This document shows, one piece after another, positions 1 through 64,000 of a DNA stretch of 64,000 nt. The translations under genes and the position numbers were made by a program. The stretch spans positions 124,001 through 188,000 of the forward strand of contig NZ_QJRC01000074.1 of assembly GCF_013393325.1 (NCBI RefSeq), given 5' to 3'. Origin of the DNA: Pseudomonas hunanensis. Its GTDB lineage: Bacteria; Pseudomonadota; Gammaproteobacteria; Pseudomonadales; Pseudomonadaceae. The notes beneath the pieces are model-generated. The model was given only the letters and a program-made list of their open reading frames with translations, did no database searches and was not told the origin of the DNA. Positions within the stretch are counted from its first letter, which is position 1; each line of letters starts with the position of its first letter.

Positions 1-3000
1 ACTGACCACATAACCCACCAGCTGCTTGCCGGTGGCGCCTTCACGCGCCACCACAACCGCATCACGGACATCGGCCAAGTTGCGCAAGCGCGCCTCGATC
101 TCGCCCGGCTCGATACGGAACCCGCGGATTTTCAACTGGTTGTCCAGCCTGCCGATGAAGTCCAAGGTGCCATCGGCACGGCGGCGTACGCGGTCACCAG
201 TGCGATAAAGACGCGCGCCTTCCGCGAACGGGTCCGCGACAAAACGCTCGGCGGTAAGCGCTGCACGCTGGTGATACCCCCGCGCCAGCCCTTCACCGCC
301 GATATAGAGCTCACCCGCCACGCCATCAGGCAACGGGTTGAGGTCCTGGTCGAGTACCTGCAAGGTCCGCAGGCCCACACGATCGCCAATCGGCGCATAC
401 ACCGCCTGACAGGACTGATCGGCCGATACCTTCCACAGCAGGGGTGTCACCACCGTCTCGGTAGGCCCGTACCCGTTGGTCAGGTACTGTGGCCTTAGCG
501 TGCGCTTGACCAGCTCGAACAACGCATCGGGCACCGCATCGCCACCAAAGCAGTAGATACGCACTGGCGGTGCAACCTGTTGCTGGCTCTCGCCGAACTC
601 GGCCAACTGCTGCAGATACGCCGGAGGGAAGCAGGCGATATCGATGCGTTGCTCATGCAGCACCTGCCAGGTTTCCTCTGCCGTCCACAGGCGATTGCCA
701 CGGATCACCAGGCAGCCACCCGACGACAGCGTCGACAGCCAGCGCTCTTGCGCGCCGTCGAAAGCGAATGACATGAACAGCAGCTCACGGGTGCTTTCGT
801 CCATCTCATAAAGTTCGGCAATGGCTTGGCAGTGCATGCGGATCTGCCCATGGCTGACGGCCACCCCCTTGGGCTTGCCAGTCGAACCCGAGGTGTAGAT
901 CAGGTACGCCAGGTTGTCATCTTCCACCCGCGCGCGTGGCACACCGTCGGGCAGGCCCGCCAGTGCCAGGCGGTCAAGCTCTACGATTCGCCCAACCGTG
1001 TCGAAACGCTGGCTCAAGGCACTGTTGGTCAGCAGCAGGTGCATGGCCGAGTCTTCGACAATCCATTGCAAACGGTCCTGCGGATAATCAATGTCCAGCG
1101 GTACATAGGCAGCACCGGTCTTCATCACGGCAAGGAAGGCAACGATCACCTCGACCGAACGCTCCAGGGCAATACCGACCGTACTCTCCGGCTTGGTGCC
1201 CAAGGCGATCAGATGGTGCGCCAGGCGGTTGGCGCGCTGGTCGAGTTGCGCATAGCTCAACTGCTGATCACCACATACGACGGCCAGGGCGTCAGGCCGC
1301 AACCGAGCGTGCTCGGCAATGCTCCGGGCCAGATGCGCAACATGCGTCGTAGCTGCCGCCAGCGTGTTGCGCTGACGGGTCTGCTGGCTCTGCTCCAGTG
1401 TCAGCATGTCGAGGCTGCCCAGCGTGGCATCCGGGTTATCCAGCATGCCCTCGAGCAGCCGCTCGAAGCTGCCGCGGATAACAGCCACTGCGGCCTCGCT
1501 GAAGCTGCCACGCAGGTACATGAACTCTACCGAAAGTGTCTCGCTCAAGTGCACGGCCAGGTCCATCGCATAGTTGGTGACGCCGCGCTCGCTCACTGCA
1601 CCAAACTGCAACGCACTGTCGCCACTGTCGTTCAGGCGTTCGTCCAGCGGGTAGTTCTCGAACACGATAATGCTATCGAACAACGGTTGCCCCGGGCGCC
1701 CCGCCCAGCGCTGAACATTCGACAGCGTGGCATGTTCATGGTCACGCAGCTCAAGGTTGTAGGCTTGCAGTTGCTGCAACCAGTCGTTGACACGCCAATG
1801 TGCAGCAGGCGCCTGGACGACAGGCAGTGTGTTGATGAACAAACCGAGCATGTTGTCCACCCCCGGCAAATTCGCCGGCCGGCCAGCCACGGTGGCGCCA
1901 AAACAGACAGCCTGCTGCCCGCTATAGCGCTGCAGCAGCAGCAACCAGGCAGCCTGTACCAGCGTATTGGGCGTTACCCGCAAGCGTTGAGCCTGGGCGC
2001 GCAGGCGCTCGGTTCGCCTGGCATCCCAATGCAGGTACAGCGCGGCATGCCCAGGCAAGTTGGCATCCGGTCGTGGCAGCAACGTCTGCTCCAGCAGGGT
2101 CGAGCTTTCAAGGCTGCCAAGCTTGCGCGTCCAGAACGCCTCCAGCTCATCCTGGGGCTGCGCCTCGAGCCAGCGGATATAGTCTCCGAAGCGCGGTACC
2201 AGGGTATCCAGCGCTTGCCCGTGATAAGCCTGGAACACTTCACCCAACAGCCGCGAGTTGCTCCAGCCATCCATCAGGATGTGATGGCGGGTCCAGATCA
2301 GTTGCATGCGCTGTTCATCCAGGCGCACCAGCGTTACCCGCATCAACGGTGCCTGCGACAGGTCGAAGGCCAGCTCGGCATCAGCATCGACCAGTGCCTG
2401 CAAAGCGTCGGCCTGGTCATCACGCGCACGCCAGTCCAGCACACGGATCGGCAGCTCGACATGGCGATGGACGATTTGCAGTGGCTGTGCCAGTTGCGCG
2501 TCTGACCAGAAGCTGGTGCGCAGAATGTCATGACGCGCCACCACCTGCTTCCATGCCTGGGTGAAGCGTTCGATATCCAGGCCGTCGACCGCAACCGATG
2601 TCTGGTTGAGGTAGAGCGCAGCGTCCCCTCCCTGGTCGCTGTAGAACAACATGCCTTGCTGCATCGGCGACAGAGGGTAGATAGCGTCAACCTGCGCCAC
2701 CGGCACCGGCAAGTGCTGCAACTGCGTCTGGGTCAGGCCGGCCAGCGAAGGTTGTTGGCTACTTGTCACCGGGTCATCGGCAACCTGCTCACCCACCTCG
2801 GCTACAGCGGCCAATTGCTCAACGGTCTGATACTGGAACAATTGCTTGGGTGTGAAGCGGATACCCGCCTGGCGCGCGCGACTCACCACTTGTATCGAAA
2901 TGATCGAGTCACCACCGAGCTCGAAGAAGTTGTCCGTTACCCCGACTTGCGCCACTTTCAATACGGCACCCCAGATATCCGCCAACTGCCGCTCGAGCGC

Positions 3001-6000
3001 GTTGCGCGGAGCCACATGCTCGCCCTGCGACTGCGTCTGATCGATATCCGGGAGGCGTTTGCGGTCGAGCTTGCCACTTGGCGTCATGGGCATGTGCTCG
3101 AGCAGCATCAGGTAGGTCGGCACCATGTAATCCGGCAAGCCGGCCTTCAGAGACTGCTTCAGCGTTGCCCGCAGCTCCGCCTGATCCGCGCCCTGGTCAA
3201 CCGCGACCACATAGCCGCACAGCTGCTTGACGCCGGCGTGGTCGACAACGATCACTGCAGCCTGGCGAACCTGTGGGTGCGCCTGCAAGTGCTGCTCGAT
3301 TTCCCCCAGCTCGATGCGGAAACCGCGAACTTTCACCTGATGGTCGGCCCGACCACGGTAGGCAAGTTCACCCTGCTCATCGAAGTAACCCAAATCGCCG
3401 GTGCGGTACAAGCGAGCCCCCGCTGTTTCGGCCAGCGGGTCAGGGATGAAGCGCTCCGCCGTCAACGACGGGCGCTGGTGATAACAGCGTGCCAGGCAGC
3501 CGTCACCACCGATGTACAACTCACCCGGCACGCCAATCGGTGTAGGCAACAGGCCGTCGTCCAAGGCACGCAGGGTACGCCCGGCCAACGCGCGGCCAAT
3601 CGGTACACCGCTATGTGCCGCAGGCACCTGCGCAAGCCGTGAGCAATCGTACGTGGTCGCCACCACGGTGGCCTCGGTAGGGCCGTAGGTGTTGAGCAGA
3701 CGCACCTGCGCCGGCCCATCCTCCAGCCAGGCCTGCAACCCGTCCAGGGCCACCGCCTCACCCCCCACATGAATCTGCTTCAGCTGGCCATAGGCAGCTG
3801 CAGCGCGACGGTCCAGCGCCAACAAGCGCCAGTAGGCTGCCGGCAAGTCAGCCACCGTAATGCCGTGGCGGATGACCTGCGTGCTGAATGTGTCTGTGTC
3901 CCACAGCTGCTGATCGCGCATCACCACGCAGGCGCCCCGTGACAATGGCGGGAAGAACTGCTCGATGAACCCGTCAAAACTGAACGTGGCGAACTGTAGC
4001 ACCCGGTCATCCGGCGTCAGTCGCGAATAACCACTGGCAACTTCACAGAAGACTGACAGTGCCTGGTGAGCAATGGCCACCCCTTTCGGCATGCCCGTGG
4101 AGCCGGAGGTGTAGATGACATAGGCCAGGCTGTCGAGCGAGACCTCACATGACAGCGGCTGCTCACTGCAGTCTTGCAGCCAGTCCTCACCTGACTGTAG
4201 CTCGATACATGGCAACTCAGCAGGGACCGGCATGCGCGCCATCGCCTCGGCGTCACCCAGCAGCAGGCCGATGCCACTGTCCTCGATCAGGTAGGTCAGG
4301 CGGTCCTGCGGGTAATCTGGATCCAGCGGGACGTATGCCGCCCCGGCTTTGTGGATGGCAATCAAGGCCACGGCCAGCGCCAACCCACGCTCGGCGGCAA
4401 CCCCAACCAGGCTGTTGGCGGTAACACCGTGCGCAGTCAGCAGATGCGCCAGACGATTGGTGCGCAGGTCCAACTCTCGGTAAGTCAGCTGTTGCTCGCC
4501 GAACACCAGCGCTGTCGCACCGGGGCGCTCTCGGGCCTGCAACTGGAACAACTGGTGAGCGCACAGGCCCGACGGGCTAACTGCCTCGCTTTGGTTCCAG
4601 TCATGCAGCAAAAGTTGGCGCTCTGCATCTCCCAGCATCGGCAGCTCGCCGATCGCCACCGAGGCATCATTTACCAGCGCCCGCAGCAGGTTGCCGAAGT
4701 GCTCGGCCAAACGCTGGATAGCCTCGTCGTCCCAACTGCCGCGGTTGTGACTGTACTGAATGGCCAAGGTGTCACTTAAGGTGGCCGCCAGGGTCAGCGG
4801 GTAGTTGGTCTGCTCCAGGTTGGCCACCGGACCAAAGCGCAAGCCATCGGGTGCACCTTCCTGCAAGGCCTGGGAAACCGGGTAGTTCTCGAACACCAGC
4901 AAGCTGTCGAACAGCGCTTCGCCACCCAAGCCGGCCCAGCGTTGTACCTCATTCAACGGGGTATGCTCGAAGTCACGCAAGGCCAGGTTGCAGGCTTGCA
5001 CCTGGGCAACCCATTCGGCAACGGTCTGTTCGCTGCGCGGCGCACCGACGACTGGGAGGGTATTGATGAACAGGCCGATGTGTTCTTCCACCCCTGGCAG
5101 ATCCGCCGGACGCCCAGCCACAGTGGCGCCAAAGCAAACGGCAGATTGACCGGTATAGCGTTGCAGCAGCAGCAACCAGGCTGATTGCACCAAGGTATTG
5201 ACGGTGACCCGGTTGGCACGTGCAAAATTTTCGATGCGCTGGGTCGTCGAGTGGTCGAACAACTGATAGTGCTCACCCTGGCCTGACTGCGGCGCAGTGC
5301 TTCGGCGTACTACCTGAGCCAGCCGGGTCGACTCCTCCAGCGGTGCCAGTTGGTCCTTCCAGAACGCTTCGGCTGCTGCCGCGTCCTGGCGTTGGAGCCA
5401 GGCGATATAGTCACGATAAGGTGCGGCCGGCGCCGTTGCTTGCTGCCCGGCGTAATGCTGCAACACCTCGCCCAGCAGGCGCGAAGTGCTCCAGCCATCC
5501 ATCAGGATGTGATGGTTGGTATAGATCAGGTGGTGGCTGTCATCTGCCGTGCGCACCAGGGTCAGCCGCTGCAACGGAACCTGGTCCAGCGCGAAGCCGG
5601 TTTGTCGGTCGCTCTCGGCCAGACGTTGCAGCTGCTCCGACGCTGGCTGACCACGCCAATCGTGCTCGGCCAAGGCCTGCACGACCTGCTTGTGTACCAC
5701 TTGCACAGCCTGGTCGAGCTCTCCCTGCCAGATAAAGCCACTGCGCAGGATCGCGTGCTTATCCACCGCCGCCTGCCAGGCCTGGCGGAAGCGTTCCACG
5801 TCCAGCCCCTGAACATCCACGCGCAACTGGTTGATGTAGTCGCCGGACTGCTGTTCGTAAAGCGTATGGAACAACATGCCCTGCTGCATCGGCGACAGCG
5901 GGTACACATCGGCTATCTGCTCGGCCTTTATCGGCAGGTTGTCCAGTTGCGCCTGGGTAAGGTCAGCCAACGGGAAGTCCGAAGGCGTCACGCCACGGTG

Positions 6001-9000
6001 CTGCGGTTGGCGGCAATGATCGATCAGTAGCGCCAGCTCTTGCGCATAATCGTCGGCCAGGTGCTGGATGGTGGCTGTATCGAAAATGTCCCGGCTGAAG
6101 CGCCAACCCAGTTTCAGCTCCCCACCGTACACCTGCCCGTTCAGTGCCAAGAGGCTGCCCAACGGGGCACTTTCATCTTGGGTGGCACCGCCGTACTCCT
6201 TGGCCGGCACGAACAACCCTGCCTGCTGGTCGAAGCTGGCGTCGAACTGGCCGAGGTAGTTGAACACGACCTCACCCCGTGGCAATGCCGCCAGGGTCGC
6301 TTGCGCTTCAGGGCTACCCAAGTAGCGCAGCAGGCCATGGCCAAGGCCTTTGTTGGGTACCGCGCGCAACTGCTCCTTGATGGTCTTGAGCGAGTTGACC
6401 AGCCCGGCCTGTGGGCTGAGCCTGACCGGGTACATGCTGGTGAACCAGCCCACACTGCGGCTCAGGTCGCCGCCCTCGAACAGGTCTTCACGGCCATGGC
6501 CTTCCAGGCGTACCAGTACCTCGGCACGACCGGTCCAGCGGCTGATCACTCGCGCCAGGGCTGTCAGCAACAAGTCATTGATCTGCGTTCGGTAGGCGGC
6601 CGGCGCTTCCTGCAGCAGTTGTCGGGTCAGTTCGCGGTCCAGCTGGGTGCTGACCGAGGCGGCATGGCGTTCGAGGTTGCTGCCTTGCGGGCGGTCGCAC
6701 GGCAAGGCATCACTGGCGCCTTGCAGTTGCGCCTGCCAATACCCCAGTTCCGCTTGCAGCTGCGCGCTGGCTGCATAGTCCTGCAGCTGCTCGGCCCAGG
6801 CCTTGAACGAGGTGGTCTTGGGCTGCAGTTTCAACGGCTGCCCATCGCGCAGCGCCTCATAAGCCTGCTGCAGATCTTCCAGCAGCACACGCCACGACAC
6901 ACCGTCCACCACCAGATGATGGATGACCAGCAGCAAGCGCTGGCCGCCGCCTGGCAAATCGGCCAGAACGGCGCGCAGCAGCGGCCCATGCGTCAGACTC
7001 AAGCTGCGTTGCGCCTCGTCAGCCAGCTGCGTCAACGCCTCGGAATCTACCACCGTACGACGCCATAACAGGGCGTGCTCTGCATCGCCGAACTCGGCCT
7101 GCCAGCGGCCATGCGCCTGGGTAAACTGCAAGCGCAAGGCATCATGGTGCGCCACCAACGCCTGCACGGCCGCTTGTAGGTGATGTTCGTCCAACACCTC
7201 GCTGGTTTGCAGCATCACCGATTGGTTCCAGTGGTGGCGCTCGACGATATCTGACTCGAAGAACCAGTGCTGGATCGGCGTCAGCGGCATGCTCCCCACT
7301 ACCCGTCCCTGGTCGATCAACGTACTCACCTCACGCCGAGCAACCGCAGCCAAACCTTGCACGGTCTGGTGCTGGAACAGGTCTTTGGGCGTGAACTGTA
7401 TGTCCACCTGGCGAGCACGGCTGACCACCTGCAGCGACATGATCGAATCGCCGCCCAGCTCGAAGAAGTTGTCGGCAAGGCCGACTCTTTCCAGCTTGAG
7501 CACGTCGGCCCAGATGGCCGCGATCTCTCGTTCCAGCTCGGTTTGCGGTGCCACGTACTCGCCCTGCAACAAGCTCGCATCAGGCGCAGGCAAGGCCTTG
7601 CGGTCGAGCTTGCCGTTGCCGGTCAGCGGCAGCTGCTCCAGGAACAGCAAATGCGCGGGCACCATATGCTCGGGCAGGCTTGCCTTCAGTTCGCTTCGCA
7701 GGCTGTCACGTAGCCTGGCCTGCTGCTCGGTGTCCTGCAGCACCTCAGACTCAACTGGCACCACGTAACCCACCAGTTGCTTGCCACTGGCGCCATCCAC
7801 CGCCAGCACCGCCACTTGCCGTACCGCTGGTTGTTCGATCAGGCGTGCTTCGATCTCGCCCAGCTCGATACGGAAACCGCGAATCTTCACTTGATGATCG
7901 ATTCGCCCGATGTACTCGATGACGCCATCGCTGCGGTAACGCGCCAGGTCGCCCGAGCGGTACAGGCGCCCGCCATTGCCATCGAACGGGTTCGGTACGA
8001 AGCGCTCGGCTGTCAGCCCGGGGCGGCCATGATAGCCACGCGCCAGGCCCGCCTGGCCAATCAACATTTCCCCCGTGCAACCCGGCAGAATCGGGTTCAA
8101 TGCTGCATCGAGCAAGTACCACGACAGGTCGGGAATCACCTCGCCAATCGGGCTGCTGGCACCTTTGTGCAAGTCTTCGAAAGTGACCGGCCGATACGTC
8201 ACGTGCACGGTGGTTTCGGTGATGCCATACATGTTGATCATGCGCGGCCGACGGTCGCCGAATACCTCGAACCAAGGCTTCAGGCTGCTCACTTCCAGGG
8301 CTTCGCCACCGAACACCACGTGCCGCAGGGCCAGGCCCTGCCCCGCTTTCATCGCCTCGCAGGCCACCGGGATCAGCGGCTTGAACGCAGAAGGTGTCTG
8401 GTTGAGTACGGTGACCTGCTCGCGAACCAGCAATGCGTGGAAGTCTTCACTGGAGCGCGCCACATCCTTGGGTACGATGATTGCCTTACCGCCATACAGC
8501 AACGCGCCGTACAACTCCCACACCGAGAAGTCGAAGGCGTAGGAATGGAACACCGTCCACACATCGCTGGCATCGAAGTTGAACCAGTGCTGGGTGGCCG
8601 CAAACAGGCGTACCACATTGCGGTGTGGCAACAGCGTGCCTTTGGGCTTGCCGGTTGAGCCGGAGGTATAGATCACATAGGCCAGGTTGTCTGGGGTCAC
8701 TCGGCACACGGGGTTGGCGTCGCTGTAGCCCGCGAGGCCGGCGTGGCCATCCAGCACAAGGGTTTTCACCCCTGCCGGTACTGGCAGCGCATCACGCAAA
8801 TGCTGCTGGGTCAGCAACAGATGAATGCCGCTGTCCTGGAACATGTAGCTGAGACGGTCCTGTGGATACTCTGGGTCCAACGGCACATAGGCAGCGCCAG
8901 CCTTGAGTATGCCCAGCAGGCCGATGACCATTTCCAGGCTGCGCTCCACAGCCAGGCCAACCAGCACATCCGGCCCGGCGCCCAGTTCCAGTAGTTTGTG

Positions 9001-10617
9001 TGCCAGTTGATTGGCGCGGCGGTTGAGCTCGGCGTAACTCAGGGAACGCTCACCGAACACCAGCGCCACGGCATCTGGGGCGGCCTCGACCTGGGCTTCG
9101 ATCAGTTGGTGAAGCGGCCGCTCTGCCGGGTAGTGGGCCAGCGCCGGGTTCCAGGCGCGCTCGATCTGCTGCTGCTCCTGCTGGCCGATCAACGGCAGCT
9201 CGACGATCCGCTGCCCAGGCTGGCGAACGATGGCCTCCAGCAGGTTCACCCAGTGCCGTGCCATCTGCTCGATGGTGGCAGCATCGAACAGGTCGACCGC
9301 GTAGCTCAACGCGGCGCCAAGGCTGTGTTCGTATTCGAAGGTATCCAGGGTCAGGTCGAACTTGGCCGTGTCGTGATCCCAGCTCAGCCCCTCCACGTGC
9401 AACCCTTGCACGCTGCGTTGCTTGCCCTTGGCCTGCATCTGGTGGTTGTACATCACCTGGAACAGCGGGCTGTGGCTCCGGCTACGCTCTGGTTGCAAAA
9501 CCTCGACCAGTTGCTCGAAGGGCAAGTCCTGATGGCTTTGCGCCCCCAACGCTCGCTGCTTGACCTGCTCCAGCAACTCGCTGAAGGTCATCTGCAGATC
9601 GAACTCAGCGCGCAACACTTGGGTGTTGACGAAAAAGCCGATCAGCCGCTCGGTTTCTACCCGATTACGGTTGGCAACCGGCACCCCGACGCGAATGTCC
9701 GGCTGCCCGCTATAGCGGTGCAACAATGTCTGGAAGCTGGCCAGCAGCAGCATGAACAAGGTCGCACCCTGCTGTTGGGCAAGCTGCTTGAGTGAATGCA
9801 CCAACGCGTCCGGCAGCCGAACCTCGTGCCGGGCGCCACGGTGGCTATTGGCGGCAGCACGTGGGCGGTCGGTCGGCAACTCAAGCACCGGCTGGTCATC
9901 GCCAAGCTGCGCCTTCCAGTACGCCAGTTGGCGCTCTTGCTCACCCGCTTCCATCCACTGACGCTGCCAGATCGCATAGTCGGCATATTGCACTGGCAAC
10001 GTTGGCAGCTGCACGTCTTCACCTTGGCTGTATCCCGCATACAGCTGCATCAGCTCGTCGATCATCAGTGGCATCGACCAGCCATCGGAGACGATGTGAT
10101 GCATTGTCACCACCAGCACATGCTCGTCCTGCGCAAGGCGCAGCAACTTGACCCGTAGCAGCGGCCCCTGCTGCAGGTCGAATGGGCGACGCGCCTCGGC
10201 CTGCACCTGCTCCAGCACGTCACGCTCAGCGGCGCTCTGCAGCATCAGGATGTCGAGCACCAAGGTGATTTCGGGGTGAATGACCTGGACGGTACCCTGT
10301 GCCTCTTCCCTGAAGAGTGTACGCAGGGTCTCGTGGCGGGCGATCAAGGCTTGGAAACTGCGCTGCAAAGCCTCGGCATCCAAGCGGCCGCGCAGACGCA
10401 GCGCGGCCGGGACGTTGTACGTCGGTGCACCAGGGTCAAGTTGCCACAGAAACCACTGCCGCTGCTGGGCATACGACAGCGGTAGGGAGGCTTCAGGCTC
10501 ACGCTTGAAGATCGGGGTGACGCCATAAAGGTTCACCCCCTGCTGCTTGAGCAAGGCTGCCAGGGCCTGGCGCTCTTTGGTGGACAGTAGCTTTACAGAC
10601 TCAAGCAGCTCTTGCAC
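1..10617 (-). CDS. Pyoverdine side-chain NRPS, PvdD-like, C-A-T-E-C-A-T-C-A (3' end outside window)
   Basis: Large non-ribosomal peptide synthetase running off the left edge; about 3539 residues are visible and the last A domain is cut. Start is GTG at 10617 behind AGGAGA, 12 bases after the previous stop; the N-terminus resembles PvdD of P. aeruginosa. Domain landmarks by residue: C1 HHIVSDGW near 175; A1 near 650; T1 GGDSI near 1056; E (HHLVVDGVSW) near 1234; C2 HHILMDGW near 1704; A2 near 2170; T2 GGDSI near 2570; C3 near 2780; A3 YTSGSTG near 3242. Pocket residues read by alignment to GrsA are D-F-W-N-V-G-M-V-H (Thr, epimerised to D), D-G-E-D-H-G-T-V-V (Lys) and D-G-E-C-C-G-G-V-T (hydroxy-ornithine-like). 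Module 2 has no E domain although its T domain and the following C domain look E-associated. T and thioesterase domains presumably follow beyond the window. Specificities are inference; the NRPS call is certain. Confidence 0.95.
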   Translation of the reverse strand, partial: MQELLESVKLLSTKERQALAALLKQQGVNLYGVTPIFKREPEASLPLSYAQQRQWFLWQLDPGAPTYNVPAALRLRGRLDAEALQRSFQALIARHETLRTLFREEAQGTVQVIHPEITLVLDILMLQSAAERDVLEQVQAEARRPFDLQQGPLLRVKLLRLAQDEHVLVVTMHHIVSDGWSMPLMIDELMQLYAGYSQGEDVQLPTLPVQYADYAIWQRQWMEAGEQERQLAYWKAQLGDDQPVLELPTDRPRAAANSHRGARHEVRLPDALVHSLKQLAQQQGATLFMLLLASFQTLLHRYSGQPDIRVGVPVANRNRVETERLIGFFVNTQVLRAEFDLQMTFSELLEQVKQRALGAQSHQDLPFEQLVEVLQPERSRSHSPLFQVMYNHQMQAKGKQRSVQGLHVEGLSWDHDTAKFDLTLDTFEYEHSLGAALSYAVDLFDAATIEQMARHWVNLLEAIVRQPGQRIVELPLIGQQEQQQIERAWNPALAHYPAERPLHQLIEAQVEAAPDAVALVFGERSLSYAELNRRANQLAHKLLELGAGPDVLVGLAVERSLEMVIGLLGILKAGAAYVPLDPEYPQDRLSYMFQDSGIHLLLTQQHLRDALPVPAGVKTLVLDGHAGLAGYSDANPVCRVTPDNLAYVIYTSGSTGKPKGTLLPHRNVVRLFAATQHWFNFDASDVWTVFHSYAFDFSVWELYGALLYGGKAIIVPKDVARSSEDFHALLVREQVTVLNQTPSAFKPLIPVACEAMKAGQGLALRHVVFGGEALEVSSLKPWFEVFGDRRPRMINMYGITETTVHVTYRPVTFEDLHKGASSPIGEVIPDLSWYLLDAALNPILPGCTGEMLIGQAGLARGYHGRPGLTAERFVPNPFDGNGGRLYRSGDLARYRSDGVIEYIGRIDHQVKIRGFRIELGEIEARLIEQPAVRQVAVLAVDGASGKQLVGYVVPVESEVLQDTEQQARLRDSLRSELKASLPEHMVPAHLLFLEQLPLTGNGKLDRKALPAPDASLLQGEYVAPQTELEREIAAIWADVLKLERVGLADNFFELGGDSIMSLQVVSRARQVDIQFTPKDLFQHQTVQGLAAVARREVSTLIDQGRVVGSMPLTPIQHWFFESDIVERHHWNQSVMLQTSEVLDEHHLQAAVQALVAHHDALRLQFTQAHGRWQAEFGDAEHALLWRRTVVDSEALTQLADEAQRSLSLTHGPLLRAVLADLPGGGQRLLLVIHHLVVDGVSWRVLLEDLQQAYEALRDGQPLKLQPKTTSFKAWAEQLQDYAASAQLQAELGYWQAQLQGASDALPCDRPQGSNLERHAASVSTQLDRELTRQLLQEAPAAYRTQINDLLLTALARVISRWTGRAEVLVRLEGHGREDLFEGGDLSRSVGWFTSMYPVRLSPQAGLVNSLKTIKEQLRAVPNKGLGHGLLRYLGSPEAQATLAALPRGEVVFNYLGQFDASFDQQAGLFVPAKEYGGATQDESAPLGSLLALNGQVYGGELKLGWRFSRDIFDTATIQHLADDYAQELALLIDHCRQPQHRGVTPSDFPLADLTQAQLDNLPIKAEQIADVYPLSPMQQGMLFHTLYEQQSGDYINQLRVDVQGLDVERFRQAWQAAVDKHAILRSGFIWQGELDQAVQVVHKQVVQALAEHDWRGQPASEQLQRLAESDRQTGFALDQVPLQRLTLVRTADDSHHLIYTNHHILMDGWSTSRLLGEVLQHYAGQQATAPAAPYRDYIAWLQRQDAAAAEAFWKDQLAPLEESTRLAQVVRRSTAPQSGQGEHYQLFDHSTTQRIENFARANRVTVNTLVQSAWLLLLQRYTGQSAVCFGATVAGRPADLPGVEEHIGLFINTLPVVGAPRSEQTVAEWVAQVQACNLALRDFEHTPLNEVQRWAGLGGEALFDSLLVFENYPVSQALQEGAPDGLRFGPVANLEQTNYPLTLAATLSDTLAIQYSHNRGSWDDEAIQRLAEHFGNLLRALVNDASVAIGELPMLGDAERQLLLHDWNQSEAVSPSGLCAHQLFQLQARERPGATALVFGEQQLTYRELDLRTNRLAHLLTAHGVTANSLVGVAAERGLALAVALIAIHKAGAAYVPLDPDYPQDRLTYLIEDSGIGLLLGDAEAMARMPVPAELPCIELQSGEDWLQDCSEQPLSCEVSLDSLAYVIYTSGSTGMPKGVAIAHQALSVFCEVASGYSRLTPDDRVLQFATFSFDGFIEQFFPPLSRGACVVMRDQQLWDTDTFSTQVIRHGITVADLPAAYWRLLALDRRAAAAYGQLKQIHVGGEAVALDGLQAWLEDGPAQVRLLNTYGPTEATVVATTYDCSRLAQVPAAHSGVPIGRALAGRTLRALDDGLLPTPIGVPGELYIGGDGCLARCYHQRPSLTAERFIPDPLAETAGARLYRTGDLGYFDEQGELAYRGRADHQVKVRGFRIELGEIEQHLQAHPQVRQAAVIVVDHAGVKQLCGYVVAVDQGADQAELRATLKQSLKAGLPDYMVPTYLMLLEHMPMTPSGKLDRKRLPDIDQTQSQGEHVAPRNALERQLADIWGAVLKVAQVGVTDNFFELGGDSIISIQVVSRARQAGIRFTPKQLFQYQTVEQLAAVAEVGEQVADDPVTSSQQPSLAGLTQTQLQHLPVPVAQVDAIYPLSPMQQGMLFYSDQGGDAALYLNQTSVAVDGLDIERFTQAWKQVVARHDILRTSFWSDAQLAQPLQIVHRHVELPIRVLDWRARDDQADALQALVDADAELAFDLSQAPLMRVTLVRLDEQRMQLIWTRHHILMDGWSNSRLLGEVFQAYHGQALDTLVPRFGDYIRWLEAQPQDELEAFWTRKLGSLESSTLLEQTLLPRPDANLPGHAALYLHWDARRTERLRAQAQRLRVTPNTLVQAAWLLLLQRYSGQQAVCFGATVAGRPANLPGVDNMLGLFINTLPVVQAPAAHWRVNDWLQQLQAYNLELRDHEHATLSNVQRWAGRPGQPLFDSIIVFENYPLDERLNDSGDSALQFGAVSERGVTNYAMDLAVHLSETLSVEFMYLRGSFSEAAVAVIRGSFERLLEGMLDNPDATLGSLDMLTLEQSQQTRQRNTLAAATTHVAHLARSIAEHARLRPDALAVVCGDQQLSYAQLDQRANRLAHHLIALGTKPESTVGIALERSVEVIVAFLAVMKTGAAYVPLDIDYPQDRLQWIVEDSAMHLLLTNSALSQRFDTVGRIVELDRLALAGLPDGVPRARVEDDNLAYLIYTSGSTGKPKGVAVSHGQIRMHCQAIAELYEMDESTRELLFMSFAFDGAQERWLSTLSSGGCLVIRGNRLWTAEETWQVLHEQRIDIACFPPAYLQQLAEFGESQQQVAPPVRIYCFGGDAVPDALFELVKRTLRPQYLTNGYGPTETVVTPLLWKVSADQSCQAVYAPIGDRVGLRTLQVLDQDLNPLPDGVAGELYIGGEGLARGYHQRAALTAERFVADPFAEGARLYRTGDRVRRRADGTLDFIGRLDNQLKIRGFRIEPGEIEARLRNLADVRDAVVVAREGATGKQLVGYVVS

Positions 10618-10629
10618 AGTAAAAATCTC

Positions 10630-13600
10630 CTAAGAAAGCAGCTTTTCAATTTCCTCCGTAGATAGACGTTTCAAGGCCTCCAGGGATTTAGCCAGTTCGT
10701 TCTGAACGGGGTCCGCCAGCGGTGCCAGTTGCTCCAACTGCGTGCAGTAGTCGCCAAGCACAGGGTTTTCGAACAGTGCCTTCAGGCTGACCGCCAACCC
10801 CGCCTGCTCCTGGACGCGACCGGTCACCTGGGTGGCGATCAGCGAGTGCCCGCCAAGGAAGAAGAAATTGTCGTTCAGGCCAACCCGTTCGATTTTCAGT
10901 ACATCGGCCCAGATAGCGGCCACCTGCTGCTGCAGCGGCGTACGCGGCGGCACATGGGCCTCTGCGAGCTGGGCAGTGTCCGGGCGCGGCAGCGCCTTGC
11001 GGTCCAGCTTGCCGTTGGGCGTGAGTGGCAGTCTGTCCATCAGCACCAGGTGGGAGGGCACCATGTACTCCGGCAAGCTCTTGCGCAGCGCAGCCCGTAG
11101 GTTTTCACGCAGCGTCTCCTGTGCGGCCACATCGGCCATCACGCGGGCATCGGTAGGCACGACATAGGCCACCAGGTGTTGCCCCGCCGGCCCGTCGATG
11201 GCCATGACCACGGTTTCGCGCACCGCCTCTTGCTGCAGGCGGGTTTCGATCTCACCCAGTTCGATCCGAAAGCCGCGGACCTTCACCTGATGATCCACCC
11301 GGCCGACGTACTCCAGCACACCGTCGGGGCGATAGCGGGCAAGGTCACCGGTACGGTAGATACGCCCGCCCTGCTCATCGAAAGGGTTGGGCAAGAACCG
11401 CTCAGCACTGAGCCCCGGGCGTTTCAGGTAACCACGGGCCAACCCGGCACCGGCCAGGTACAATTCGCCTACCGCCCCCACCGGCACAGGTTGCAAGCCG
11501 CCGCTGAGCACATAGGCTGCACTGTTGTCCAACGGCCGGCCGATATTGGCCTTGCCGCCAGCGGCCCTGAGCGTGCAGGTAGAGTAGGTAGTGTCCTCGG
11601 ACGGGCCGTAAAGGTCGTACACATCGCTCACATGCTCCAAGCGGTACAAATCGTCGACGATCGACTGCTTTAGCGCTTCGCCGCAAAGGTTGATGATTTT
11701 TACCGACGGCGGAATGTTGCCGGTTTCGCACAGCTGCTTGATGGCCGACGGCACGGTATTCACCAGCCGCACCCGGTCCCTGGCCGCCAGGTCAGGCAGT
11801 TCAAGGGCGTTGGCAGCCAACACCGCATAGCCACCAGCCGACAAGGTGACGAACAGCTCCCATACCGACAGGTCGAAGCAGATCGAGGTGGAGAAAAGCA
11901 CACCGCACAGGTCCGCCTGGCTGTATACCGACAGCGACCAGCCGATCAGGGCCGCCACGCTGCGGTGCTCGATTTGCACCCCCTTGGGCTTGCCGGTGGA
12001 GCCTGATGTGTAGATGCAATAGATGAGGTTGCGGGCGGTGGTCAAACAGGCCAGGTCAGTATCCGGGTAGCCGTCGAGCGTCAACTGATCGAGCAGCAGC
12101 GTACGCGACTGGAACTGCGCAGGCATGCGCGTGATCAGGCTGGTCTCTGACAAAAGCAGGATCGCCTGGCTGTCATCGAGCATGTATTCCAGACGGTCCT
12201 GCGGGTATTCCGGGTCCAGCGGCACGTAGGCGCCACCCGCCTTGAGGATAGCCAGCAAGCCCACGACCATCTCCAGGCTGCGCTGCATGGCAATGCCCAC
12301 CAGCACATCCGGGCCGACACCCTGCTCGCGCAGCTTGTGCCCCAGTTGATTGGCCCGGCGATTGAGTTCGCCATAGCTCAGCGTCTGCTCGCCAAAAATC
12401 AGCGCTAGCGCATCTGGGGCTTTCGTCACTTGTGCTTCGAACAGCTGGTGAATACAGCTGTCATCAGGGTAGCTGGCCAGGGTCGCGTTCCAGCCTTCGA
12501 CGATCTGCTGATACTCATGATCGTCCAGCAGGACAAGGTCGGCGATGCGCTGAGCAGGCTGTTCAATGATGACCGTCAGCAGATTCTGCCAATGCCGGGC
12601 GAACGTGCGAGCAGTCGAAGCATCGAACAGGTCGGTGGCGTAGATCAGCGCCGCGCCGATACCCTTGTCATGCTCGTAGGTTTCCAGGGTCAGGTCGAAC
12701 TTGGCGGTATGGTTGTCCCACGCCACGGCTTGCACTTCCAGCCCCGGCAAGCTGTGCTGCTCGCCCCGGGCCTGGGTCTGATGGTTGTACATCACCTGGA
12801 ACAGCGGGCTGTGGTTAAGGCTACGCTCTGGCTGCAGGGCCTCTACCAGCTGTTCGAACGGCAGGTCTTGGTGAGCCTGGGCCTCGACGACCCGCTGTTT
12901 GACCTGGCCGAGGAACTCGCTGAAAGACATCTGCACATCGAACTCGGCGCGCAGCACCTGGGTGTTGACGAACAACCCCACCAGGCGCTCGGTTTCCACA
13001 CGGTTGCGGTTGGCCACCGGCACTCCGACGCGGATATCAGATTGCCCCGAATAACGGTGCAACAGGGTCTGGAAGCTGGCCAGCAGCACCATGAATGGCG
13101 TCACGCCCTGTTGCTGGGCGAACTGTTTGAGTGCATGTGCTTGCTGCTCGTGCAGGTCGATCGCCAGCCGCTCGCCCTTAAGGCTGCTGACCGTAGGTCG
13201 CGGGCGGTCCGTCGGCAATTCCAGCACGGGGTCCTCGCCCCCCAGTTGGGCGGTCCAGTAAGCCAGCTGCCGCTCCTGCTCACCGGCCTCCATCCAGCTG
13301 CGTTGCCAGATAGCATAGTCGGCGTACTGGATCGGCAGGGTAGGCAACTGCACGTCGCCCTCCTGGTTGTATGCTGCATACAGGCGCACCAACTCTTCCA
13401 CCATCACTGGCATGGACCAGCCGTCAGCAATGATGTGGTGCAGCACCAGCACCAGCACATGCTCTTGAGCATTCAATTGCAGCAGTTTCACCCGCAGCAA
13501 TGGGCCGTTTTCCAGGTCGAAGGTTTGACGGGCCTCACGCTCCACCTGCTCGCGCAGGGCATGTTCGCCGGCACCGTTCAAGTGCTCGTAGGCCACGGTC

Positions 13601-13974
13601 AATGGCAGGCTCGGGTGAACCACTTGTACCACCTTCTCGCCCTGTTGGCTGAAGGTTGTACGCAGCGCTTCATGCCGGACCAGCAACGTGTCGAAGGCAC
13701 GCTGCAGAGCGGCCCGGTCCAGCTCGCCCTTGAAGCGCAAGGCCGAAGAGATGTTGTACACCGCGCTGTTCGGGTCGAGCTTCCACAGGAACCACTGTCG
13801 CTGCTGGGCGAAGGAAAGCGGCAGTTGCGCAAATTCCCCACGCACCTGCGGGATGGGCAACTGCGCCAGGCTGCTGCCCTTGGAGGCCAGCTTTTCCAGA
13901 AACAGCCTGCGCTGCTCGAGTGGCAGCCGAATGAAGCGGTGAACCAGGTCGGTGTTGCGGGTATCGGTGCTCAT
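10630..13974 (-). CDS. Pyoverdine side-chain NRPS, single module C-A-T
   Basis: One complete elongation module of 1114 residues: C domain (HHIIADGW near 183), A domain (YTSGSTG near 658), and T domain (GGHSLIATQ near 1043), with no E or TE. The ATG at 13974 lies one base after the upstream stop, with a GAGG about 13 bases before it. The longer reading from 13995 would overlap the upstream gene. Pocket residues D-L-W-N-N-C-L-T-Y most resemble Ala/Gly-type pockets (of the DLFNNALTY kind, recalled), but Cys at position 301 and Trp at 239 differ, so the substrate is tentative. As third gene of the operon it should add residue five of the peptide, after Ser and before Thr. A one-module protein inside a multi-module line looks like an inserted or split-off unit. 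Confidence 0.93.
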   Translation of the reverse strand: MSTDTRNTDLVHRFIRLPLEQRRLFLEKLASKGSSLAQLPIPQVRGEFAQLPLSFAQQRQWFLWKLDPNSAVYNISSALRFKGELDRAALQRAFDTLLVRHEALRTTFSQQGEKVVQVVHPSLPLTVAYEHLNGAGEHALREQVEREARQTFDLENGPLLRVKLLQLNAQEHVLVLVLHHIIADGWSMPVMVEELVRLYAAYNQEGDVQLPTLPIQYADYAIWQRSWMEAGEQERQLAYWTAQLGGEDPVLELPTDRPRPTVSSLKGERLAIDLHEQQAHALKQFAQQQGVTPFMVLLASFQTLLHRYSGQSDIRVGVPVANRNRVETERLVGLFVNTQVLRAEFDVQMSFSEFLGQVKQRVVEAQAHQDLPFEQLVEALQPERSLNHSPLFQVMYNHQTQARGEQHSLPGLEVQAVAWDNHTAKFDLTLETYEHDKGIGAALIYATDLFDASTARTFARHWQNLLTVIIEQPAQRIADLVLLDDHEYQQIVEGWNATLASYPDDSCIHQLFEAQVTKAPDALALIFGEQTLSYGELNRRANQLGHKLREQGVGPDVLVGIAMQRSLEMVVGLLAILKAGGAYVPLDPEYPQDRLEYMLDDSQAILLLSETSLITRMPAQFQSRTLLLDQLTLDGYPDTDLACLTTARNLIYCIYTSGSTGKPKGVQIEHRSVAALIGWSLSVYSQADLCGVLFSTSICFDLSVWELFVTLSAGGYAVLAANALELPDLAARDRVRLVNTVPSAIKQLCETGNIPPSVKIINLCGEALKQSIVDDLYRLEHVSDVYDLYGPSEDTTYSTCTLRAAGGKANIGRPLDNSAAYVLSGGLQPVPVGAVGELYLAGAGLARGYLKRPGLSAERFLPNPFDEQGGRIYRTGDLARYRPDGVLEYVGRVDHQVKVRGFRIELGEIETRLQQEAVRETVVMAIDGPAGQHLVAYVVPTDARVMADVAAQETLRENLRAALRKSLPEYMVPSHLVLMDRLPLTPNGKLDRKALPRPDTAQLAEAHVPPRTPLQQQVAAIWADVLKIERVGLNDNFFFLGGHSLIATQVTGRVQEQAGLAVSLKALFENPVLGDYCTQLEQLAPLADPVQNELAKSLEALKRLSTEEIEKLLS

Positions 13975-13975
13975 C

Positions 13976-21796
<7,821 letters not shown>

Positions 21797-21797
21797 G

Positions 21798-24700
21798 TCA
21801 GGCCTCTGTGAATGCGTTCATCATTTTTTCGATATCGCTCAGGCCATCGTCGGTCAGCGACAGGGCCTGTTCATCCAGCGCCAGGGCGAAGGCGCGCAAC
21901 TCGGGGTGGGTGAAGATCAGCCGCAGTGGGATGTCCAGCCCCAGCTCGACGTTGATCCGCGACACTGCCTGGGCGGCCAGCAAGGAGTGGCCGCCCAGCT
22001 CGAAGAAGTTGTCGTTCAAGCCGACCCTGGCGACGCTCAGCAATTGCGCCCAGATATTGGCCAACTGCTGTTGCCGCTCGGTCTGCGGCGCCTCGTAGTC
22101 ATGCTGCGGCTGGCTCGGGTCAGGCAGCGGCAGGGCCTTGCGGTCGAGCTTGCCGCTTGGGGTCAGCGGCATGCTCGGCAGGGTCACCAGATAAGACGGA
22201 ATCATGTAGTCCGGCAGGCTGGCCTTGAGGTAGTGCTTCAAGGCCAGGCGCAGGTCGCCGTCATGGCCTTCAACCGGCACGGCATAGGCGCACAGCTGCT
22301 TGCCCGCAGGCAGGTCGATGGCCAGTACAGTGGCTTCGCGCACGTCCGGGTGCGCGCGCAGGTACTGCTCGATCTCGCCCAGTTCGATGCGAAAGCCGCG
22401 CACTTTCACCTGGTGATCGGCCCGGCCGCGATAGGCCAGCTGGCCGTTTTCGTCATAGCAACCCAGGTCACCGGTGCGGTACAGGCGGCCGCCGCCAACC
22501 GGGTCGAACGGGTCAGGGATGAAGCGCTCGGCAGTCAGCGATGGCCGCTGGTGGTAACCGCGTGCCAGGCAACCTGCCCCGCCGATGAACAGCTCGCCTG
22601 GCACCCCCACCGGGGTTGGCGCCAGGCCATCGTCAAGGGCATGCAGGCTGCGGCCTGGTATGGCACGGCCAATGGGTACGCCACCCTGGCTGATCTGCTG
22701 CGGGGTCATCTGCGAGCAGTCATAGGTGGTGGCGACCACGGTGGCTTCGGTCGGGCCATAGGTGTTCAACAGGCGCACTGCGGTTGGGCCATCGGCCAGC
22801 CAGGCACGCAGGGCGTCTTCTGGCACCGCCTCGCCACCGACGTGAATCTGCTTCAGCCGGCCATAGGCTTCCGGTGCGCGGCGCTCCAGTGCCAGTAAAC
22901 GCCAGTAGGCGGCTGGCAGGTCGGCTACGGTGACATCGTGGCGGTTGATTTCATCCAGCAGAGTCGCGGTGTCCCACAGCCGCAGATCGCGCAGCACGAC
23001 GCAAGCGCCTTGGGCCAGCGGCGGGAAGAACTGCTCGATGAAGCCGTCGAAACTGAAGGTGGCGAACTGCAACACGCGGTCATTCGGGCTCAGCCGCGAA
23101 TAGTCACCAGCCACTTGGCAGAACACCGACAAGGCATGGTGATCGATGGCCACGCCCTTGGGCATGCCGGTGGAGCCGGAGGTATAGATCACATAGGCCA
23201 GGTTCTCCGGCGCGGCCAGGTTGGCCAGCGGCTCGGCAGGCCAGGCACTCAGCCAGTCATTACCCGGCTCCAGCACCACGCAGGGCAGCGGTGTGCTCAA
23301 CTGCAGGCGTTCACGCGAAGGCACGTCGGCCAGCAACAAACCGATGTCGCTGTCCTCGACCATGTAGGCCAGGCGCTCCTGCGGGTAGTCCGGGTCCAGC
23401 GGCACATAAGCGCCACCCGCCTTGTGGATGGCAACCAGCGCCAGGGCCATGCCCAGGCCGCGCTCGACAGCCACGCCGACCAGACGGTCCGGGCCCACGC
23501 CCAGCGCCCGCAAACGATGCGCCAGCTGGTTGCTGCAGCGGTCGAGCTCGGCGTAGGTCATTTGCTGGTCGTCGAAGATCAACGCCACAGCGTCTGGTCG
23601 CAGACTTGCCTGGCGCTCCAGCAACTGGTGTGCGCACAGGCCGCTACAGGCCTGCGGCGCCGGGTTCCAGCCATGGGTCAGTTGCTGGTGTTCGGCACTG
23701 CCTAGCAAGCCCAGCTCGCCAATGCAGCGCTGCGGCTCGGCGCAGATAGCTTCCAGCAACGCCTGCCAATGACCGGCCATGCGTTCGATGCGTGCGGCGT
23801 CGAACAGGTCGGTGGAGTAGTTGAACGAGGCCGTCACCCCATCGGAACGTTCCAGCGTGTTGAGCGAGATGTCGTACTGCGCACCGGGCTCCAGCAGGTC
23901 CACTTCCTTGACCTGCAAGCCGTGCAGGGCATCGCTGGATACCTGCTCACCCAGGTCGCGCAAGTGGTTGTACAGCACCTGGAAGAACGGGTTCACACCC
24001 TGGTCGCGGTCCGGGTACAGCGCCTCGGCCACTTCAAGGAACGGCACATCTTTGTTGGCCTGAGCCTGCAAGGTGGTTTCCTTGATCGCCGCCAGCAGTT
24101 GCGGGAACGGCTGGCTGCCATCGACGCCGATGCGGGCTACCACCACGTTGATGAAGAAGCCGATCAGCCCCTCCAGCTCCAGGCGGTTGCGGTTGGTGAC
24201 GGGTACCCCGATGTTCAACGTGTCCTTGCGGCTGTAACGCGACAGTACGATGGCATAGGCCGCCAGGAATACATGGAACAGCGTGGCGTTGGACGCCACT
24301 GCCAGGGCCCGCAGGCGCTCGGTCAGGGCCAGCGGCAGGCGCACGTCGAAGCGGCTGCCCTGGTAGCTCTTGACCTGCGGGCGAATGCGGTCGGCGGGCA
24401 GTTCGAGCACTTCGAAGTCGTCTTCCAGGCGGGCCTTCCAGTAATCGATCTGCGCCTGCATCTGCCCTTCGGCCAGCCACTTGCGCTGCCACGCGGCGAA
24501 GTCGGCGTACTGCACCGGCAAGGGTTCGATGGCCTGCTGCCGGCCTGTGGCCGCCGCGTTGTAGACGGCAGCGAACTCGCGCACCAGCAGGCTCATCGAC
24601 CAGCCATCGGAGACGATGTGATGCAGGGTCAGCGACAACAGGTGCTCTTGCGCATTCACCTTGAACAGACGGGCACGCAGCAGAGGCCCATGCTCCAGGT

Positions 24701-27700
24701 CGAACGGGACAAAGGCTTCGGCTTCCAGCTTGCGCAGCTGCGCCGCGTGGTCCTGGCCGCTGAGGTCTTCGAAGCCGATCGGCACCGTGGCGGCTGGCAG
24801 GATGCGCTGCCACGGCAAGCCGTCGGCTTCGACGAACACCGTGCGCAGTGACTCGTGGCGGGCCACCAGTGCATCCAGTGCGGCCTGCACCGCCGAACGA
24901 TCGAGGTTGCCCTGCATGCGCACGGCCATCGGCGTGTTGTAGGCCAGGCTTTGTGGGTTGAGCTTCCAGAACAACCACTGGCGGTTCTGCGAACGGGACA
25001 CCGGCAGCGGCTGCTGGCGGTCGAGGATTTCGATGTCCAGGCCCGTGCCCTGCTCGCCCTCCGCCACCGCCTGGGCGAAGGCCAGCAGGTCGACGGTGTC
25101 GAACAGGGTGCGCAGCGGGATATCTACGCCCAACTGCTTGCGCACGCGAGATACGGCCTGGGTTGCAAGCAGCGAATGGCCACCGAGGGCAAAGAAGTTG
25201 TCGGTCAGGCCAACCTGCGGCACTTGCAGGACTTCGGCCCAGATCGTTGCCAACTGCACTTGCAGCGGGCTCTCTGGTGCCTGGTAGGCCTGCAGGGTGG
25301 CGACCGGCTCGGGCAGCGCCTTGACGTCGACCTTGCCGTTGGCGGTGACCGGCAGGTGCTCCAGCACCATCAAGTGGGTCGGCACCATATGTTCGGGCAG
25401 CCGGCTTTTGAGGGTGGCGCGGGTCGAATCCTGCCAGGCCTGGCAGTCGGCAGGCATTTCACTGGGCACCAGCCAGGCAGCCAGTTGCAATTGCGGCGCC
25501 TGGCCCTGCACGCGGACCAGGGCATTGGCCACACCGTCCAGTGCGCGCAGCTGGTTTTCGATTTCGGCCAGCTCGACACGGTAGCCACGAATCTTCACCT
25601 GGCCATCCATACGCCCGGCAAATTGCAGGTCGTTGCCCTGGCGTACCCAGTCACCGCTGCGGTACAGGCGCTGGCCGTGGCTGCCGTGCGGGTCGGGCAC
25701 GAAGCGCTCAGCAGTGAGCGACGGGCGGTTCAGGTAGCCACGGGCAAGGCCTGCACCGCCTATGTACAGCTCGCCCTTGGCCTTGGCCGGCAGTGGCTGC
25801 AGGCAGCGGTCAAGCACTGCCACGCGGGTGTTGGCCAACGGCTGGCCGAGGCTGCTTTGTTCGCTCAGTTCGGCAACCAGCACGCCGACGGTGGTTTCGG
25901 TCGGGCCGTAGTGGTTGAACACCTTGAGCGCCGGGGCCAGTTGGCGGATCTTGCCCAGCAGGCCTGGGCTGATGGCCTCGCCACCCAATACCAGGCACTG
26001 GCTCGGCAGCGCCGCGCGGCCAGCCACCAGCATGGCCTCCAGGTGTGAAGGCACGATCTTCAGGGCATCCACCTGGTGTTCGGCCAGGTACGCGGCGAAA
26101 CCTTCGGCATCCAGCACCTGTTCGCGCAGCAACAGGTGCAAGGTGTGGCCGCCGCACAGTGCGCCGAACAGCATGGTGTGGCCAAGGTCGGCAGCCGGGG
26201 TCGAGACCTGGGCCATGCTGCGGATTCGCTCGACAGGCAGGCGTGCGCTCATGCCATCGACATAGTTGGCCAGGGCGCCGTGGCTGATCGCCACGCCCTT
26301 GGGCTGGCCGGTGGTGCCAGAGGTGTAGATCACATAGGCCAGGTTTGCCGCAGCCGGCGCGGTGCGTGCGACGCTGCCGTTGCCCGCTTGCGCCCAGTCA
26401 AGGTGCTGCACAGCCGCGGGCAACTCGGCCTGCCAGTTACCGGGGGCCAGCACCCGGCGGGTGCCGCTGTCGGTCAGCATGTAGGCGAGGCGCTCAGCCG
26501 GCTGCTCGGGCTCCAGCGGCAGGTAGGCGCCCCCCGCCTTGAGTACCCCCAGAATGCTGGCGAGCATGCCGACGCTGCGGTCGGCCAGTACGCCAACCAG
26601 TGTGTCTGGCCCTACCCCGGCTTTGACCAGGCGGCTGGCAATGGCCTCGGCGCGGGCATCGAGTTCGGCGAAGCTCGCCTGTTCGCCCGCAGCCACTACC
26701 GCGATGCGCTCGGGGTGACGACTGGCGGCTGCAGCAAAGCGTTGCTGCACACTGGGCGACTCGGCGGCCTGCGCGGGGGCGCCCAGGGTTGCGGCCAGGC
26801 CCGGCAATGCCAGCTCGCCTACAGCACCAGCCGTTTCGGCAGCCAGCGCCTGCACCAGCGCCAGCCACTGCTCGCCAAGGGCTTCGATGGTGGCCGCCTC
26901 GAATACATCCGTCGCGTAGGTGAACGCGGCATGCAACTGCCCGGCGCGTTCGTGGGTGTCCAACGCCAGGTCGAAGCGTGCGCTGTGCTTTTCCAGGGCA
27001 ATGGGCGCCAGGCTCAGGCCGGAGCGAGTCTCGATGGCCTGCACATCCGCCACCTGCGCTTGGTGGTTGAACAGCACACGAAAGAGCGGGCTTTCGTTGC
27101 TGCGCGGCAGGTCCAGGGCTTCGACCAACTGCTCGAAGGGCAAGTCCTGGTGGCTTTGTGCACCCACGGCGGTTTCGCGCACGCGCTGCAGCAGGCCGGC
27201 GATATCCAGCAGCGGGTCGATCTCGGTGTGCAGCACCTGGGTGTTGATGAAGCAGCCAATCAGCCCTTGGCCTTCTGCACGGTTGCGGTTGGCGATGGGC
27301 ACGCCGACGCGGATCGCGGCCTGACCGCTGTAGCGCTGCAACAGCAGCTTGAAGGCAGCCAGCAACACCATGAACAGGGTGACGTTGTGCTTGCGCGCCA
27401 CACCGCGCAGGCGCTCGGCAACGTCTGCGGCGACGGGGAATTCGTGGCGCGCGCCCCGGTAGCTGGGCCGGCCTTGGCGGGCACGATCCAGTGGCAGCTC
27501 CAGCGGCGAATGGTCCTCGCCCAGGCGGGCCTGCCAGTAGGCCAGCTGGCGCTCCTGCTCGCCAGCCTCCAGCCAGCTGCGTTGCCACAGGGCGAAGTCG
27601 CGATACTGGATTGGCAGCGCGTCGAGTGTGGCCTCGGTGCCGGCCACGGCGGCCTCGTACAGGTGCAGGAATTCATCGATCAGCACGTTCATCGACCAGC

Positions 27701-28265
27701 CGTCGGCGACGATGTGGTGCAGGGTCAGCAGCAGTACATGCTCCTGTGCGGCCAGTTGCAGCAGGCGTACGCGCAGCAATGGGCCACTGGCCAGGTCGAA
27801 CGGGGCCAGAGCTTCGGCTTCGGCGATGCGTTCGACCGCGGCCTGGCGGGCGGTTTCGTCCAAGCTGGCCAAGGCGTCCTGGCGCAGCTGCAACGGAGCA
27901 GCCACGGCGTCTACTTGCTGGCGCACGTCATCGCCGTCGGCGACAAACCGAGTGCGCAGGGTTTCGTGGCGCGCCACCAGGGCATCGAAAGCCTGCTGTA
28001 GAGCGGCCAGGTCAAGTGGACCATGCAGGCGCACGGCCATCGGCAGGTTGTACGCTGCGCCCTGCGGGTCGAGCTGCCAGAGGAACCACATGCGCCGCTG
28101 GGCATACGACAGCTGGTCGCGCTCGGCCACCTCCACCCCGTGCGCGATCGGCAGCACGGAAAAATCCATGCCCTCGCCCTGCAGCGCCTTGAGGAACAGG
28201 CGGCGCTTGTCGGGGCTGAGTTCGATGAAGCGGCGGGCGAGCTTGAGCGTTTGATCAGCATTCAT
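21798..28265 (-). CDS. Pyoverdine side-chain NRPS, C-A-T-C-A-T (first gene of operon)
   Basis: 2155-residue two-module synthetase. C1 HHIVADGW is near residue 183, A1 (YTSGTTG) near 643, T1 GGHSLLATQ near 1029, C2 HHIVSDGW near 1217, A2 near 1690 and T2 GGHSLLAAQ near 2094. Pockets read D-L-T-K-V-G-H-V-G (Asp) and D-G-E-D-H-G-T-V-V (Lys). The protein begins with a C domain rather than a starter module, so it must receive a chain from another synthetase, in pyoverdine pathways PvdL with the chromophore precursor. The start MNADQTLKLARRFIEL matches the opening of PvdI/PvdJ-type proteins. Reading frames from 28445 or 28313 are open, but 28265 is preferred because a PvdS-type promoter ends at 28304, between those starts and this one. 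Confidence 0.95.
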   Translation of the reverse strand: MNADQTLKLARRFIELSPDKRRLFLKALQGEGMDFSVLPIAHGVEVAERDQLSYAQRRMWFLWQLDPQGAAYNLPMAVRLHGPLDLAALQQAFDALVARHETLRTRFVADGDDVRQQVDAVAAPLQLRQDALASLDETARQAAVERIAEAEALAPFDLASGPLLRVRLLQLAAQEHVLLLTLHHIVADGWSMNVLIDEFLHLYEAAVAGTEATLDALPIQYRDFALWQRSWLEAGEQERQLAYWQARLGEDHSPLELPLDRARQGRPSYRGARHEFPVAADVAERLRGVARKHNVTLFMVLLAAFKLLLQRYSGQAAIRVGVPIANRNRAEGQGLIGCFINTQVLHTEIDPLLDIAGLLQRVRETAVGAQSHQDLPFEQLVEALDLPRSNESPLFRVLFNHQAQVADVQAIETRSGLSLAPIALEKHSARFDLALDTHERAGQLHAAFTYATDVFEAATIEALGEQWLALVQALAAETAGAVGELALPGLAATLGAPAQAAESPSVQQRFAAAASRHPERIAVVAAGEQASFAELDARAEAIASRLVKAGVGPDTLVGVLADRSVGMLASILGVLKAGGAYLPLEPEQPAERLAYMLTDSGTRRVLAPGNWQAELPAAVQHLDWAQAGNGSVARTAPAAANLAYVIYTSGTTGQPKGVAISHGALANYVDGMSARLPVERIRSMAQVSTPAADLGHTMLFGALCGGHTLHLLLREQVLDAEGFAAYLAEHQVDALKIVPSHLEAMLVAGRAALPSQCLVLGGEAISPGLLGKIRQLAPALKVFNHYGPTETTVGVLVAELSEQSSLGQPLANTRVAVLDRCLQPLPAKAKGELYIGGAGLARGYLNRPSLTAERFVPDPHGSHGQRLYRSGDWVRQGNDLQFAGRMDGQVKIRGYRVELAEIENQLRALDGVANALVRVQGQAPQLQLAAWLVPSEMPADCQAWQDSTRATLKSRLPEHMVPTHLMVLEHLPVTANGKVDVKALPEPVATLQAYQAPESPLQVQLATIWAEVLQVPQVGLTDNFFALGGHSLLATQAVSRVRKQLGVDIPLRTLFDTVDLLAFAQAVAEGEQGTGLDIEILDRQQPLPVSRSQNRQWLFWKLNPQSLAYNTPMAVRMQGNLDRSAVQAALDALVARHESLRTVFVEADGLPWQRILPAATVPIGFEDLSGQDHAAQLRKLEAEAFVPFDLEHGPLLRARLFKVNAQEHLLSLTLHHIVSDGWSMSLLVREFAAVYNAAATGRQQAIEPLPVQYADFAAWQRKWLAEGQMQAQIDYWKARLEDDFEVLELPADRIRPQVKSYQGSRFDVRLPLALTERLRALAVASNATLFHVFLAAYAIVLSRYSRKDTLNIGVPVTNRNRLELEGLIGFFINVVVARIGVDGSQPFPQLLAAIKETTLQAQANKDVPFLEVAEALYPDRDQGVNPFFQVLYNHLRDLGEQVSSDALHGLQVKEVDLLEPGAQYDISLNTLERSDGVTASFNYSTDLFDAARIERMAGHWQALLEAICAEPQRCIGELGLLGSAEHQQLTHGWNPAPQACSGLCAHQLLERQASLRPDAVALIFDDQQMTYAELDRCSNQLAHRLRALGVGPDRLVGVAVERGLGMALALVAIHKAGGAYVPLDPDYPQERLAYMVEDSDIGLLLADVPSRERLQLSTPLPCVVLEPGNDWLSAWPAEPLANLAAPENLAYVIYTSGSTGMPKGVAIDHHALSVFCQVAGDYSRLSPNDRVLQFATFSFDGFIEQFFPPLAQGACVVLRDLRLWDTATLLDEINRHDVTVADLPAAYWRLLALERRAPEAYGRLKQIHVGGEAVPEDALRAWLADGPTAVRLLNTYGPTEATVVATTYDCSQMTPQQISQGGVPIGRAIPGRSLHALDDGLAPTPVGVPGELFIGGAGCLARGYHQRPSLTAERFIPDPFDPVGGGRLYRTGDLGCYDENGQLAYRGRADHQVKVRGFRIELGEIEQYLRAHPDVREATVLAIDLPAGKQLCAYAVPVEGHDGDLRLALKHYLKASLPDYMIPSYLVTLPSMPLTPSGKLDRKALPLPDPSQPQHDYEAPQTERQQQLANIWAQLLSVARVGLNDNFFELGGHSLLAAQAVSRINVELGLDIPLRLIFTHPELRAFALALDEQALSLTDDGLSDIEKMMNAFTEA

Positions 28266-28303
28266 GTCGAGCGGTGTCCTGGCAGTCGAGCGGTAACTGT
28301 CAG

Positions 28304-28327
28304 ACGAAGGCATGGGGGGCTGATTTA
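28304..28327 (-). promoter_or_regulatory. PvdS-type iron-starvation promoter of the NRPS operon
   Basis: On the minus strand TAAAT (28327-28323) is followed after exactly 16 bases by CGT (28306-28304). This is the TAAAT-N16-CGT box of PvdS-dependent pyoverdine promoters, preceded by CCC as a C-rich context. It lies 39 bases before the ATG at 28265. Its position makes the NRPS genes a transcription unit separate from syrP. Confidence 0.8.
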
Positions 28328-28374
28328 GGGGGGGATTGAAGCAGGGCCACCAGGGGCCCGCCGTTGGGAATTTG

Positions 28375-28424
28375 GCGCCTGTGAGATCGAGCGCCGCGCG
28401 GGCGGCGCTCGATCTCACAGGCGC
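28375..28424. repeat. Perfect 22-bp palindrome with 6-base loop (possible terminator or interspersed repeat)
   Basis: 28375-28396 is the exact reverse complement of 28403-28424, with loop cgcggg. It lies between the syrP stop and the NRPS promoter, so it could end syrP transcripts. No T-run follows on the minus strand, and the sequence looks like a P. putida interspersed palindrome (recalled). Confidence 0.75.
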
Positions 28425-28448
28425 TGCACCTCCCACGACAAACACCTA

Positions 28449-29432
28449 TCAGCCCAACACCTCGCTGTGCCCCTCGGCCATCGCCACCACCACCTTGCGC
28501 TTACCGGTAAACGGCGAGCGGGCGTGGGCCGCGAGCATGTTGTCGAGCATCAGCACATCGTTTGTCAGCCAGGGGAAGCTGATGGTGCATTCATCCAGCA
28601 CCCCGCGCACTTCATCGAGCAACGAATCCTCGATGGTCGTACCGTCGCCGTAATACACGTTACGTGGCAGGTCCTCTTCCTCGACAATGTCCATCAGCGA
28701 TTCACGCACCTCTGGCTGCAGGTTCGACACATGGAACAGGTGGGCCTGGTTGAACCACACGTCATCCCCGGTTACCGGATGGCGCGCCACCACCTGGCAG
28801 CGCTGGCGCGTGCGCAGCTCGCCGTCGTCCTTCCAGATGCACTCGATGGCATGCGCCCGGCAGTACGCCTCGACCTGGCGCGGGTCTTCGGTGTTGAACA
28901 CCTGCGACCACTCCACATCCAGGCCGTTGCCGTAGTTGCGCACGTACATCAGCCCTTTCTCCTCCAAGCGCTGGCGAATGCGCGCCGGCATGCGTCGGTA
29001 CACCTCGCGGCTATCGGCAATTGGCGTTTCGCCGCCGGTCTCGGCGGGGATGACGCTGTAGAACCAGATCTTCATCGGCCATTCCAGGGTGTAGGCCTGC
29101 TCGTTGTGCAGGGGAATGCTCTGGTGCGCCGGGTATTCGGTTGAGGTGTACACGCCTTTGGTCACGTTGCTGCGGGGGGTAGAACCGAACTCGTAGTTGA
29201 GCAGTGGGTGACCGAAGGAGGCGGCAAACTGGCGGAAGGCTTCGGCGCCACCCACCTCGAAGCCGCGGAACAGGATGCCGCCAGCCTGCAGCAGGTGCCG
29301 ATCCACCAGCGGCTGCAATTCGGCAAAAGCCTCCAGCAGGTCGATCCCCGGCTCTGGTGCGCGCACCAGCAGCGGCAGGTTGCCGCGCGCAGCGTCCAGC
29401 GGTTCGATGGCAAAGCTCAGCAGTTCACTCAT
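28449..29432 (-). CDS. syrP: SyrP-like TauD/TfdA-family Asp beta-hydroxylase
   Basis: 327-residue non-haem Fe(II)/2-oxoglutarate dioxygenase of the TauD/TfdA fold. The iron-binding H-x-D/E pair is seen in PLHNEQAY (near residue 110) and the distal His in AAHARSPF near the C-terminus. SyrP-like enzymes in NRPS clusters hydroxylate aspartate held on a T domain; beta-hydroxy-Asp is an iron-binding residue in many pyoverdines, and two Asp-type modules are encoded next door. It is transcribed in the direction of the NRPS genes but separated from them by a 22-bp palindrome and a second promoter. A PvdS-type box lies 76 bases upstream of its ATG. Family assignment is firm; which Asp is modified is inferred (most likely the D-Asp of the 21796 gene). 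Confidence 0.88.
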   Translation of the reverse strand: MSELLSFAIEPLDAARGNLPLLVRAPEPGIDLLEAFAELQPLVDRHLLQAGGILFRGFEVGGAEAFRQFAASFGHPLLNYEFGSTPRSNVTKGVYTSTEYPAHQSIPLHNEQAYTLEWPMKIWFYSVIPAETGGETPIADSREVYRRMPARIRQRLEEKGLMYVRNYGNGLDVEWSQVFNTEDPRQVEAYCRAHAIECIWKDDGELRTRQRCQVVARHPVTGDDVWFNQAHLFHVSNLQPEVRESLMDIVEEEDLPRNVYYGDGTTIEDSLLDEVRGVLDECTISFPWLTNDVLMLDNMLAAHARSPFTGKRKVVVAMAEGHSEVLG

Positions 29433-29507
29433 GTACGGTCACCTCAAGCCAGGGCCGCGTTGGCGGCGAAATCGGGTTGTGCGCCATCACGGCGCCTGAC
29501 TAGGTGA

Positions 29508-29531
29508 ACGAGCGGGCCCGCGGGAAATTCA
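29508..29531 (-). promoter_or_regulatory. Probable PvdS-type promoter of syrP
   Basis: On the minus strand TGAAT (29531-29527), then 16 bases, then CGT (29510-29508). This is one mismatch from TAAAT-N16-CGT. It lies 76 bases before the syrP ATG and 20 bases from the divergent box for azurin. Confidence 0.6.
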
Positions 29532-29550
29532 CCAGGGCAGCACTCACAGG

Positions 29551-29574
29551 TAAAGCCAGCGCGTGCCGGTTCGT
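29551..29574 (+). promoter_or_regulatory. Probable PvdS-type promoter of azurin-pvdE
   Basis: TAAAG (29551-29555), 16 bases, then CGT (29572-29574): one mismatch from TAAAT-N16-CGT. It lies 40 bases before the azurin ATG and back to back with the syrP box. Confidence 0.6.
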
Positions 29575-29613
29575 CTGAACGATGTGCACCCTTTTATCGC
29601 CCAGGAACCGTAC

Positions 29614-30063
29614 ATGACTCGCCAGCTTCTGCTCCTAGCCCTGCTCGCCACGGCCCCTGCCGCCTGGTCGGCGGAGCCATGCGCCATGGAAATCCACGGC
29701 ACCGACCAGATGACCTTCGACAAGGCCGCCATCAGCGTGCCCAAAACCTGCACCACGTTCACCGTTACCCTCACCCACCCAGGCGACATGCCCAAGAACG
29801 TGATGGGCCACAACTGGGTATTGAGCACCCAGGCCGACATGCAGGGCGTACTGGATGACGGCCTGAAGGCCGGCGAGGCACAGGACTACGTCAAGCCTGG
29901 CGACACACGGGTGATCGCTCATACCCGCCTGATCGGTGGTGGCGAGAAGGACAGCGTCACCCTCGATACCAAGGCGCTGAAAGCCGGTACCGACTACAGC
30001 TTCTACTGCTCGTTCCCGTTCCACAGCACCCTGATGAAGGGCACCCTGACCCTTGGTAGCTGA
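29614..30063 (+). CDS. azu: Azurin (periplasmic blue-copper protein)
   Basis: 149-residue precursor. Residues 1-20 are a signal peptide (hydrophobic run then AAWSA before EPCAMEIHG). The mature part keeps the azurin copper site: His66 (MGHNW), Cys132 (YSFYCSF), His137 and Met141, plus the Cys23-Cys46 pair that forms the conserved disulfide. Azurins carry single electrons in the periplasm. The start is ATG at 29614 behind AGGAA; the GTG at 29563 lies inside the promoter box. The next gene, pvdE, begins 37 bases downstream on the same strand, so the two are probably cotranscribed from a PvdS-type promoter. Azurin is not a usual member of a pyoverdine locus; a role in periplasmic pyoverdine maturation or iron release is only speculation. 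Confidence 0.93.
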
Positions 30064-30099
30064 CCCCGCCCCCCACTTTCACCAGCGAGATCACGCTTC

Positions 30100-31752
30100 A
30101 TGAAAACCTCCTCCCCCGGGGCCATCCGCGAACTGCTGGGCCTGCTCAAACCTTACCGCCCGGCGGTCATCGTCTCGGTGCTGCTGGGCATGGTCGGCGG
30201 CCTGGCCGTCACTGCGTTGCTGGCCACCGTCAACCAGGGCCTGCACGCTGAAGGCGGCATGAGCCAGGGTGTGATCCTGGCCTTTGCCGGCCTCTGTGTA
30301 TTGGCCCTGGTCAGTAGCGTGGCGGCCGACAGCGGCACCAACTACGTCGGCCAGAAGGTCATTGCCCGGTTGCGCAAGGACCTGGGCGCCAAGGTGCTGT
30401 CGGCACCGATCGAGCAGATCGAGCGCTACCGCACCCACCGCCTGATCCCTGTGCTGACCCGCGACGTCGACACCATCAGCGACTTTGCCTTCGCCTTTGC
30501 ACCGCTGGCCATTTCGCTCACCACGGTAACCGGTTGCATGGCCTACCTGGCGTGGCTGTCATGGCCGATCTTCCTCATCACCCTGGCAGCCATCGGCATC
30601 GGCAGCGGCATCCAGTACGTGGCACGGCAAAAAGGCGTGGCTGGCTTCAACGCCGCCCGCGATGCCGAAGACAACCTGCAGAAGCACTATTCGGCCATTG
30701 CCGAAGGGGCCAAGGAGCTGCGCATCGACCGCCGTCGCCGCCATGCCATGCTGACGCGCAACATCCAGGGCACCGCCGACTTCATCGCCAACACTCACAT
30801 CCGCGCCATCAACATCTTCGTGGCGGCCAAGAGCCTGGGGTCGATGCTGTTCTTCGTGGTCATCGGCCTGACCCTGGCCCTGCAATCGCTGTGGCCGAGC
30901 AATGACCCAGCGGTGATGAGCGGTTTCGTGCTGGTGCTGCTGTACATGAAAGGCCCGCTGGAAACGCTGATCGGCAACCTGCCGATCCTCGGCCGCGCCC
31001 AGGTGGCGTTCCGCCGTATAGCCGACCTGTCCGAACGCTTCTCCTCGCCCGAACCGCACCTGCTGCTGGAGCCGCCGGTCAAGCGCGAAACCCCGGCTAC
31101 CGCGCACCTGGAGCTGCACAACGTCGAATACGCGTACCCACCCGTGGACGGCAACGAGCCGTTTCGCGTTGGGCCTGTGAACCTGAGCATCGAACCGGGC
31201 GAAATCCTGTTCATCGTCGGGGAAAACGGCTGCGGCAAGACTTCGCTGATCAAGCTGCTACTGGGCCTGTACGCCCCACAACGCGGTGAAGTGCGCCTGA
31301 ACGGCAAGGCCGTCGGCCCGGAGGCGCTGGACGACTATCGCCAGCTGTTCACCACCGTGTTCGCCGATTACTACCTGTTCGAAGACCTGCCCGAGCACGA
31401 GCACAGCCTGCCCAGCGATGCCACGCGTTACCTGGAACGGCTGGAAATTGCCCACAAGGTCAGCGTACGCGATGGCGCCTTCACCACCACCGACTTGTCG
31501 ACCGGGCAACGCAAGCGCCTGGCGCTGGTCAATGCCTGGCTGGATGGGCGGCCGGTACTGGTGTTCGATGAGTGGGCGGCGGACCAGGACCCAACCTTCC
31601 GCCGGGTGTTCTACACCGAGCTGTTGCCGGACCTGAAGCGTTTGGGCAAGACCATCATCGTGATCTCGCATGATGACCGGTACTTCGATACGGCGGACAA
31701 GGTGGTGCACCTGAGCCGTGGGAAGGTGGTCGAGGCATTGGAGCCGGCTTGA
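30100..31752 (+). CDS. pvdE: Pyoverdine precursor exporter PvdE (ABC transporter)
   Basis: 550-residue fused half-transporter of the cyclic-peptide/siderophore exporter family. An N-terminal membrane domain with about six hydrophobic segments (residues 15-310) precedes an ATPase with Walker A GENGCGKTS near 373, signature LSTGQRKR near 466, and Walker B VLVFDEWAAD. Stretches such as YRTHRLIPVLTRDVDTI, YMKGPLE and SSPEPHLLLE match what I recall of PvdE from P. aeruginosa. PvdE moves the acylated pyoverdine precursor peptide into the periplasm for maturation. It follows azurin and is divergent from syrP and the NRPS genes. The outer-membrane receptor gene fpvA, often next to pvdE, is absent here. 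A GC-rich hairpin follows the stop. Confidence 0.94.
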   Translation: MKTSSPGAIRELLGLLKPYRPAVIVSVLLGMVGGLAVTALLATVNQGLHAEGGMSQGVILAFAGLCVLALVSSVAADSGTNYVGQKVIARLRKDLGAKVLSAPIEQIERYRTHRLIPVLTRDVDTISDFAFAFAPLAISLTTVTGCMAYLAWLSWPIFLITLAAIGIGSGIQYVARQKGVAGFNAARDAEDNLQKHYSAIAEGAKELRIDRRRRHAMLTRNIQGTADFIANTHIRAINIFVAAKSLGSMLFFVVIGLTLALQSLWPSNDPAVMSGFVLVLLYMKGPLETLIGNLPILGRAQVAFRRIADLSERFSSPEPHLLLEPPVKRETPATAHLELHNVEYAYPPVDGNEPFRVGPVNLSIEPGEILFIVGENGCGKTSLIKLLLGLYAPQRGEVRLNGKAVGPEALDDYRQLFTTVFADYYLFEDLPEHEHSLPSDATRYLERLEIAHKVSVRDGAFTTTDLSTGQRKRLALVNAWLDGRPVLVFDEWAADQDPTFRRVFYTELLPDLKRLGKTIIVISHDDRYFDTADKVVHLSRGKVVEALEPA

Positions 31753-31760
31753 GTGACCGA

Positions 31761-31777
31761 GGGGCGCTATGCGCCCC
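31761..31777 (+). terminator. Hairpin after pvdE
   Basis: GGGGCGC (31761-31767), loop TAT, GCGCCCC (31771-31777), eight bases after the pvdE stop. The T-run is poor, so termination is plausible rather than certain. Confidence 0.5.
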
Positions 31778-31793
31778 ATCACCTTTACGCTCC

Positions 31794-31889
31794 CTATAAT
31801 CGATCTATAGTCGACCTATAATTGCCTATAAACCACGCCTCTCATACGGCCTATAATAGCTCTATAATCACTCTATAATTGACTATAAA
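31794..31889 (+). repeat. Eight-copy CTATAAT-like heptamer array upstream of an ATPase gene
   Basis: Heptamers start at 31794, 31805, 31816, 31826 and again at 31851, 31862, 31873, 31883. Five are CTATAAT, one is CTATAGT, and the last of each block is CTATAAA. Both blocks share the spacing 11, 11, 10, and the second block is offset by exactly 57 bases, while the bases between heptamers differ. Near-helical spacing suggests a protein-binding array on one face of the DNA. Every copy also contains a near-perfect -10 hexamer (TATAAT). The array ends 18 bases before the ATG at 31908, so it probably holds the promoter and operator of that gene. Confidence 0.9.
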
Positions 31890-31907
31890 GCTGTATGGGA
31901 GGCCGTA

Positions 31908-33065
31908 ATGCCGGAAACCGTCTATCACCGCCCAGCGCTAGCATCGCGGCTGTCGAAATTGATCATGCAAGTTGCCGTGGGCAGTGCAGCAAGCTCGGGG
32001 GTGTTTCTGGCGGCCCCCAGGCGTACCGGTAAATCCACCTTTGCACGCGAAGACCTTCGACCCGCTCTCGAAGCTGCGCAGGCAATCGTGCTGTACGCCG
32101 ACCTCTGGAAAGACCTGACCAAAGACCCAGGCCAAGTCATCGTGGAAACCGTGCGTGAGGCGCTCGGGCGTAACGAAGGCTTCATTACGCGGCTGGCAAA
32201 GTCCACTGGCATGGAGAAGGTAACCGTAGGTGGCCTGAATTTCAGCGTGGACAAGATCGGGCTGGGGCAAGATGTCGATCTCACCAGTGCGCTGGTCGCG
32301 CTCTCCGACGAATCACGCAAGATCATCGTGCTGATCATCGACGAGGCGCAACATGCAATCACGACCGACCAGGGAATAGCAGCCTTGTTCGCCCTCAAAG
32401 CGGCCCGGGACGAACTCAACAGCTCGAAGCACCATGGGTTGCGCATCGTTTGCACGGGCTCGAACCGGGACAAACTGGCCATGCTGCGCAATAGCAAAGA
32501 TCAGGCGTTCTTCGGCGCTGCGATGGTGCAGTTCCCAACGCTGGATCAGGGCTTCATCGACTGGCTTTGCGCCAACATCGATCTCCCCTGCGCACTCGAC
32601 CCGGTAGAGGTGTTCCAACTGTTCAAAGAAAGCGGCTACCGCCCTGAGTTACTGGGCGCGGCAGCGGATGAAATACGCTTCGACTTCAGCATCGAGCCCG
32701 AAGCCGTACCGGCACGGTTCCGAGAGCTTGTTCAGGCGCAAGCCAATGACCTTAACGCGAACCTGAAAAAGGTGATCCACAGCCTCACTCCGATTCAATC
32801 CGCCGTTCTACGCGTCATGTGCGTAAAGGGTAATGAATACGCACCGTTTGAGGCCCCAACCCTGGCACTGTACGCCAAAGCGATGGAACGGGCGGGTGTG
32901 CAGGAAAGCGAAATCAAGGCCGAGGTGCCGGGGGTTCAGCAAGCGCTCATCGCCTTGCAGGACAAGCATCTGGTGTGGAGGGCATCACGGGGCGTATACG
33001 CGGTAGATGAGCAGGTAATCGTCGATCTGGTCCGCGCTGATGGCTTGCTGGAAGGGCTTGGCTGA
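31908..33065 (+). CDS. Solitary AAA/ORC-STAND-like ATPase
   Basis: 385-residue protein with Walker A APRRTGKST (residues 36-44), Walker B IIVLIIDEAQHA (about 138-150), and a sensor-like TGSNRDKL near 185. The C-terminal 120 residues look like a winged-helix region (SLTPIQSAVLRVMCVKG, then an alternation of short helices). This layout recalls archaeal-type ATPase_2/ORC-like proteins that bind DNA; I do not recognise a characterised family member. ATG 31908 follows GGGAGG. It stands alone between pvdE and the convergent lpxO and is preceded by the heptamer array. Its function is unknown; self-regulation by binding the array is inferred. Replication, defence or mobile-element control are all possible. 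Confidence 0.8.
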   Translation: MPETVYHRPALASRLSKLIMQVAVGSAASSGVFLAAPRRTGKSTFAREDLRPALEAAQAIVLYADLWKDLTKDPGQVIVETVREALGRNEGFITRLAKSTGMEKVTVGGLNFSVDKIGLGQDVDLTSALVALSDESRKIIVLIIDEAQHAITTDQGIAALFALKAARDELNSSKHHGLRIVCTGSNRDKLAMLRNSKDQAFFGAAMVQFPTLDQGFIDWLCANIDLPCALDPVEVFQLFKESGYRPELLGAAADEIRFDFSIEPEAVPARFRELVQAQANDLNANLKKVIHSLTPIQSAVLRVMCVKGNEYAPFEAPTLALYAKAMERAGVQESEIKAEVPGVQQALIALQDKHLVWRASRGVYAVDEQVIVDLVRADGLLEGLG

Positions 33066-33076
33066 AGGTTCCTGTA

Positions 33077-33108
33077 CGTAGAGCGCCCCATCAATCTGGC
33101 GCTCTACG
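33077..33108. terminator. Hairpin between convergent ATPase and lpxO genes
   Basis: CGTAGAGCGCC (33077-33087) pairs perfectly with GGCGCTCTACG (33098-33108) around a 10-base loop. It lies between the two convergent stops. There is no strong T-run on either side. Confidence 0.55.
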
Positions 33109-33118
33109 CAGGCCGCAA

Positions 33119-34054
33119 TCAGAACAACCAGCGGTACAGTGCGTAAGCCACCACCACCGCCAGCACCGGCCGCAGCACGCGGTAGGCCTTGGGGTTGGCG
33201 CGCTTGAACTGCTTCACGTGGCTGCTGATCTTGTTGCTGAAGCGCTTGCTCCAGGCATACGCCTGGTTGATCCCACCCACGCGCTCGTCGTCGGTGTTCT
33301 GCGGCGCGGTGGCACGGCCGAGGAAGGCACTGACCTGGCGGTTGATGCGGGTCATCAGCGGGCTGCTCAGTGGGCGCTCGATGTCGCAGAACAGGATCAC
33401 CCGCGTAACGTCAGTTTCGTTCTTGACCCAGTGCACGTACGTTTCGTCGAACATCACGTCTTCGCCATCACGCCAGGCGTATTCCTGGCCATCCACGTAA
33501 ATGCGGCAGGCGTCGGAGTTGGGCGTGGACAGGCCCAGGTGGTAGCGCAGCGAGCCTGCGAACGGGTCGCGGTGCGGGTTCAGGTGGCTGCCGCCGGGCA
33601 GCAGGGCGAACATCGCGCCTTTGACGTTGGGGATGCTGCTGACCAGCTCGACCGTGCGCGGGCACAAAGCTTCGGCCGACGGCAGCGGTTTGTCGTACCA
33701 CTTCAGGTAAAAGCGCTTCCAGCCCTTCTTGAAGAACGAGCCAAAGCCTGCATCGTTATCCTTTTCGGCGGCGCGGATATAGCCCTCGTCGAACAGGCGC
33801 ATGGCCTCTTCGCGGATCTCCTGCCAGTTGTCTTTCAGCACGTCCAGTTCTGGGAAGCGCTGGCGGTCCAGGTAGGGTTTGGACGGCACGCCGGAAAACA
33901 GGTACATCAACGCGTTGTAGGGGGCGAACAACGCCGAATGGTTGACGAACTGGCGCAACACCGGCAGGCGGGCCTTGCCGCGCAGGTGCACGAACAGCAC
34001 GCTGCCGAAAAACACCAGCAAGACACCCGCCTTGGCTGCAAAGGAAAAGGTCAT
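33119..34054 (-). CDS. lpxO: Lipid A 2-hydroxylase LpxO-like aspartyl/asparaginyl beta-hydroxylase
   Basis: 311 residues. An N-terminal membrane anchor (FAAKAGVLLVFFGSVLFV) and a C-terminal hydrophobic segment (VLAVVVAYALYRWLF) flank an aspartyl/asparaginyl beta-hydroxylase domain with the iron site NPHRDPF and a second His (YVHWV). LpxO enzymes use Fe(II), O2 and 2-oxoglutarate to 2-hydroxylate acyl chains of lipid A at the inner membrane. The ATG at 34054 has AAGGAG eight bases upstream and is preferred over 34102, which would add 16 unrelated residues. The membrane anchors and family resemblance support LpxO over a soluble hydroxylase; the exact acyl target cannot be read from sequence. 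Confidence 0.85.
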   Translation of the reverse strand: MTFSFAAKAGVLLVFFGSVLFVHLRGKARLPVLRQFVNHSALFAPYNALMYLFSGVPSKPYLDRQRFPELDVLKDNWQEIREEAMRLFDEGYIRAAEKDNDAGFGSFFKKGWKRFYLKWYDKPLPSAEALCPRTVELVSSIPNVKGAMFALLPGGSHLNPHRDPFAGSLRYHLGLSTPNSDACRIYVDGQEYAWRDGEDVMFDETYVHWVKNETDVTRVILFCDIERPLSSPLMTRINRQVSAFLGRATAPQNTDDERVGGINQAYAWSKRFSNKISSHVKQFKRANPKAYRVLRPVLAVVVAYALYRWLF

Positions 34055-34125
34055 GCTTTCACTCCTTGGGGAAGAGCCAGGGCTGCGCGGCCTGCTCTCC
34101 AAAAAATCATCCTGCCATCATAAAC

Positions 34126-34162
34126 CGATCCCGCCGAGGTAAAAACAACCCGGGCGGGATCG
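34126..34162. terminator. Inverted repeat between cysK and lpxO
   Basis: CGATCCCGCC (34126-34135) pairs with GGCGGGATCG (34153-34162) across a 17-base loop. It is 66 bases past the cysK stop on the minus strand and may end cysK transcripts. Confidence 0.45.
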
Positions 34163-34227
34163 CATTGATGAAGATTTTGCAATAAACCAGGCCGCCCAAC
34201 CTTGCGCCGGATCAGCGGCAACGCCGA

Positions 34228-35202
34228 TTATTGCTGGTTTTCCTGCTCGCTGAACAGGTCGCTGAACAGCATGCTCGACAGGTAACGCTCGCCCGAATCG
34301 GGCAGGATTACGACGATGGTCTTACCTTGCATTTCCGGCTTTTCGGCCAGGCGCACGGCCGCCGCCATGGCCGCACCGCAAGAAATGCCGCACAGGATGC
34401 CCTCTTCCTGCATCAGGCGAATGGCCATGGCCTTGGACTCTTCGTCGGTCACCGTCGCCACTTGGTCGACGATCGACAAGTCGAGGTTTTTCGGCACGAA
34501 ACCGGCGCCAATGCCCTGGATTTTGTGCGGGCTGGGCTTGAGTTCTTCGCCGGCCAGGGTCTGGGTAATCAGCGGCGACGAAACGGGTTCCACGGCCACC
34601 GAGAGGATCGCCTTGCCCTGGGTGTGCTTGATGTAGCGCGATACACCGGTGATGGTGCCACCGGTACCCACGCCCGCCACCAGCACGTCAACCGCACCGT
34701 CGGTATCGTTCCAGATCTCCGGTCCTGTGGTCTTTTCGTGGATGGCCGGGTTGGCCGGGTTTTCGAACTGGCCCGGCAGGAAGTACTGGGCGGGGTCGGA
34801 GGCGACGATTTCGTTGGCCTTCTCGATGGCGCCCTTCATGCCCTTGGCCGGGTCGGTCAGCACCAGTTCGGCGCCCAGCGCCTTCAGCACCTTGCGGCGC
34901 TCCAGGCTCATCGAAGCGGGCATGGTCAGCATCAGCTTGTAGCCACGGGCAGCGGCAACGAAGGCCAGGCCGATACCGGTGTTGCCCGAGGTAGGCTCGA
35001 CGATGGTCATGCCCGGCTTGAGCTTGCCGCTGCTCTCGGCGTCCCAGACCATGTTCGCGCCGATGCGGCATTTGACCGAATAACCTGGGTTGCGCCCTTC
35101 GATCTTGGCAAGGATGGTCACACCGCGAGGGGCGATGCGGTTGATCTGCACCAACGGCGTGTTGCCGATGGAATGGGCGTTGTCTGCAAAGATACGGCTC
35201 AT
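34228..35202 (-). CDS. cysK: Cysteine synthase A (O-acetylserine sulfhydrylase)
   Basis: 324-residue PLP enzyme that makes cysteine from O-acetylserine and sulfide in the cytoplasm. The PLP lysine is in [10 protein letters not shown], the substrate loop is PTSGNTGIG, the phosphate loop is [10 protein letters not shown], and the PLP-ring serine is in [10 protein letters not shown] near the C-terminus. Length and all motifs fit CysK. The start [18 protein letters not shown] at 35202 has AAGGA nine bases upstream; the ATG at 35220 lacks a ribosome site. The gene is transcribed divergently from the DUF748 gene. I recall cysK beside DUF748, MoxR and VWA genes also in P. aeruginosa, so this block looks like core Pseudomonas synteny. 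Confidence 0.95.
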
Positions 35203-35337
35203 GGCAGGGGTCCTTGGCATGAAAAAAAAGCAGGGAAAGACCTCAAGGGTAAGCCCCGGCCGATGGCCCGTAAAGCCTGTTCGAACTCAGCGGGGCGCGT
35301 CGCGGTCAACCGCACATCCTGCCTTGGAGACGCTCCG

Positions 35338-36411
35338 ATGAGAGCCCGTTATCGCTGGCCGCTGTTGGGCCTGGGCAGCCTGATCGTGCTGCTGGTTGCC
35401 CTGCACCTGGCCCTGCCCTACCTGGTGCGCGACTACCTGAACGACAAACTGGCCGACATGGGTGACTACCGCAGCCAGGTAGCCGATGTGGACCTGGCCT
35501 GGTGGCGCGGCGCATACCAGATCAATGGCCTGAAAATCGTCAAGACCAGCGGCAAGGTGCCGGTACCGTTTCTCGACGCGCCGCTGATCGACCTTTCGGT
35601 GAGTTGGCGTTCGCTGTGGTACGACAAAGCGGTGGTGGCCGAAGTGACCTTCGTGCGCCCCGAGCTGAATTTCGTCGACGGTGGCAGCAAACAGGCATCG
35701 CAGACGGGCCAGGGCACCGACTGGCGCCAGCAGCTGGAAAAACTGCTGCCCATCACCCTCAACGAAGTGCGAATCGACAACGGCGTGCTGACCTTCCGCA
35801 ACTTCAACTCCAAACCACCGGTCGACCTCAAGGCCACACAACTGAACGCCAACATCCGCAACCTGACCAATGTTCGCGACAAAAAAGGCCGTCGCGATGC
35901 GAGTTTCGAAGGTACGGCGCTCATCGCGGGCGATGCGAAGGTAGAAAGCCGTGCCACCTTCGACCCGTTCAGTGATTTCGATGACTTCAAATTCAGGCTT
36001 CGCGCTACCGGCATCGAACTGCGCAAACTGAATGATTTTGCCAGCGCCTATGGCAAGTTCGACTTCAATGCCGGGCATGGTGACGTGGTGATCGAGGCCC
36101 AGGCGGAAAACGGCCGGCTAAATGGCTATATAAAGCCGCTGCTGCGCGATGTCGACGTGTTCGACTGGCAACAGGACGTCGAAGAAAAGGACAAGGGCTT
36201 CTTCCGCTCGGTGTGGGAGGCCTTGGTGGGTGCGACCGAGACGGTCCTGAAGAACCAGCCGAAAAACCAGTTCGCCACCCGCGTGGAACTCAGTGGCAGC
36301 GTGCACAAGCAGGATATCAGCGCCTTCGAGGCGTTCTTGCAGATCCTGCGCAACGGGTTTATCCAGGCGTTCAATGCCCGGTATGAGCGGGGGGCGCCGG
36401 ATGCCGACTGA
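35338..36411 (+). CDS. DUF748/AsmA-like envelope protein
   Basis: 357-residue protein with one N-terminal membrane helix (WPLLGLGSLIVLLVALHLALP) followed by a large domain of repeated beta strands: AWWRGAYQINGLKI, VRIDNGVLTFRNFN, then LNANIRNLTNV. This pattern is typical of DUF748 and AsmA-like proteins anchored in the inner membrane with a periplasmic body, some of which act in lipid transport between membranes. No catalytic motif is visible. The ATG at 35338 has GGAG about 11 bases before it. It is divergent from cysK. The function in Pseudomonas is unknown to me. Confidence 0.8.
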   Translation: MRARYRWPLLGLGSLIVLLVALHLALPYLVRDYLNDKLADMGDYRSQVADVDLAWWRGAYQINGLKIVKTSGKVPVPFLDAPLIDLSVSWRSLWYDKAVVAEVTFVRPELNFVDGGSKQASQTGQGTDWRQQLEKLLPITLNEVRIDNGVLTFRNFNSKPPVDLKATQLNANIRNLTNVRDKKGRRDASFEGTALIAGDAKVESRATFDPFSDFDDFKFRLRATGIELRKLNDFASAYGKFDFNAGHGDVVIEAQAENGRLNGYIKPLLRDVDVFDWQQDVEEKDKGFFRSVWEALVGATETVLKNQPKNQFATRVELSGSVHKQDISAFEAFLQILRNGFIQAFNARYERGAPDAD

Positions 36412-36508
36412 GTCGGCGTGACGGGGCATTCAGGGACTGAATACCCGGTCTGCGTTTTCAGTTGCCTAACCCCGCGTTATAGTCGGTGACAAATAAATTC
36501 ATGTGTTG

Positions 36509-36619
36509 CCTGTACCGGCCTCTTCGCGGGTAAACCCGCTCCTGCACAGGACCGCGCAGCCCTCAAGCTTGCGCCGTTCTGTGTAGGAGCGGGTTTACCC
36601 GCGAAGAGGCCTGTACAGG
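36509..36619. repeat. Paired inverted REP elements
   Basis: A copy of the Pseudomonas REP at about 36509-36549 (core TCTTCGCGGGTAAACCCGCT) is repeated in reverse complement at about 36579-36619, separated by about 30 bases. Each half also contains its own GCGGGTAAACCCGC palindrome. It occupies most of the 229-base gap before the MoxR gene. Confidence 0.85.
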
Positions 36620-36640
36620 CTTACAACAGAGGACAAACCG

Positions 36641-37486
36641 ATGAAGTTCGAAGGCACCCGCGACTACGTCGCCACAGACGACCTGAAACTGGCGGTAAAT
36701 GCGGCTATCACCCTCGAACGCCCGCTGCTGGTCAAGGGTGAACCGGGCACCGGCAAGACCATGCTCGCCGAGCAGTTGGCCGCCTCGTTCGGCGCTCGCC
36801 TGATCACCTGGCACATCAAGTCCACCACCAAGGCCCACCAAGGGCTGTACGAGTACGACGCAGTCAGCCGCCTGCGCGATTCGCAGTTGGGCGTGGACAA
36901 GGTGCACGATGTGCGCAATTACCTGAAAAAGGGCAAGCTGTGGGAGGCCTTCGAGGCCGAAGAGCGGGTGATTCTGCTGATCGACGAAATCGACAAGGCC
37001 GACATCGAGTTCCCCAACGACCTGCTGCAAGAACTCGACAAGATGGAGTTCTACGTCTACGAAATCGACGAGACCATCAAGGCCAAGCAACGCCCGATCA
37101 TCATCATTACCTCGAACAACGAAAAAGAGCTGCCGGACGCTTTCCTGCGCCGCTGCTTCTTCCACTACATTGCCTTCCCCGACCGCACCACCTTGCAGCA
37201 AATCGTCGACGTGCATTACCCGAACATCAGCCAGTCGCTGGTCAGTGAGGCGCTGGATGTGTTCTTCGACGTACGCAAAGTGCCGGGCCTGAAGAAAAAG
37301 CCGTCCACCTCCGAGCTGGTCGACTGGCTCAAGTTGCTGATGGCCGACAATATCGGTGAAGCGGTGTTGCGCGAACGCGACCCGACCAAGGCCATTCCGC
37401 CGCTGGCCGGTGCGCTGGTGAAGAACGAGCAGGACGTGCAACTGCTCGAGCGCCTGGCCTTCATGAGCCGGCGCGGCAACCGCTGA
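36641..37486 (+). CDS. MoxR-family AAA+ ATPase
   Basis: 281 residues. Walker A GEPGTGKTM (33-41), Walker B ILLIDEIDKAD (about 110), sensor 1 IIITSNNEKELPDAFLRRC with the arginine finger region, typical of MoxR/CoxD-like ATPases. Such ATPases act as chaperones that insert cofactors or remodel complexes together with a VWA protein, which is encoded 13 bases downstream. No target enzyme such as CO dehydrogenase lies next to this pair, so its client is unknown. The gene begins right after a paired REP element, which contributes little room for a promoter. Confidence 0.9.
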   Translation: MKFEGTRDYVATDDLKLAVNAAITLERPLLVKGEPGTGKTMLAEQLAASFGARLITWHIKSTTKAHQGLYEYDAVSRLRDSQLGVDKVHDVRNYLKKGKLWEAFEAEERVILLIDEIDKADIEFPNDLLQELDKMEFYVYEIDETIKAKQRPIIIITSNNEKELPDAFLRRCFFHYIAFPDRTTLQQIVDVHYPNISQSLVSEALDVFFDVRKVPGLKKKPSTSELVDWLKLLMADNIGEAVLRERDPTKAIPPLAGALVKNEQDVQLLERLAFMSRRGNR

Positions 37487-37499
37487 CAGGAGCCGGGCC

Positions 37500-38678
37500 A
37501 TGCTGCTCAACCTGTTCAATGAAATGCGTGCGGCCAAGGTGCCGGTATCGGTACGCGAGTTGCTGGACCTGCATCAGGCCCTGCAAAAGCACGTGGTGTT
37601 CGCCGACATGGACGAATTCTACTACCTCGCCCGCGCCATCCTGGTGAAGGACGAACGCCATTTCGACAAGTTCGACCGGGCCTTTGCCGCCTACTTCAAA
37701 GGCCTGGAAAACCTCGACCGGCATATCGAGGCACTGATCCCCGAAGACTGGCTGCGCAAGGAGTTCGAGCGCTCGCTGAGCGAGGAAGAACGCGCGCAGA
37801 TCCAGTCGCTGGGCGGCCTGGACAAGCTGATCGAGGCATTCAAGAAACGCCTTGAAGAGCAAAAGGAACGCCACGCTGGCGGCAACAAGTGGATCGGTAC
37901 CGGCGGCACCAGCCCGTTCGGCTCGGGCGGTTTCAACCCCGAAGGCATTCGCGTTGGCGAGGCCGGTAAACGCCAAGGCAAAGCGGTAAAGGTGTGGGAC
38001 CAGCGCGAGTACAAGAACCTCGACGATCAGGTGGAACTGGGCACACGCAACATCAAGCTGGCCCTGCGCCGGCTGCGCAAGTTCGCCCGTGAAGGCGCCG
38101 CCGAAGAGCTGGACATCGACGGCACCATCGACCACACCGCGCGTGACGCAGGGTTGCTGAACATCCAGATGCGCCCGGAACGGCGCAACACCGTCAAGCT
38201 GCTGTTGCTGTTCGATATCGGCGGCTCGATGGACGCCCACATCAAGGTCTGCGAAGAGCTGTTCTCAGCCTGTAAAACCGAGTTCAAGCACCTGGAGTAC
38301 TACTACTTCCACAACTTCCTCTACGAGTCGGTGTGGAAGAACAACCTGCGCCGCACCTCGGAGCGGTATTCCACCTTCGACCTGCTGCACAAGTATGGCG
38401 ACGACTACAAAGTGATTTTCGTCGGCGACGCGGCCATGGCGCCCTACGAAATCACCCAGCCAGGTGGCAGCGTGGAGCACTGGAACGAAGAGGCCGGGTA
38501 CGTGTGGATGCAGCGGTTCATGGAGAAATTCAGGAAGATCATCTGGATCAACCCGTATCCGAAGCAAGCCTGGGATTACACGGCTTCGACCCATCTGGTG
38601 AGGGACTTGATCGGGGACAAGATGTACCCGTTGACCTTGCAGGGGTTGGAGGAAGGGATGCGGTATCTGTCCAAGTGA
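37500..38678 (+). CDS. VWA-domain protein, CoxE-like partner of MoxR
   Basis: 392 residues. The C-terminal half is a CoxE-type von Willebrand A domain with the metal site LLFDIGGSMD near residue 238 (DxGGS form instead of DxSxS), followed by YYYFHNFLYESVW and FVGDAAMAPYE. The middle carries a Gly-rich linker (near 140) after a charged helical region (KKRLEEQKERHAG). It works as partner of the MoxR ATPase encoded immediately upstream. ATG 37500 follows CAGGAGC. The pair is in a two-gene operon ended by a strong hairpin. Confidence 0.88.
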   Translation: MLLNLFNEMRAAKVPVSVRELLDLHQALQKHVVFADMDEFYYLARAILVKDERHFDKFDRAFAAYFKGLENLDRHIEALIPEDWLRKEFERSLSEEERAQIQSLGGLDKLIEAFKKRLEEQKERHAGGNKWIGTGGTSPFGSGGFNPEGIRVGEAGKRQGKAVKVWDQREYKNLDDQVELGTRNIKLALRRLRKFAREGAAEELDIDGTIDHTARDAGLLNIQMRPERRNTVKLLLLFDIGGSMDAHIKVCEELFSACKTEFKHLEYYYFHNFLYESVWKNNLRRTSERYSTFDLLHKYGDDYKVIFVGDAAMAPYEITQPGGSVEHWNEEAGYVWMQRFMEKFRKIIWINPYPKQAWDYTASTHLVRDLIGDKMYPLTLQGLEEGMRYLSK

Positions 38679-38693
38679 TGCAGCCTTTATGGG

Positions 38694-38720
38694 CCCTTTC
38701 GCGGGTTTACCGCGAAAGGG
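38694..38720. terminator. Hairpin between convergent VWA and pxpC genes
   Basis: CCCTTTCGCGG (38694-38704), loop GTTTA, CCGCGAAAGGG (38710-38720): an 11-bp perfect stem in a 51-base convergent gap. It resembles half a REP and may serve both strands. Confidence 0.65.
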
Positions 38721-38729
38721 CTGGCAGCC

Positions 38730-39647
38730 TCACCGCCAACGGTCCAGGTAAACCTGGTGCTCCCGCCAAGCCTCGTCCTGCACCACCGCCTTGAACCGCA
38801 CCACCGCCCCTGGCATGCACTGCGCCAGCTGCGCCAGCGCCAACGGCGTCAACGCCCCCAGCCGCGGATAACCGCCAATGGTCTGCCGGTCATTGAGCAA
38901 CACGATCGGCTGCCCATCCGGCGGTACCTGCACCGCCCCCAGCGGTATCCCTTCGGAAATCATCGGTGCACCCTGATAGACCAGCTGCGGCCCCAACAGA
39001 CGGATACCCATGCGGTCCGCCCGGCTGTCCAGTGTCCACTCCCGGTTGAAGGCCTCGAACAGGCTGGTACCGCTGAATTCACCGATCTGCGCGCCCATCA
39101 CCAGGTCAAGTACAGGCTTTTGCGGGTACTGTGGACGCAGTGCGTGCGGCACCTCGCGCAGGGTTGCATCGCTGCCGGTGAAACTTAATGCCTGACCTTT
39201 AGCCAACGCGGCCCCCTGGCCATCGATGCCACCCAGTTCTTCACGGACCACCGTGGCACAACTGCCCAGTACATCCTCGCCCATGAACCCACCCGGTGCC
39301 GCCAGGTATGCCCGCACACCCTGCCTGGGCTGCTTCAGGGTCAGGCGCTGCCCCTGGCCCAGGGCAAAGCTGCGCCAAGGTGCGATCGGCTGATCATCGA
39401 CGCGCGCGTCCAGGTCGGCACCGGCCAGCGCCAGCACACAATCCTGCTCCGCCACTGCACAAAAACCTCCCAGCGCCACCTCGACAACCGGCGCGTCCAA
39501 CGGGTTGCCCAGCAGCCAGTTGGCCCAGTGCATCGCCACCCAGTCCAACGCGCCGCCCTGGGTCACCCCCAGGTGGCGCACGCCGAAACGCCCGGCGTCC
39601 TGCAACTGACACAACGGCGTACTGGCCTCGATCTTCAACTGCGTCAT
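38730..39647 (-). CDS. pxpC: 5-oxoprolinase subunit PxpC (KipA/biotin-dependent carboxyltransferase family)
   Basis: 305 residues. Family hallmarks: LQDAGRFGVRHLGVTQGGALD near the N-terminus, YLAAPGGF, FEAFNREWTLDSRADRMGIRL, and GYPRLGALTPLALAQLAQ near the C-terminus. PxpC works with PxpA and PxpB to cleave 5-oxoproline (pyroglutamate) to glutamate with ATP. It is the last gene of the pxpA-pxpB-pxpC unit and its start overlaps the pxpB stop by 4 bases (ATGA). Confidence 0.92.
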   Translation of the reverse strand: MTQLKIEASTPLCQLQDAGRFGVRHLGVTQGGALDWVAMHWANWLLGNPLDAPVVEVALGGFCAVAEQDCVLALAGADLDARVDDQPIAPWRSFALGQGQRLTLKQPRQGVRAYLAAPGGFMGEDVLGSCATVVREELGGIDGQGAALAKGQALSFTGSDATLREVPHALRPQYPQKPVLDLVMGAQIGEFSGTSLFEAFNREWTLDSRADRMGIRLLGPQLVYQGAPMISEGIPLGAVQVPPDGQPIVLLNDRQTIGGYPRLGALTPLALAQLAQCMPGAVVRFKAVVQDEAWREHQVYLDRWR

Positions 39648-40330
39648 CCTTGCGCCTCCACATCACCGCCCAAGGCCAGGAACTCGCTACGCGAAACCGG
39701 CACGAAACGCACCCGATCACCCGGTTGCAACAGGCTGTAGCCCTCACGCTCTCGGTCGAACAAGCGCACCGGGGTACGCCCGATCAGGTTCCAGCCACCC
39801 GGCGATACCGCCGGATACGCCGCCGTCTGGCGCTCGGCAATGCCCACGCTACCCGCCGCCACCCGCTTGCGCGGGGTGCTCAGGCGTGGGCTGGCCAGGC
39901 GTTCGTCCACCAGGCCCATGAAACCGAAACCGGGGGCGAACCCCAAAGCAAAAACCGGGTAATCACGTTCGCTGTGCAAGTGAACAACCTCGGCTTCAGT
40001 CAACCCGCTACGGGCCGCCAGCACAGGCAGTTCAGGGCCGACACTGGCGTCGTACCACACCGGGATCTCATGTCGGCGCCCGCCGCCGCCGGCGTCGGGC
40101 TGCAAACCTTCCAGCGCCTGATCAATCAGTGCCCTCGCCTCGCCAGGCGGCAGGGCGAACTGCACCATCAGCGTGGTGTAGGACGGCACCAGGTCCAGCA
40201 GATGCTCGCCGAACGCTGCACTCAAACGCTGGCTGGCTGCAAGCATCCACGGCATGTTGGCCTCGTCGATACGGTCGAACAAGCGCACCATCAGGCTGTC
40301 GATGGCCACCACTTCAATGCGCGCTTTCAT
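39644..40330 (-). CDS. pxpB: 5-oxoprolinase subunit PxpB (KipI family)
   Basis: 228 residues of the allophanate-hydrolase subunit 1/KipI family: the family patch [16 protein letters not shown], then [37 protein letters not shown] and [12 protein letters not shown]. It is the ATP-dependent activating partner of PxpC in pyroglutamate cleavage. Starts and stops overlap by 4 bases with both neighbours, so the three subunits are translationally coupled. Confidence 0.92.
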
Positions 40331-41082
40331 CGCGGCTCCAAGGCATCGAGGGCCTGGCGTATCTGCCGCACCGCCGCCACCGAGCTGTCGTTATCGCCAT
40401 GTACGCACAGCGTGCTTGCCTGCAGGCGCAGGGCGCTACCATCGTCCGCTACCAGTGTGTCACCACGGGCCAGGCGCACGGCTTGCTCCACCACCAGCGC
40501 CGGGTCGTGATGCACCGCACCCGGCAAGCGGCGCGATACCAAGTGGCCGCTGGCGGTGTAGGCGCGGTCAGCGAACGCCTCGAACCACAGCGGTACGCCG
40601 ATTTCATCGCCCAAGGCCTGGGCGGCGCGGTTGTCGGCGGTGGCCATCAACATCAGCGGCAGGGTGCTGTCGTAGGCTGCCACGGCCTCCAGCACCGTGC
40701 GCAGTTTGAGCGGGTCGGCCATCATGTCGTTGTACAGCGCACCATGGGGCTTCACGTAGGCCACGCGGCCACCCAGCACTTTGCAGATGCCGTCCAGCGC
40801 ACCGATCTGGTAGTGCAGCAGGTCGCGGATTTCCTCGGGGCTGCAGGCCATGGAGCGGCGGCCGAAGCCGACCAGGTCCGGGTAGGCCGGGTGCGCACCG
40901 ATGGTCACGCCGTGCTCCAACGCCAAAGCCACGGTGCGGCGCATGATGCTGGGGTCGCCAGCGTGGTAGCCGCAGGCGATGTTGGCGCAATCGATGTAAG
41001 GCATGACCTCGGCATCCAGGCCCATGCGCCAGCTGCCGAAACTCTCGCCCATGTCGCAATTGAGTAGCAGGCGTTCCACCAC
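40327..41082 (-). CDS. pxpA: 5-oxoprolinase subunit PxpA (LamB/YcsF family)
   Basis: About 251 residues: [57 protein letters not shown] and LCVHGDN are the LamB/YcsF family blocks. PxpA is the catalytic subunit for pyroglutamate hydrolysis. I prefer the GTG at 41082 ([10 protein letters not shown]) because GGGAGA sits five bases upstream; an ATG at 41106 adds eight residues (MNNNKGDR) with only a weak AAGG. The broken MFS gene ends just upstream on the same strand, so this is probably the second gene of that operon. Confidence 0.9.
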
Positions 41083-41115
41083 GCGGTCTCCCTTGTTGTT
41101 GTTCATAGGTCTACC

Positions 41116-42402
41116 TTACCGCGCCAGCAGCTGTTTGCCGCGTGTTTCCGGCAGGCTCAAGGCGGCCACGATCACAATGCCGTAGGACACCGCAGAAAAC
41201 ACGCCGATACCCAGGCCCAGGGGCACGTTCTGGCCGAGCATGCCGATCAGCAACGGGAACAGCGCCGCAATGACTTTGCCGATGTTGTAGCAGAAACCCT
41301 GCCCCGAGCCCCGGATGCGCGTGGGGAACAGTTCGGTCAGGAATGCGCCCATGCCGCTGAAGATACCCGATGCGAAGAAGCCCAGCGGGAAGCCCAGCCA
41401 CAGCATCACCCCATCGCTGACCGGCATCTGCGTATACAGCAGCACGATGACGAACGAGCCCACGGCGAACAGGATGAAGTTCTTCTTGCGCCCCAGCAGG
41501 TCGGACAAGTACGCGCTGACCACATAACCCACGTACGAGCCGACGATCACCATGGCCAGGTAGCCACCCGTGCCCAGCACGCTCAAACCGCGCTAGTTCT
41601 TGAGGAAGGTCGGCAGCCACGAGGTGATGGCGTAGTACCCACCCAGTGCGCCAGTGGTCAGCAGGGACGCACGTACAGTGGTCCAGAGCATGCCCGGTGC
41701 GAAGATTTCGTAGAAGTGCGAAGGTGCCTCGGCGTTTTCCACCGACTTGGCCTCGCGGTATACCTCGGGGTCCTTGACCAGGCGGCGAACGAAAATCACG
41801 AAGATCGCCGGTACCAGCCCCAGCAGGAACAGTGCACGCCAGGCCTGCTCTGGCGGCAACCATGAGAACAGCAGCGCATAGAGAATCGCCGTGAGGCCCC
41901 AGCCGATGGCCCAGCCGGACTGCACCATACCAACCGCCTTGCCTCGGTCCTGAGCACGGATCACTTCGCCGATCAACACCGCACCGGCGGTCCATTCGCC
42001 GCCGAAACCAAAGCCCATCAAGGTGCGGGCGATCAGCAGTTGCTCATAGTTCTGGGCGAAGCCGCACAGGAAGGTGAAGAAGGCGAACCACAGCACCGTC
42101 AACTGCAGGGTGCGTACCCGGCCGATGCGGTCGGAAAGAATACCGGCCACCCAGCCACCCACGGCCGAAGCGATCAGCGTGCTGGTGTGGATCAACCCGG
42201 CTTCGGTGGTGGTGATGCCCCACAGCATGATCAGCGTGGGGATGACGAAGCTGAGCATCTGCGTGTCCATGCCGTCCAGGCCATAGCCGATCTTGCAGCT
42301 CCAGAAGGTGCGCCGTTGCTGTTTGTCGATGTCGCGGTACCAGGCGAAGGGCCCGGACGAAGGGGGGGAACTGACCTGCTGCTGCACGCCGGTGGGGTTC
42401 AT
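41116..42402 (-). pseudogene. MFS metabolite transporter with in-frame TAG
   Basis: Reads as one 428-codon major facilitator gene (about 12 membrane segments, signature GILSDRIGRVRTLQ and LSDLLGRKKN) except for TAG at 41595-41593, codon 270, between the two halves of the protein (SWLPTFLKN, stop, RGLSVLGTGGY). There is no frame change and the downstream half stays open for 158 codons with good membrane segments, so a single base change from GAG, CAG or AAG explains it. The start ATG 42402 has GAGG seven bases upstream. It leads the pxpABC operon and faces a LysR gene, so it probably imported 5-oxoproline or a related acid. A sequencing error is the main alternative. Confidence 0.8.
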
Positions 42403-42442
42403 GGATGCCTCGGCTTGTTGGTATTGTTTTATGGGCGACATA

Positions 42443-42486
42443 AAGCGTCGCGGCCTGGGCACCATTGTTCAGAGGCCGCGACGCTT
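42443..42486. promoter_or_regulatory. 14-bp perfect inverted repeat in the LysR/MFS intergenic region
   Basis: AAGCGTCGCGGCCT (42443-42456) and AGGCCGCGACGCTT (42473-42486), 16 bases apart, in the 130-base divergent gap. It may be the operator of the LysR-type regulator or a leader hairpin. Its length and perfection exceed a usual LysR T-N11-A box. Confidence 0.6.
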
Positions 42487-42532
42487 GAGTCCAACGATAA
42501 AAACCGCCGGTCTGGAACAAGAAAAACTGATC

Positions 42533-43444
42533 ATGAACCTTCGCTTCCTCGAAACCTTCGTCTGGGTCGCCCGGCTCAAAAGCTTCCGCCTGACGGCGCA
42601 AAAGCTGTTCACCACCCAGGCCTCGGTGTCCAGCCGCATTGCCGCGCTGGAGGCCGACCTGGGCGTAAAACTGCTGCTGCGCGATTCTCGGGGTGTCAGC
42701 CTGACCCCGGAAGGTGACAAGGTGCTGGAATATGCCGAGCGCATGCTGGAAACCGCCAAGGCCATGAAGCAGTCGCTGGACAGCGACCGGGCCAAGGTCG
42801 GGCGAATTCGTATTGGCGTGATGGACACGGTAATCCACACCTGGATGAGCGCGCTGGTGGCGGAACTGACCGAGCGCTACCCACAGGTGGAAATCGAGCT
42901 GGTGGCCGACACCGCGCTGAACCTGCGCGAGCAGTTGCAAAAGGGTTTTCTCGACGTGATTCTGCAGACCGACTTGCTGCGCGAGCAGTCCATCCGCAGC
43001 CTCGACCTGGCGCGCTACCCGATGGGCTGGGTAGTGGCTGCCGGCTCGCACCAGCACCGGGACTATGCCTCGCTGGCCGAGCTTGGTCGCGAGCGCATCA
43101 TCACCTTCTCGAAGAACTCACGGCCGCACCAAGAGGTGCTGAGCCTGCTGCAAGCTGCGGGCGCAGAAGCGCCGCGGTTGAACTGCGTGAACTCGGTGGC
43201 GGCGATCACCCGGCTGTTGCGCGACGGTTTTGGCATTGGCGCATTGCCCCCAGCGCTGGTGGATGCCGAGCTGGGCCGGGGTGAGTTGGTGCTGCTGGAG
43301 GGGCTGCAACCGCCGCCGAGCCTGGAGCTGGTGGTGGCGTGGCAGACCGGGGTGGCGTTGGTGGATGAGGTGGTTGGGGTTTGTCGACAGGTGCTGGAAG
43401 CGTATGCGCGGGATGTGGGGGGGCAGCGGATAATGCTCTTCTGA
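42533..43444 (+). CDS. LysR-family transcriptional regulator
   Basis: 303 residues. N-terminal winged helix (RFLETFVWVARLKSFRLTAQKLFTTQASVSSRIAALEADLG, residues 3-45) and a type-2 periplasmic-binding-like effector domain (IRIGVMDTVIHTW, ending with GFGIGALPPALVDAELGRGELVLL). It is divergent from the MFS-pxpABC operon with a perfect inverted repeat between them, so it most likely senses 5-oxoproline or its relatives and controls that operon. The ATG at 42533 is chosen because the HTH begins right after it; the ribosome site is weak. Confidence 0.88.
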   Translation: MNLRFLETFVWVARLKSFRLTAQKLFTTQASVSSRIAALEADLGVKLLLRDSRGVSLTPEGDKVLEYAERMLETAKAMKQSLDSDRAKVGRIRIGVMDTVIHTWMSALVAELTERYPQVEIELVADTALNLREQLQKGFLDVILQTDLLREQSIRSLDLARYPMGWVVAAGSHQHRDYASLAELGRERIITFSKNSRPHQEVLSLLQAAGAEAPRLNCVNSVAAITRLLRDGFGIGALPPALVDAELGRGELVLLEGLQPPPSLELVVAWQTGVALVDEVVGVCRQVLEAYARDVGGQRIMLF

Positions 43445-43653
43445 TACGACCAGCGTGGTTTTTGGACCACCGCATACGGTTCTCATCCCGTGAATGGCTG
43501 CCACCCAAGTCCTGTGGAAACGATTGAACTGGCGGTTCCAGCAGAGAAAACGCCAAACTCCGCACCTGATAATTCTGCCAGTAGTAAATTCGGGTTATGC
43601 CGCGTAGTTTACCGTTCGTGCAACTACTGCACACCAGCGTAGAGTGAACGATC

Positions 43654-44073
43654 ATGAAAAGTGAACGGCAACTGCTTGAGGATCCATTTTACGGTGAGCC
43701 CAAATCATCCGACAGCCACCCCGGAAAGTTCAAAGGCAAGATGAAATGGCCACTCGGACGAGAAGCGCCTCTCAAACCTATCGATGTATATTTAACTATC
43801 AGTGATGCGAACTATTGGAGAGGTGTCGCCATTCTAGACAAACCGTTTGATCGCGTCGTCGTATCTATAAAAAAAGGACTTCCGGATGGAGTTTACTCGA
43901 CCAGCGATTTCAACAATAATATCTTCGTCAAATGCATTTATGACGGCATGATTGCCGGCAGCATGGTTGGAACAGTAAAGTTTGATACAAAAATGGGAAA
44001 CTTCAAGATTACCGATGTTTCTGGCAGTTTCGAGGCTGACTACAGCAGGACGCCAGACATGCCCGCCCCCTGA
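43654..44073 (+). CDS. Hypothetical protein in a low-GC patch
   Basis: 139 residues, no family recognised. It has no signal peptide or membrane segment; the sequence is mixed polar with beta-type alternation (PIDVYLTISDANYWRG, FDRVVVSIKKGLPDGVYSTSDF). Base composition is clearly more AT-rich than the neighbours (ATATTTAACTATC, AATAATATC), as is the 276-base stretch after it to 44349, where I see no convincing gene. This suggests acquired DNA. The start ATG 43654 lacks a strong ribosome site. It could be a small cargo gene such as an effector or immunity protein, but nothing in the sequence demonstrates that. Confidence 0.55.
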   Translation: MKSERQLLEDPFYGEPKSSDSHPGKFKGKMKWPLGREAPLKPIDVYLTISDANYWRGVAILDKPFDRVVVSIKKGLPDGVYSTSDFNNNIFVKCIYDGMIAGSMVGTVKFDTKMGNFKITDVSGSFEADYSRTPDMPAP

Positions 44074-44349
44074 AAAATGCCCCTCCCAAAACAAACAATG
44101 AAACATCCAAGTTCAAACTATCCTGCAATTTTGAGTTCTTGGATATTGCTAAATCATCCACGGACAAAACGTGATGAAATGCAGTTTCCTTCTCCAATTA
44201 CCAACATGGCTTTCATGCGACCGCCTTGTCCTGACGACTGCGTTCGCATGAGAGGCCCGGCCACGGCCTGCAGGTCATGGAGCCAGAGAGTGTCGCCGGC
44301 CCGACAATCTAGGCATCACTGCTAAAGCCCTGGGGGCGCTGCGCGCAGC

Positions 44350-44871
44350 TTAGCGCCAGCTTTCTTTCACCGCCCTGCGCCGCCCACCCAGGATCACCCA
44401 GCCAATCCCCAGCAACAGGCTTTCGACCACAAAGGCCAGCACAAACCCTGCGCCAACGCCCCAGCCAATCGCCTCGGGCACCAGCAAAATCTGGTAGCTG
44501 TAACCATTGAGGGTTTCTTCGCGCAACTGCGGGTCGGCCTGCACCAGCACATGCCAGGTACGCTCGGCCCACGGCCCTTGCAGCGCCTGCCATTCGTTTT
44601 CCAGCAGTTCGTTGCGGATCATCAGGCTTTCGATGCTGTTGGCATCACTGTTGAACACCGGGTCGTCACTGCTGCGGTAATGCTGCAGCAACGCCTGCAG
44701 GTCGCCTTTGAAAAAGCGCTCAGCCGTTTGCCGAAACCCGTCGAGCGCCTCGCGCGACTCGAACAGGTGCGCCTCGACCCGCTGGCTATAGTCCTTGACC
44801 AGCCCCGGGACCTGAATGCCGGCCAGCAGGCCGAAGGTGAACAGCAGCAACCGCAGGTAACTTCTGAACAT
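44350..44871 (-). CDS. DUF2937-like inner-membrane protein
   Basis: 173 residues with membrane segments at the N-terminus (YLRLLLFTFGLLAGIQVPG) and near the C-terminus (AIGWGVGAGFVLAFVVESLLLGIGWVIL). A charged helical stretch (residues 27-100) lies between, probably facing the periplasm. This arrangement fits DUF2937. ATG 44871 has AAGGAC behind the stop of the amidotransferase gene, 9 bases upstream, so the two genes form an operon. Function unknown. Confidence 0.7.
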   Translation of the reverse strand: MFRSYLRLLLFTFGLLAGIQVPGLVKDYSQRVEAHLFESREALDGFRQTAERFFKGDLQALLQHYRSSDDPVFNSDANSIESLMIRNELLENEWQALQGPWAERTWHVLVQADPQLREETLNGYSYQILLVPEAIGWGVGAGFVLAFVVESLLLGIGWVILGGRRRAVKESWR

Positions 44872-44880
44872 GCAGCGTCC

Positions 44881-45654
44881 TTAGCTTTGGCCGTGCGCCA
44901 CGCATTCGCCATGGCGCCACAGCGCCCACTGACCCGGCTCGTAGCGGTGCCAGGTCTCGTTTTCGGTCAGGGCCTCGGTGGCGATCACCGTGACCACGTC
45001 GTTGGGGGTGGTTTCGGTATGAAAATCAACGATCAGGTCGACATCTTTCAAGCGTGCAGCGCCAAACGGCGCTCGCCGGGTGATGTGCACCAGCTTGGTC
45101 GAGCAGAAGCAGAACAGCCAGTCGCCGTCACTGAGCATGCAGTTGAACACGCCCTGCCCACGGTAACCCGCACAGGCTTCGACCAGCACCTGCAGCAGCT
45201 GTTCCACCGGCACCGGCTCTGGAAAGGCACTGCGAATGCGGTTGAGCAGGTCGCAGAAAGCCGCCTCGCTGTCGGTATCACCGACCGGCCGGTAGAAGCT
45301 GGCCTGGCCCTTGAAGTCGCCCAACTGGCCGTTGTGCGCGAAGCACCAGTTGCGCCCCCACATTTCCCGCACGAACGGGTGGGTGTTGGACAGGCACACC
45401 TTGCCGACGTTGGCCTGGCGGATATGACCGATCACCACTTCGCTCTTGATCGGGTAGCGCTGCACCAGGTTGGCCACTTCCGATTCGCTGCTCGCGGCTG
45501 GGTCCTGGAACAGGCGCAGGCCACGGCCTTCGTAAAAGCCGATACCCCAGCCATCACGGTGAGGGCCGGTGCGCCCACCGCGCTGCATCAGGCCTGTGAA
45601 GCTGAAAACGATGTCGGTAGGGACGTTGGCACTCATGCCCAGCAGTTCACACAT
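44881..45654 (-). CDS. Class II glutamine amidotransferase (YafJ-like)
   Basis: 257 residues. The catalytic Cys2 follows the initiator Met (MCELLGMSAN), and Ntn-type glutamine-binding elements RDGWGIGFYEG, HIRQANVG, THPF and CFAHNGQLG are intact. This is a stand-alone amidotransferase domain without a synthetase partner, as in YafJ/DUF proteins. It releases ammonia or transfers a gamma-glutamyl group; the physiological acceptor is unknown. It is the upstream gene of the DUF2937 pair. Confidence 0.88.
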   Translation of the reverse strand: MCELLGMSANVPTDIVFSFTGLMQRGGRTGPHRDGWGIGFYEGRGLRLFQDPAASSESEVANLVQRYPIKSEVVIGHIRQANVGKVCLSNTHPFVREMWGRNWCFAHNGQLGDFKGQASFYRPVGDTDSEAAFCDLLNRIRSAFPEPVPVEQLLQVLVEACAGYRGQGVFNCMLSDGDWLFCFCSTKLVHITRRAPFGAARLKDVDLIVDFHTETTPNDVVTVIATEALTENETWHRYEPGQWALWRHGECVAHGQS

Positions 45655-45668
45655 AGGCGTGTCTCCGT

Positions 45669-46166
45669 TTACAGACGGGGCTCGACCCGGCCACCGCCAC
45701 GCGGGGCGGCTGGGGGCGGGGCGTCACGGTAACGGTCGCCGCGCTCAGCGGCCAGCGGCGCATGGGCAACGACTGCATCATCTTCAACCGCTTGGCGCTT
45801 GGCGGCGGCTTCGGCCTGCGCGCGGCGCTCACGGGCGCGTTTTTCAAGCGGCCAGCGCAGCAGCACGAAGAGGAAATACAGGCCAAAGGCGATCAAGCCA
45901 TACATGGCGAAGTCGGACACTGCTCGCCAGGCGTTGTTACCGACCTTGAAGGCGACGTCCAACGCGGTGATGGCAATGGCCGGGGCGAAGCTGTCCTTTA
46001 CCGGGTCGACGATGGTCGGCGTCAGCAGCAGCACCGCCAGCACCACCCGCAGCGGTTCGCGCAGCCAGCGCCACATCCAGCCGGTGAGCTTGAAGCCCAC
46101 CAGCAGGCAGCCCAGCGCGGCCACAGCGTACAGGCCCCAGGCGAAGGTGTAGTCGTTCTCGGTCAT
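45669..46166 (-). CDS. Small multi-pass membrane protein with charged C-tail
   Basis: 165 residues: about three membrane segments (YAVAALGCLLVGFKL, LRVVLAVLLLTPTIV, MYGLIAFGLYFLFVLL), then a tail rich in Arg, Ala and Pro (KRARERRAQAEAAAKRQ and PPPAAPRGGG). Similar proteins in Pseudomonas are sometimes labelled MFS transporter, but it is far too short to be one. It ends 14 bases before the amidotransferase start on the same strand. Function unknown. Confidence 0.7.
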   Translation of the reverse strand: MTENDYTFAWGLYAVAALGCLLVGFKLTGWMWRWLREPLRVVLAVLLLTPTIVDPVKDSFAPAIAITALDVAFKVGNNAWRAVSDFAMYGLIAFGLYFLFVLLRWPLEKRARERRAQAEAAAKRQAVEDDAVVAHAPLAAERGDRYRDAPPPAAPRGGGRVEPRL

Positions 46167-46258
46167 GGTGTTCGTGCAAGCCAGGCAAAGAGATGCCTAT
46201 GATAAACACTTTTCCGGGCGCAGACAGTGTTTGCCTGTCCCCAGCCAAGAGATCACCC

Positions 46259-48301
46259 ATGCCCAACAAGCCTCAGCCGCCCATCGCCCACGCCGATAAC
46301 GCCGCCGACCCGTACGCCTGGCTGCAACAGCGCGACACCCCCGAGGTACTCGCCTACCTGCAAGCCGAAAACGCCTACCAGGAAGCCTGCCTGGCCGACC
46401 AGGCAGCGTTGCGTGAGCAGTTGTTCGAAGAGATCAAGGGTCGCATCCTGGAAACCGACCTGTCGCTGCCGTCGCCCTGGGGCCCCTACCTGTACTACAC
46501 CCGCACCACCGCCGGCGACGAGTACCCACGTCACTACCGCTGCCCACGCCCTGCCGACGATTCGAACACCGTCGATGAAAGCCAGGAGCAACTGCTGCTC
46601 GACCCCAACGCCCTGGCCAATGGCGGCTTCCTGTCGCTGGGGGCGTTCAACGTCAGCCCCGACCACCGCCTGCTGGCCTACAGCCTCGACACCAGTGGCG
46701 ACGAAATCTACACCCTGTACGTCAAGGACTTGGCCAGTGGCAGCGTCACGCCCCTGCCCTTCGACGACTGCGACGGCAGCCTGACCTGGGCCAACGACAG
46801 CCAAACGCTGTTCTTCGCCGAACTGGACGACACCCATCGGCCATGGCGCCTGCATCGCCACACCCTGGGCACTGACGCCGTGCAGACCGTGTTCGAAGAG
46901 CCCGACGGGCGCTTCTTCCTGCACTGCTATCGCACCAGCTCCGAGCGCCAACTGGTGCTGCTGCTGAACAGCAAGACCACCAGCGAAGCCTGGGTACTGG
47001 ACGCCGAAACCCCGCAGGCGCCGTTCACCTGCCTGGCGCCACGTGTCGAAGGCCATGAATATTTCCCCGACCATGGCCAGCTCGACGGCGAGTGGCGCTG
47101 GTTCATCCGTACCAACCAGGACGGCATCAACTTCGCTCTTTACCATGCCCCTGTCGCGCCAGTGCCAGGCCGTGAGCAATGGCAGGTGCTGGTGGCGCAC
47201 CGCGACGCAATCATGCTCGAAGGCCTCAGCCTCAATGCCAGCGCCCTCACCCTGAGCCTGCGTGAAGGCGGCCTGCCAATCATCGAAGTACGCCCGCAGG
47301 GGCTGTCGGCCTATCGCGTCGAGCTACCCGACGCAGCCTACAGCCTGTACGTACAGGACAGCTTGGAGTTCGTCAGCACACGCGTGCGCCTGCGCTACGA
47401 AGCCCTCAATCGCCCGGCCCAGGTGCGCCAGCTGGAGCTGGCCACGGGCGCGCAGGTTGTGCTCAAGCAAACCCCGGTGCTGGGTGCGTTCGATGCCGAT
47501 GACTATGTCAGCGAGCGCCTGTGGGCGACTGCGGCGGACGGCACCCAGGTGCCGATCAGCCTGGTACGCCGTCGCCGCGACCAGGGCAAGACCGTGCCGC
47601 TGTACCTGTACGGTTACGGCGCCTATGGGGAAAGCCTCGACCCGTGGTTCTCCCATGCGCGCCTGAGCCTGCTGGAGCGTGGCGTGGCCTTTGCCATCGC
47701 CCACGTGCGCGGCGGCGGTGAACTGGGTGAAGCCTGGTACCGCGCGGGCAAGCAGGAGTACAAGCACAACACCTTCAGCGACTTCATCGCCTGCGCCGAA
47801 CACCTGATCGCCAAAGGCGTGACGGCTGCCGATCGCTTGGCCATCAGCGGCGGCAGCGCCGGCGGCCTGCTGATCGGCACGGTGCTCAACCTGCGCCCCG
47901 AGCTGTTCCGCTGCGCGATTGCCGAAGTGCCGTTCGTCGACGTGCTCAACACCATGCTCGACCCCGAGCTACCGCTGACCGTGACCGAATACGACGAATG
48001 GGGCAACCCAGAGGAACCGCAGGTTTACGAGCGCATCAAGGCGTATGCCCCTTATGAGAACGTAAAGGCCCAGGACTATCCAGCGATGCTGGTGGTGGCG
48101 GGTTACAACGACAGCCGCGTGCAGTACTGGGAAGCGGCCAAATGGGTGGCGCGGTTGCGTACGCGCAAGACCGACGACCACCTGCTGCTGCTCAAGACCG
48201 AAATGGGCGCAGGGCATGGCGGGATGAGCGGGCGATACCAAGGGCTGAAGGATGTGGCGCTGGAATATGCGTTCGTATTCGGCGAGCTGGGTATCGTTTG
48301 A
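46259..48301 (+). CDS. ptrB: Oligopeptidase B (prolyl oligopeptidase family)
   Basis: 680 residues. N-terminal beta-propeller (about 80-420) and C-terminal alpha/beta hydrolase with nucleophile ISGGSAGG (Ser near 530), Asp in VAGYNDSRVQYWE and His in EMGAGHGGMSGRY near the C-terminus. Oligopeptidase B cleaves short peptides after Arg or Lys in the cytoplasm. Length and motifs fit the family. The ATG at 46259 is chosen over an in-frame ATG at 46193 because the homologous start (PPIAHADNAADPYAWL) begins there, with AAGAGA nine bases upstream. Confidence 0.9.
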   Translation: MPNKPQPPIAHADNAADPYAWLQQRDTPEVLAYLQAENAYQEACLADQAALREQLFEEIKGRILETDLSLPSPWGPYLYYTRTTAGDEYPRHYRCPRPADDSNTVDESQEQLLLDPNALANGGFLSLGAFNVSPDHRLLAYSLDTSGDEIYTLYVKDLASGSVTPLPFDDCDGSLTWANDSQTLFFAELDDTHRPWRLHRHTLGTDAVQTVFEEPDGRFFLHCYRTSSERQLVLLLNSKTTSEAWVLDAETPQAPFTCLAPRVEGHEYFPDHGQLDGEWRWFIRTNQDGINFALYHAPVAPVPGREQWQVLVAHRDAIMLEGLSLNASALTLSLREGGLPIIEVRPQGLSAYRVELPDAAYSLYVQDSLEFVSTRVRLRYEALNRPAQVRQLELATGAQVVLKQTPVLGAFDADDYVSERLWATAADGTQVPISLVRRRRDQGKTVPLYLYGYGAYGESLDPWFSHARLSLLERGVAFAIAHVRGGGELGEAWYRAGKQEYKHNTFSDFIACAEHLIAKGVTAADRLAISGGSAGGLLIGTVLNLRPELFRCAIAEVPFVDVLNTMLDPELPLTVTEYDEWGNPEEPQVYERIKAYAPYENVKAQDYPAMLVVAGYNDSRVQYWEAAKWVARLRTRKTDDHLLLLKTEMGAGHGGMSGRYQGLKDVALEYAFVFGELGIV

Positions 48302-48309
48302 GATAGCTA

Positions 48310-48326
48310 GGGGCGCTTTGCGCCCC
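48310..48326 (+). terminator. Intrinsic terminator after ptrB
   Basis: GGGGCGC (48310-48316), loop TTT, GCGCCCC (48320-48326) followed by TTTC, nine bases past the ptrB stop. Confidence 0.7.
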
Positions 48327-48329
48327 TTT

Positions 48330-48393
48330 CGCGACACAAGGCCGCTCCCACATGAGTCCTGCGCGGTATCTGTGGAAGCGGCCTAGTGTCGCG
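48330..48393. repeat. REP-like inverted repeat
   Basis: CGCGACACAAGGCCGCTCC at 48330-48348 is matched in reverse complement by GGAAGCGGCCTAGTGTCGCG at about 48374-48393 with a few mismatches. The 141-base gap to the next gene holds this element and nothing else I can read. Confidence 0.7.
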
Positions 48394-48442
48394 ATGGGCT
48401 GCAAAGCAGCCCCAAAAACCACCGCCACACACGTCTGCTATA

Positions 48443-48721
48443 TCAATCATCATCCACCGCCGGTTTCGGCGGTTCTGGCCGCAACCCCGGCAATGGCTGG
48501 TCCTTCGGCGGCCCGGGCACCGGCATCGGTGGCAACAGCGGCGCCCCCGGCTGGCTGTCATAAGCCTTGGGCGGCGTACTCGGGGTTATCTGCGGGTATG
48601 GCGTAGGCGTCGGCGTACCGGGTGCGCCGGGTACCGGGGTAGTGAGCCGGGGTGGTGTGCTGGCGGCTTCGGCCAGGGGCCAGCCTGCCAGCAACAGCGC
48701 GGTGAGGATCGCGTGAAACAT
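48443..48721 (-). CDS. Small secreted proline-rich protein
   Basis: 92 residues. Residues 1-20 are a signal peptide (MFHAILTALLLAGWPLAEAA); the rest is about one third proline (TTPVPGAPGTPTPTPYPQ and PPMPVPGPPKDQPLPG) ending in acidic DDD. ATG 48721 has AGGAGG eight bases upstream, a strong site that decides the start; longer readings run into the promoter of yajD on the other strand. No catalytic feature. Probably a periplasmic or envelope-linked extended peptide of unknown role. Confidence 0.75.
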   Translation of the reverse strand: MFHAILTALLLAGWPLAEAASTPPRLTTPVPGAPGTPTPTPYPQITPSTPPKAYDSQPGAPLLPPMPVPGPPKDQPLPGLRPEPPKPAVDDD

Positions 48722-48853
48722 CAGCAACCTCCTGTCGGGAACCTTCCAACAGCCTACGCCTAAATCAAAGCTTTCGCCTGTCCGCCTGCCCTGCAAGCGC
48801 GCTAGACTCAATGACATAACCGTCATCTGCCTGATCAGAACAAAGGAAACACC

Positions 48854-49225
48854 ATGAGCTCCACCTCTTCCGCCGCCGCCACCGCGCGCCTCGACCGCAT
48901 TCTGGCCGACGCCAAGCGCGACAAGGAAATGGGCTACCGCGACAAGGCCCTGAGAATGTACCCGCACGTTTGTGGCCGCTGCGCCCGCGAGTTCGCCGGC
49001 AAGCGCCTGAGCGAGCTGACCGTGCACCACCGCGACCACAACCACGACAACAACCCGCAGGACGGCTCCAACTGGGAGCTGCTGTGCCTTTACTGCCACG
49101 ACAACGAGCACTCGCGCTACACCGACCAGCAGTACTTCAGCGAAGGCTCCACCAGCACCCCGAGCATCGCCAAGGCCACTCACAACCCGTTCGCTGGTCT
49201 TGCGGGCATGCTGAAGAAAGACTGA
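48854..49225 (+). CDS. yajD: YajD-type HNH nuclease
   Basis: 123 residues with the HNH fold: metal-binding CxxC pair in HVCGRCAREF, core LTVHHRDHNHDNN, and a second pair in LLCLYCHDNEHSRY. YajD-type proteins are stand-alone small HNH nucleases conserved in gammaproteobacteria, of unknown target. ATG 48854 follows AAAGGAAAC. It is divergent from the proline-rich protein gene. Confidence 0.88.
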   Translation: MSSTSSAAATARLDRILADAKRDKEMGYRDKALRMYPHVCGRCAREFAGKRLSELTVHHRDHNHDNNPQDGSNWELLCLYCHDNEHSRYTDQQYFSEGSTSTPSIAKATHNPFAGLAGMLKKD

Positions 49226-49296
49226 CCATCGATTTGCCCCCCGCAGCTACCGGGCAGCCCGTATAATCGCGCTTTTTTCGCGAAGGGCCCCGGTAC

Positions 49297-49767
49297 GTGG
49301 CAAACAAACGATACAGCTGCATCGGCCTGTTCAACCCAAAGTCGGCAGAAAACGTCGGCTCGGTGATGCGCGCCGCGGGCTGCTATGGCGTCAATTCGGT
49401 GTTTTACACCGGCAAACGGTATGAGCGCGCGCGTGACTTCGTCACCGACACCAAGCGCGTGCACTACGACATCCCGCTGATCGGCATCGACGATCTGCAG
49501 CGCATCATCCCGCTGGGCTGCACGCCAGTGGCGGTGGAGCTGGTGGAAGGTGCGCGGCCCTTGCCGGAATATACCCACCCGGACCGGGCCATCTACATCT
49601 TCGGGCCGGAGGATGGTTCGTTGAGCGAGGAAGTGCGGGGGTGGTGTGAAGAGACTATCTACATTCCGACCGAGGGTTGCATGAACCTGGCAGCGACGGT
49701 GAACGTGGTGCTGTATGACCGTTTGGCCAAAGGGCTGAATACCCGCTCGGGGCCCAAGTTCAAGTAA
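49297..49767 (+). CDS. SPOUT (TrmH/TrmL-like) RNA 2'-O-methyltransferase
   Basis: 156 residues forming a single SPOUT domain. Motif 1 is FNPKSAENVGSVMRAAGCYG, the SAM-binding knot is IYIFGPEDGSLSEEV, and motif 3 is YIPTEGCMNLAATVNVVLYDR. It methylates ribose 2'-OH of tRNA or rRNA; single-domain proteins of this size include TrmL, but the target cannot be read. It starts with GTG at 49297. A terminator on the opposite strand follows. Confidence 0.85.
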   Translation: MANKRYSCIGLFNPKSAENVGSVMRAAGCYGVNSVFYTGKRYERARDFVTDTKRVHYDIPLIGIDDLQRIIPLGCTPVAVELVEGARPLPEYTHPDRAIYIFGPEDGSLSEEVRGWCEETIYIPTEGCMNLAATVNVVLYDRLAKGLNTRSGPKFK

Positions 49768-49773
49768 TAAAAA

Positions 49774-49801
49774 GGCCGCCACTGCAACAGCAGGGGCGGC
49801 C
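49774..49801 (-). terminator. Intrinsic terminator of the aldehyde dehydrogenase operon
   Basis: On the minus strand GGCCGCC (49801-49795), a 14-base loop, then GGCGGCC (49780-49774), followed by TTTTTATTA. It lies 41 bases past the dehydrogenase stop. Confidence 0.75.
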
Positions 49802-49842
49802 AGGTGCTGAGCTCCGTCAGAACAGCACCGGTCTTGCTCGAA

Positions 49843-51333
49843 TCACGAAGCGTTGATCCAGATGGTCTTCAGCTCCGTGTACTGGTCGTGGGCCCAGATG
49901 GACTTGTCGCGCCCACCAAAGCCAGACTCTTTGTAGCCACCGAACGGCGTGGTCACGTCACCTTCGCCGAAGCAGTTGACGGTGACCACACCCGCGCGGA
50001 TTTCACGCGACAGGCGCAGCGCATTGCGCAGGCTGCCGGTGTAGGCCGAAGCCGCCAGGCCGTATACGGTGTCGTTGGCCAGCTCGATCGCCTCGTCGAT
50101 GGTCTCGAAGCTGGTCACGCTCAGCACCGGGCCGAAGATTTCCTCGACGAACAGTTTGTTGTCACGGCCAACGTTGTCGACGATGGTCGGCTGCACGAAC
50201 ACGCCGTCCTCGGTTTCGCCCCCCTGAACGATGCTGAGTTTCTGCTCGGCAGCGTATTCCAGGTACGACTTGACCTTCTCGAAATGCGACTTGCTGACCA
50301 TGGCGCCCAGGCGGTTGTCCGGGTCCAGCGGGTCGCCCAGCTTCCAGCCCTTCAGGTGCTTGGCGATCAGGCTCAGCAGCTCGTCCTTCACGTCCTTGTG
50401 CACGATCAGGCGCGACGAGGCCGAGCAGTTCTCCCCCATGTTCCAGAACGCACCTGCGGTGACGAACTGGGCCACTTCGTCCAGGTCCTCGACGTCGTTC
50501 ATGACCACGGCCGGGTTCTTGCCACCCAGCTCCAGGACGATGCGCTTGAGGTTGGACTCGGCAGCGTATTTCAGGAACAGGCGGCCAGTGTCGGTCGAGC
50601 CGGTGAAGCTGACCATCGGGATATCCATGTGCCGGCCGATGGCCTCACCCACTTCGCGGCCACCGCCAGGCACCAGGTTGAACACACCGGCCGGGATGCC
50701 GGCCTCGTGGGCCAGCTCGGCCACGCGCAGGGCGCTGAGGGTGGTTTCTTTGGCCGGTTTGACCACAATCGAGCAACCGGCAGCCAGCGATGGGGCAATC
50801 TTCCAGGCCAGCATCAGCAGCGGGAAGTTCCACGGCAGCACCAGGCCGACTACGCCAATGGCTTCACGCACCACCATGGTGACGGCTGCGTTGCCGGTCG
50901 GCGCGGTGGCGTCGTAGATCTTGTCGATCAGCTCGGCGTGCCAGCGGAGCGTGTGGATGGTTTCCGGTACATCGACTGTCTGGCACTCGCTGACCGGCTT
51001 GCCACTGTCCAACGCTTCCAGCACGGCCAGCTCGTGGGCATTGTCCTCCAGCAACTGGGCGAACTTCTGCAGCACGTGCTTGCGGTCGCTGGGCTGCATC
51101 TTCGACCAAGTGCCTGCTTCGAACACACGCTTGGCAGCGGCCACGGCGACGTTGACATCGTTGACGTCGCAGGCGGCGACCTCGGCCAGTTGCTTGCCGG
51201 TGGCCGGGTTGGTGGTGACGAAGGTCTTGCCCGAGATGGCATCGCGGAATTCGCCGTCGATGAAGGCCTTGGTCCGCAGTTGCAGTTCGGCGGCGATGGC
51301 CGCGTATTGTTCCTTGCTCAGCAATTCAGCCAT
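49843..51333 (-). CDS. NAD(P)-dependent aldehyde dehydrogenase (PuuC-like)
   Basis: 496 residues, normal length. Asn in VLPWNFPLLM, cofactor region FTGSTDTGRL, catalytic Glu in LELGGKNP, and catalytic Cys in WNMGENCSASSRL are all present; the position before Cys is the usual Asn. It most resembles PuuC/KauB-type dehydrogenases that oxidise omega-amino aldehydes to acids, which fits the FAD amine oxidase encoded in the same cluster. It is the last gene of the cluster, 13 bases after the aldolase gene, and has an intrinsic terminator. Confidence 0.9.
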   Translation of the reverse strand: MAELLSKEQYAAIAAELQLRTKAFIDGEFRDAISGKTFVTTNPATGKQLAEVAACDVNDVNVAVAAAKRVFEAGTWSKMQPSDRKHVLQKFAQLLEDNAHELAVLEALDSGKPVSECQTVDVPETIHTLRWHAELIDKIYDATAPTGNAAVTMVVREAIGVVGLVLPWNFPLLMLAWKIAPSLAAGCSIVVKPAKETTLSALRVAELAHEAGIPAGVFNLVPGGGREVGEAIGRHMDIPMVSFTGSTDTGRLFLKYAAESNLKRIVLELGGKNPAVVMNDVEDLDEVAQFVTAGAFWNMGENCSASSRLIVHKDVKDELLSLIAKHLKGWKLGDPLDPDNRLGAMVSKSHFEKVKSYLEYAAEQKLSIVQGGETEDGVFVQPTIVDNVGRDNKLFVEEIFGPVLSVTSFETIDEAIELANDTVYGLAASAYTGSLRNALRLSREIRAGVVTVNCFGEGDVTTPFGGYKESGFGGRDKSIWAHDQYTELKTIWINAS

Positions 51334-51346
51334 TTTTCCGGCCTCC

Positions 51347-52240
51347 TTATTTGATCTGGGCGATGGTGGCTTTCAGCTCGATGACCACGCGCTTGAGTGC
51401 TTGCTTCTCGGCGTCATCCAGGTCGTACAGCGGCTTGCGCACGCCGCCGGTTTTCAAGCCATTCAGGGCCACGCCGTTCTTGATGGCCTGGACGAACTTG
51501 CCACCTTCCAGGAAGTCCATCAGCGGCATCATGGCGGCCATGATCTTGCGGCCTTTGGCGAAGTCCTTCTCGATCACGCAGGCCTCGTAGAGGGCCACGT
51601 GCTCGCGCGGGATGAAGTTGGAACCGGCGCAGACCCAGCTCTGGGCGCCCCAGGCAAAGAACTCCAGGGCCTGGTCGTCCCAGCCGCACGACAGCTGGAT
51701 GTTCGGGCGATGGATGGCCAGGCGGTGCAGCTGAGCCATGTCACCGGAGCTTTCCTTGATGGCGACGATGTTCTTCACGTCGGCCACGGCGTCGAAGAAT
51801 GCTTCACCCATGCTCACGCTCATGCGGCCTGGGTAGTTGTAGAGCATGATCGGCAGACCGGCGGCAGCGTCGACAGCCTTCACGTGCAGGGCGATTTCCT
51901 GCTGGGTCGGCAGCGCGTACGGTGGGGTGCCGACCAGCAGCGCGTCAGCCTTGATTTCCTTGGCGTGCTGGGCGAAGGCAACCGCATCTTCGGTACGGAT
52001 GCCACCGGTGCCGACGATCAGCGGCAGGCGGCCGTTGAGCACGTCCTTGGCCTGGGCAGCCAGGTCGATGCGCTCCTGGGTGGTGTGGGCGTAGTACTCG
52101 CCGGTGGAGCCGCCAATGATGACGCCGTGGACTTTCGACTCGACCAGGTATTCGAGGACCTCGGCGAACGCCGCCTTGTCGATCGAGCCGTCCGCAGCCA
52201 GCGGAGTGATTGCCGGGGTGTAGATGCCTTCGAATTTCAC
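51347..52240 (-). CDS. DapA-family (dihydrodipicolinate synthase-like) aldolase/dehydratase
   Basis: 297 residues with the TIM-barrel family marks GSTGEYYAHT, LYNYPGR with the catalytic Tyr, and Schiff-base Lys in VAIKESSGD. Its place in a catabolic cluster argues against lysine biosynthesis; it more likely cleaves or dehydrates a 2-keto acid. I take GTG at 52240 (VKFEGIYTPAITPL), which has GGAGA six bases upstream; the ATG at 52288 adds 16 residues with no match to the fold. Confidence 0.87.
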   Translation of the reverse strand: MKFEGIYTPAITPLAADGSIDKAAFAEVLEYLVESKVHGVIIGGSTGEYYAHTTQERIDLAAQAKDVLNGRLPLIVGTGGIRTEDAVAFAQHAKEIKADALLVGTPPYALPTQQEIALHVKAVDAAAGLPIMLYNYPGRMSVSMGEAFFDAVADVKNIVAIKESSGDMAQLHRLAIHRPNIQLSCGWDDQALEFFAWGAQSWVCAGSNFIPREHVALYEACVIEKDFAKGRKIMAAMMPLMDFLEGGKFVQAIKNGVALNGLKTGGVRKPLYDLDDAEKQALKRVVIELKATIAQIK

Positions 52241-52313
52241 GGTAGGTTCTCCAGTGCGTTGCTCAGTGTTGTGAAGGCCGCAACGCAAAGACGCTGCGGC
52301 GGGTTGTAGGGTT

Positions 52314-53642
52314 TCAGCTCAGCGAAGCCGCTTGTTGCAGGTTCAGCGAGCGGGTTTCCGGGGCCAGGGCAACCGAGAAAGCCAGGCCGACGAAGGTCAC
52401 GGCAGCGGCGGCGTACATGGTGGCGCCGATGCCGTAGCTATCGAGGGCGATGGGCACCAGCCAGGTGCCGACGGCGGCACCGACCCGCGACATGGAGGTT
52501 CCCACGCCCACGGCGCCGGCACGGATTTCGGTGGGGAACAATTCGTTGGGGTACACCAGCTGCAGCACCTGGGCGCCACCGATGAACAAGGCATAGGCAC
52601 CAAACAGCACCAGGATGAGCATCTCGTTGCCGTTGCTGAAGGCACCCAGGCCCAGCAGCGCCAACCCCGACCAGAAGAAGCTGTGCAACAGCGTGGTGCG
52701 CCGGCCGATGGTGTTGAGCAGGCGGGTGCCCACAATACAGCCGACCACGAAGAGGAAGGTGATTGCAATGGAGCCGATCGATGCCCAGTCACCTTTGAGG
52801 TTCAGCGCGCCCAGCACTTTCGGGGCGAATGCGTACACCGCAAACACAGGGATCACCGAGCAGGTCCAGAACATGGTGACGAACAACATGCGCTTGCCAT
52901 AGCCGGAGTGCAGCAGGCTGAGGAACGACAGTTTGCGGGTCTTGGGCTCTTCCGGCAGGTTGCTCAGCGAAAACCCCTGGCCGTAGACGCGCTTGATCAC
53001 CTCATCGGCCTCGGCCGAGCGGCCCTTGCTGATCAGCCAGCGTGGCGATTCGGGAGTACCCAGGCGGATGGCGAACAGCAGCGCACCGATCACTGCGGCG
53101 CTGGCCAGCACCAGGCGCCAGGCATCGTCGCCGCCGTGGCGAAGGATGGCCTCACCCGCCAGATAGGCAGTGGCGGCGCCGGCAAACCACAACACCGTCA
53201 GGGTAGCCAGGCGCGGGCCACGGTTCTTCCTGGGCAGAAACTCCACCAGCAGCGACGTGGCGACCGGATATTCGATACCCACGGCAATACCGATGGCGAA
53301 CCGCAGCAGGAACAATACCAGCGCCGACTCGACCCAGAACTGCGCGACCGAAGCCAGGATGAACAAGGTCGGGCCAACGAAGAACACGCGCTTGCGGCCG
53401 AAGCGGTCGGTCAGCCAACCGCCGAAGAAACCACCGAAGAAAATGCCGATCAACGCCGAGGCGGCGATCATGCCCTGCCAGAAACTGGTCAGGTTGAGCC
53501 CTGCGGACATCTGCACCATGGCCACGCCGATGATGCTCAGTACATAGCCGTCGACGAACGAGCCGCCACCGGAGCGCAGGGTCAGCCACTGGTGGAAGTT
53601 GTTGATCGGTACATCTTCAATCGAAACATTCGGACTTGTCAT
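52314..53642 (-). CDS. MFS transporter (sugar/metabolite:H+ symporter type)
   Basis: 442 residues, about 12 membrane segments, with the MFS motifs GGWLTDRFGRKRVFF after helix 2, the central loop PESPRWLISKGR and VPIALDSYGIGA near the end. Substrate unknown; the neighbours point to an amino acid or amine-derived acid. The start MTSPNVSIEDVP at 53642 has AGGAAC and is preferred over 53672. Confidence 0.88.
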   Translation of the reverse strand: MTSPNVSIEDVPINNFHQWLTLRSGGGSFVDGYVLSIIGVAMVQMSAGLNLTSFWQGMIAASALIGIFFGGFFGGWLTDRFGRKRVFFVGPTLFILASVAQFWVESALVLFLLRFAIGIAVGIEYPVATSLLVEFLPRKNRGPRLATLTVLWFAGAATAYLAGEAILRHGGDDAWRLVLASAAVIGALLFAIRLGTPESPRWLISKGRSAEADEVIKRVYGQGFSLSNLPEEPKTRKLSFLSLLHSGYGKRMLFVTMFWTCSVIPVFAVYAFAPKVLGALNLKGDWASIGSIAITFLFVVGCIVGTRLLNTIGRRTTLLHSFFWSGLALLGLGAFSNGNEMLILVLFGAYALFIGGAQVLQLVYPNELFPTEIRAGAVGVGTSMSRVGAAVGTWLVPIALDSYGIGATMYAAAAVTFVGLAFSVALAPETRSLNLQQAASLS

Positions 53643-53825
53643 TATTGTTCCTACCATTTCTGCTACATGCACATTTGCAAGGCGAGCGCGTCCGCGAAAC
53701 TGAAAACCGCCTTCAGCCCCGGGTGATCGAACTGCGCATCTCGATCATCAAGTTCGGGCAAGCCGCGCCCGTGCCGGCCAACCAATGCCGACGTAAATGT
53801 TCTATTGGCCTAACTCAGCTGACGA

Positions 53826-55145
53826 TCAGCTTTCTTTGCCAGCGCGGAACTGCCCCCACATGAGGTTGGCGTTCAGCCCCAGGGAAACCAGGGGTTGCGG
53901 CGGGTTTGCAGAGGGCCCGGGGGCATTGAGCAAAAACTCGATCAGCTCGTGCTTGTCGCCAGCCAGCCAGTCGGCCAGCAACTTGCCGGTAACGGTGCCA
54001 CGGGTAACGCCCAGGCCGTTGCAGCACAGTGCACCTACAACATTGGGCGCCAACTTGCCAAAGAAGCCCATGTGGTTGCGCGATAATGCCAGTGCACCGC
54101 CCCAGGTATATTCGAAGTTCACATTGGGCAACATCGGGAAGCGTCGGGCGAACGATTCGCGGTGGCGCTGGACGAAGCGCTCCAGGTATTTGCCATTGCT
54201 GCGCCCGTCGGGGTTGTAGCTGAAGCTGTTGCGGATCAACAGGCGGTTGTCGACGGTGCGGCGCATGGTGGTGCCGAACGGGTCGGCCGGGATCACGCCC
54301 CAGTAGGGCTTGCCGCCAAGACGTGCCTGTTCGTCCTCGGTCAGCGGCCGGGTGATGCTGCCGTAGGTGAACACCGGCAGCATGCGGCCCTTGAGGAAGC
54401 CGAAGCTCATGCCGAAGGCGTTGGTGGTGAGCACCAGCTTGTCGGTGGTGATCGAACCGTGGGCGTGGCGCAGCACCACCTTGTCGCCGTACTCGACGTC
54501 GGTGATCGGGGTGTGCTCGTACAACGAGACGTTGGACGGCAGGCTGTCGGCGAGGCCTTTGACCAACGCCGAAGGTTGCAGCAAGGCAGTGCCGGGCGTG
54601 AACAGGCCCTTGCGGTAGAAATCCGTGCCGATGTGCTCAGGCAGGTCGCGCCCCTCGACCACTTCGTAGGGTTGCCCCAGTTTGTCCAGCCCCCGGCGGT
54701 AGGCATCCAGCACGGCAATACCGCGGCCTTCGATGGCCGCCTGGTACTTGCCGCAGTGGCGGAACTGGCACTCGATGTCGTAACGCTCGATCAGGTCCTT
54801 GAGGTACTGCTGGCCACCCAGGTTGAGCTTGAGCACGGTCTTGGCGATATCGATGTCGCCAATGTAGTCCTCGGCGCCGATATCGTGCGGCAGGTCGATG
54901 GCAAAGCCGGCATTGCGCCCGGAGGTGCCATAACCGACCTCCTGGGCCTCGACCAGTATGATCTCGTCATGCGGAAAGTTCGTTGCCAGCTGCCGCGCGG
55001 CAGCCAGGCCGGTGAAACCGGCGCCGACCACCACCCAGCGCGTCTGGCTGTGGCCCTTGTGGGCCGGCCTTGGCGTGCGGGGCTTGCTCAGGTGATACCA
55101 GCCACAGGTGGCATCATCGGCGGGTAACGAACTTATTCTTGTCAT
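53826..55145 (-). CDS. FAD-dependent amine/amino-acid oxidoreductase (DAO family)
   Basis: 439 residues. Rossmann FAD motif VVVGAGFTGLAAARQLA (about 37-55), then YGTSGRNAGFAIDLP where some family members bind flavin covalently through other residues, and a C-terminal GALCCNGLGVTRGT flavin patch. It resembles PuuB-like gamma-glutamylputrescine or amino-acid oxidases. With the aldehyde dehydrogenase it can turn an amine into an acid through an aldehyde. Its precise substrate is not readable. Confidence 0.87.
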   Translation of the reverse strand: MTRISSLPADDATCGWYHLSKPRTPRPAHKGHSQTRWVVVGAGFTGLAAARQLATNFPHDEIILVEAQEVGYGTSGRNAGFAIDLPHDIGAEDYIGDIDIAKTVLKLNLGGQQYLKDLIERYDIECQFRHCGKYQAAIEGRGIAVLDAYRRGLDKLGQPYEVVEGRDLPEHIGTDFYRKGLFTPGTALLQPSALVKGLADSLPSNVSLYEHTPITDVEYGDKVVLRHAHGSITTDKLVLTTNAFGMSFGFLKGRMLPVFTYGSITRPLTEDEQARLGGKPYWGVIPADPFGTTMRRTVDNRLLIRNSFSYNPDGRSNGKYLERFVQRHRESFARRFPMLPNVNFEYTWGGALALSRNHMGFFGKLAPNVVGALCCNGLGVTRGTVTGKLLADWLAGDKHELIEFLLNAPGPSANPPQPLVSLGLNANLMWGQFRAGKES

Positions 55146-55207
55146 GTCACAAACCTGGTTCTTGTAGTCGTCGAATGGTCAGCACCGGCGGGGCTTACCT
55201 GTGTAAC

Positions 55208-55945
55208 TCAAATCTGAATCGGCACATCCAGCCCTTGCGGCGCGGCGTACTCCGCCATGCGCCGGCGCGACAGCTCGAAGTGCTCACGCACCAGCTGGCC
55301 TGCGGCTTGCGGGTCGCGGCGCTCGATGGCCTGGATCATTTGTTCGTGCTGTTCACACGCCAGCTCGAGGTCGCGCTGCATGTCGTCGGTGGTCGGGTGG
55401 CGATAGAAGATCTTGCCCAAGCGGGTGTGGTCGATCAGCAGGCGGCGCAGGCTTGGCATCAGGTAATCGTTGTGCGCCATCTTGCCGATTTCCAGGTGGA
55501 AGGCGTCGTTGTAAAGCACGCGGTTTTCCACGTCGCGCTCTTCGATGGCCTGGCGGAATTGGGCCTGGATAGCCTTGAGCACTGCGATTTCTTCAGCGCT
55601 GGCATAGGTGGCGGCCAGCTGGGTAGTGGCCACGTAGATAAGCGGGGCGGCAACGTAAAAGCTGTGCAGCGACTCGTGGTTCATGGCGGCGACGCGTGGC
55701 GCGCGGTTGGCTTCCAGTTCGATGTAGCCTTCGGCGGCAATCTGGCGCAGCAACTCGCGCACAGGGGGGCGCGACAGGCCAAATTCGTCGCACAGGGCCA
55801 ATTCATCCACCACGGCGCCCGGGGCCAGTTCCATGCTCAGGATCCGGCGACGCAGCGCTTCGGCGAGGACGGCTTTGCGGTCCTGCGGCACTTCTGCAGC
55901 GAGTGGTTGGACGGTGGCTTTCATGGCGGCCTTCTTTGTTGTCAT
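55208..55945 (-). CDS. GntR-family (FadR/FCD) transcriptional regulator
   Basis: 245 residues: N-terminal winged helix (LAEALRRRILSMELAPGAVVDELALCDEFGLSRPPVRELLRQIAAEGYIEL, about 27-77) and all-helical FCD effector domain with metal-binding positions Asp and His in NDAFHLEIGKMAHND and later His in EQHEQMIQAI. It is the first gene of the minus-strand catabolic cluster, upstream of the FAD oxidase, and likely represses it until substrate binds. A shorter start at 55924 is possible. Confidence 0.88.
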   Translation of the reverse strand: MTTKKAAMKATVQPLAAEVPQDRKAVLAEALRRRILSMELAPGAVVDELALCDEFGLSRPPVRELLRQIAAEGYIELEANRAPRVAAMNHESLHSFYVAAPLIYVATTQLAATYASAEEIAVLKAIQAQFRQAIEERDVENRVLYNDAFHLEIGKMAHNDYLMPSLRRLLIDHTRLGKIFYRHPTTDDMQRDLELACEQHEQMIQAIERRDPQAAGQLVREHFELSRRRMAEYAAPQGLDVPIQI

Positions 55946-56175
55946 AGCGCTGTGTCTACTATTTGTATAACGACTATAGGGTACTGTTAGACAATGTGTC
56001 TACAGCATTTTCGATGAACGGCGAAATCTGTCTGAGCCTTTGTTTATAAGGGTTCCAGCGGGTTTCCGGGGGAGATTAAACACCCTTGAGGCTGCATTGC
56101 CAAACCGGACAAAAAACTCTCCAGACAAGACAAGTGCGCACAATGTGCCGGCCTCTTCGCCGCTACAAACAAAAA

Positions 56176-56197
56176 AGCCACCTGCAAGCAGGTGGCT
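56176..56197 (-). terminator. Intrinsic terminator of the permease gene
   Basis: On the minus strand AGCCACCTGC (56197-56188), loop TT, GCAGGTGGCT (56185-56176), followed by TTTTTGTTTG. It is 22 bases past the permease stop and is the clearest intrinsic terminator in the window. Confidence 0.9.
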
Positions 56198-56218
56198 CCC
56201 TTCCAGTCACATTTCCCG

Positions 56219-57616
56219 TTACGCGGTTGCCAAGGCCTCCCGCCGCGCATGCCGTTTGCTGGTAACCACCCCCAGCACCAGAATCACCAGCGCCAGTGCC
56301 AGAGTCAGCGACACCTCCATGCGGTGCTTGGGCATGACAAACATGGTGCCCAGGGCAAAGATGATGAAGCCGATGACTGCATAGGTCAGCCACGGGTACA
56401 GCCACATACGGAAAGCGATCTCGACATTCTGCCGCTGCAGGATCGCGCGCATGCGCAGTTGCGAGCACGCAATCGCCAGATACACCAGCAAGGCAATCGA
56501 ACCGGAGCTGGCCAGCAGGAAGGCGAACACCTCAGCCGGGGCAAAGTAGTTGACGATGGTCGCCAACATGCCGATCAGCGTACTGCCAATCACCGCCGCA
56601 CGCGGTACGCCAACCTTCGAGGTGCGCTGGATGAAGCCCGGTGCATCGCCACGCTTGCTCAGCGAGTAGAGCATCCGCGACGAGATGTAGATCGACGAGT
56701 TCAGGCAGCTGGCCACCGCCACCAGCACGACGATGTCCACCAACTGCTTGGCGTAGGGGATGCTCATGATTTCCAGCGCTCGCTGGTAGGAGCCCTGCAC
56801 GGGCAGCAGCGGGTCGTTCCATGGCACCACCGAGATGATCACGAAGATCGAAAGCAGGTAGAACACGCTGATGCGCCAGATGACCGAACGGGTAGCCTTG
56901 GCGATGTTGCGTGCCGGGTCTTTCGATTCGGAGGCGGCAATGGTCACCGCCTCGGTACCCAGGTAACTGAACATGGTGGTCAGCAAGGCGCCGATAATCG
57001 CCGTCCAGCCATTGGGCATAAACCCGCCCTGCTGCTCCAGCAACCGTGGCAGCCCACTGACTTCACGCCCTGGCAACACACCGGCCAGCGCCGCTGCCCC
57101 CAGGGCGATGAACGCGACGATGGCAATGACCTTGAGCATGGCGAACCAGAATTCGAATTCGCCGTACTTGGCCACACTGAACAGGTTGGTCGCGGTCAGC
57201 AGCACGGTCATGCTCAGGGCAAAGAACCAGGCATCGATGTGCGGGAACCAGTTGTTGAGCACCACGCCAGCGGCGATGGCTTCGATGGGAATCACCAGCA
57301 CCCAGAACCACCAGTACAGCCAGCCGATGGTAAAGCCGGCCCAGCGGCCGATGGCGCGGTCGGCGTAGGTGGAGAACGAGCCGGTATCGGGGCTGGCGAC
57401 TGCCATTTCCCCGAGCATGCGCATCACCAGTACCACCAATGCACCTGCCAAGGCGTAGGCGACGATGGCCGAGGGGCCGGCCGCGGCGATGGCGTGCCCG
57501 GAGCCGATGAACAACCCGGCACCGATCACCCCGGCGATGGAGAGCATGGTCACATGGCGTTGCTTGAAGCCTTGCGCCAGCTGATTGCCGGCGCCACTCG
57601 CGCTTGTCATTGTCAT
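56219..57616 (-). CDS. APC-superfamily amino acid permease (GABA permease-like, AAT family)
   Basis: 465 residues, about 12 membrane segments. Opening motif FKQRHVTMLSIAGVIGAGLFIGSGHAIA and later FSYLGTEAVTIAASESKDPARNIAKA are typical of AAT-family permeases such as GabP, AnsP and ProY. Start MTMTSASGAG at 57616 has AGGGA; the long upstream open frame lacks membrane features. Transcribed from its own promoter toward the GntR cluster, with a strong terminator. It may import the amine or amino acid used by that cluster. Confidence 0.88.
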   Translation of the reverse strand: MTMTSASGAGNQLAQGFKQRHVTMLSIAGVIGAGLFIGSGHAIAAAGPSAIVAYALAGALVVLVMRMLGEMAVASPDTGSFSTYADRAIGRWAGFTIGWLYWWFWVLVIPIEAIAAGVVLNNWFPHIDAWFFALSMTVLLTATNLFSVAKYGEFEFWFAMLKVIAIVAFIALGAAALAGVLPGREVSGLPRLLEQQGGFMPNGWTAIIGALLTTMFSYLGTEAVTIAASESKDPARNIAKATRSVIWRISVFYLLSIFVIISVVPWNDPLLPVQGSYQRALEIMSIPYAKQLVDIVVLVAVASCLNSSIYISSRMLYSLSKRGDAPGFIQRTSKVGVPRAAVIGSTLIGMLATIVNYFAPAEVFAFLLASSGSIALLVYLAIACSQLRMRAILQRQNVEIAFRMWLYPWLTYAVIGFIIFALGTMFVMPKHRMEVSLTLALALVILVLGVVTSKRHARREALATA

Positions 57617-57845
57617 CCTGATCCCTGCTTTTGTTTTCTTTGTGGGGGGACGTGAAGCTCCTGGATCGAAACCCAGCGTGGATGAGCTTCGCGCCCGGTC
57701 ACGGTACGCCAGCAAGGGGGCGGTCAAGTTGCCTGGATCCGCCACGGAGTTGACCATAGATGACATTGCCACCGCCGGGCGCCCCGATTGAACGCCGGCG
57801 GCTTCCTGCAGGTCACCTGCAGACATTTCACACGGAGGTCTTGCC

Positions 57846-58184
57846 ATGTTCGATATCCACTCTGCTGCGACGTCGCAGCACAATGTTCATGGCCTGGAAC
57901 GGGTCAGCTCGCTGGCTGGCGGAGCGCTGATGTTCAGCAAGGGGCTGCGCCATGGTGGCCTGGTCGGCTTGCTGCAAATGGTGGTGGGCGGCATTGCGGT
58001 AGCACGCGGCGTCAGCGGGCACTGCTCAACCAAGGCCTGGTGGCAGCGGCATCGGCAGGAATACCACCGGTTGCGTTCGGATATAGCGCGCAGCGCGGCA
58101 GAACTGGAGGTGTTGAAGGCCAGTGCCAGGGCGGCGACCAGAGGGGTGACGGTAACCGGGAAGGATCCGTTGGCCGACAGCTGA
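57846..58184 (+). CDS. Hypothetical membrane protein, DUF2892-like
   Basis: 112 residues. NVHGLERVSSLAGGALMFSKGLR and GLVGLLQMVVGGIAVARGVSGHC form two membrane helices of the kind seen in DUF2892/YgaP-like proteins, followed by a basic helical tail (WWQRHRQEYHRLRSDIARSAAELEVLKASA). ATG 57846 has GGAGG eight bases upstream. Divergent from the permease. Function unknown. Confidence 0.7.
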   Translation: MFDIHSAATSQHNVHGLERVSSLAGGALMFSKGLRHGGLVGLLQMVVGGIAVARGVSGHCSTKAWWQRHRQEYHRLRSDIARSAAELEVLKASARAATRGVTVTGKDPLADS

Positions 58185-58192
58185 ATCTGCTT

Positions 58193-58246
58193 TACCTGTA
58201 CCGACCTCTTCGCGGGCAGGCCCGTGAAGAGGTCGGTACAGGTAAC
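58193..58246. repeat. REP-like hairpin between convergent genes
   Basis: TACCTGTACCGACCTCTTCG at 58194-58213 is matched in reverse complement at about 58226-58245, with one mismatch. It fills the short gap between the DUF2892-like gene and the M61-like gene and carries the same CCTCTTCGCGGG core as the REP at 36509. Confidence 0.8.
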
Positions 58247-58254
58247 AAAAGTGC

Positions 58255-59463
58255 CTAGCGCAACGCCTTGCTCTGCAACACCTCGGAACGCCGGCCCAGC
58301 ACATTCTCGCTGATCTGCACGAAGTCCTCGGTACTGACGCTGGGCAGGCGCATCAACCCGCGCACCACATCGTCCAGCGAGCGCTTGGCCTGGGTGTGAA
58401 TGCGGATTTCCTTGTCCAGTGCCTGAAGCAAGATCACCCCACGGGCCACCTGGGCCGGGCTTGCGCGCTCGCCCTTGAGCCGGGTGACCTTGGCGCCTTG
58501 CTTGCTCAGGCGGGCCTGCCAGGCCTGGTAACGGTCATCGCTTACACCACCGGAACGGCGCAGCAACTCGCTGGCGTAGTAATCGGTCAGGCTCTCTACC
58601 AACCAGTCATTGCCGTCGCGCCCATGAATCTGCGCAAACAGCTGCACCACTTCGCGCAGCAACGGGCTGCTGCCATTCTCGCTGACCATCGGCCGAGCAC
58701 TGTGCAGGTACAGCGAACCCTGGGCCGCCATCGCCCCACGCCACATGCCGTCACGCGCCCCCACCAGCAGCAGCTTTGGCGGATTGCGCGGGAACACTGC
58801 CTGCAATTGCGGCCAGACGAATGTGAGCAAGGTCAGGCTGTCCATACGCCGCATGCCCTGCCCCACCGGCGCGGCAACGGTCACTTCGGTATCGCCCAGG
58901 CGGGCACGGCGGCTGCCCAGGTCACCGGCCAGCATCCAGCCGGTCGGGCGATCGAACAGGCGCGAAACGTTGTCGATGCGGAATTTGTCCTTGCCAATAC
59001 GCGGCCATGAGGTTTCGATGCTTTTCCACCCTTCGGGCAGGTCGAAAGCCAGGCGCGCCACAAGCTCCGTGCCATCCTGCTGATCGAGACGCGCAGGCGG
59101 TATCAGCTGATCGCCGAGAAACAGCGCCCAATGCGGGGTAATGCGCGATGAATAAGCGCCACTGGTCAGTTTCTGGTCCAACTGCACGCGGTAGCTGAGG
59201 CTGGTCTTGCCCGCCGCCGGCTGCCACACACCACGCTGGCCCTTGATTTGCCATTGGCCATCTGCCTGGAAGCCGCTGTAGGCGCCAGCCTTGCCCAGGT
59301 CGAAGTCCAGGCTGCGCACGGCGCTGCCGTCGGCCAGTGTCACGCGGACTTGCGCCTGACCACTGGCAGGCAGCAGGCGCACCTGGTAGTCGAGGTCGAC
59401 TTTTTTCGCCCAGGCTGGCGAACTGGCCATCAGGCCCAACAGCAAGAACAGCTGGCAACGCAT
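58255..59463 (-). CDS. Secreted M61-like peptidase homologue lacking HExxH
   Basis: 402 residues with signal peptide (MRCQLFLLLGLMASSPAWA). The layout resembles M61 glycyl-aminopeptidase-like proteins: an N-terminal beta domain then a thermolysin-like helical domain (LLREVVQLFAQIHGRDGNDWLVESLTDYYASELLRRSG). The family's first helix normally carries HExxH; here the equivalent reads REVVQ, while the Glu of WLVESLTDYYA is kept. It is therefore probably inactive as a zinc peptidase. Alternative: an unrelated periplasmic protein; confidence in the family is moderate. Confidence 0.7.
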   Translation of the reverse strand: MRCQLFLLLGLMASSPAWAKKVDLDYQVRLLPASGQAQVRVTLADGSAVRSLDFDLGKAGAYSGFQADGQWQIKGQRGVWQPAAGKTSLSYRVQLDQKLTSGAYSSRITPHWALFLGDQLIPPARLDQQDGTELVARLAFDLPEGWKSIETSWPRIGKDKFRIDNVSRLFDRPTGWMLAGDLGSRRARLGDTEVTVAAPVGQGMRRMDSLTLLTFVWPQLQAVFPRNPPKLLLVGARDGMWRGAMAAQGSLYLHSARPMVSENGSSPLLREVVQLFAQIHGRDGNDWLVESLTDYYASELLRRSGGVSDDRYQAWQARLSKQGAKVTRLKGERASPAQVARGVILLQALDKEIRIHTQAKRSLDDVVRGLMRLPSVSTEDFVQISENVLGRRSEVLQSKALR

Positions 59464-59504
59464 ACAGAAACTCCTTGTTTCCCCGTGGCAGCGGGCCGCG
59501 CCGG

Positions 59505-59954
59505 TCAGCTGGCGCGGAAGATCAGGTGGTCTTCCCAGTCGTCTTCGTGCACATCCTGCTCCCTGAGCATACGCCCCGACTGGGAAATGCGCTGTTCATG
59601 AACCTGTTGACGATCGCCGCAAACCAGGTGATGCCAGGCTGGCAGGTCCTTGCCCTCACTGACCAGGCGGTAGCCGCAGGTACTCGGCAGCCACTTGAAC
59701 TGGTCGGCCTTGCCTGGGGTGAGCTGGATGCAGTCCGGCACCTGGGCGAAGCGGTTGGGGTAGTCGCTGCACTGGCAGGAATCAAGGTCCAGCAGCTTGC
59801 AGGCGATGCGCGTGTAATAGACGCTGTTGTCGTCTTCGTCCTCGAGCTTTTGCAGGCAGCACAGGCCGCAGCCGTCACACAGCGCCTCCCACTCTTGCGG
59901 GCTGAGTTGTTCGAGGGTCTTGCGCCGCCAGAACGGCGCGTTTTCAGCGATCAT
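59505..59954 (-). CDS. ycgN: YcgN/UPF0260 cysteine-cluster protein
   Basis: 149 residues. Conserved cysteines in [42 protein letters not shown] and STCGYRL, as in the YkgJ/UPF0260 zinc- or iron-binding cysteine-cluster family. No biochemical role is established to my knowledge. [14 protein letters not shown] at 59954 matches the family start and has AGGA nine bases upstream; the ATG at 59972 would add six residues. Confidence 0.87.
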
Positions 59955-60098
59955 CACACGGGGTTCCTGCATTCATCTTGGGGCCACGGCGCGCGGCGGC
60001 GCCAGTCTAGAGCCTGGCCTTCGGCAAAGCCAGACCGCTTGTCAGTCGCGACGGGACGCAGTAGCGTGCGCTTTTCCCGTCCGTTTGCAGGAGCCGCC

Positions 60099-60692
60099 AT
60101 GAGCGCCAACCCCCGCATTGCCGATTACGCCATCAACGAGCAGTTCATCAACCGCTGGTCGCCACGCGCCTTTACCGCCGAGCCGATCAGCGAAGAAACC
60201 CTGCTGAGCTTCCTTGAAGCCGCCCGTTGGGCACCGTCGGCGTACAACTCGCAGCCTTGGCGCTTCCTTTATGCCCGCCGTGACACGCCGAGCTGGGAGC
60301 GCTATCTGAGCCTGCTGGTGCCGTTCAACCGTAGCTGGGCGCAACAGGCGTCGGCACTGGTGCTGGTCATTTCCAAGACCACGTTCGCGGCCCCAGGCGC
60401 TACGGAAGAAAAACCGGCGCTGTGGCACACCTTCGACACCGGCTCCGCCTGGGGGCACCTGGCGCTGCAAGCCAGCATCAGCGGCTGGCATACCCATGGC
60501 ATGGCCGGCTTCGACCAGGACCTGGCGCGTCAGGAACTGAAGATTCCTGAAGGCTATGTGCTGCATGCCATGGTGGCGATCGGCAAGCTGGGTGACAAGG
60601 CCAGCCTGGACGAGGCGCTGCAGGCGCGTGAAGTACCGAGCCCACGCAAGCCGTTGAGCGAGCTGGCGGCCGAGGGCGATTTCAGCCTGTAA
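60099..60692 (+). CDS. Nitroreductase-family FMN oxidoreductase
   Basis: 197 residues. RWSPRAFTAEPISEETLLSFLEAARWAPSAYNSQPWRFL is the FMN-binding N-terminus of the nitroreductase family; TGSAWGHLALQAS and AIGKLGDK complete the fold. Uses NAD(P)H to reduce nitro groups or quinones; natural substrate unknown. ATG 60099 follows GCAGGAG. Divergent from ycgN with 144 bases between. Confidence 0.88.
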   Translation: MSANPRIADYAINEQFINRWSPRAFTAEPISEETLLSFLEAARWAPSAYNSQPWRFLYARRDTPSWERYLSLLVPFNRSWAQQASALVLVISKTTFAAPGATEEKPALWHTFDTGSAWGHLALQASISGWHTHGMAGFDQDLARQELKIPEGYVLHAMVAIGKLGDKASLDEALQAREVPSPRKPLSELAAEGDFSL

Positions 60693-60704
60693 GCTAGGGG
60701 TTGG

Positions 60705-60740
60705 CTGTACCGGCCGTGTGCTGCGAAAAGGACGGTACAG
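60705..60740. repeat. REP remnant between convergent genes
   Basis: CTGTACCG (60705-60712) and CGGTACAG (60733-60740) flank a diverged middle, as expected of a decayed REP. It lies between the nitroreductase and the convergent dehydrogenase gene. Confidence 0.5.
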
Positions 60741-60750
60741 ACAACAGAAT

Positions 60751-61683
60751 TCAGTAGCCCCGAGCGAAGTCCACTTCGCCACGCAGCCCCTGCCCCGCTT
60801 CATAAGCCCGTGCATTCTCGACAAACAACCGCACCATCGCCGCAGGCGAGGTGGGTGCCGAGCTGTGCCCGGTGAGCAGCAAGCCCCATGCGGTCCAGAA
60901 CGGGTGCTGCTTGGGCAACGGCTCCTGCCGGCAGACATCGATCACCGCACCGGCGAGATGGCCTTCCTTCAACGCCTCTACCAGGTCGGCATCGACCACC
61001 GCCACCCCGCGCCCGGCATTGATGAACAAGGCCGAGGGCTGGAAGCACTTGAACAGCGCCGCGTCGTACAGGTCATGGGTGGCCGGCGTGTCCGGCAGCA
61101 GGTTGAGCACGTAGTCGACCTGGGCAACCATGCGCGGCAGGTCGGCCAGCGCCGCCACCTCGACGAACGGCGCCTGTTCACGGGCGCTGCTGGCAACCCC
61201 GTACAGCACCACGCCAAACGGCTGCAGAAACTCGGCCACACGCTGGCCAATGTCGCCTGTGCCGACAACCAGCACCTTGCGCCCTTCCAGGCTGCGCCCC
61301 GGGCGGTCATCCCAACGCCGCTCGACCTGGCTGACCAGGCGCGACAGCACCTCGCGCTCGTGGCCAAGCATGTAGGTAAGCATGTATTCGGCCATCACTT
61401 GGCCGAAGATGCCCACTGCACGGGTCAGGCGGTAATCACGCGGCAGGCCATCGGCCAGCAACGGCGTGATACCGGCCCAGGTCGACTGCATCCAGCCCGG
61501 TTTGTGGCCCTGGCGCAGCAGGCTTGCCAGCAGGTCCGGCTGGCCCAGCCACACCGGGCACTGAGGCGCCAGGCGGGCCAGTTCGGCAGAGTCGCCGCTG
61601 GTCAAGACTTCCACTTCAGGTGCGGCTGCGCGCAACAGCTCGGCGTATCGAGCATGATCATGCTCGGCAATCAGTACACGCAT
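60751..61683 (-). CDS. D-2-hydroxyacid dehydrogenase (GhrA-like)
   Basis: 310 residues. NAD(P) motif VVGTGDIGQRVAEFL (about 140-155), substrate/cofactor Arg in FINAGRGVAVVD, catalytic Glu in CRQEPLPKQHPFW, and catalytic His in TGHSSAPT. These are the marks of glyoxylate/hydroxypyruvate reductases. It reduces 2-keto acids or oxidises D-hydroxy acids in the cytoplasm. It sits 2 bases downstream of ycgL on the minus strand, so it is the last gene of the rnd-ycgL unit. Confidence 0.9.
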   Translation of the reverse strand: MRVLIAEHDHARYAELLRAAAPEVEVLTSGDSAELARLAPQCPVWLGQPDLLASLLRQGHKPGWMQSTWAGITPLLADGLPRDYRLTRAVGIFGQVMAEYMLTYMLGHEREVLSRLVSQVERRWDDRPGRSLEGRKVLVVGTGDIGQRVAEFLQPFGVVLYGVASSAREQAPFVEVAALADLPRMVAQVDYVLNLLPDTPATHDLYDAALFKCFQPSALFINAGRGVAVVDADLVEALKEGHLAGAVIDVCRQEPLPKQHPFWTAWGLLLTGHSSAPTSPAAMVRLFVENARAYEAGQGLRGEVDFARGY

Positions 61684-61685
61684 GA

Positions 61686-61979
61686 TCAGACCGGGTCGTT
61701 ACGGCGCAGCAGCTCTTCGGGCAGGTGCTCGATATACTCGTCTTCCGCCGGCGGCATCTGCAGGTGGTAGCCCTGGTTGTCGAGGTTTTCCAGCACCTTG
61801 GTGATGTCCTCGCGGGCCAGCTTGCGCTCAGGGCTGAGCACCAGGTCGAACGCGTGCATCGGGGTGCCGAAGAACGGCAGCAGGCCTTCGGGCACGCGCT
61901 CCAGGCCGTCAGCCTTGAGCACGTACAGGTACATTTCGTTCTTGCGTGGGCTCTTGTAGATCGAGCAAATGCGTTTCAT
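61686..61979 (-). CDS. ycgL: YcgL-domain protein
   Basis: 97 residues: [20 protein letters not shown] and [41 protein letters not shown] are the whole YcgL domain. Its start overlaps the rnd stop by 4 bases. A pairing of ycgL with rnd is common in gammaproteobacteria and suggests a role tied to RNA, but no activity is established to my knowledge. Confidence 0.92.
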
Positions 61980-63109
61980 CGAATCTCTCCGGCACCTGCA
62001 AGGTTGTCCAGCAGGGCCTGGCCCATACGCTCACGGCGCCAGCCGCGCAGCGAATCGGGCAGTTGATAAGGACCATGGGGGTAACCGCTCTTGAGCAGCG
62101 CCTCCAGGGTTTTCTTGCGCAGCATCAGCTCAGGGGCAATCCCCAGGCGCTCGCCTTCGGCCTGGCCGATGGCACGCAGCTGCTTGAGGATGCCAGCGGC
62201 TTCGATCGGCAGCGGCTCGGGCAACACCTGCGGCCATTGTTCGGCGGGCAGGCTGGCGGCGCGCTTGATCAGCTGGATGAGAAACTCTCCGTCCTGACGA
62301 ATGGTGCGCGGGTGCATCTCGTCGATCTTGGCCAACGCCGACAGGTTGTTTGGCTGGCTCTTGGCCATGGGCCACAGCGAGTGCTCTTTGAGGATGCGGT
62401 TACGCGGCACGTCGCGGTGGCGTGCTTCGCGCTCGCGCCAGGCGCACAGCTCACGCAGCACGGCCAGTTGCTGAGGCGCCAGCTTCCAGGCCAGTTTCAC
62501 GTCGCGGTACAGGGTTTCGGGCTCGACTTCACGGCGCAACGCGGCCACCAGCTCGGCGCCGTCTTCCAGCACCCAGGTGTACTTGTCGTCGCTCAAACGC
62601 GGGCGCAGCTCGGTGAACAATTCGGCAAGGTGCACGGCATCTTCGGCAGCGTAGCTGACCTGGGTTTCCGAGAGCGGGCGTTGCAGCCAGTCGGAGCGGG
62701 TTTCACCCTTGGGCAGTTCGATGCCCAGCACGTCCTGCACTAGGCGCGAATAGCCCATGGAGAAGCCCAGGTTCAGGTAACCGGCGGCCAACTGCGTGTC
62801 GAACAGTGGTTGGGGCAGCTTGCCGGTCAGGCGCAACAGCACTTCGAGGTCTTCGCTGCAGGCGTGCAGCACCTTGACCACACCGCTGTCTTCCAGCAAG
62901 TCGGCCAAAGGTTGCCAGTCACCGATCAGCAATGGATCGATCAAAAAGGCCCGCTGGCCGTCGCCGATCTGGATCAGCCCGGCTTTAGGGTAGAAGGTGT
63001 CGACCCGCATGAATTCGGTATCGACGGCGACGAAGGGCAGTTGGTGCCAGTCGCGGCAGTGTTCGGCCAGGCTCTGGTCGTCACGGATCCAGTGAATTTC
63101 GATGGCCAC
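61976..63109 (-). CDS. rnd: Ribonuclease D
   Basis: 377 residues. DEDD-type 3'-5' exonuclease: [11 protein letters not shown] (Exo I, near residue 30), [10 protein letters not shown] (Exo II), and [13 protein letters not shown] (Exo III with Tyr, DEDDy). One HRDC domain follows ([21 protein letters not shown], about 210-290). Trims the 3' ends of tRNA precursors. Length matches RNase D. Confidence 0.95.
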
Positions 63110-63248
63110 AAGGCTCTCCCACTAACATTGGCGCGCAGTATATACGGCGCGGGCACTGCTGGTGAAACCCGGGCCATCCTTGATATCGATCAGTGGTGCA
63201 GTTATGTGGGGGCGGGCACGCCCGCGCCCACGGAAAGCGCGCTTCGTT

Positions 63249-64000
63249 TCAGCGCTTGGCCGCCAGCCAAGGCCGGCAACTGGCGAACATGTCCAGCGAC
63301 TGCCGGTAGACCTCGGTGCGCACCTGCAACAGGCCGAGCATCGAATGGAACAGGTTGTCCTGCGACAGCGGGGCATCGCTGAGCTTGGCCAGGCAGTCGG
63401 TATCGATGCCAAAGTCTTCCTTGTAGCTGTCGGAGAACCAGGTCAGCAGCGGTACGTGCTTCTGCTGCTCGGGGGCAATGGCGTACGGCGTGCCGTGCAG
63501 AAACAGGTTGTACTCACCCAGCGACTCGCCATGGTCGGACAGGTAGATCATCGCCGTGTCGACCTTGTCCTGCTTGCTGCGCAGGGTGTCGATCAGTGAG
63601 GCCAGCACCTTGTCGGTATAGGCCAGGGTGTTGTCGTAGCCGTTGATGATTTCCTGCTCGCTGCACTGGTTCAGCGCGTTGCTCTGGCACACCGGGGTGA
63701 AGCGTTCTTCGCCACTGGGGTAGCGCTTGAAATACTCGGGGCCGTGGCTGCCCATCTGGTGCAGCACCAGCACGGTGTCCTTGTCGAGGTTGTCGATCAG
63801 CTCGTCCAGGCCCTGCAGCAGGATTTGGTCATGGCATTCGCCATTGGCACACAGTTGCGGGTCCTTGAGGTTGCTGACATCGATGAACTGCACCCGGTCG
63901 CAGGTACCCTTGCAACCGGACTGGTTGTCACGCCACTGCACGGCCAGGCCGGCACGCTGGAGGATGTCCAGCAGCCCTTCGCGGTTCTTGGCCACGCGGG
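63249..64000 (-). CDS. Phosphoethanolamine transferase (EptA/CptA-type sulfatase fold), C-terminal part
   Basis: The 3' portion of a gene continuing past the right edge; about 250 residues are visible. Metal-binding IYLSDHGESLGE and HGTPYAIAPEQQKHVPLLTWFS, plus VLVLHQMGSHGPEY, are typical of EptA-like inner-membrane enzymes that add phosphoethanolamine to lipid A; extra cysteines (SGCKGTCDR, LCANGECHD) match the disulfides of that family. The membrane domain and catalytic Thr lie outside the window. A start GTG at 63995 is an internal codon. Confidence 0.88.
   Translation of the reverse strand, partial: RVAKNREGLLDILQRAGLAVQWRDNQSGCKGTCDRVQFIDVSNLKDPQLCANGECHDQILLQGLDELIDNLDKDTVLVLHQMGSHGPEYFKRYPSGEERFTPVCQSNALNQCSEQEIINGYDNTLAYTDKVLASLIDTLRSKQDKVDTAMIYLSDHGESLGEYNLFLHGTPYAIAPEQQKHVPLLTWFSDSYKEDFGIDTDCLAKLSDAPLSQDNLFHSMLGLLQVRTEVYRQSLDMFASCRPWLAAKR

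Follow-up and report, generated by a model that had tools for sequence, protein, structure and literature searches.

A phased heptamer array before the gene of a solitary ATPase with a predicted ORC-type fold suggests a self-regulating gene module in Pseudomonas

In a 64,000-nucleotide stretch of Pseudomonas hunanensis DNA (contig NZ_QJRC01000074.1, hereafter the window), two blocks of four phased TATAAT-like heptamers stand directly upstream of the gene of a solitary ATPase for which an ORC-type fold is predicted. Comparison of homologous loci shows that the array belongs to the ATPase gene, and the two together suggest an undescribed self-regulating gene module.

Results

Block 1 of the array (31794..31832, forward strand) reads CTATAAT-CTATAGT-CTATAAT-CTATAAA, with heptamers starting at 31794, 31805, 31816 and 31826, and block 2 (31851..31889, forward strand) consists of three copies of CTATAAT followed by CTATAAA, starting at 31851, 31862, 31873 and 31883. 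Both blocks share the spacing 11-11-10, block 2 is offset by 57 bases from block 1, and the last heptamer ends at 31889, leaving 18 bases before the ATG at 31908. A 38-base one-block pattern with at most three mismatches matched the window exactly twice, at the two array blocks, and never in 100 shuffles; across the 6.0-Mb genome it again matched these two blocks only (control, 0). All seven genome matches to a looser two-unit pattern lie inside the array (reversed-pattern control, 1), as do all five copies of CTATAAT in the window (0.56 expected). The bases between units are not the same in the two blocks, and the window holds no array 3' of the ATPase gene. Coordinates and pattern scans thus agree with the 2x4 array, including its spacing, offset and distance to the start codon, that had been noticed in a first reading from the letters of this DNA (the sequence-only reading).

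The gene (31908..33065, forward strand) encodes a solitary AAA+ ATPase of 385 amino acids with a predicted ORC fold. Walker A (residues 35-44, AAPRRTGKST; 32010..32039, forward strand) is invariant in 20 aligned homologues, as are D145 and E146 of Walker B (residues 140-146, IVLIIDE; 32325..32345, forward strand) and the RPE motif of the lid. The C-terminal winged-helix region (residues ~293-366; 32784..33005, forward strand) is taken from the predicted model, with limits set by eye. The Walker motifs and winged-helix-like C-terminus described earlier are accordingly found, the former in the open reading frame and the latter in the model. The protein passes the gathering cut-off of AAA_22 (PF13401; 28.2 bits against 27), which all 20 aligned homologues match at E ≤ 0.01. 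It falls short of that of ATPase_2 (PF01637; 18.4 against 33.2), for which 14 of the 20 members give weak matches, and scores under the Pfam cut-off for AAA_14. No NCBIfam model matches the ATPase, and PADLOC returned mad8 alone, weakly (E 0.001, 16.6 bits, residues 123-191). Among Pfam, NCBIfam and PADLOC matches at E ≤ 1 there was no ORC/Cdc6 family model, and a phmmer search of PDB sequences at E ≤ 1 returned no ORC.

The structure, predicted from 63 sequences (mean pLDDT 87.2, pTM 0.83; residues 102-112 below 50), combines an AAA+ domain, a lid and a C-terminal winged helix in one chain, as in ORC/Cdc6 initiators. Its best match was Aeropyrum pernix ORC2 (1w5s_A; Z 17.1, rmsd 5.5, 337 residues, 13% identity, model range 1-383), followed over the whole chain by Sulfolobus solfataricus Cdc6/Orc1 (Z 15.6), SSO1545 (Z 15.6), Orc1 with DNA (Z 15.2) and PABY2304 (Z 15.0), and over part of the chain by MuB (Z 13.0) and TnsC (Z 12.8); matches within 1 Z rank as tied, and a common fold does not show function. 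The fold of the ATPase is thus predicted to be that of ORC/Cdc6 and archaeal ATPases, and these whole-chain matches bear out the earlier description of the protein as ORC/STAND-like.

To place the array in its family, 124 homologues, including that of the window, were condensed at 80% identity into 56 representatives. Upstream of these, TATAR units averaged 2.86 per 150 bp, versus 0.55 in shuffles, and units 9-12 bp apart occurred in 35 of the 56 (1% of shuffles). All 35 fall among the 44 representatives at ≥46% identity, nine of which lack a phased pair; the 12 more distant representatives contribute none. Unit spacings were concentrated at 10 bp (55), 11 bp (19), 20 bp (9) and 22 bp (3), with about 0.1-0.2 expected per value, and the sharp 10-11 bp steps place the units on one face of the helix. 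Control counts before 555 other ORFs of these loci gave a mean of 0.09 units and no phased pair. The sequence-only reading had named homologues lacking any array as an outcome that would speak against it; the upstream regions instead carry arrays in the proportion given, with a minority lacking one. Since phasing is conserved while the surroundings diverge between homologues, the heptamers appear selected rather than recently copied, as that reading had proposed.

No clear array was seen in L047, L071 (judged on 178 bases upstream) and L112 among the representatives, or in L048, L049 and L101 outside them. L047, L048, L049 and L101 form a clade at 68-70% identity whose upstream bases are alike within the clade, perhaps as another control signal. 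On the tree, array absence requires three changes, one nested among array-bearing Pseudomonas, when only L047, L048, L049, L071 and L112 are labelled, by eye, as lacking an array and rows with some TATA units and no phased pair (such as L062, L083, L093 and L111) are scored as array-bearing. Within the genus, all seven genomes with a close (≥61%) intact ATPase (G000, G057, G145, G010, G080, G006 and G070) have strict arrays solely upstream of that gene, so that the protein, if it binds such arrays, would have one strict genomic target, namely itself. A class-wide array scan matched 23 of 369 genomes, but is uninformative outside the home genus because the reversed-pattern control matches there at least as often.

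In more distant subfamilies, the repeats at this position differ: TATAGT/TATACT/TATAAT is found in the 41% clade, AATTATGG/CATAAA in the 32% clade and CATAATT in further distant homologues; some plasmid copies have inverted repeats without an ATAAT-type core upstream, as read by eye. Across 26 distant representatives, reduced from 60, ATAAT/ATTAT occurred 61 times in the 100 bp before the start, versus 20.8 ± 4.0 in 200 shuffles (maximum 32), and five of the 26 had none. On these sequence comparisons, the repeat motif seems to drift along with the protein, as expected of an operator read by its own product.

The resemblance of the heptamers to -10 hexamers had also raised the possibility of stacked promoters. 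In the close subfamily, stacked sigma70 promoters are rejected as the whole story: the 80 loci scanned (L033-L112) were kept without de-duplication, and in none of the 71 with an upstream TATART does a -35 reach five of six matches at 16-18 bp. The hexamers there are therefore something other than ordinary stacked promoters. The promoter scan of the window gave one weak site (TTTACG and TATAGT, spaced by 16; 9 of 12 matches, 0.6 expected), the best -35 having four of six matches. The idea stands in part for the 41% clade, where TTGACN-N16-TATACT is present in 15 of 15 loci with TATA-like units flanking TATACT on both sides; there, repeats and sigma70 promoter are one.

Block 2 is enclosed by an inverted repeat with a left arm at 31837..31850 (GCCTCTCATACGGC, forward strand) and a right arm at 31890..31903 (GCTGTATGGGAGGC, forward strand), the latter including a Shine-Dalgarno-like GGGAGG. 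The arms form a 14-pair stem with two G-U pairs (flank duplex z -5.5 versus shuffles). The RNA stem is strong in the window, L033, L035 and L040, from differing sequences, and thus in part of the nearest Pseudomonas lineages only. Over 74 loci the mean z was only -0.61, with p < 0.05 in nine (mononucleotide shuffles, related loci included), so the stem is at most lineage-specific and not family-wide. Rfam gave no match at gathering score in the six sources scanned. The promoter and terminator scan of the window called no terminator, including at a 10-bp inverted repeat without a T run right behind the ATPase stop (33078-33107; GTAGAGCGCC/GGCGCTCTAC).

Within the genus, 47 of 149 genomes have an ATPase match (a count that includes the genome of the window and some fragments), as do 18 of 369 class genomes at E ≤ 1e-10 (again with the genome of the window counted) and 117 of 72,556 plasmid records. 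The reading as a viral or phage gene was rejected: 50,697 phage records gave no match, and of 130 pattern stretches in viral contigs none was a relative. A 28-base array pattern is present in three viral contigs.

The surroundings of the gene vary. For 10 kb around it, the window can be aligned at 89% with a Pseudomonas contig (L034). We take the neighbours of the gene in the window to be a pvdE-like ABC exporter and an aspartyl/asparaginyl-hydroxylase-like gene. An empty site at this pvdE/lpxO-like junction was not found, the exporter end adjoining the hydroxylase gene only in L001-L003 among the relatives examined. For the neighbourhood comparison we used the best 80 of 416 relatives among genome contigs. 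An all-against-all comparison of the 892 ORFs around these 80 loci recovered the ATPase cluster in 73 loci and nothing else that is widespread; among the top 14 clusters, the next comprised 15, 14 and 7 loci (two-component, ABC-transporter and LysR-type by look), followed by shared synteny of 4-5 loci. A co-transferred partner gene was rejected on this ground, and the ATPase is indeed lone, as first described. Plasmid copies likewise sit among unrelated genes, for example metabolic ones, and four of 14 ATPase plasmids inspected have their own typed replicon. One copy, on the Polaromonas plasmid pPNAP01 (L255), is flanked by pglW and pglX of a BREX-2 locus.

When 16 loci were compared, homology between pairs at different sites started ~113-137 bp before the ATG, at the first array unit, and ended at about the stop codon. 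In other different-site pairs it started at block 2 or near the start codon, a few pairs matched further elsewhere, and L054 was homologous only from residue 107 onward. The conserved entity, as judged from these alignments, is the array plus the ORF, ~1.27 kb; such limits do not prove a mobile unit, because neutral flanks would have drifted. Comparison of G141 with G070 (L158 versus L165) showed flanks kept, the ATPase missing, a junction at a short 4-base AAGG repeat and one array block left, which looks like ATPase loss at that repeat. In G020 (L166, ~5000-5290), an array is followed directly by a frame of 81 codons whose match to the ATPase is confined to the winged-helix end (residues 302-384). 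Horizontal transfer was not accepted from the tree: it shows four host changes, yet its starred branches force only one. The MAG contig L051 bears the label Klebsiella pneumoniae, possibly in error; the tree places its ATPase with those of betaproteobacteria.

Arrays also occur without the gene. In the genus, strict arrays were found at 24 loci in 21 of 149 genomes (control, 0); eight adjoin an ATPase gene (seven intact, one truncated) and 16, in 13 genomes including G141, do not. At 15 of these orphan arrays, the flanking ~5 kb in each direction (one flank being shorter at two contig starts) contained no ATPase at E ≤ 0.01; for the remaining one (G113), 1.5 kb was inspected. Ten of the 13 orphan-array genomes have no ATPase match at E ≤ 1e-3, and another factor may therefore exploit or maintain arrays of this kind. 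Orphan arrays (L150-L157, L159-L164; L289-L296) are located on Pseudomonas islands, transposon-like DNA and plasmids and share the grammar of the ATPase arrays. Several have a common right flank (ATTCTAGAG), and a related group of four combines an invariant array with variable bases nearby. An orphan-array query matched 14 plasmid records, all from Pseudomonas. In all eight inspected, the next annotated gene is convergent (two integrases, a DUF6088 gene, an IS3 transposase and four hypotheticals), and one orphan-array plasmid record annotates "Tn4652, cointegrate resolution protein T" nearby. Orphan arrays could be relics, sites of another binder or ATPase recruitment sites.

Discussion

We regard it as reasonably probable, from the sequence patterns and the predicted model, that the array is an operator read by the ATPase: as an ATP-dependent oligomer, the protein would attach to the phased units by means of its winged helix and so govern the promoter of its own gene. 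The C-terminal winged helix would contact the phased TATAAT-like units, cooperatively and with one ATPase subunit per helical turn, and the ATPase would control its own expression, probably through repression, with its ATP state relieving or setting that repression. The array would then make up, with the gene, one autoregulated module of 1.27 kb, which occurs on plasmids as well as at chromosomal sites unrelated to one another. A family-wide placement of phased direct repeats directly before the protein's own gene (35/56 representatives; 0/555 control ORFs) is what a StbA-like autoregulator arrangement requires, and the self-regulation proposed in the sequence-only reading would fit this pattern. 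That the ATPase itself binds the array, that it does so cooperatively and with what sign it regulates are points that we infer.

The array might instead be bound by a host protein, either RNA polymerase at a decoy cluster of -10-like sites or a silencer of the H-NS/MvaT type, with the ATPase simply the controlled gene. The units are indeed -10 hexamers, and orphan arrays occur in genomes without an ATPase match, two of them (L150 and L152) near genes recognised by eye as H-NS/MvaT-like and one near an annotated MvaT/MvaU gene; MvaT-type silencers favour TpA steps and TpA-rich DNA. We nevertheless consider such a binder unlikely, given that the arrays follow one gene family across beta- and gammaproteobacteria and not 555 neighbour ORFs, that the repeats differ between ATPase subfamilies and that no -35 of at least five matches was found in 71 close loci. 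An ORC-like initiator or plasmid-stability protein acting on an iteron or centromere, with the array as its origin or segregation site, appears quite unlikely. The predicted ORC/Cdc6 fold, the relatives in 117 of 72,556 plasmid records, a 5-kb plasmid with an orphan array ~250 bp from rep and the resemblance of two period-11 repeat sets at a promoter to the stbDRs of R388, as the excerpted text describes them (PMC3098194), would agree with this role. However, the window copy lies in a chromosome-like contig with no sustained GC-skew switch there (a weak negative), four of 14 inspected ATPase plasmids have their own typed replicon, and copies lie between metabolic genes. The replication-related and defence roles entertained at the outset found no positive evidence past the fold and the plasmid copies.

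A reading in which the array serves for recombination or attachment and a mobile element carries the ATPase as cargo strikes us as highly improbable. It draws on homology between sites that is often limited to about array plus ORF, and on some orphan arrays in transposon or island DNA near tyrosine-recombinase genes; yet no array follows the ATPase in the window, neither flank duplication nor an empty site came to light, homology limits at 72-84% identity equally follow from ordinary drift of non-functional flanks, and the G141 versus G070 difference has the look of gene loss. A broader version of the autoregulatory model, in which the solitary ORC-fold ATPase forms a phased oligomer on its own array as a bacterial counterpart of ORC and origin repeats, and stray arrays on transposons, islands and plasmids exploit it as recruitment or maintenance sites, we would call very doubtful.

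The autoregulatory ATPase with its operator can be set beside several known systems. Archaeal Orc1/Cdc6 proteins have ORB repeats beside their own gene. The present family shares with them the adjoining repeats and, in the predicted model, a whole-chain AAA+ and winged-helix fold (1w5s, Z 17.1; 2v1u, Z 15.2), but differs in its low identity (13-16%), its short TATAAT units in place of ORBs, its match to AAA_22 and to no ORC model, and the lack of any origin sign. STAND proteins carry a GxP motif in the lid, at the place of the invariant RPE found here. ATPase_2/STAND-like ATPases (SSO1545, 2fna; PABY2304, 2qen) are also close in predicted fold (Z 15.6 and 15.0) and in the weak PF01637 matches of 14 of 20 members, although the PF01637 score of the present protein (18.4) stays under the cut-off of 33.2; our literature search found no paper on SSO1545/PABY2304-type proteins for an array comparison. 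MuB and TnsC filament ATPases share the AAA+ core (8xvb, Z 13.0 over 229 residues; 9g0f, Z 12.8 over 261 residues; both entries are DNA complexes), whereas no transposase or partner gene recurs near the present family and the present protein has a predicted C-terminal winged helix.

The nearest arrangement that we found in print, judged from the excerpted text, is StbA of plasmid R388, where two sets of five direct repeats with an 11-bp period surround the promoter of the binder's own operon and StbA shifts DNA with these stbDRs (PMC3098194). According to the same excerpts, however, R388 has 9-bp TTGCATCAT units and a role in plasmid segregation and conjugation, and there DNA binding falls to StbA and the Walker ATPase motifs are those of StbB, its partner in the operon (PMC3098194). 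Neither the present array nor the ATPase family was described in the literature we searched, in which coverage of subscription journals was thin.

The ATPase family, which occurs in betaproteobacteria, gammaproteobacteria and a few plasmids of alphaproteobacteria, thus joins a predicted origin-protein fold to a built-in phased DNA element. As a one-gene system, it allows DNA recognition by an ORC-like ATPase to be tested in bacteria, and its subfamilies with differing repeats provide natural swaps. A separate, testable question concerns the orphan arrays on mobile DNA of Pseudomonas, namely which reader they serve.
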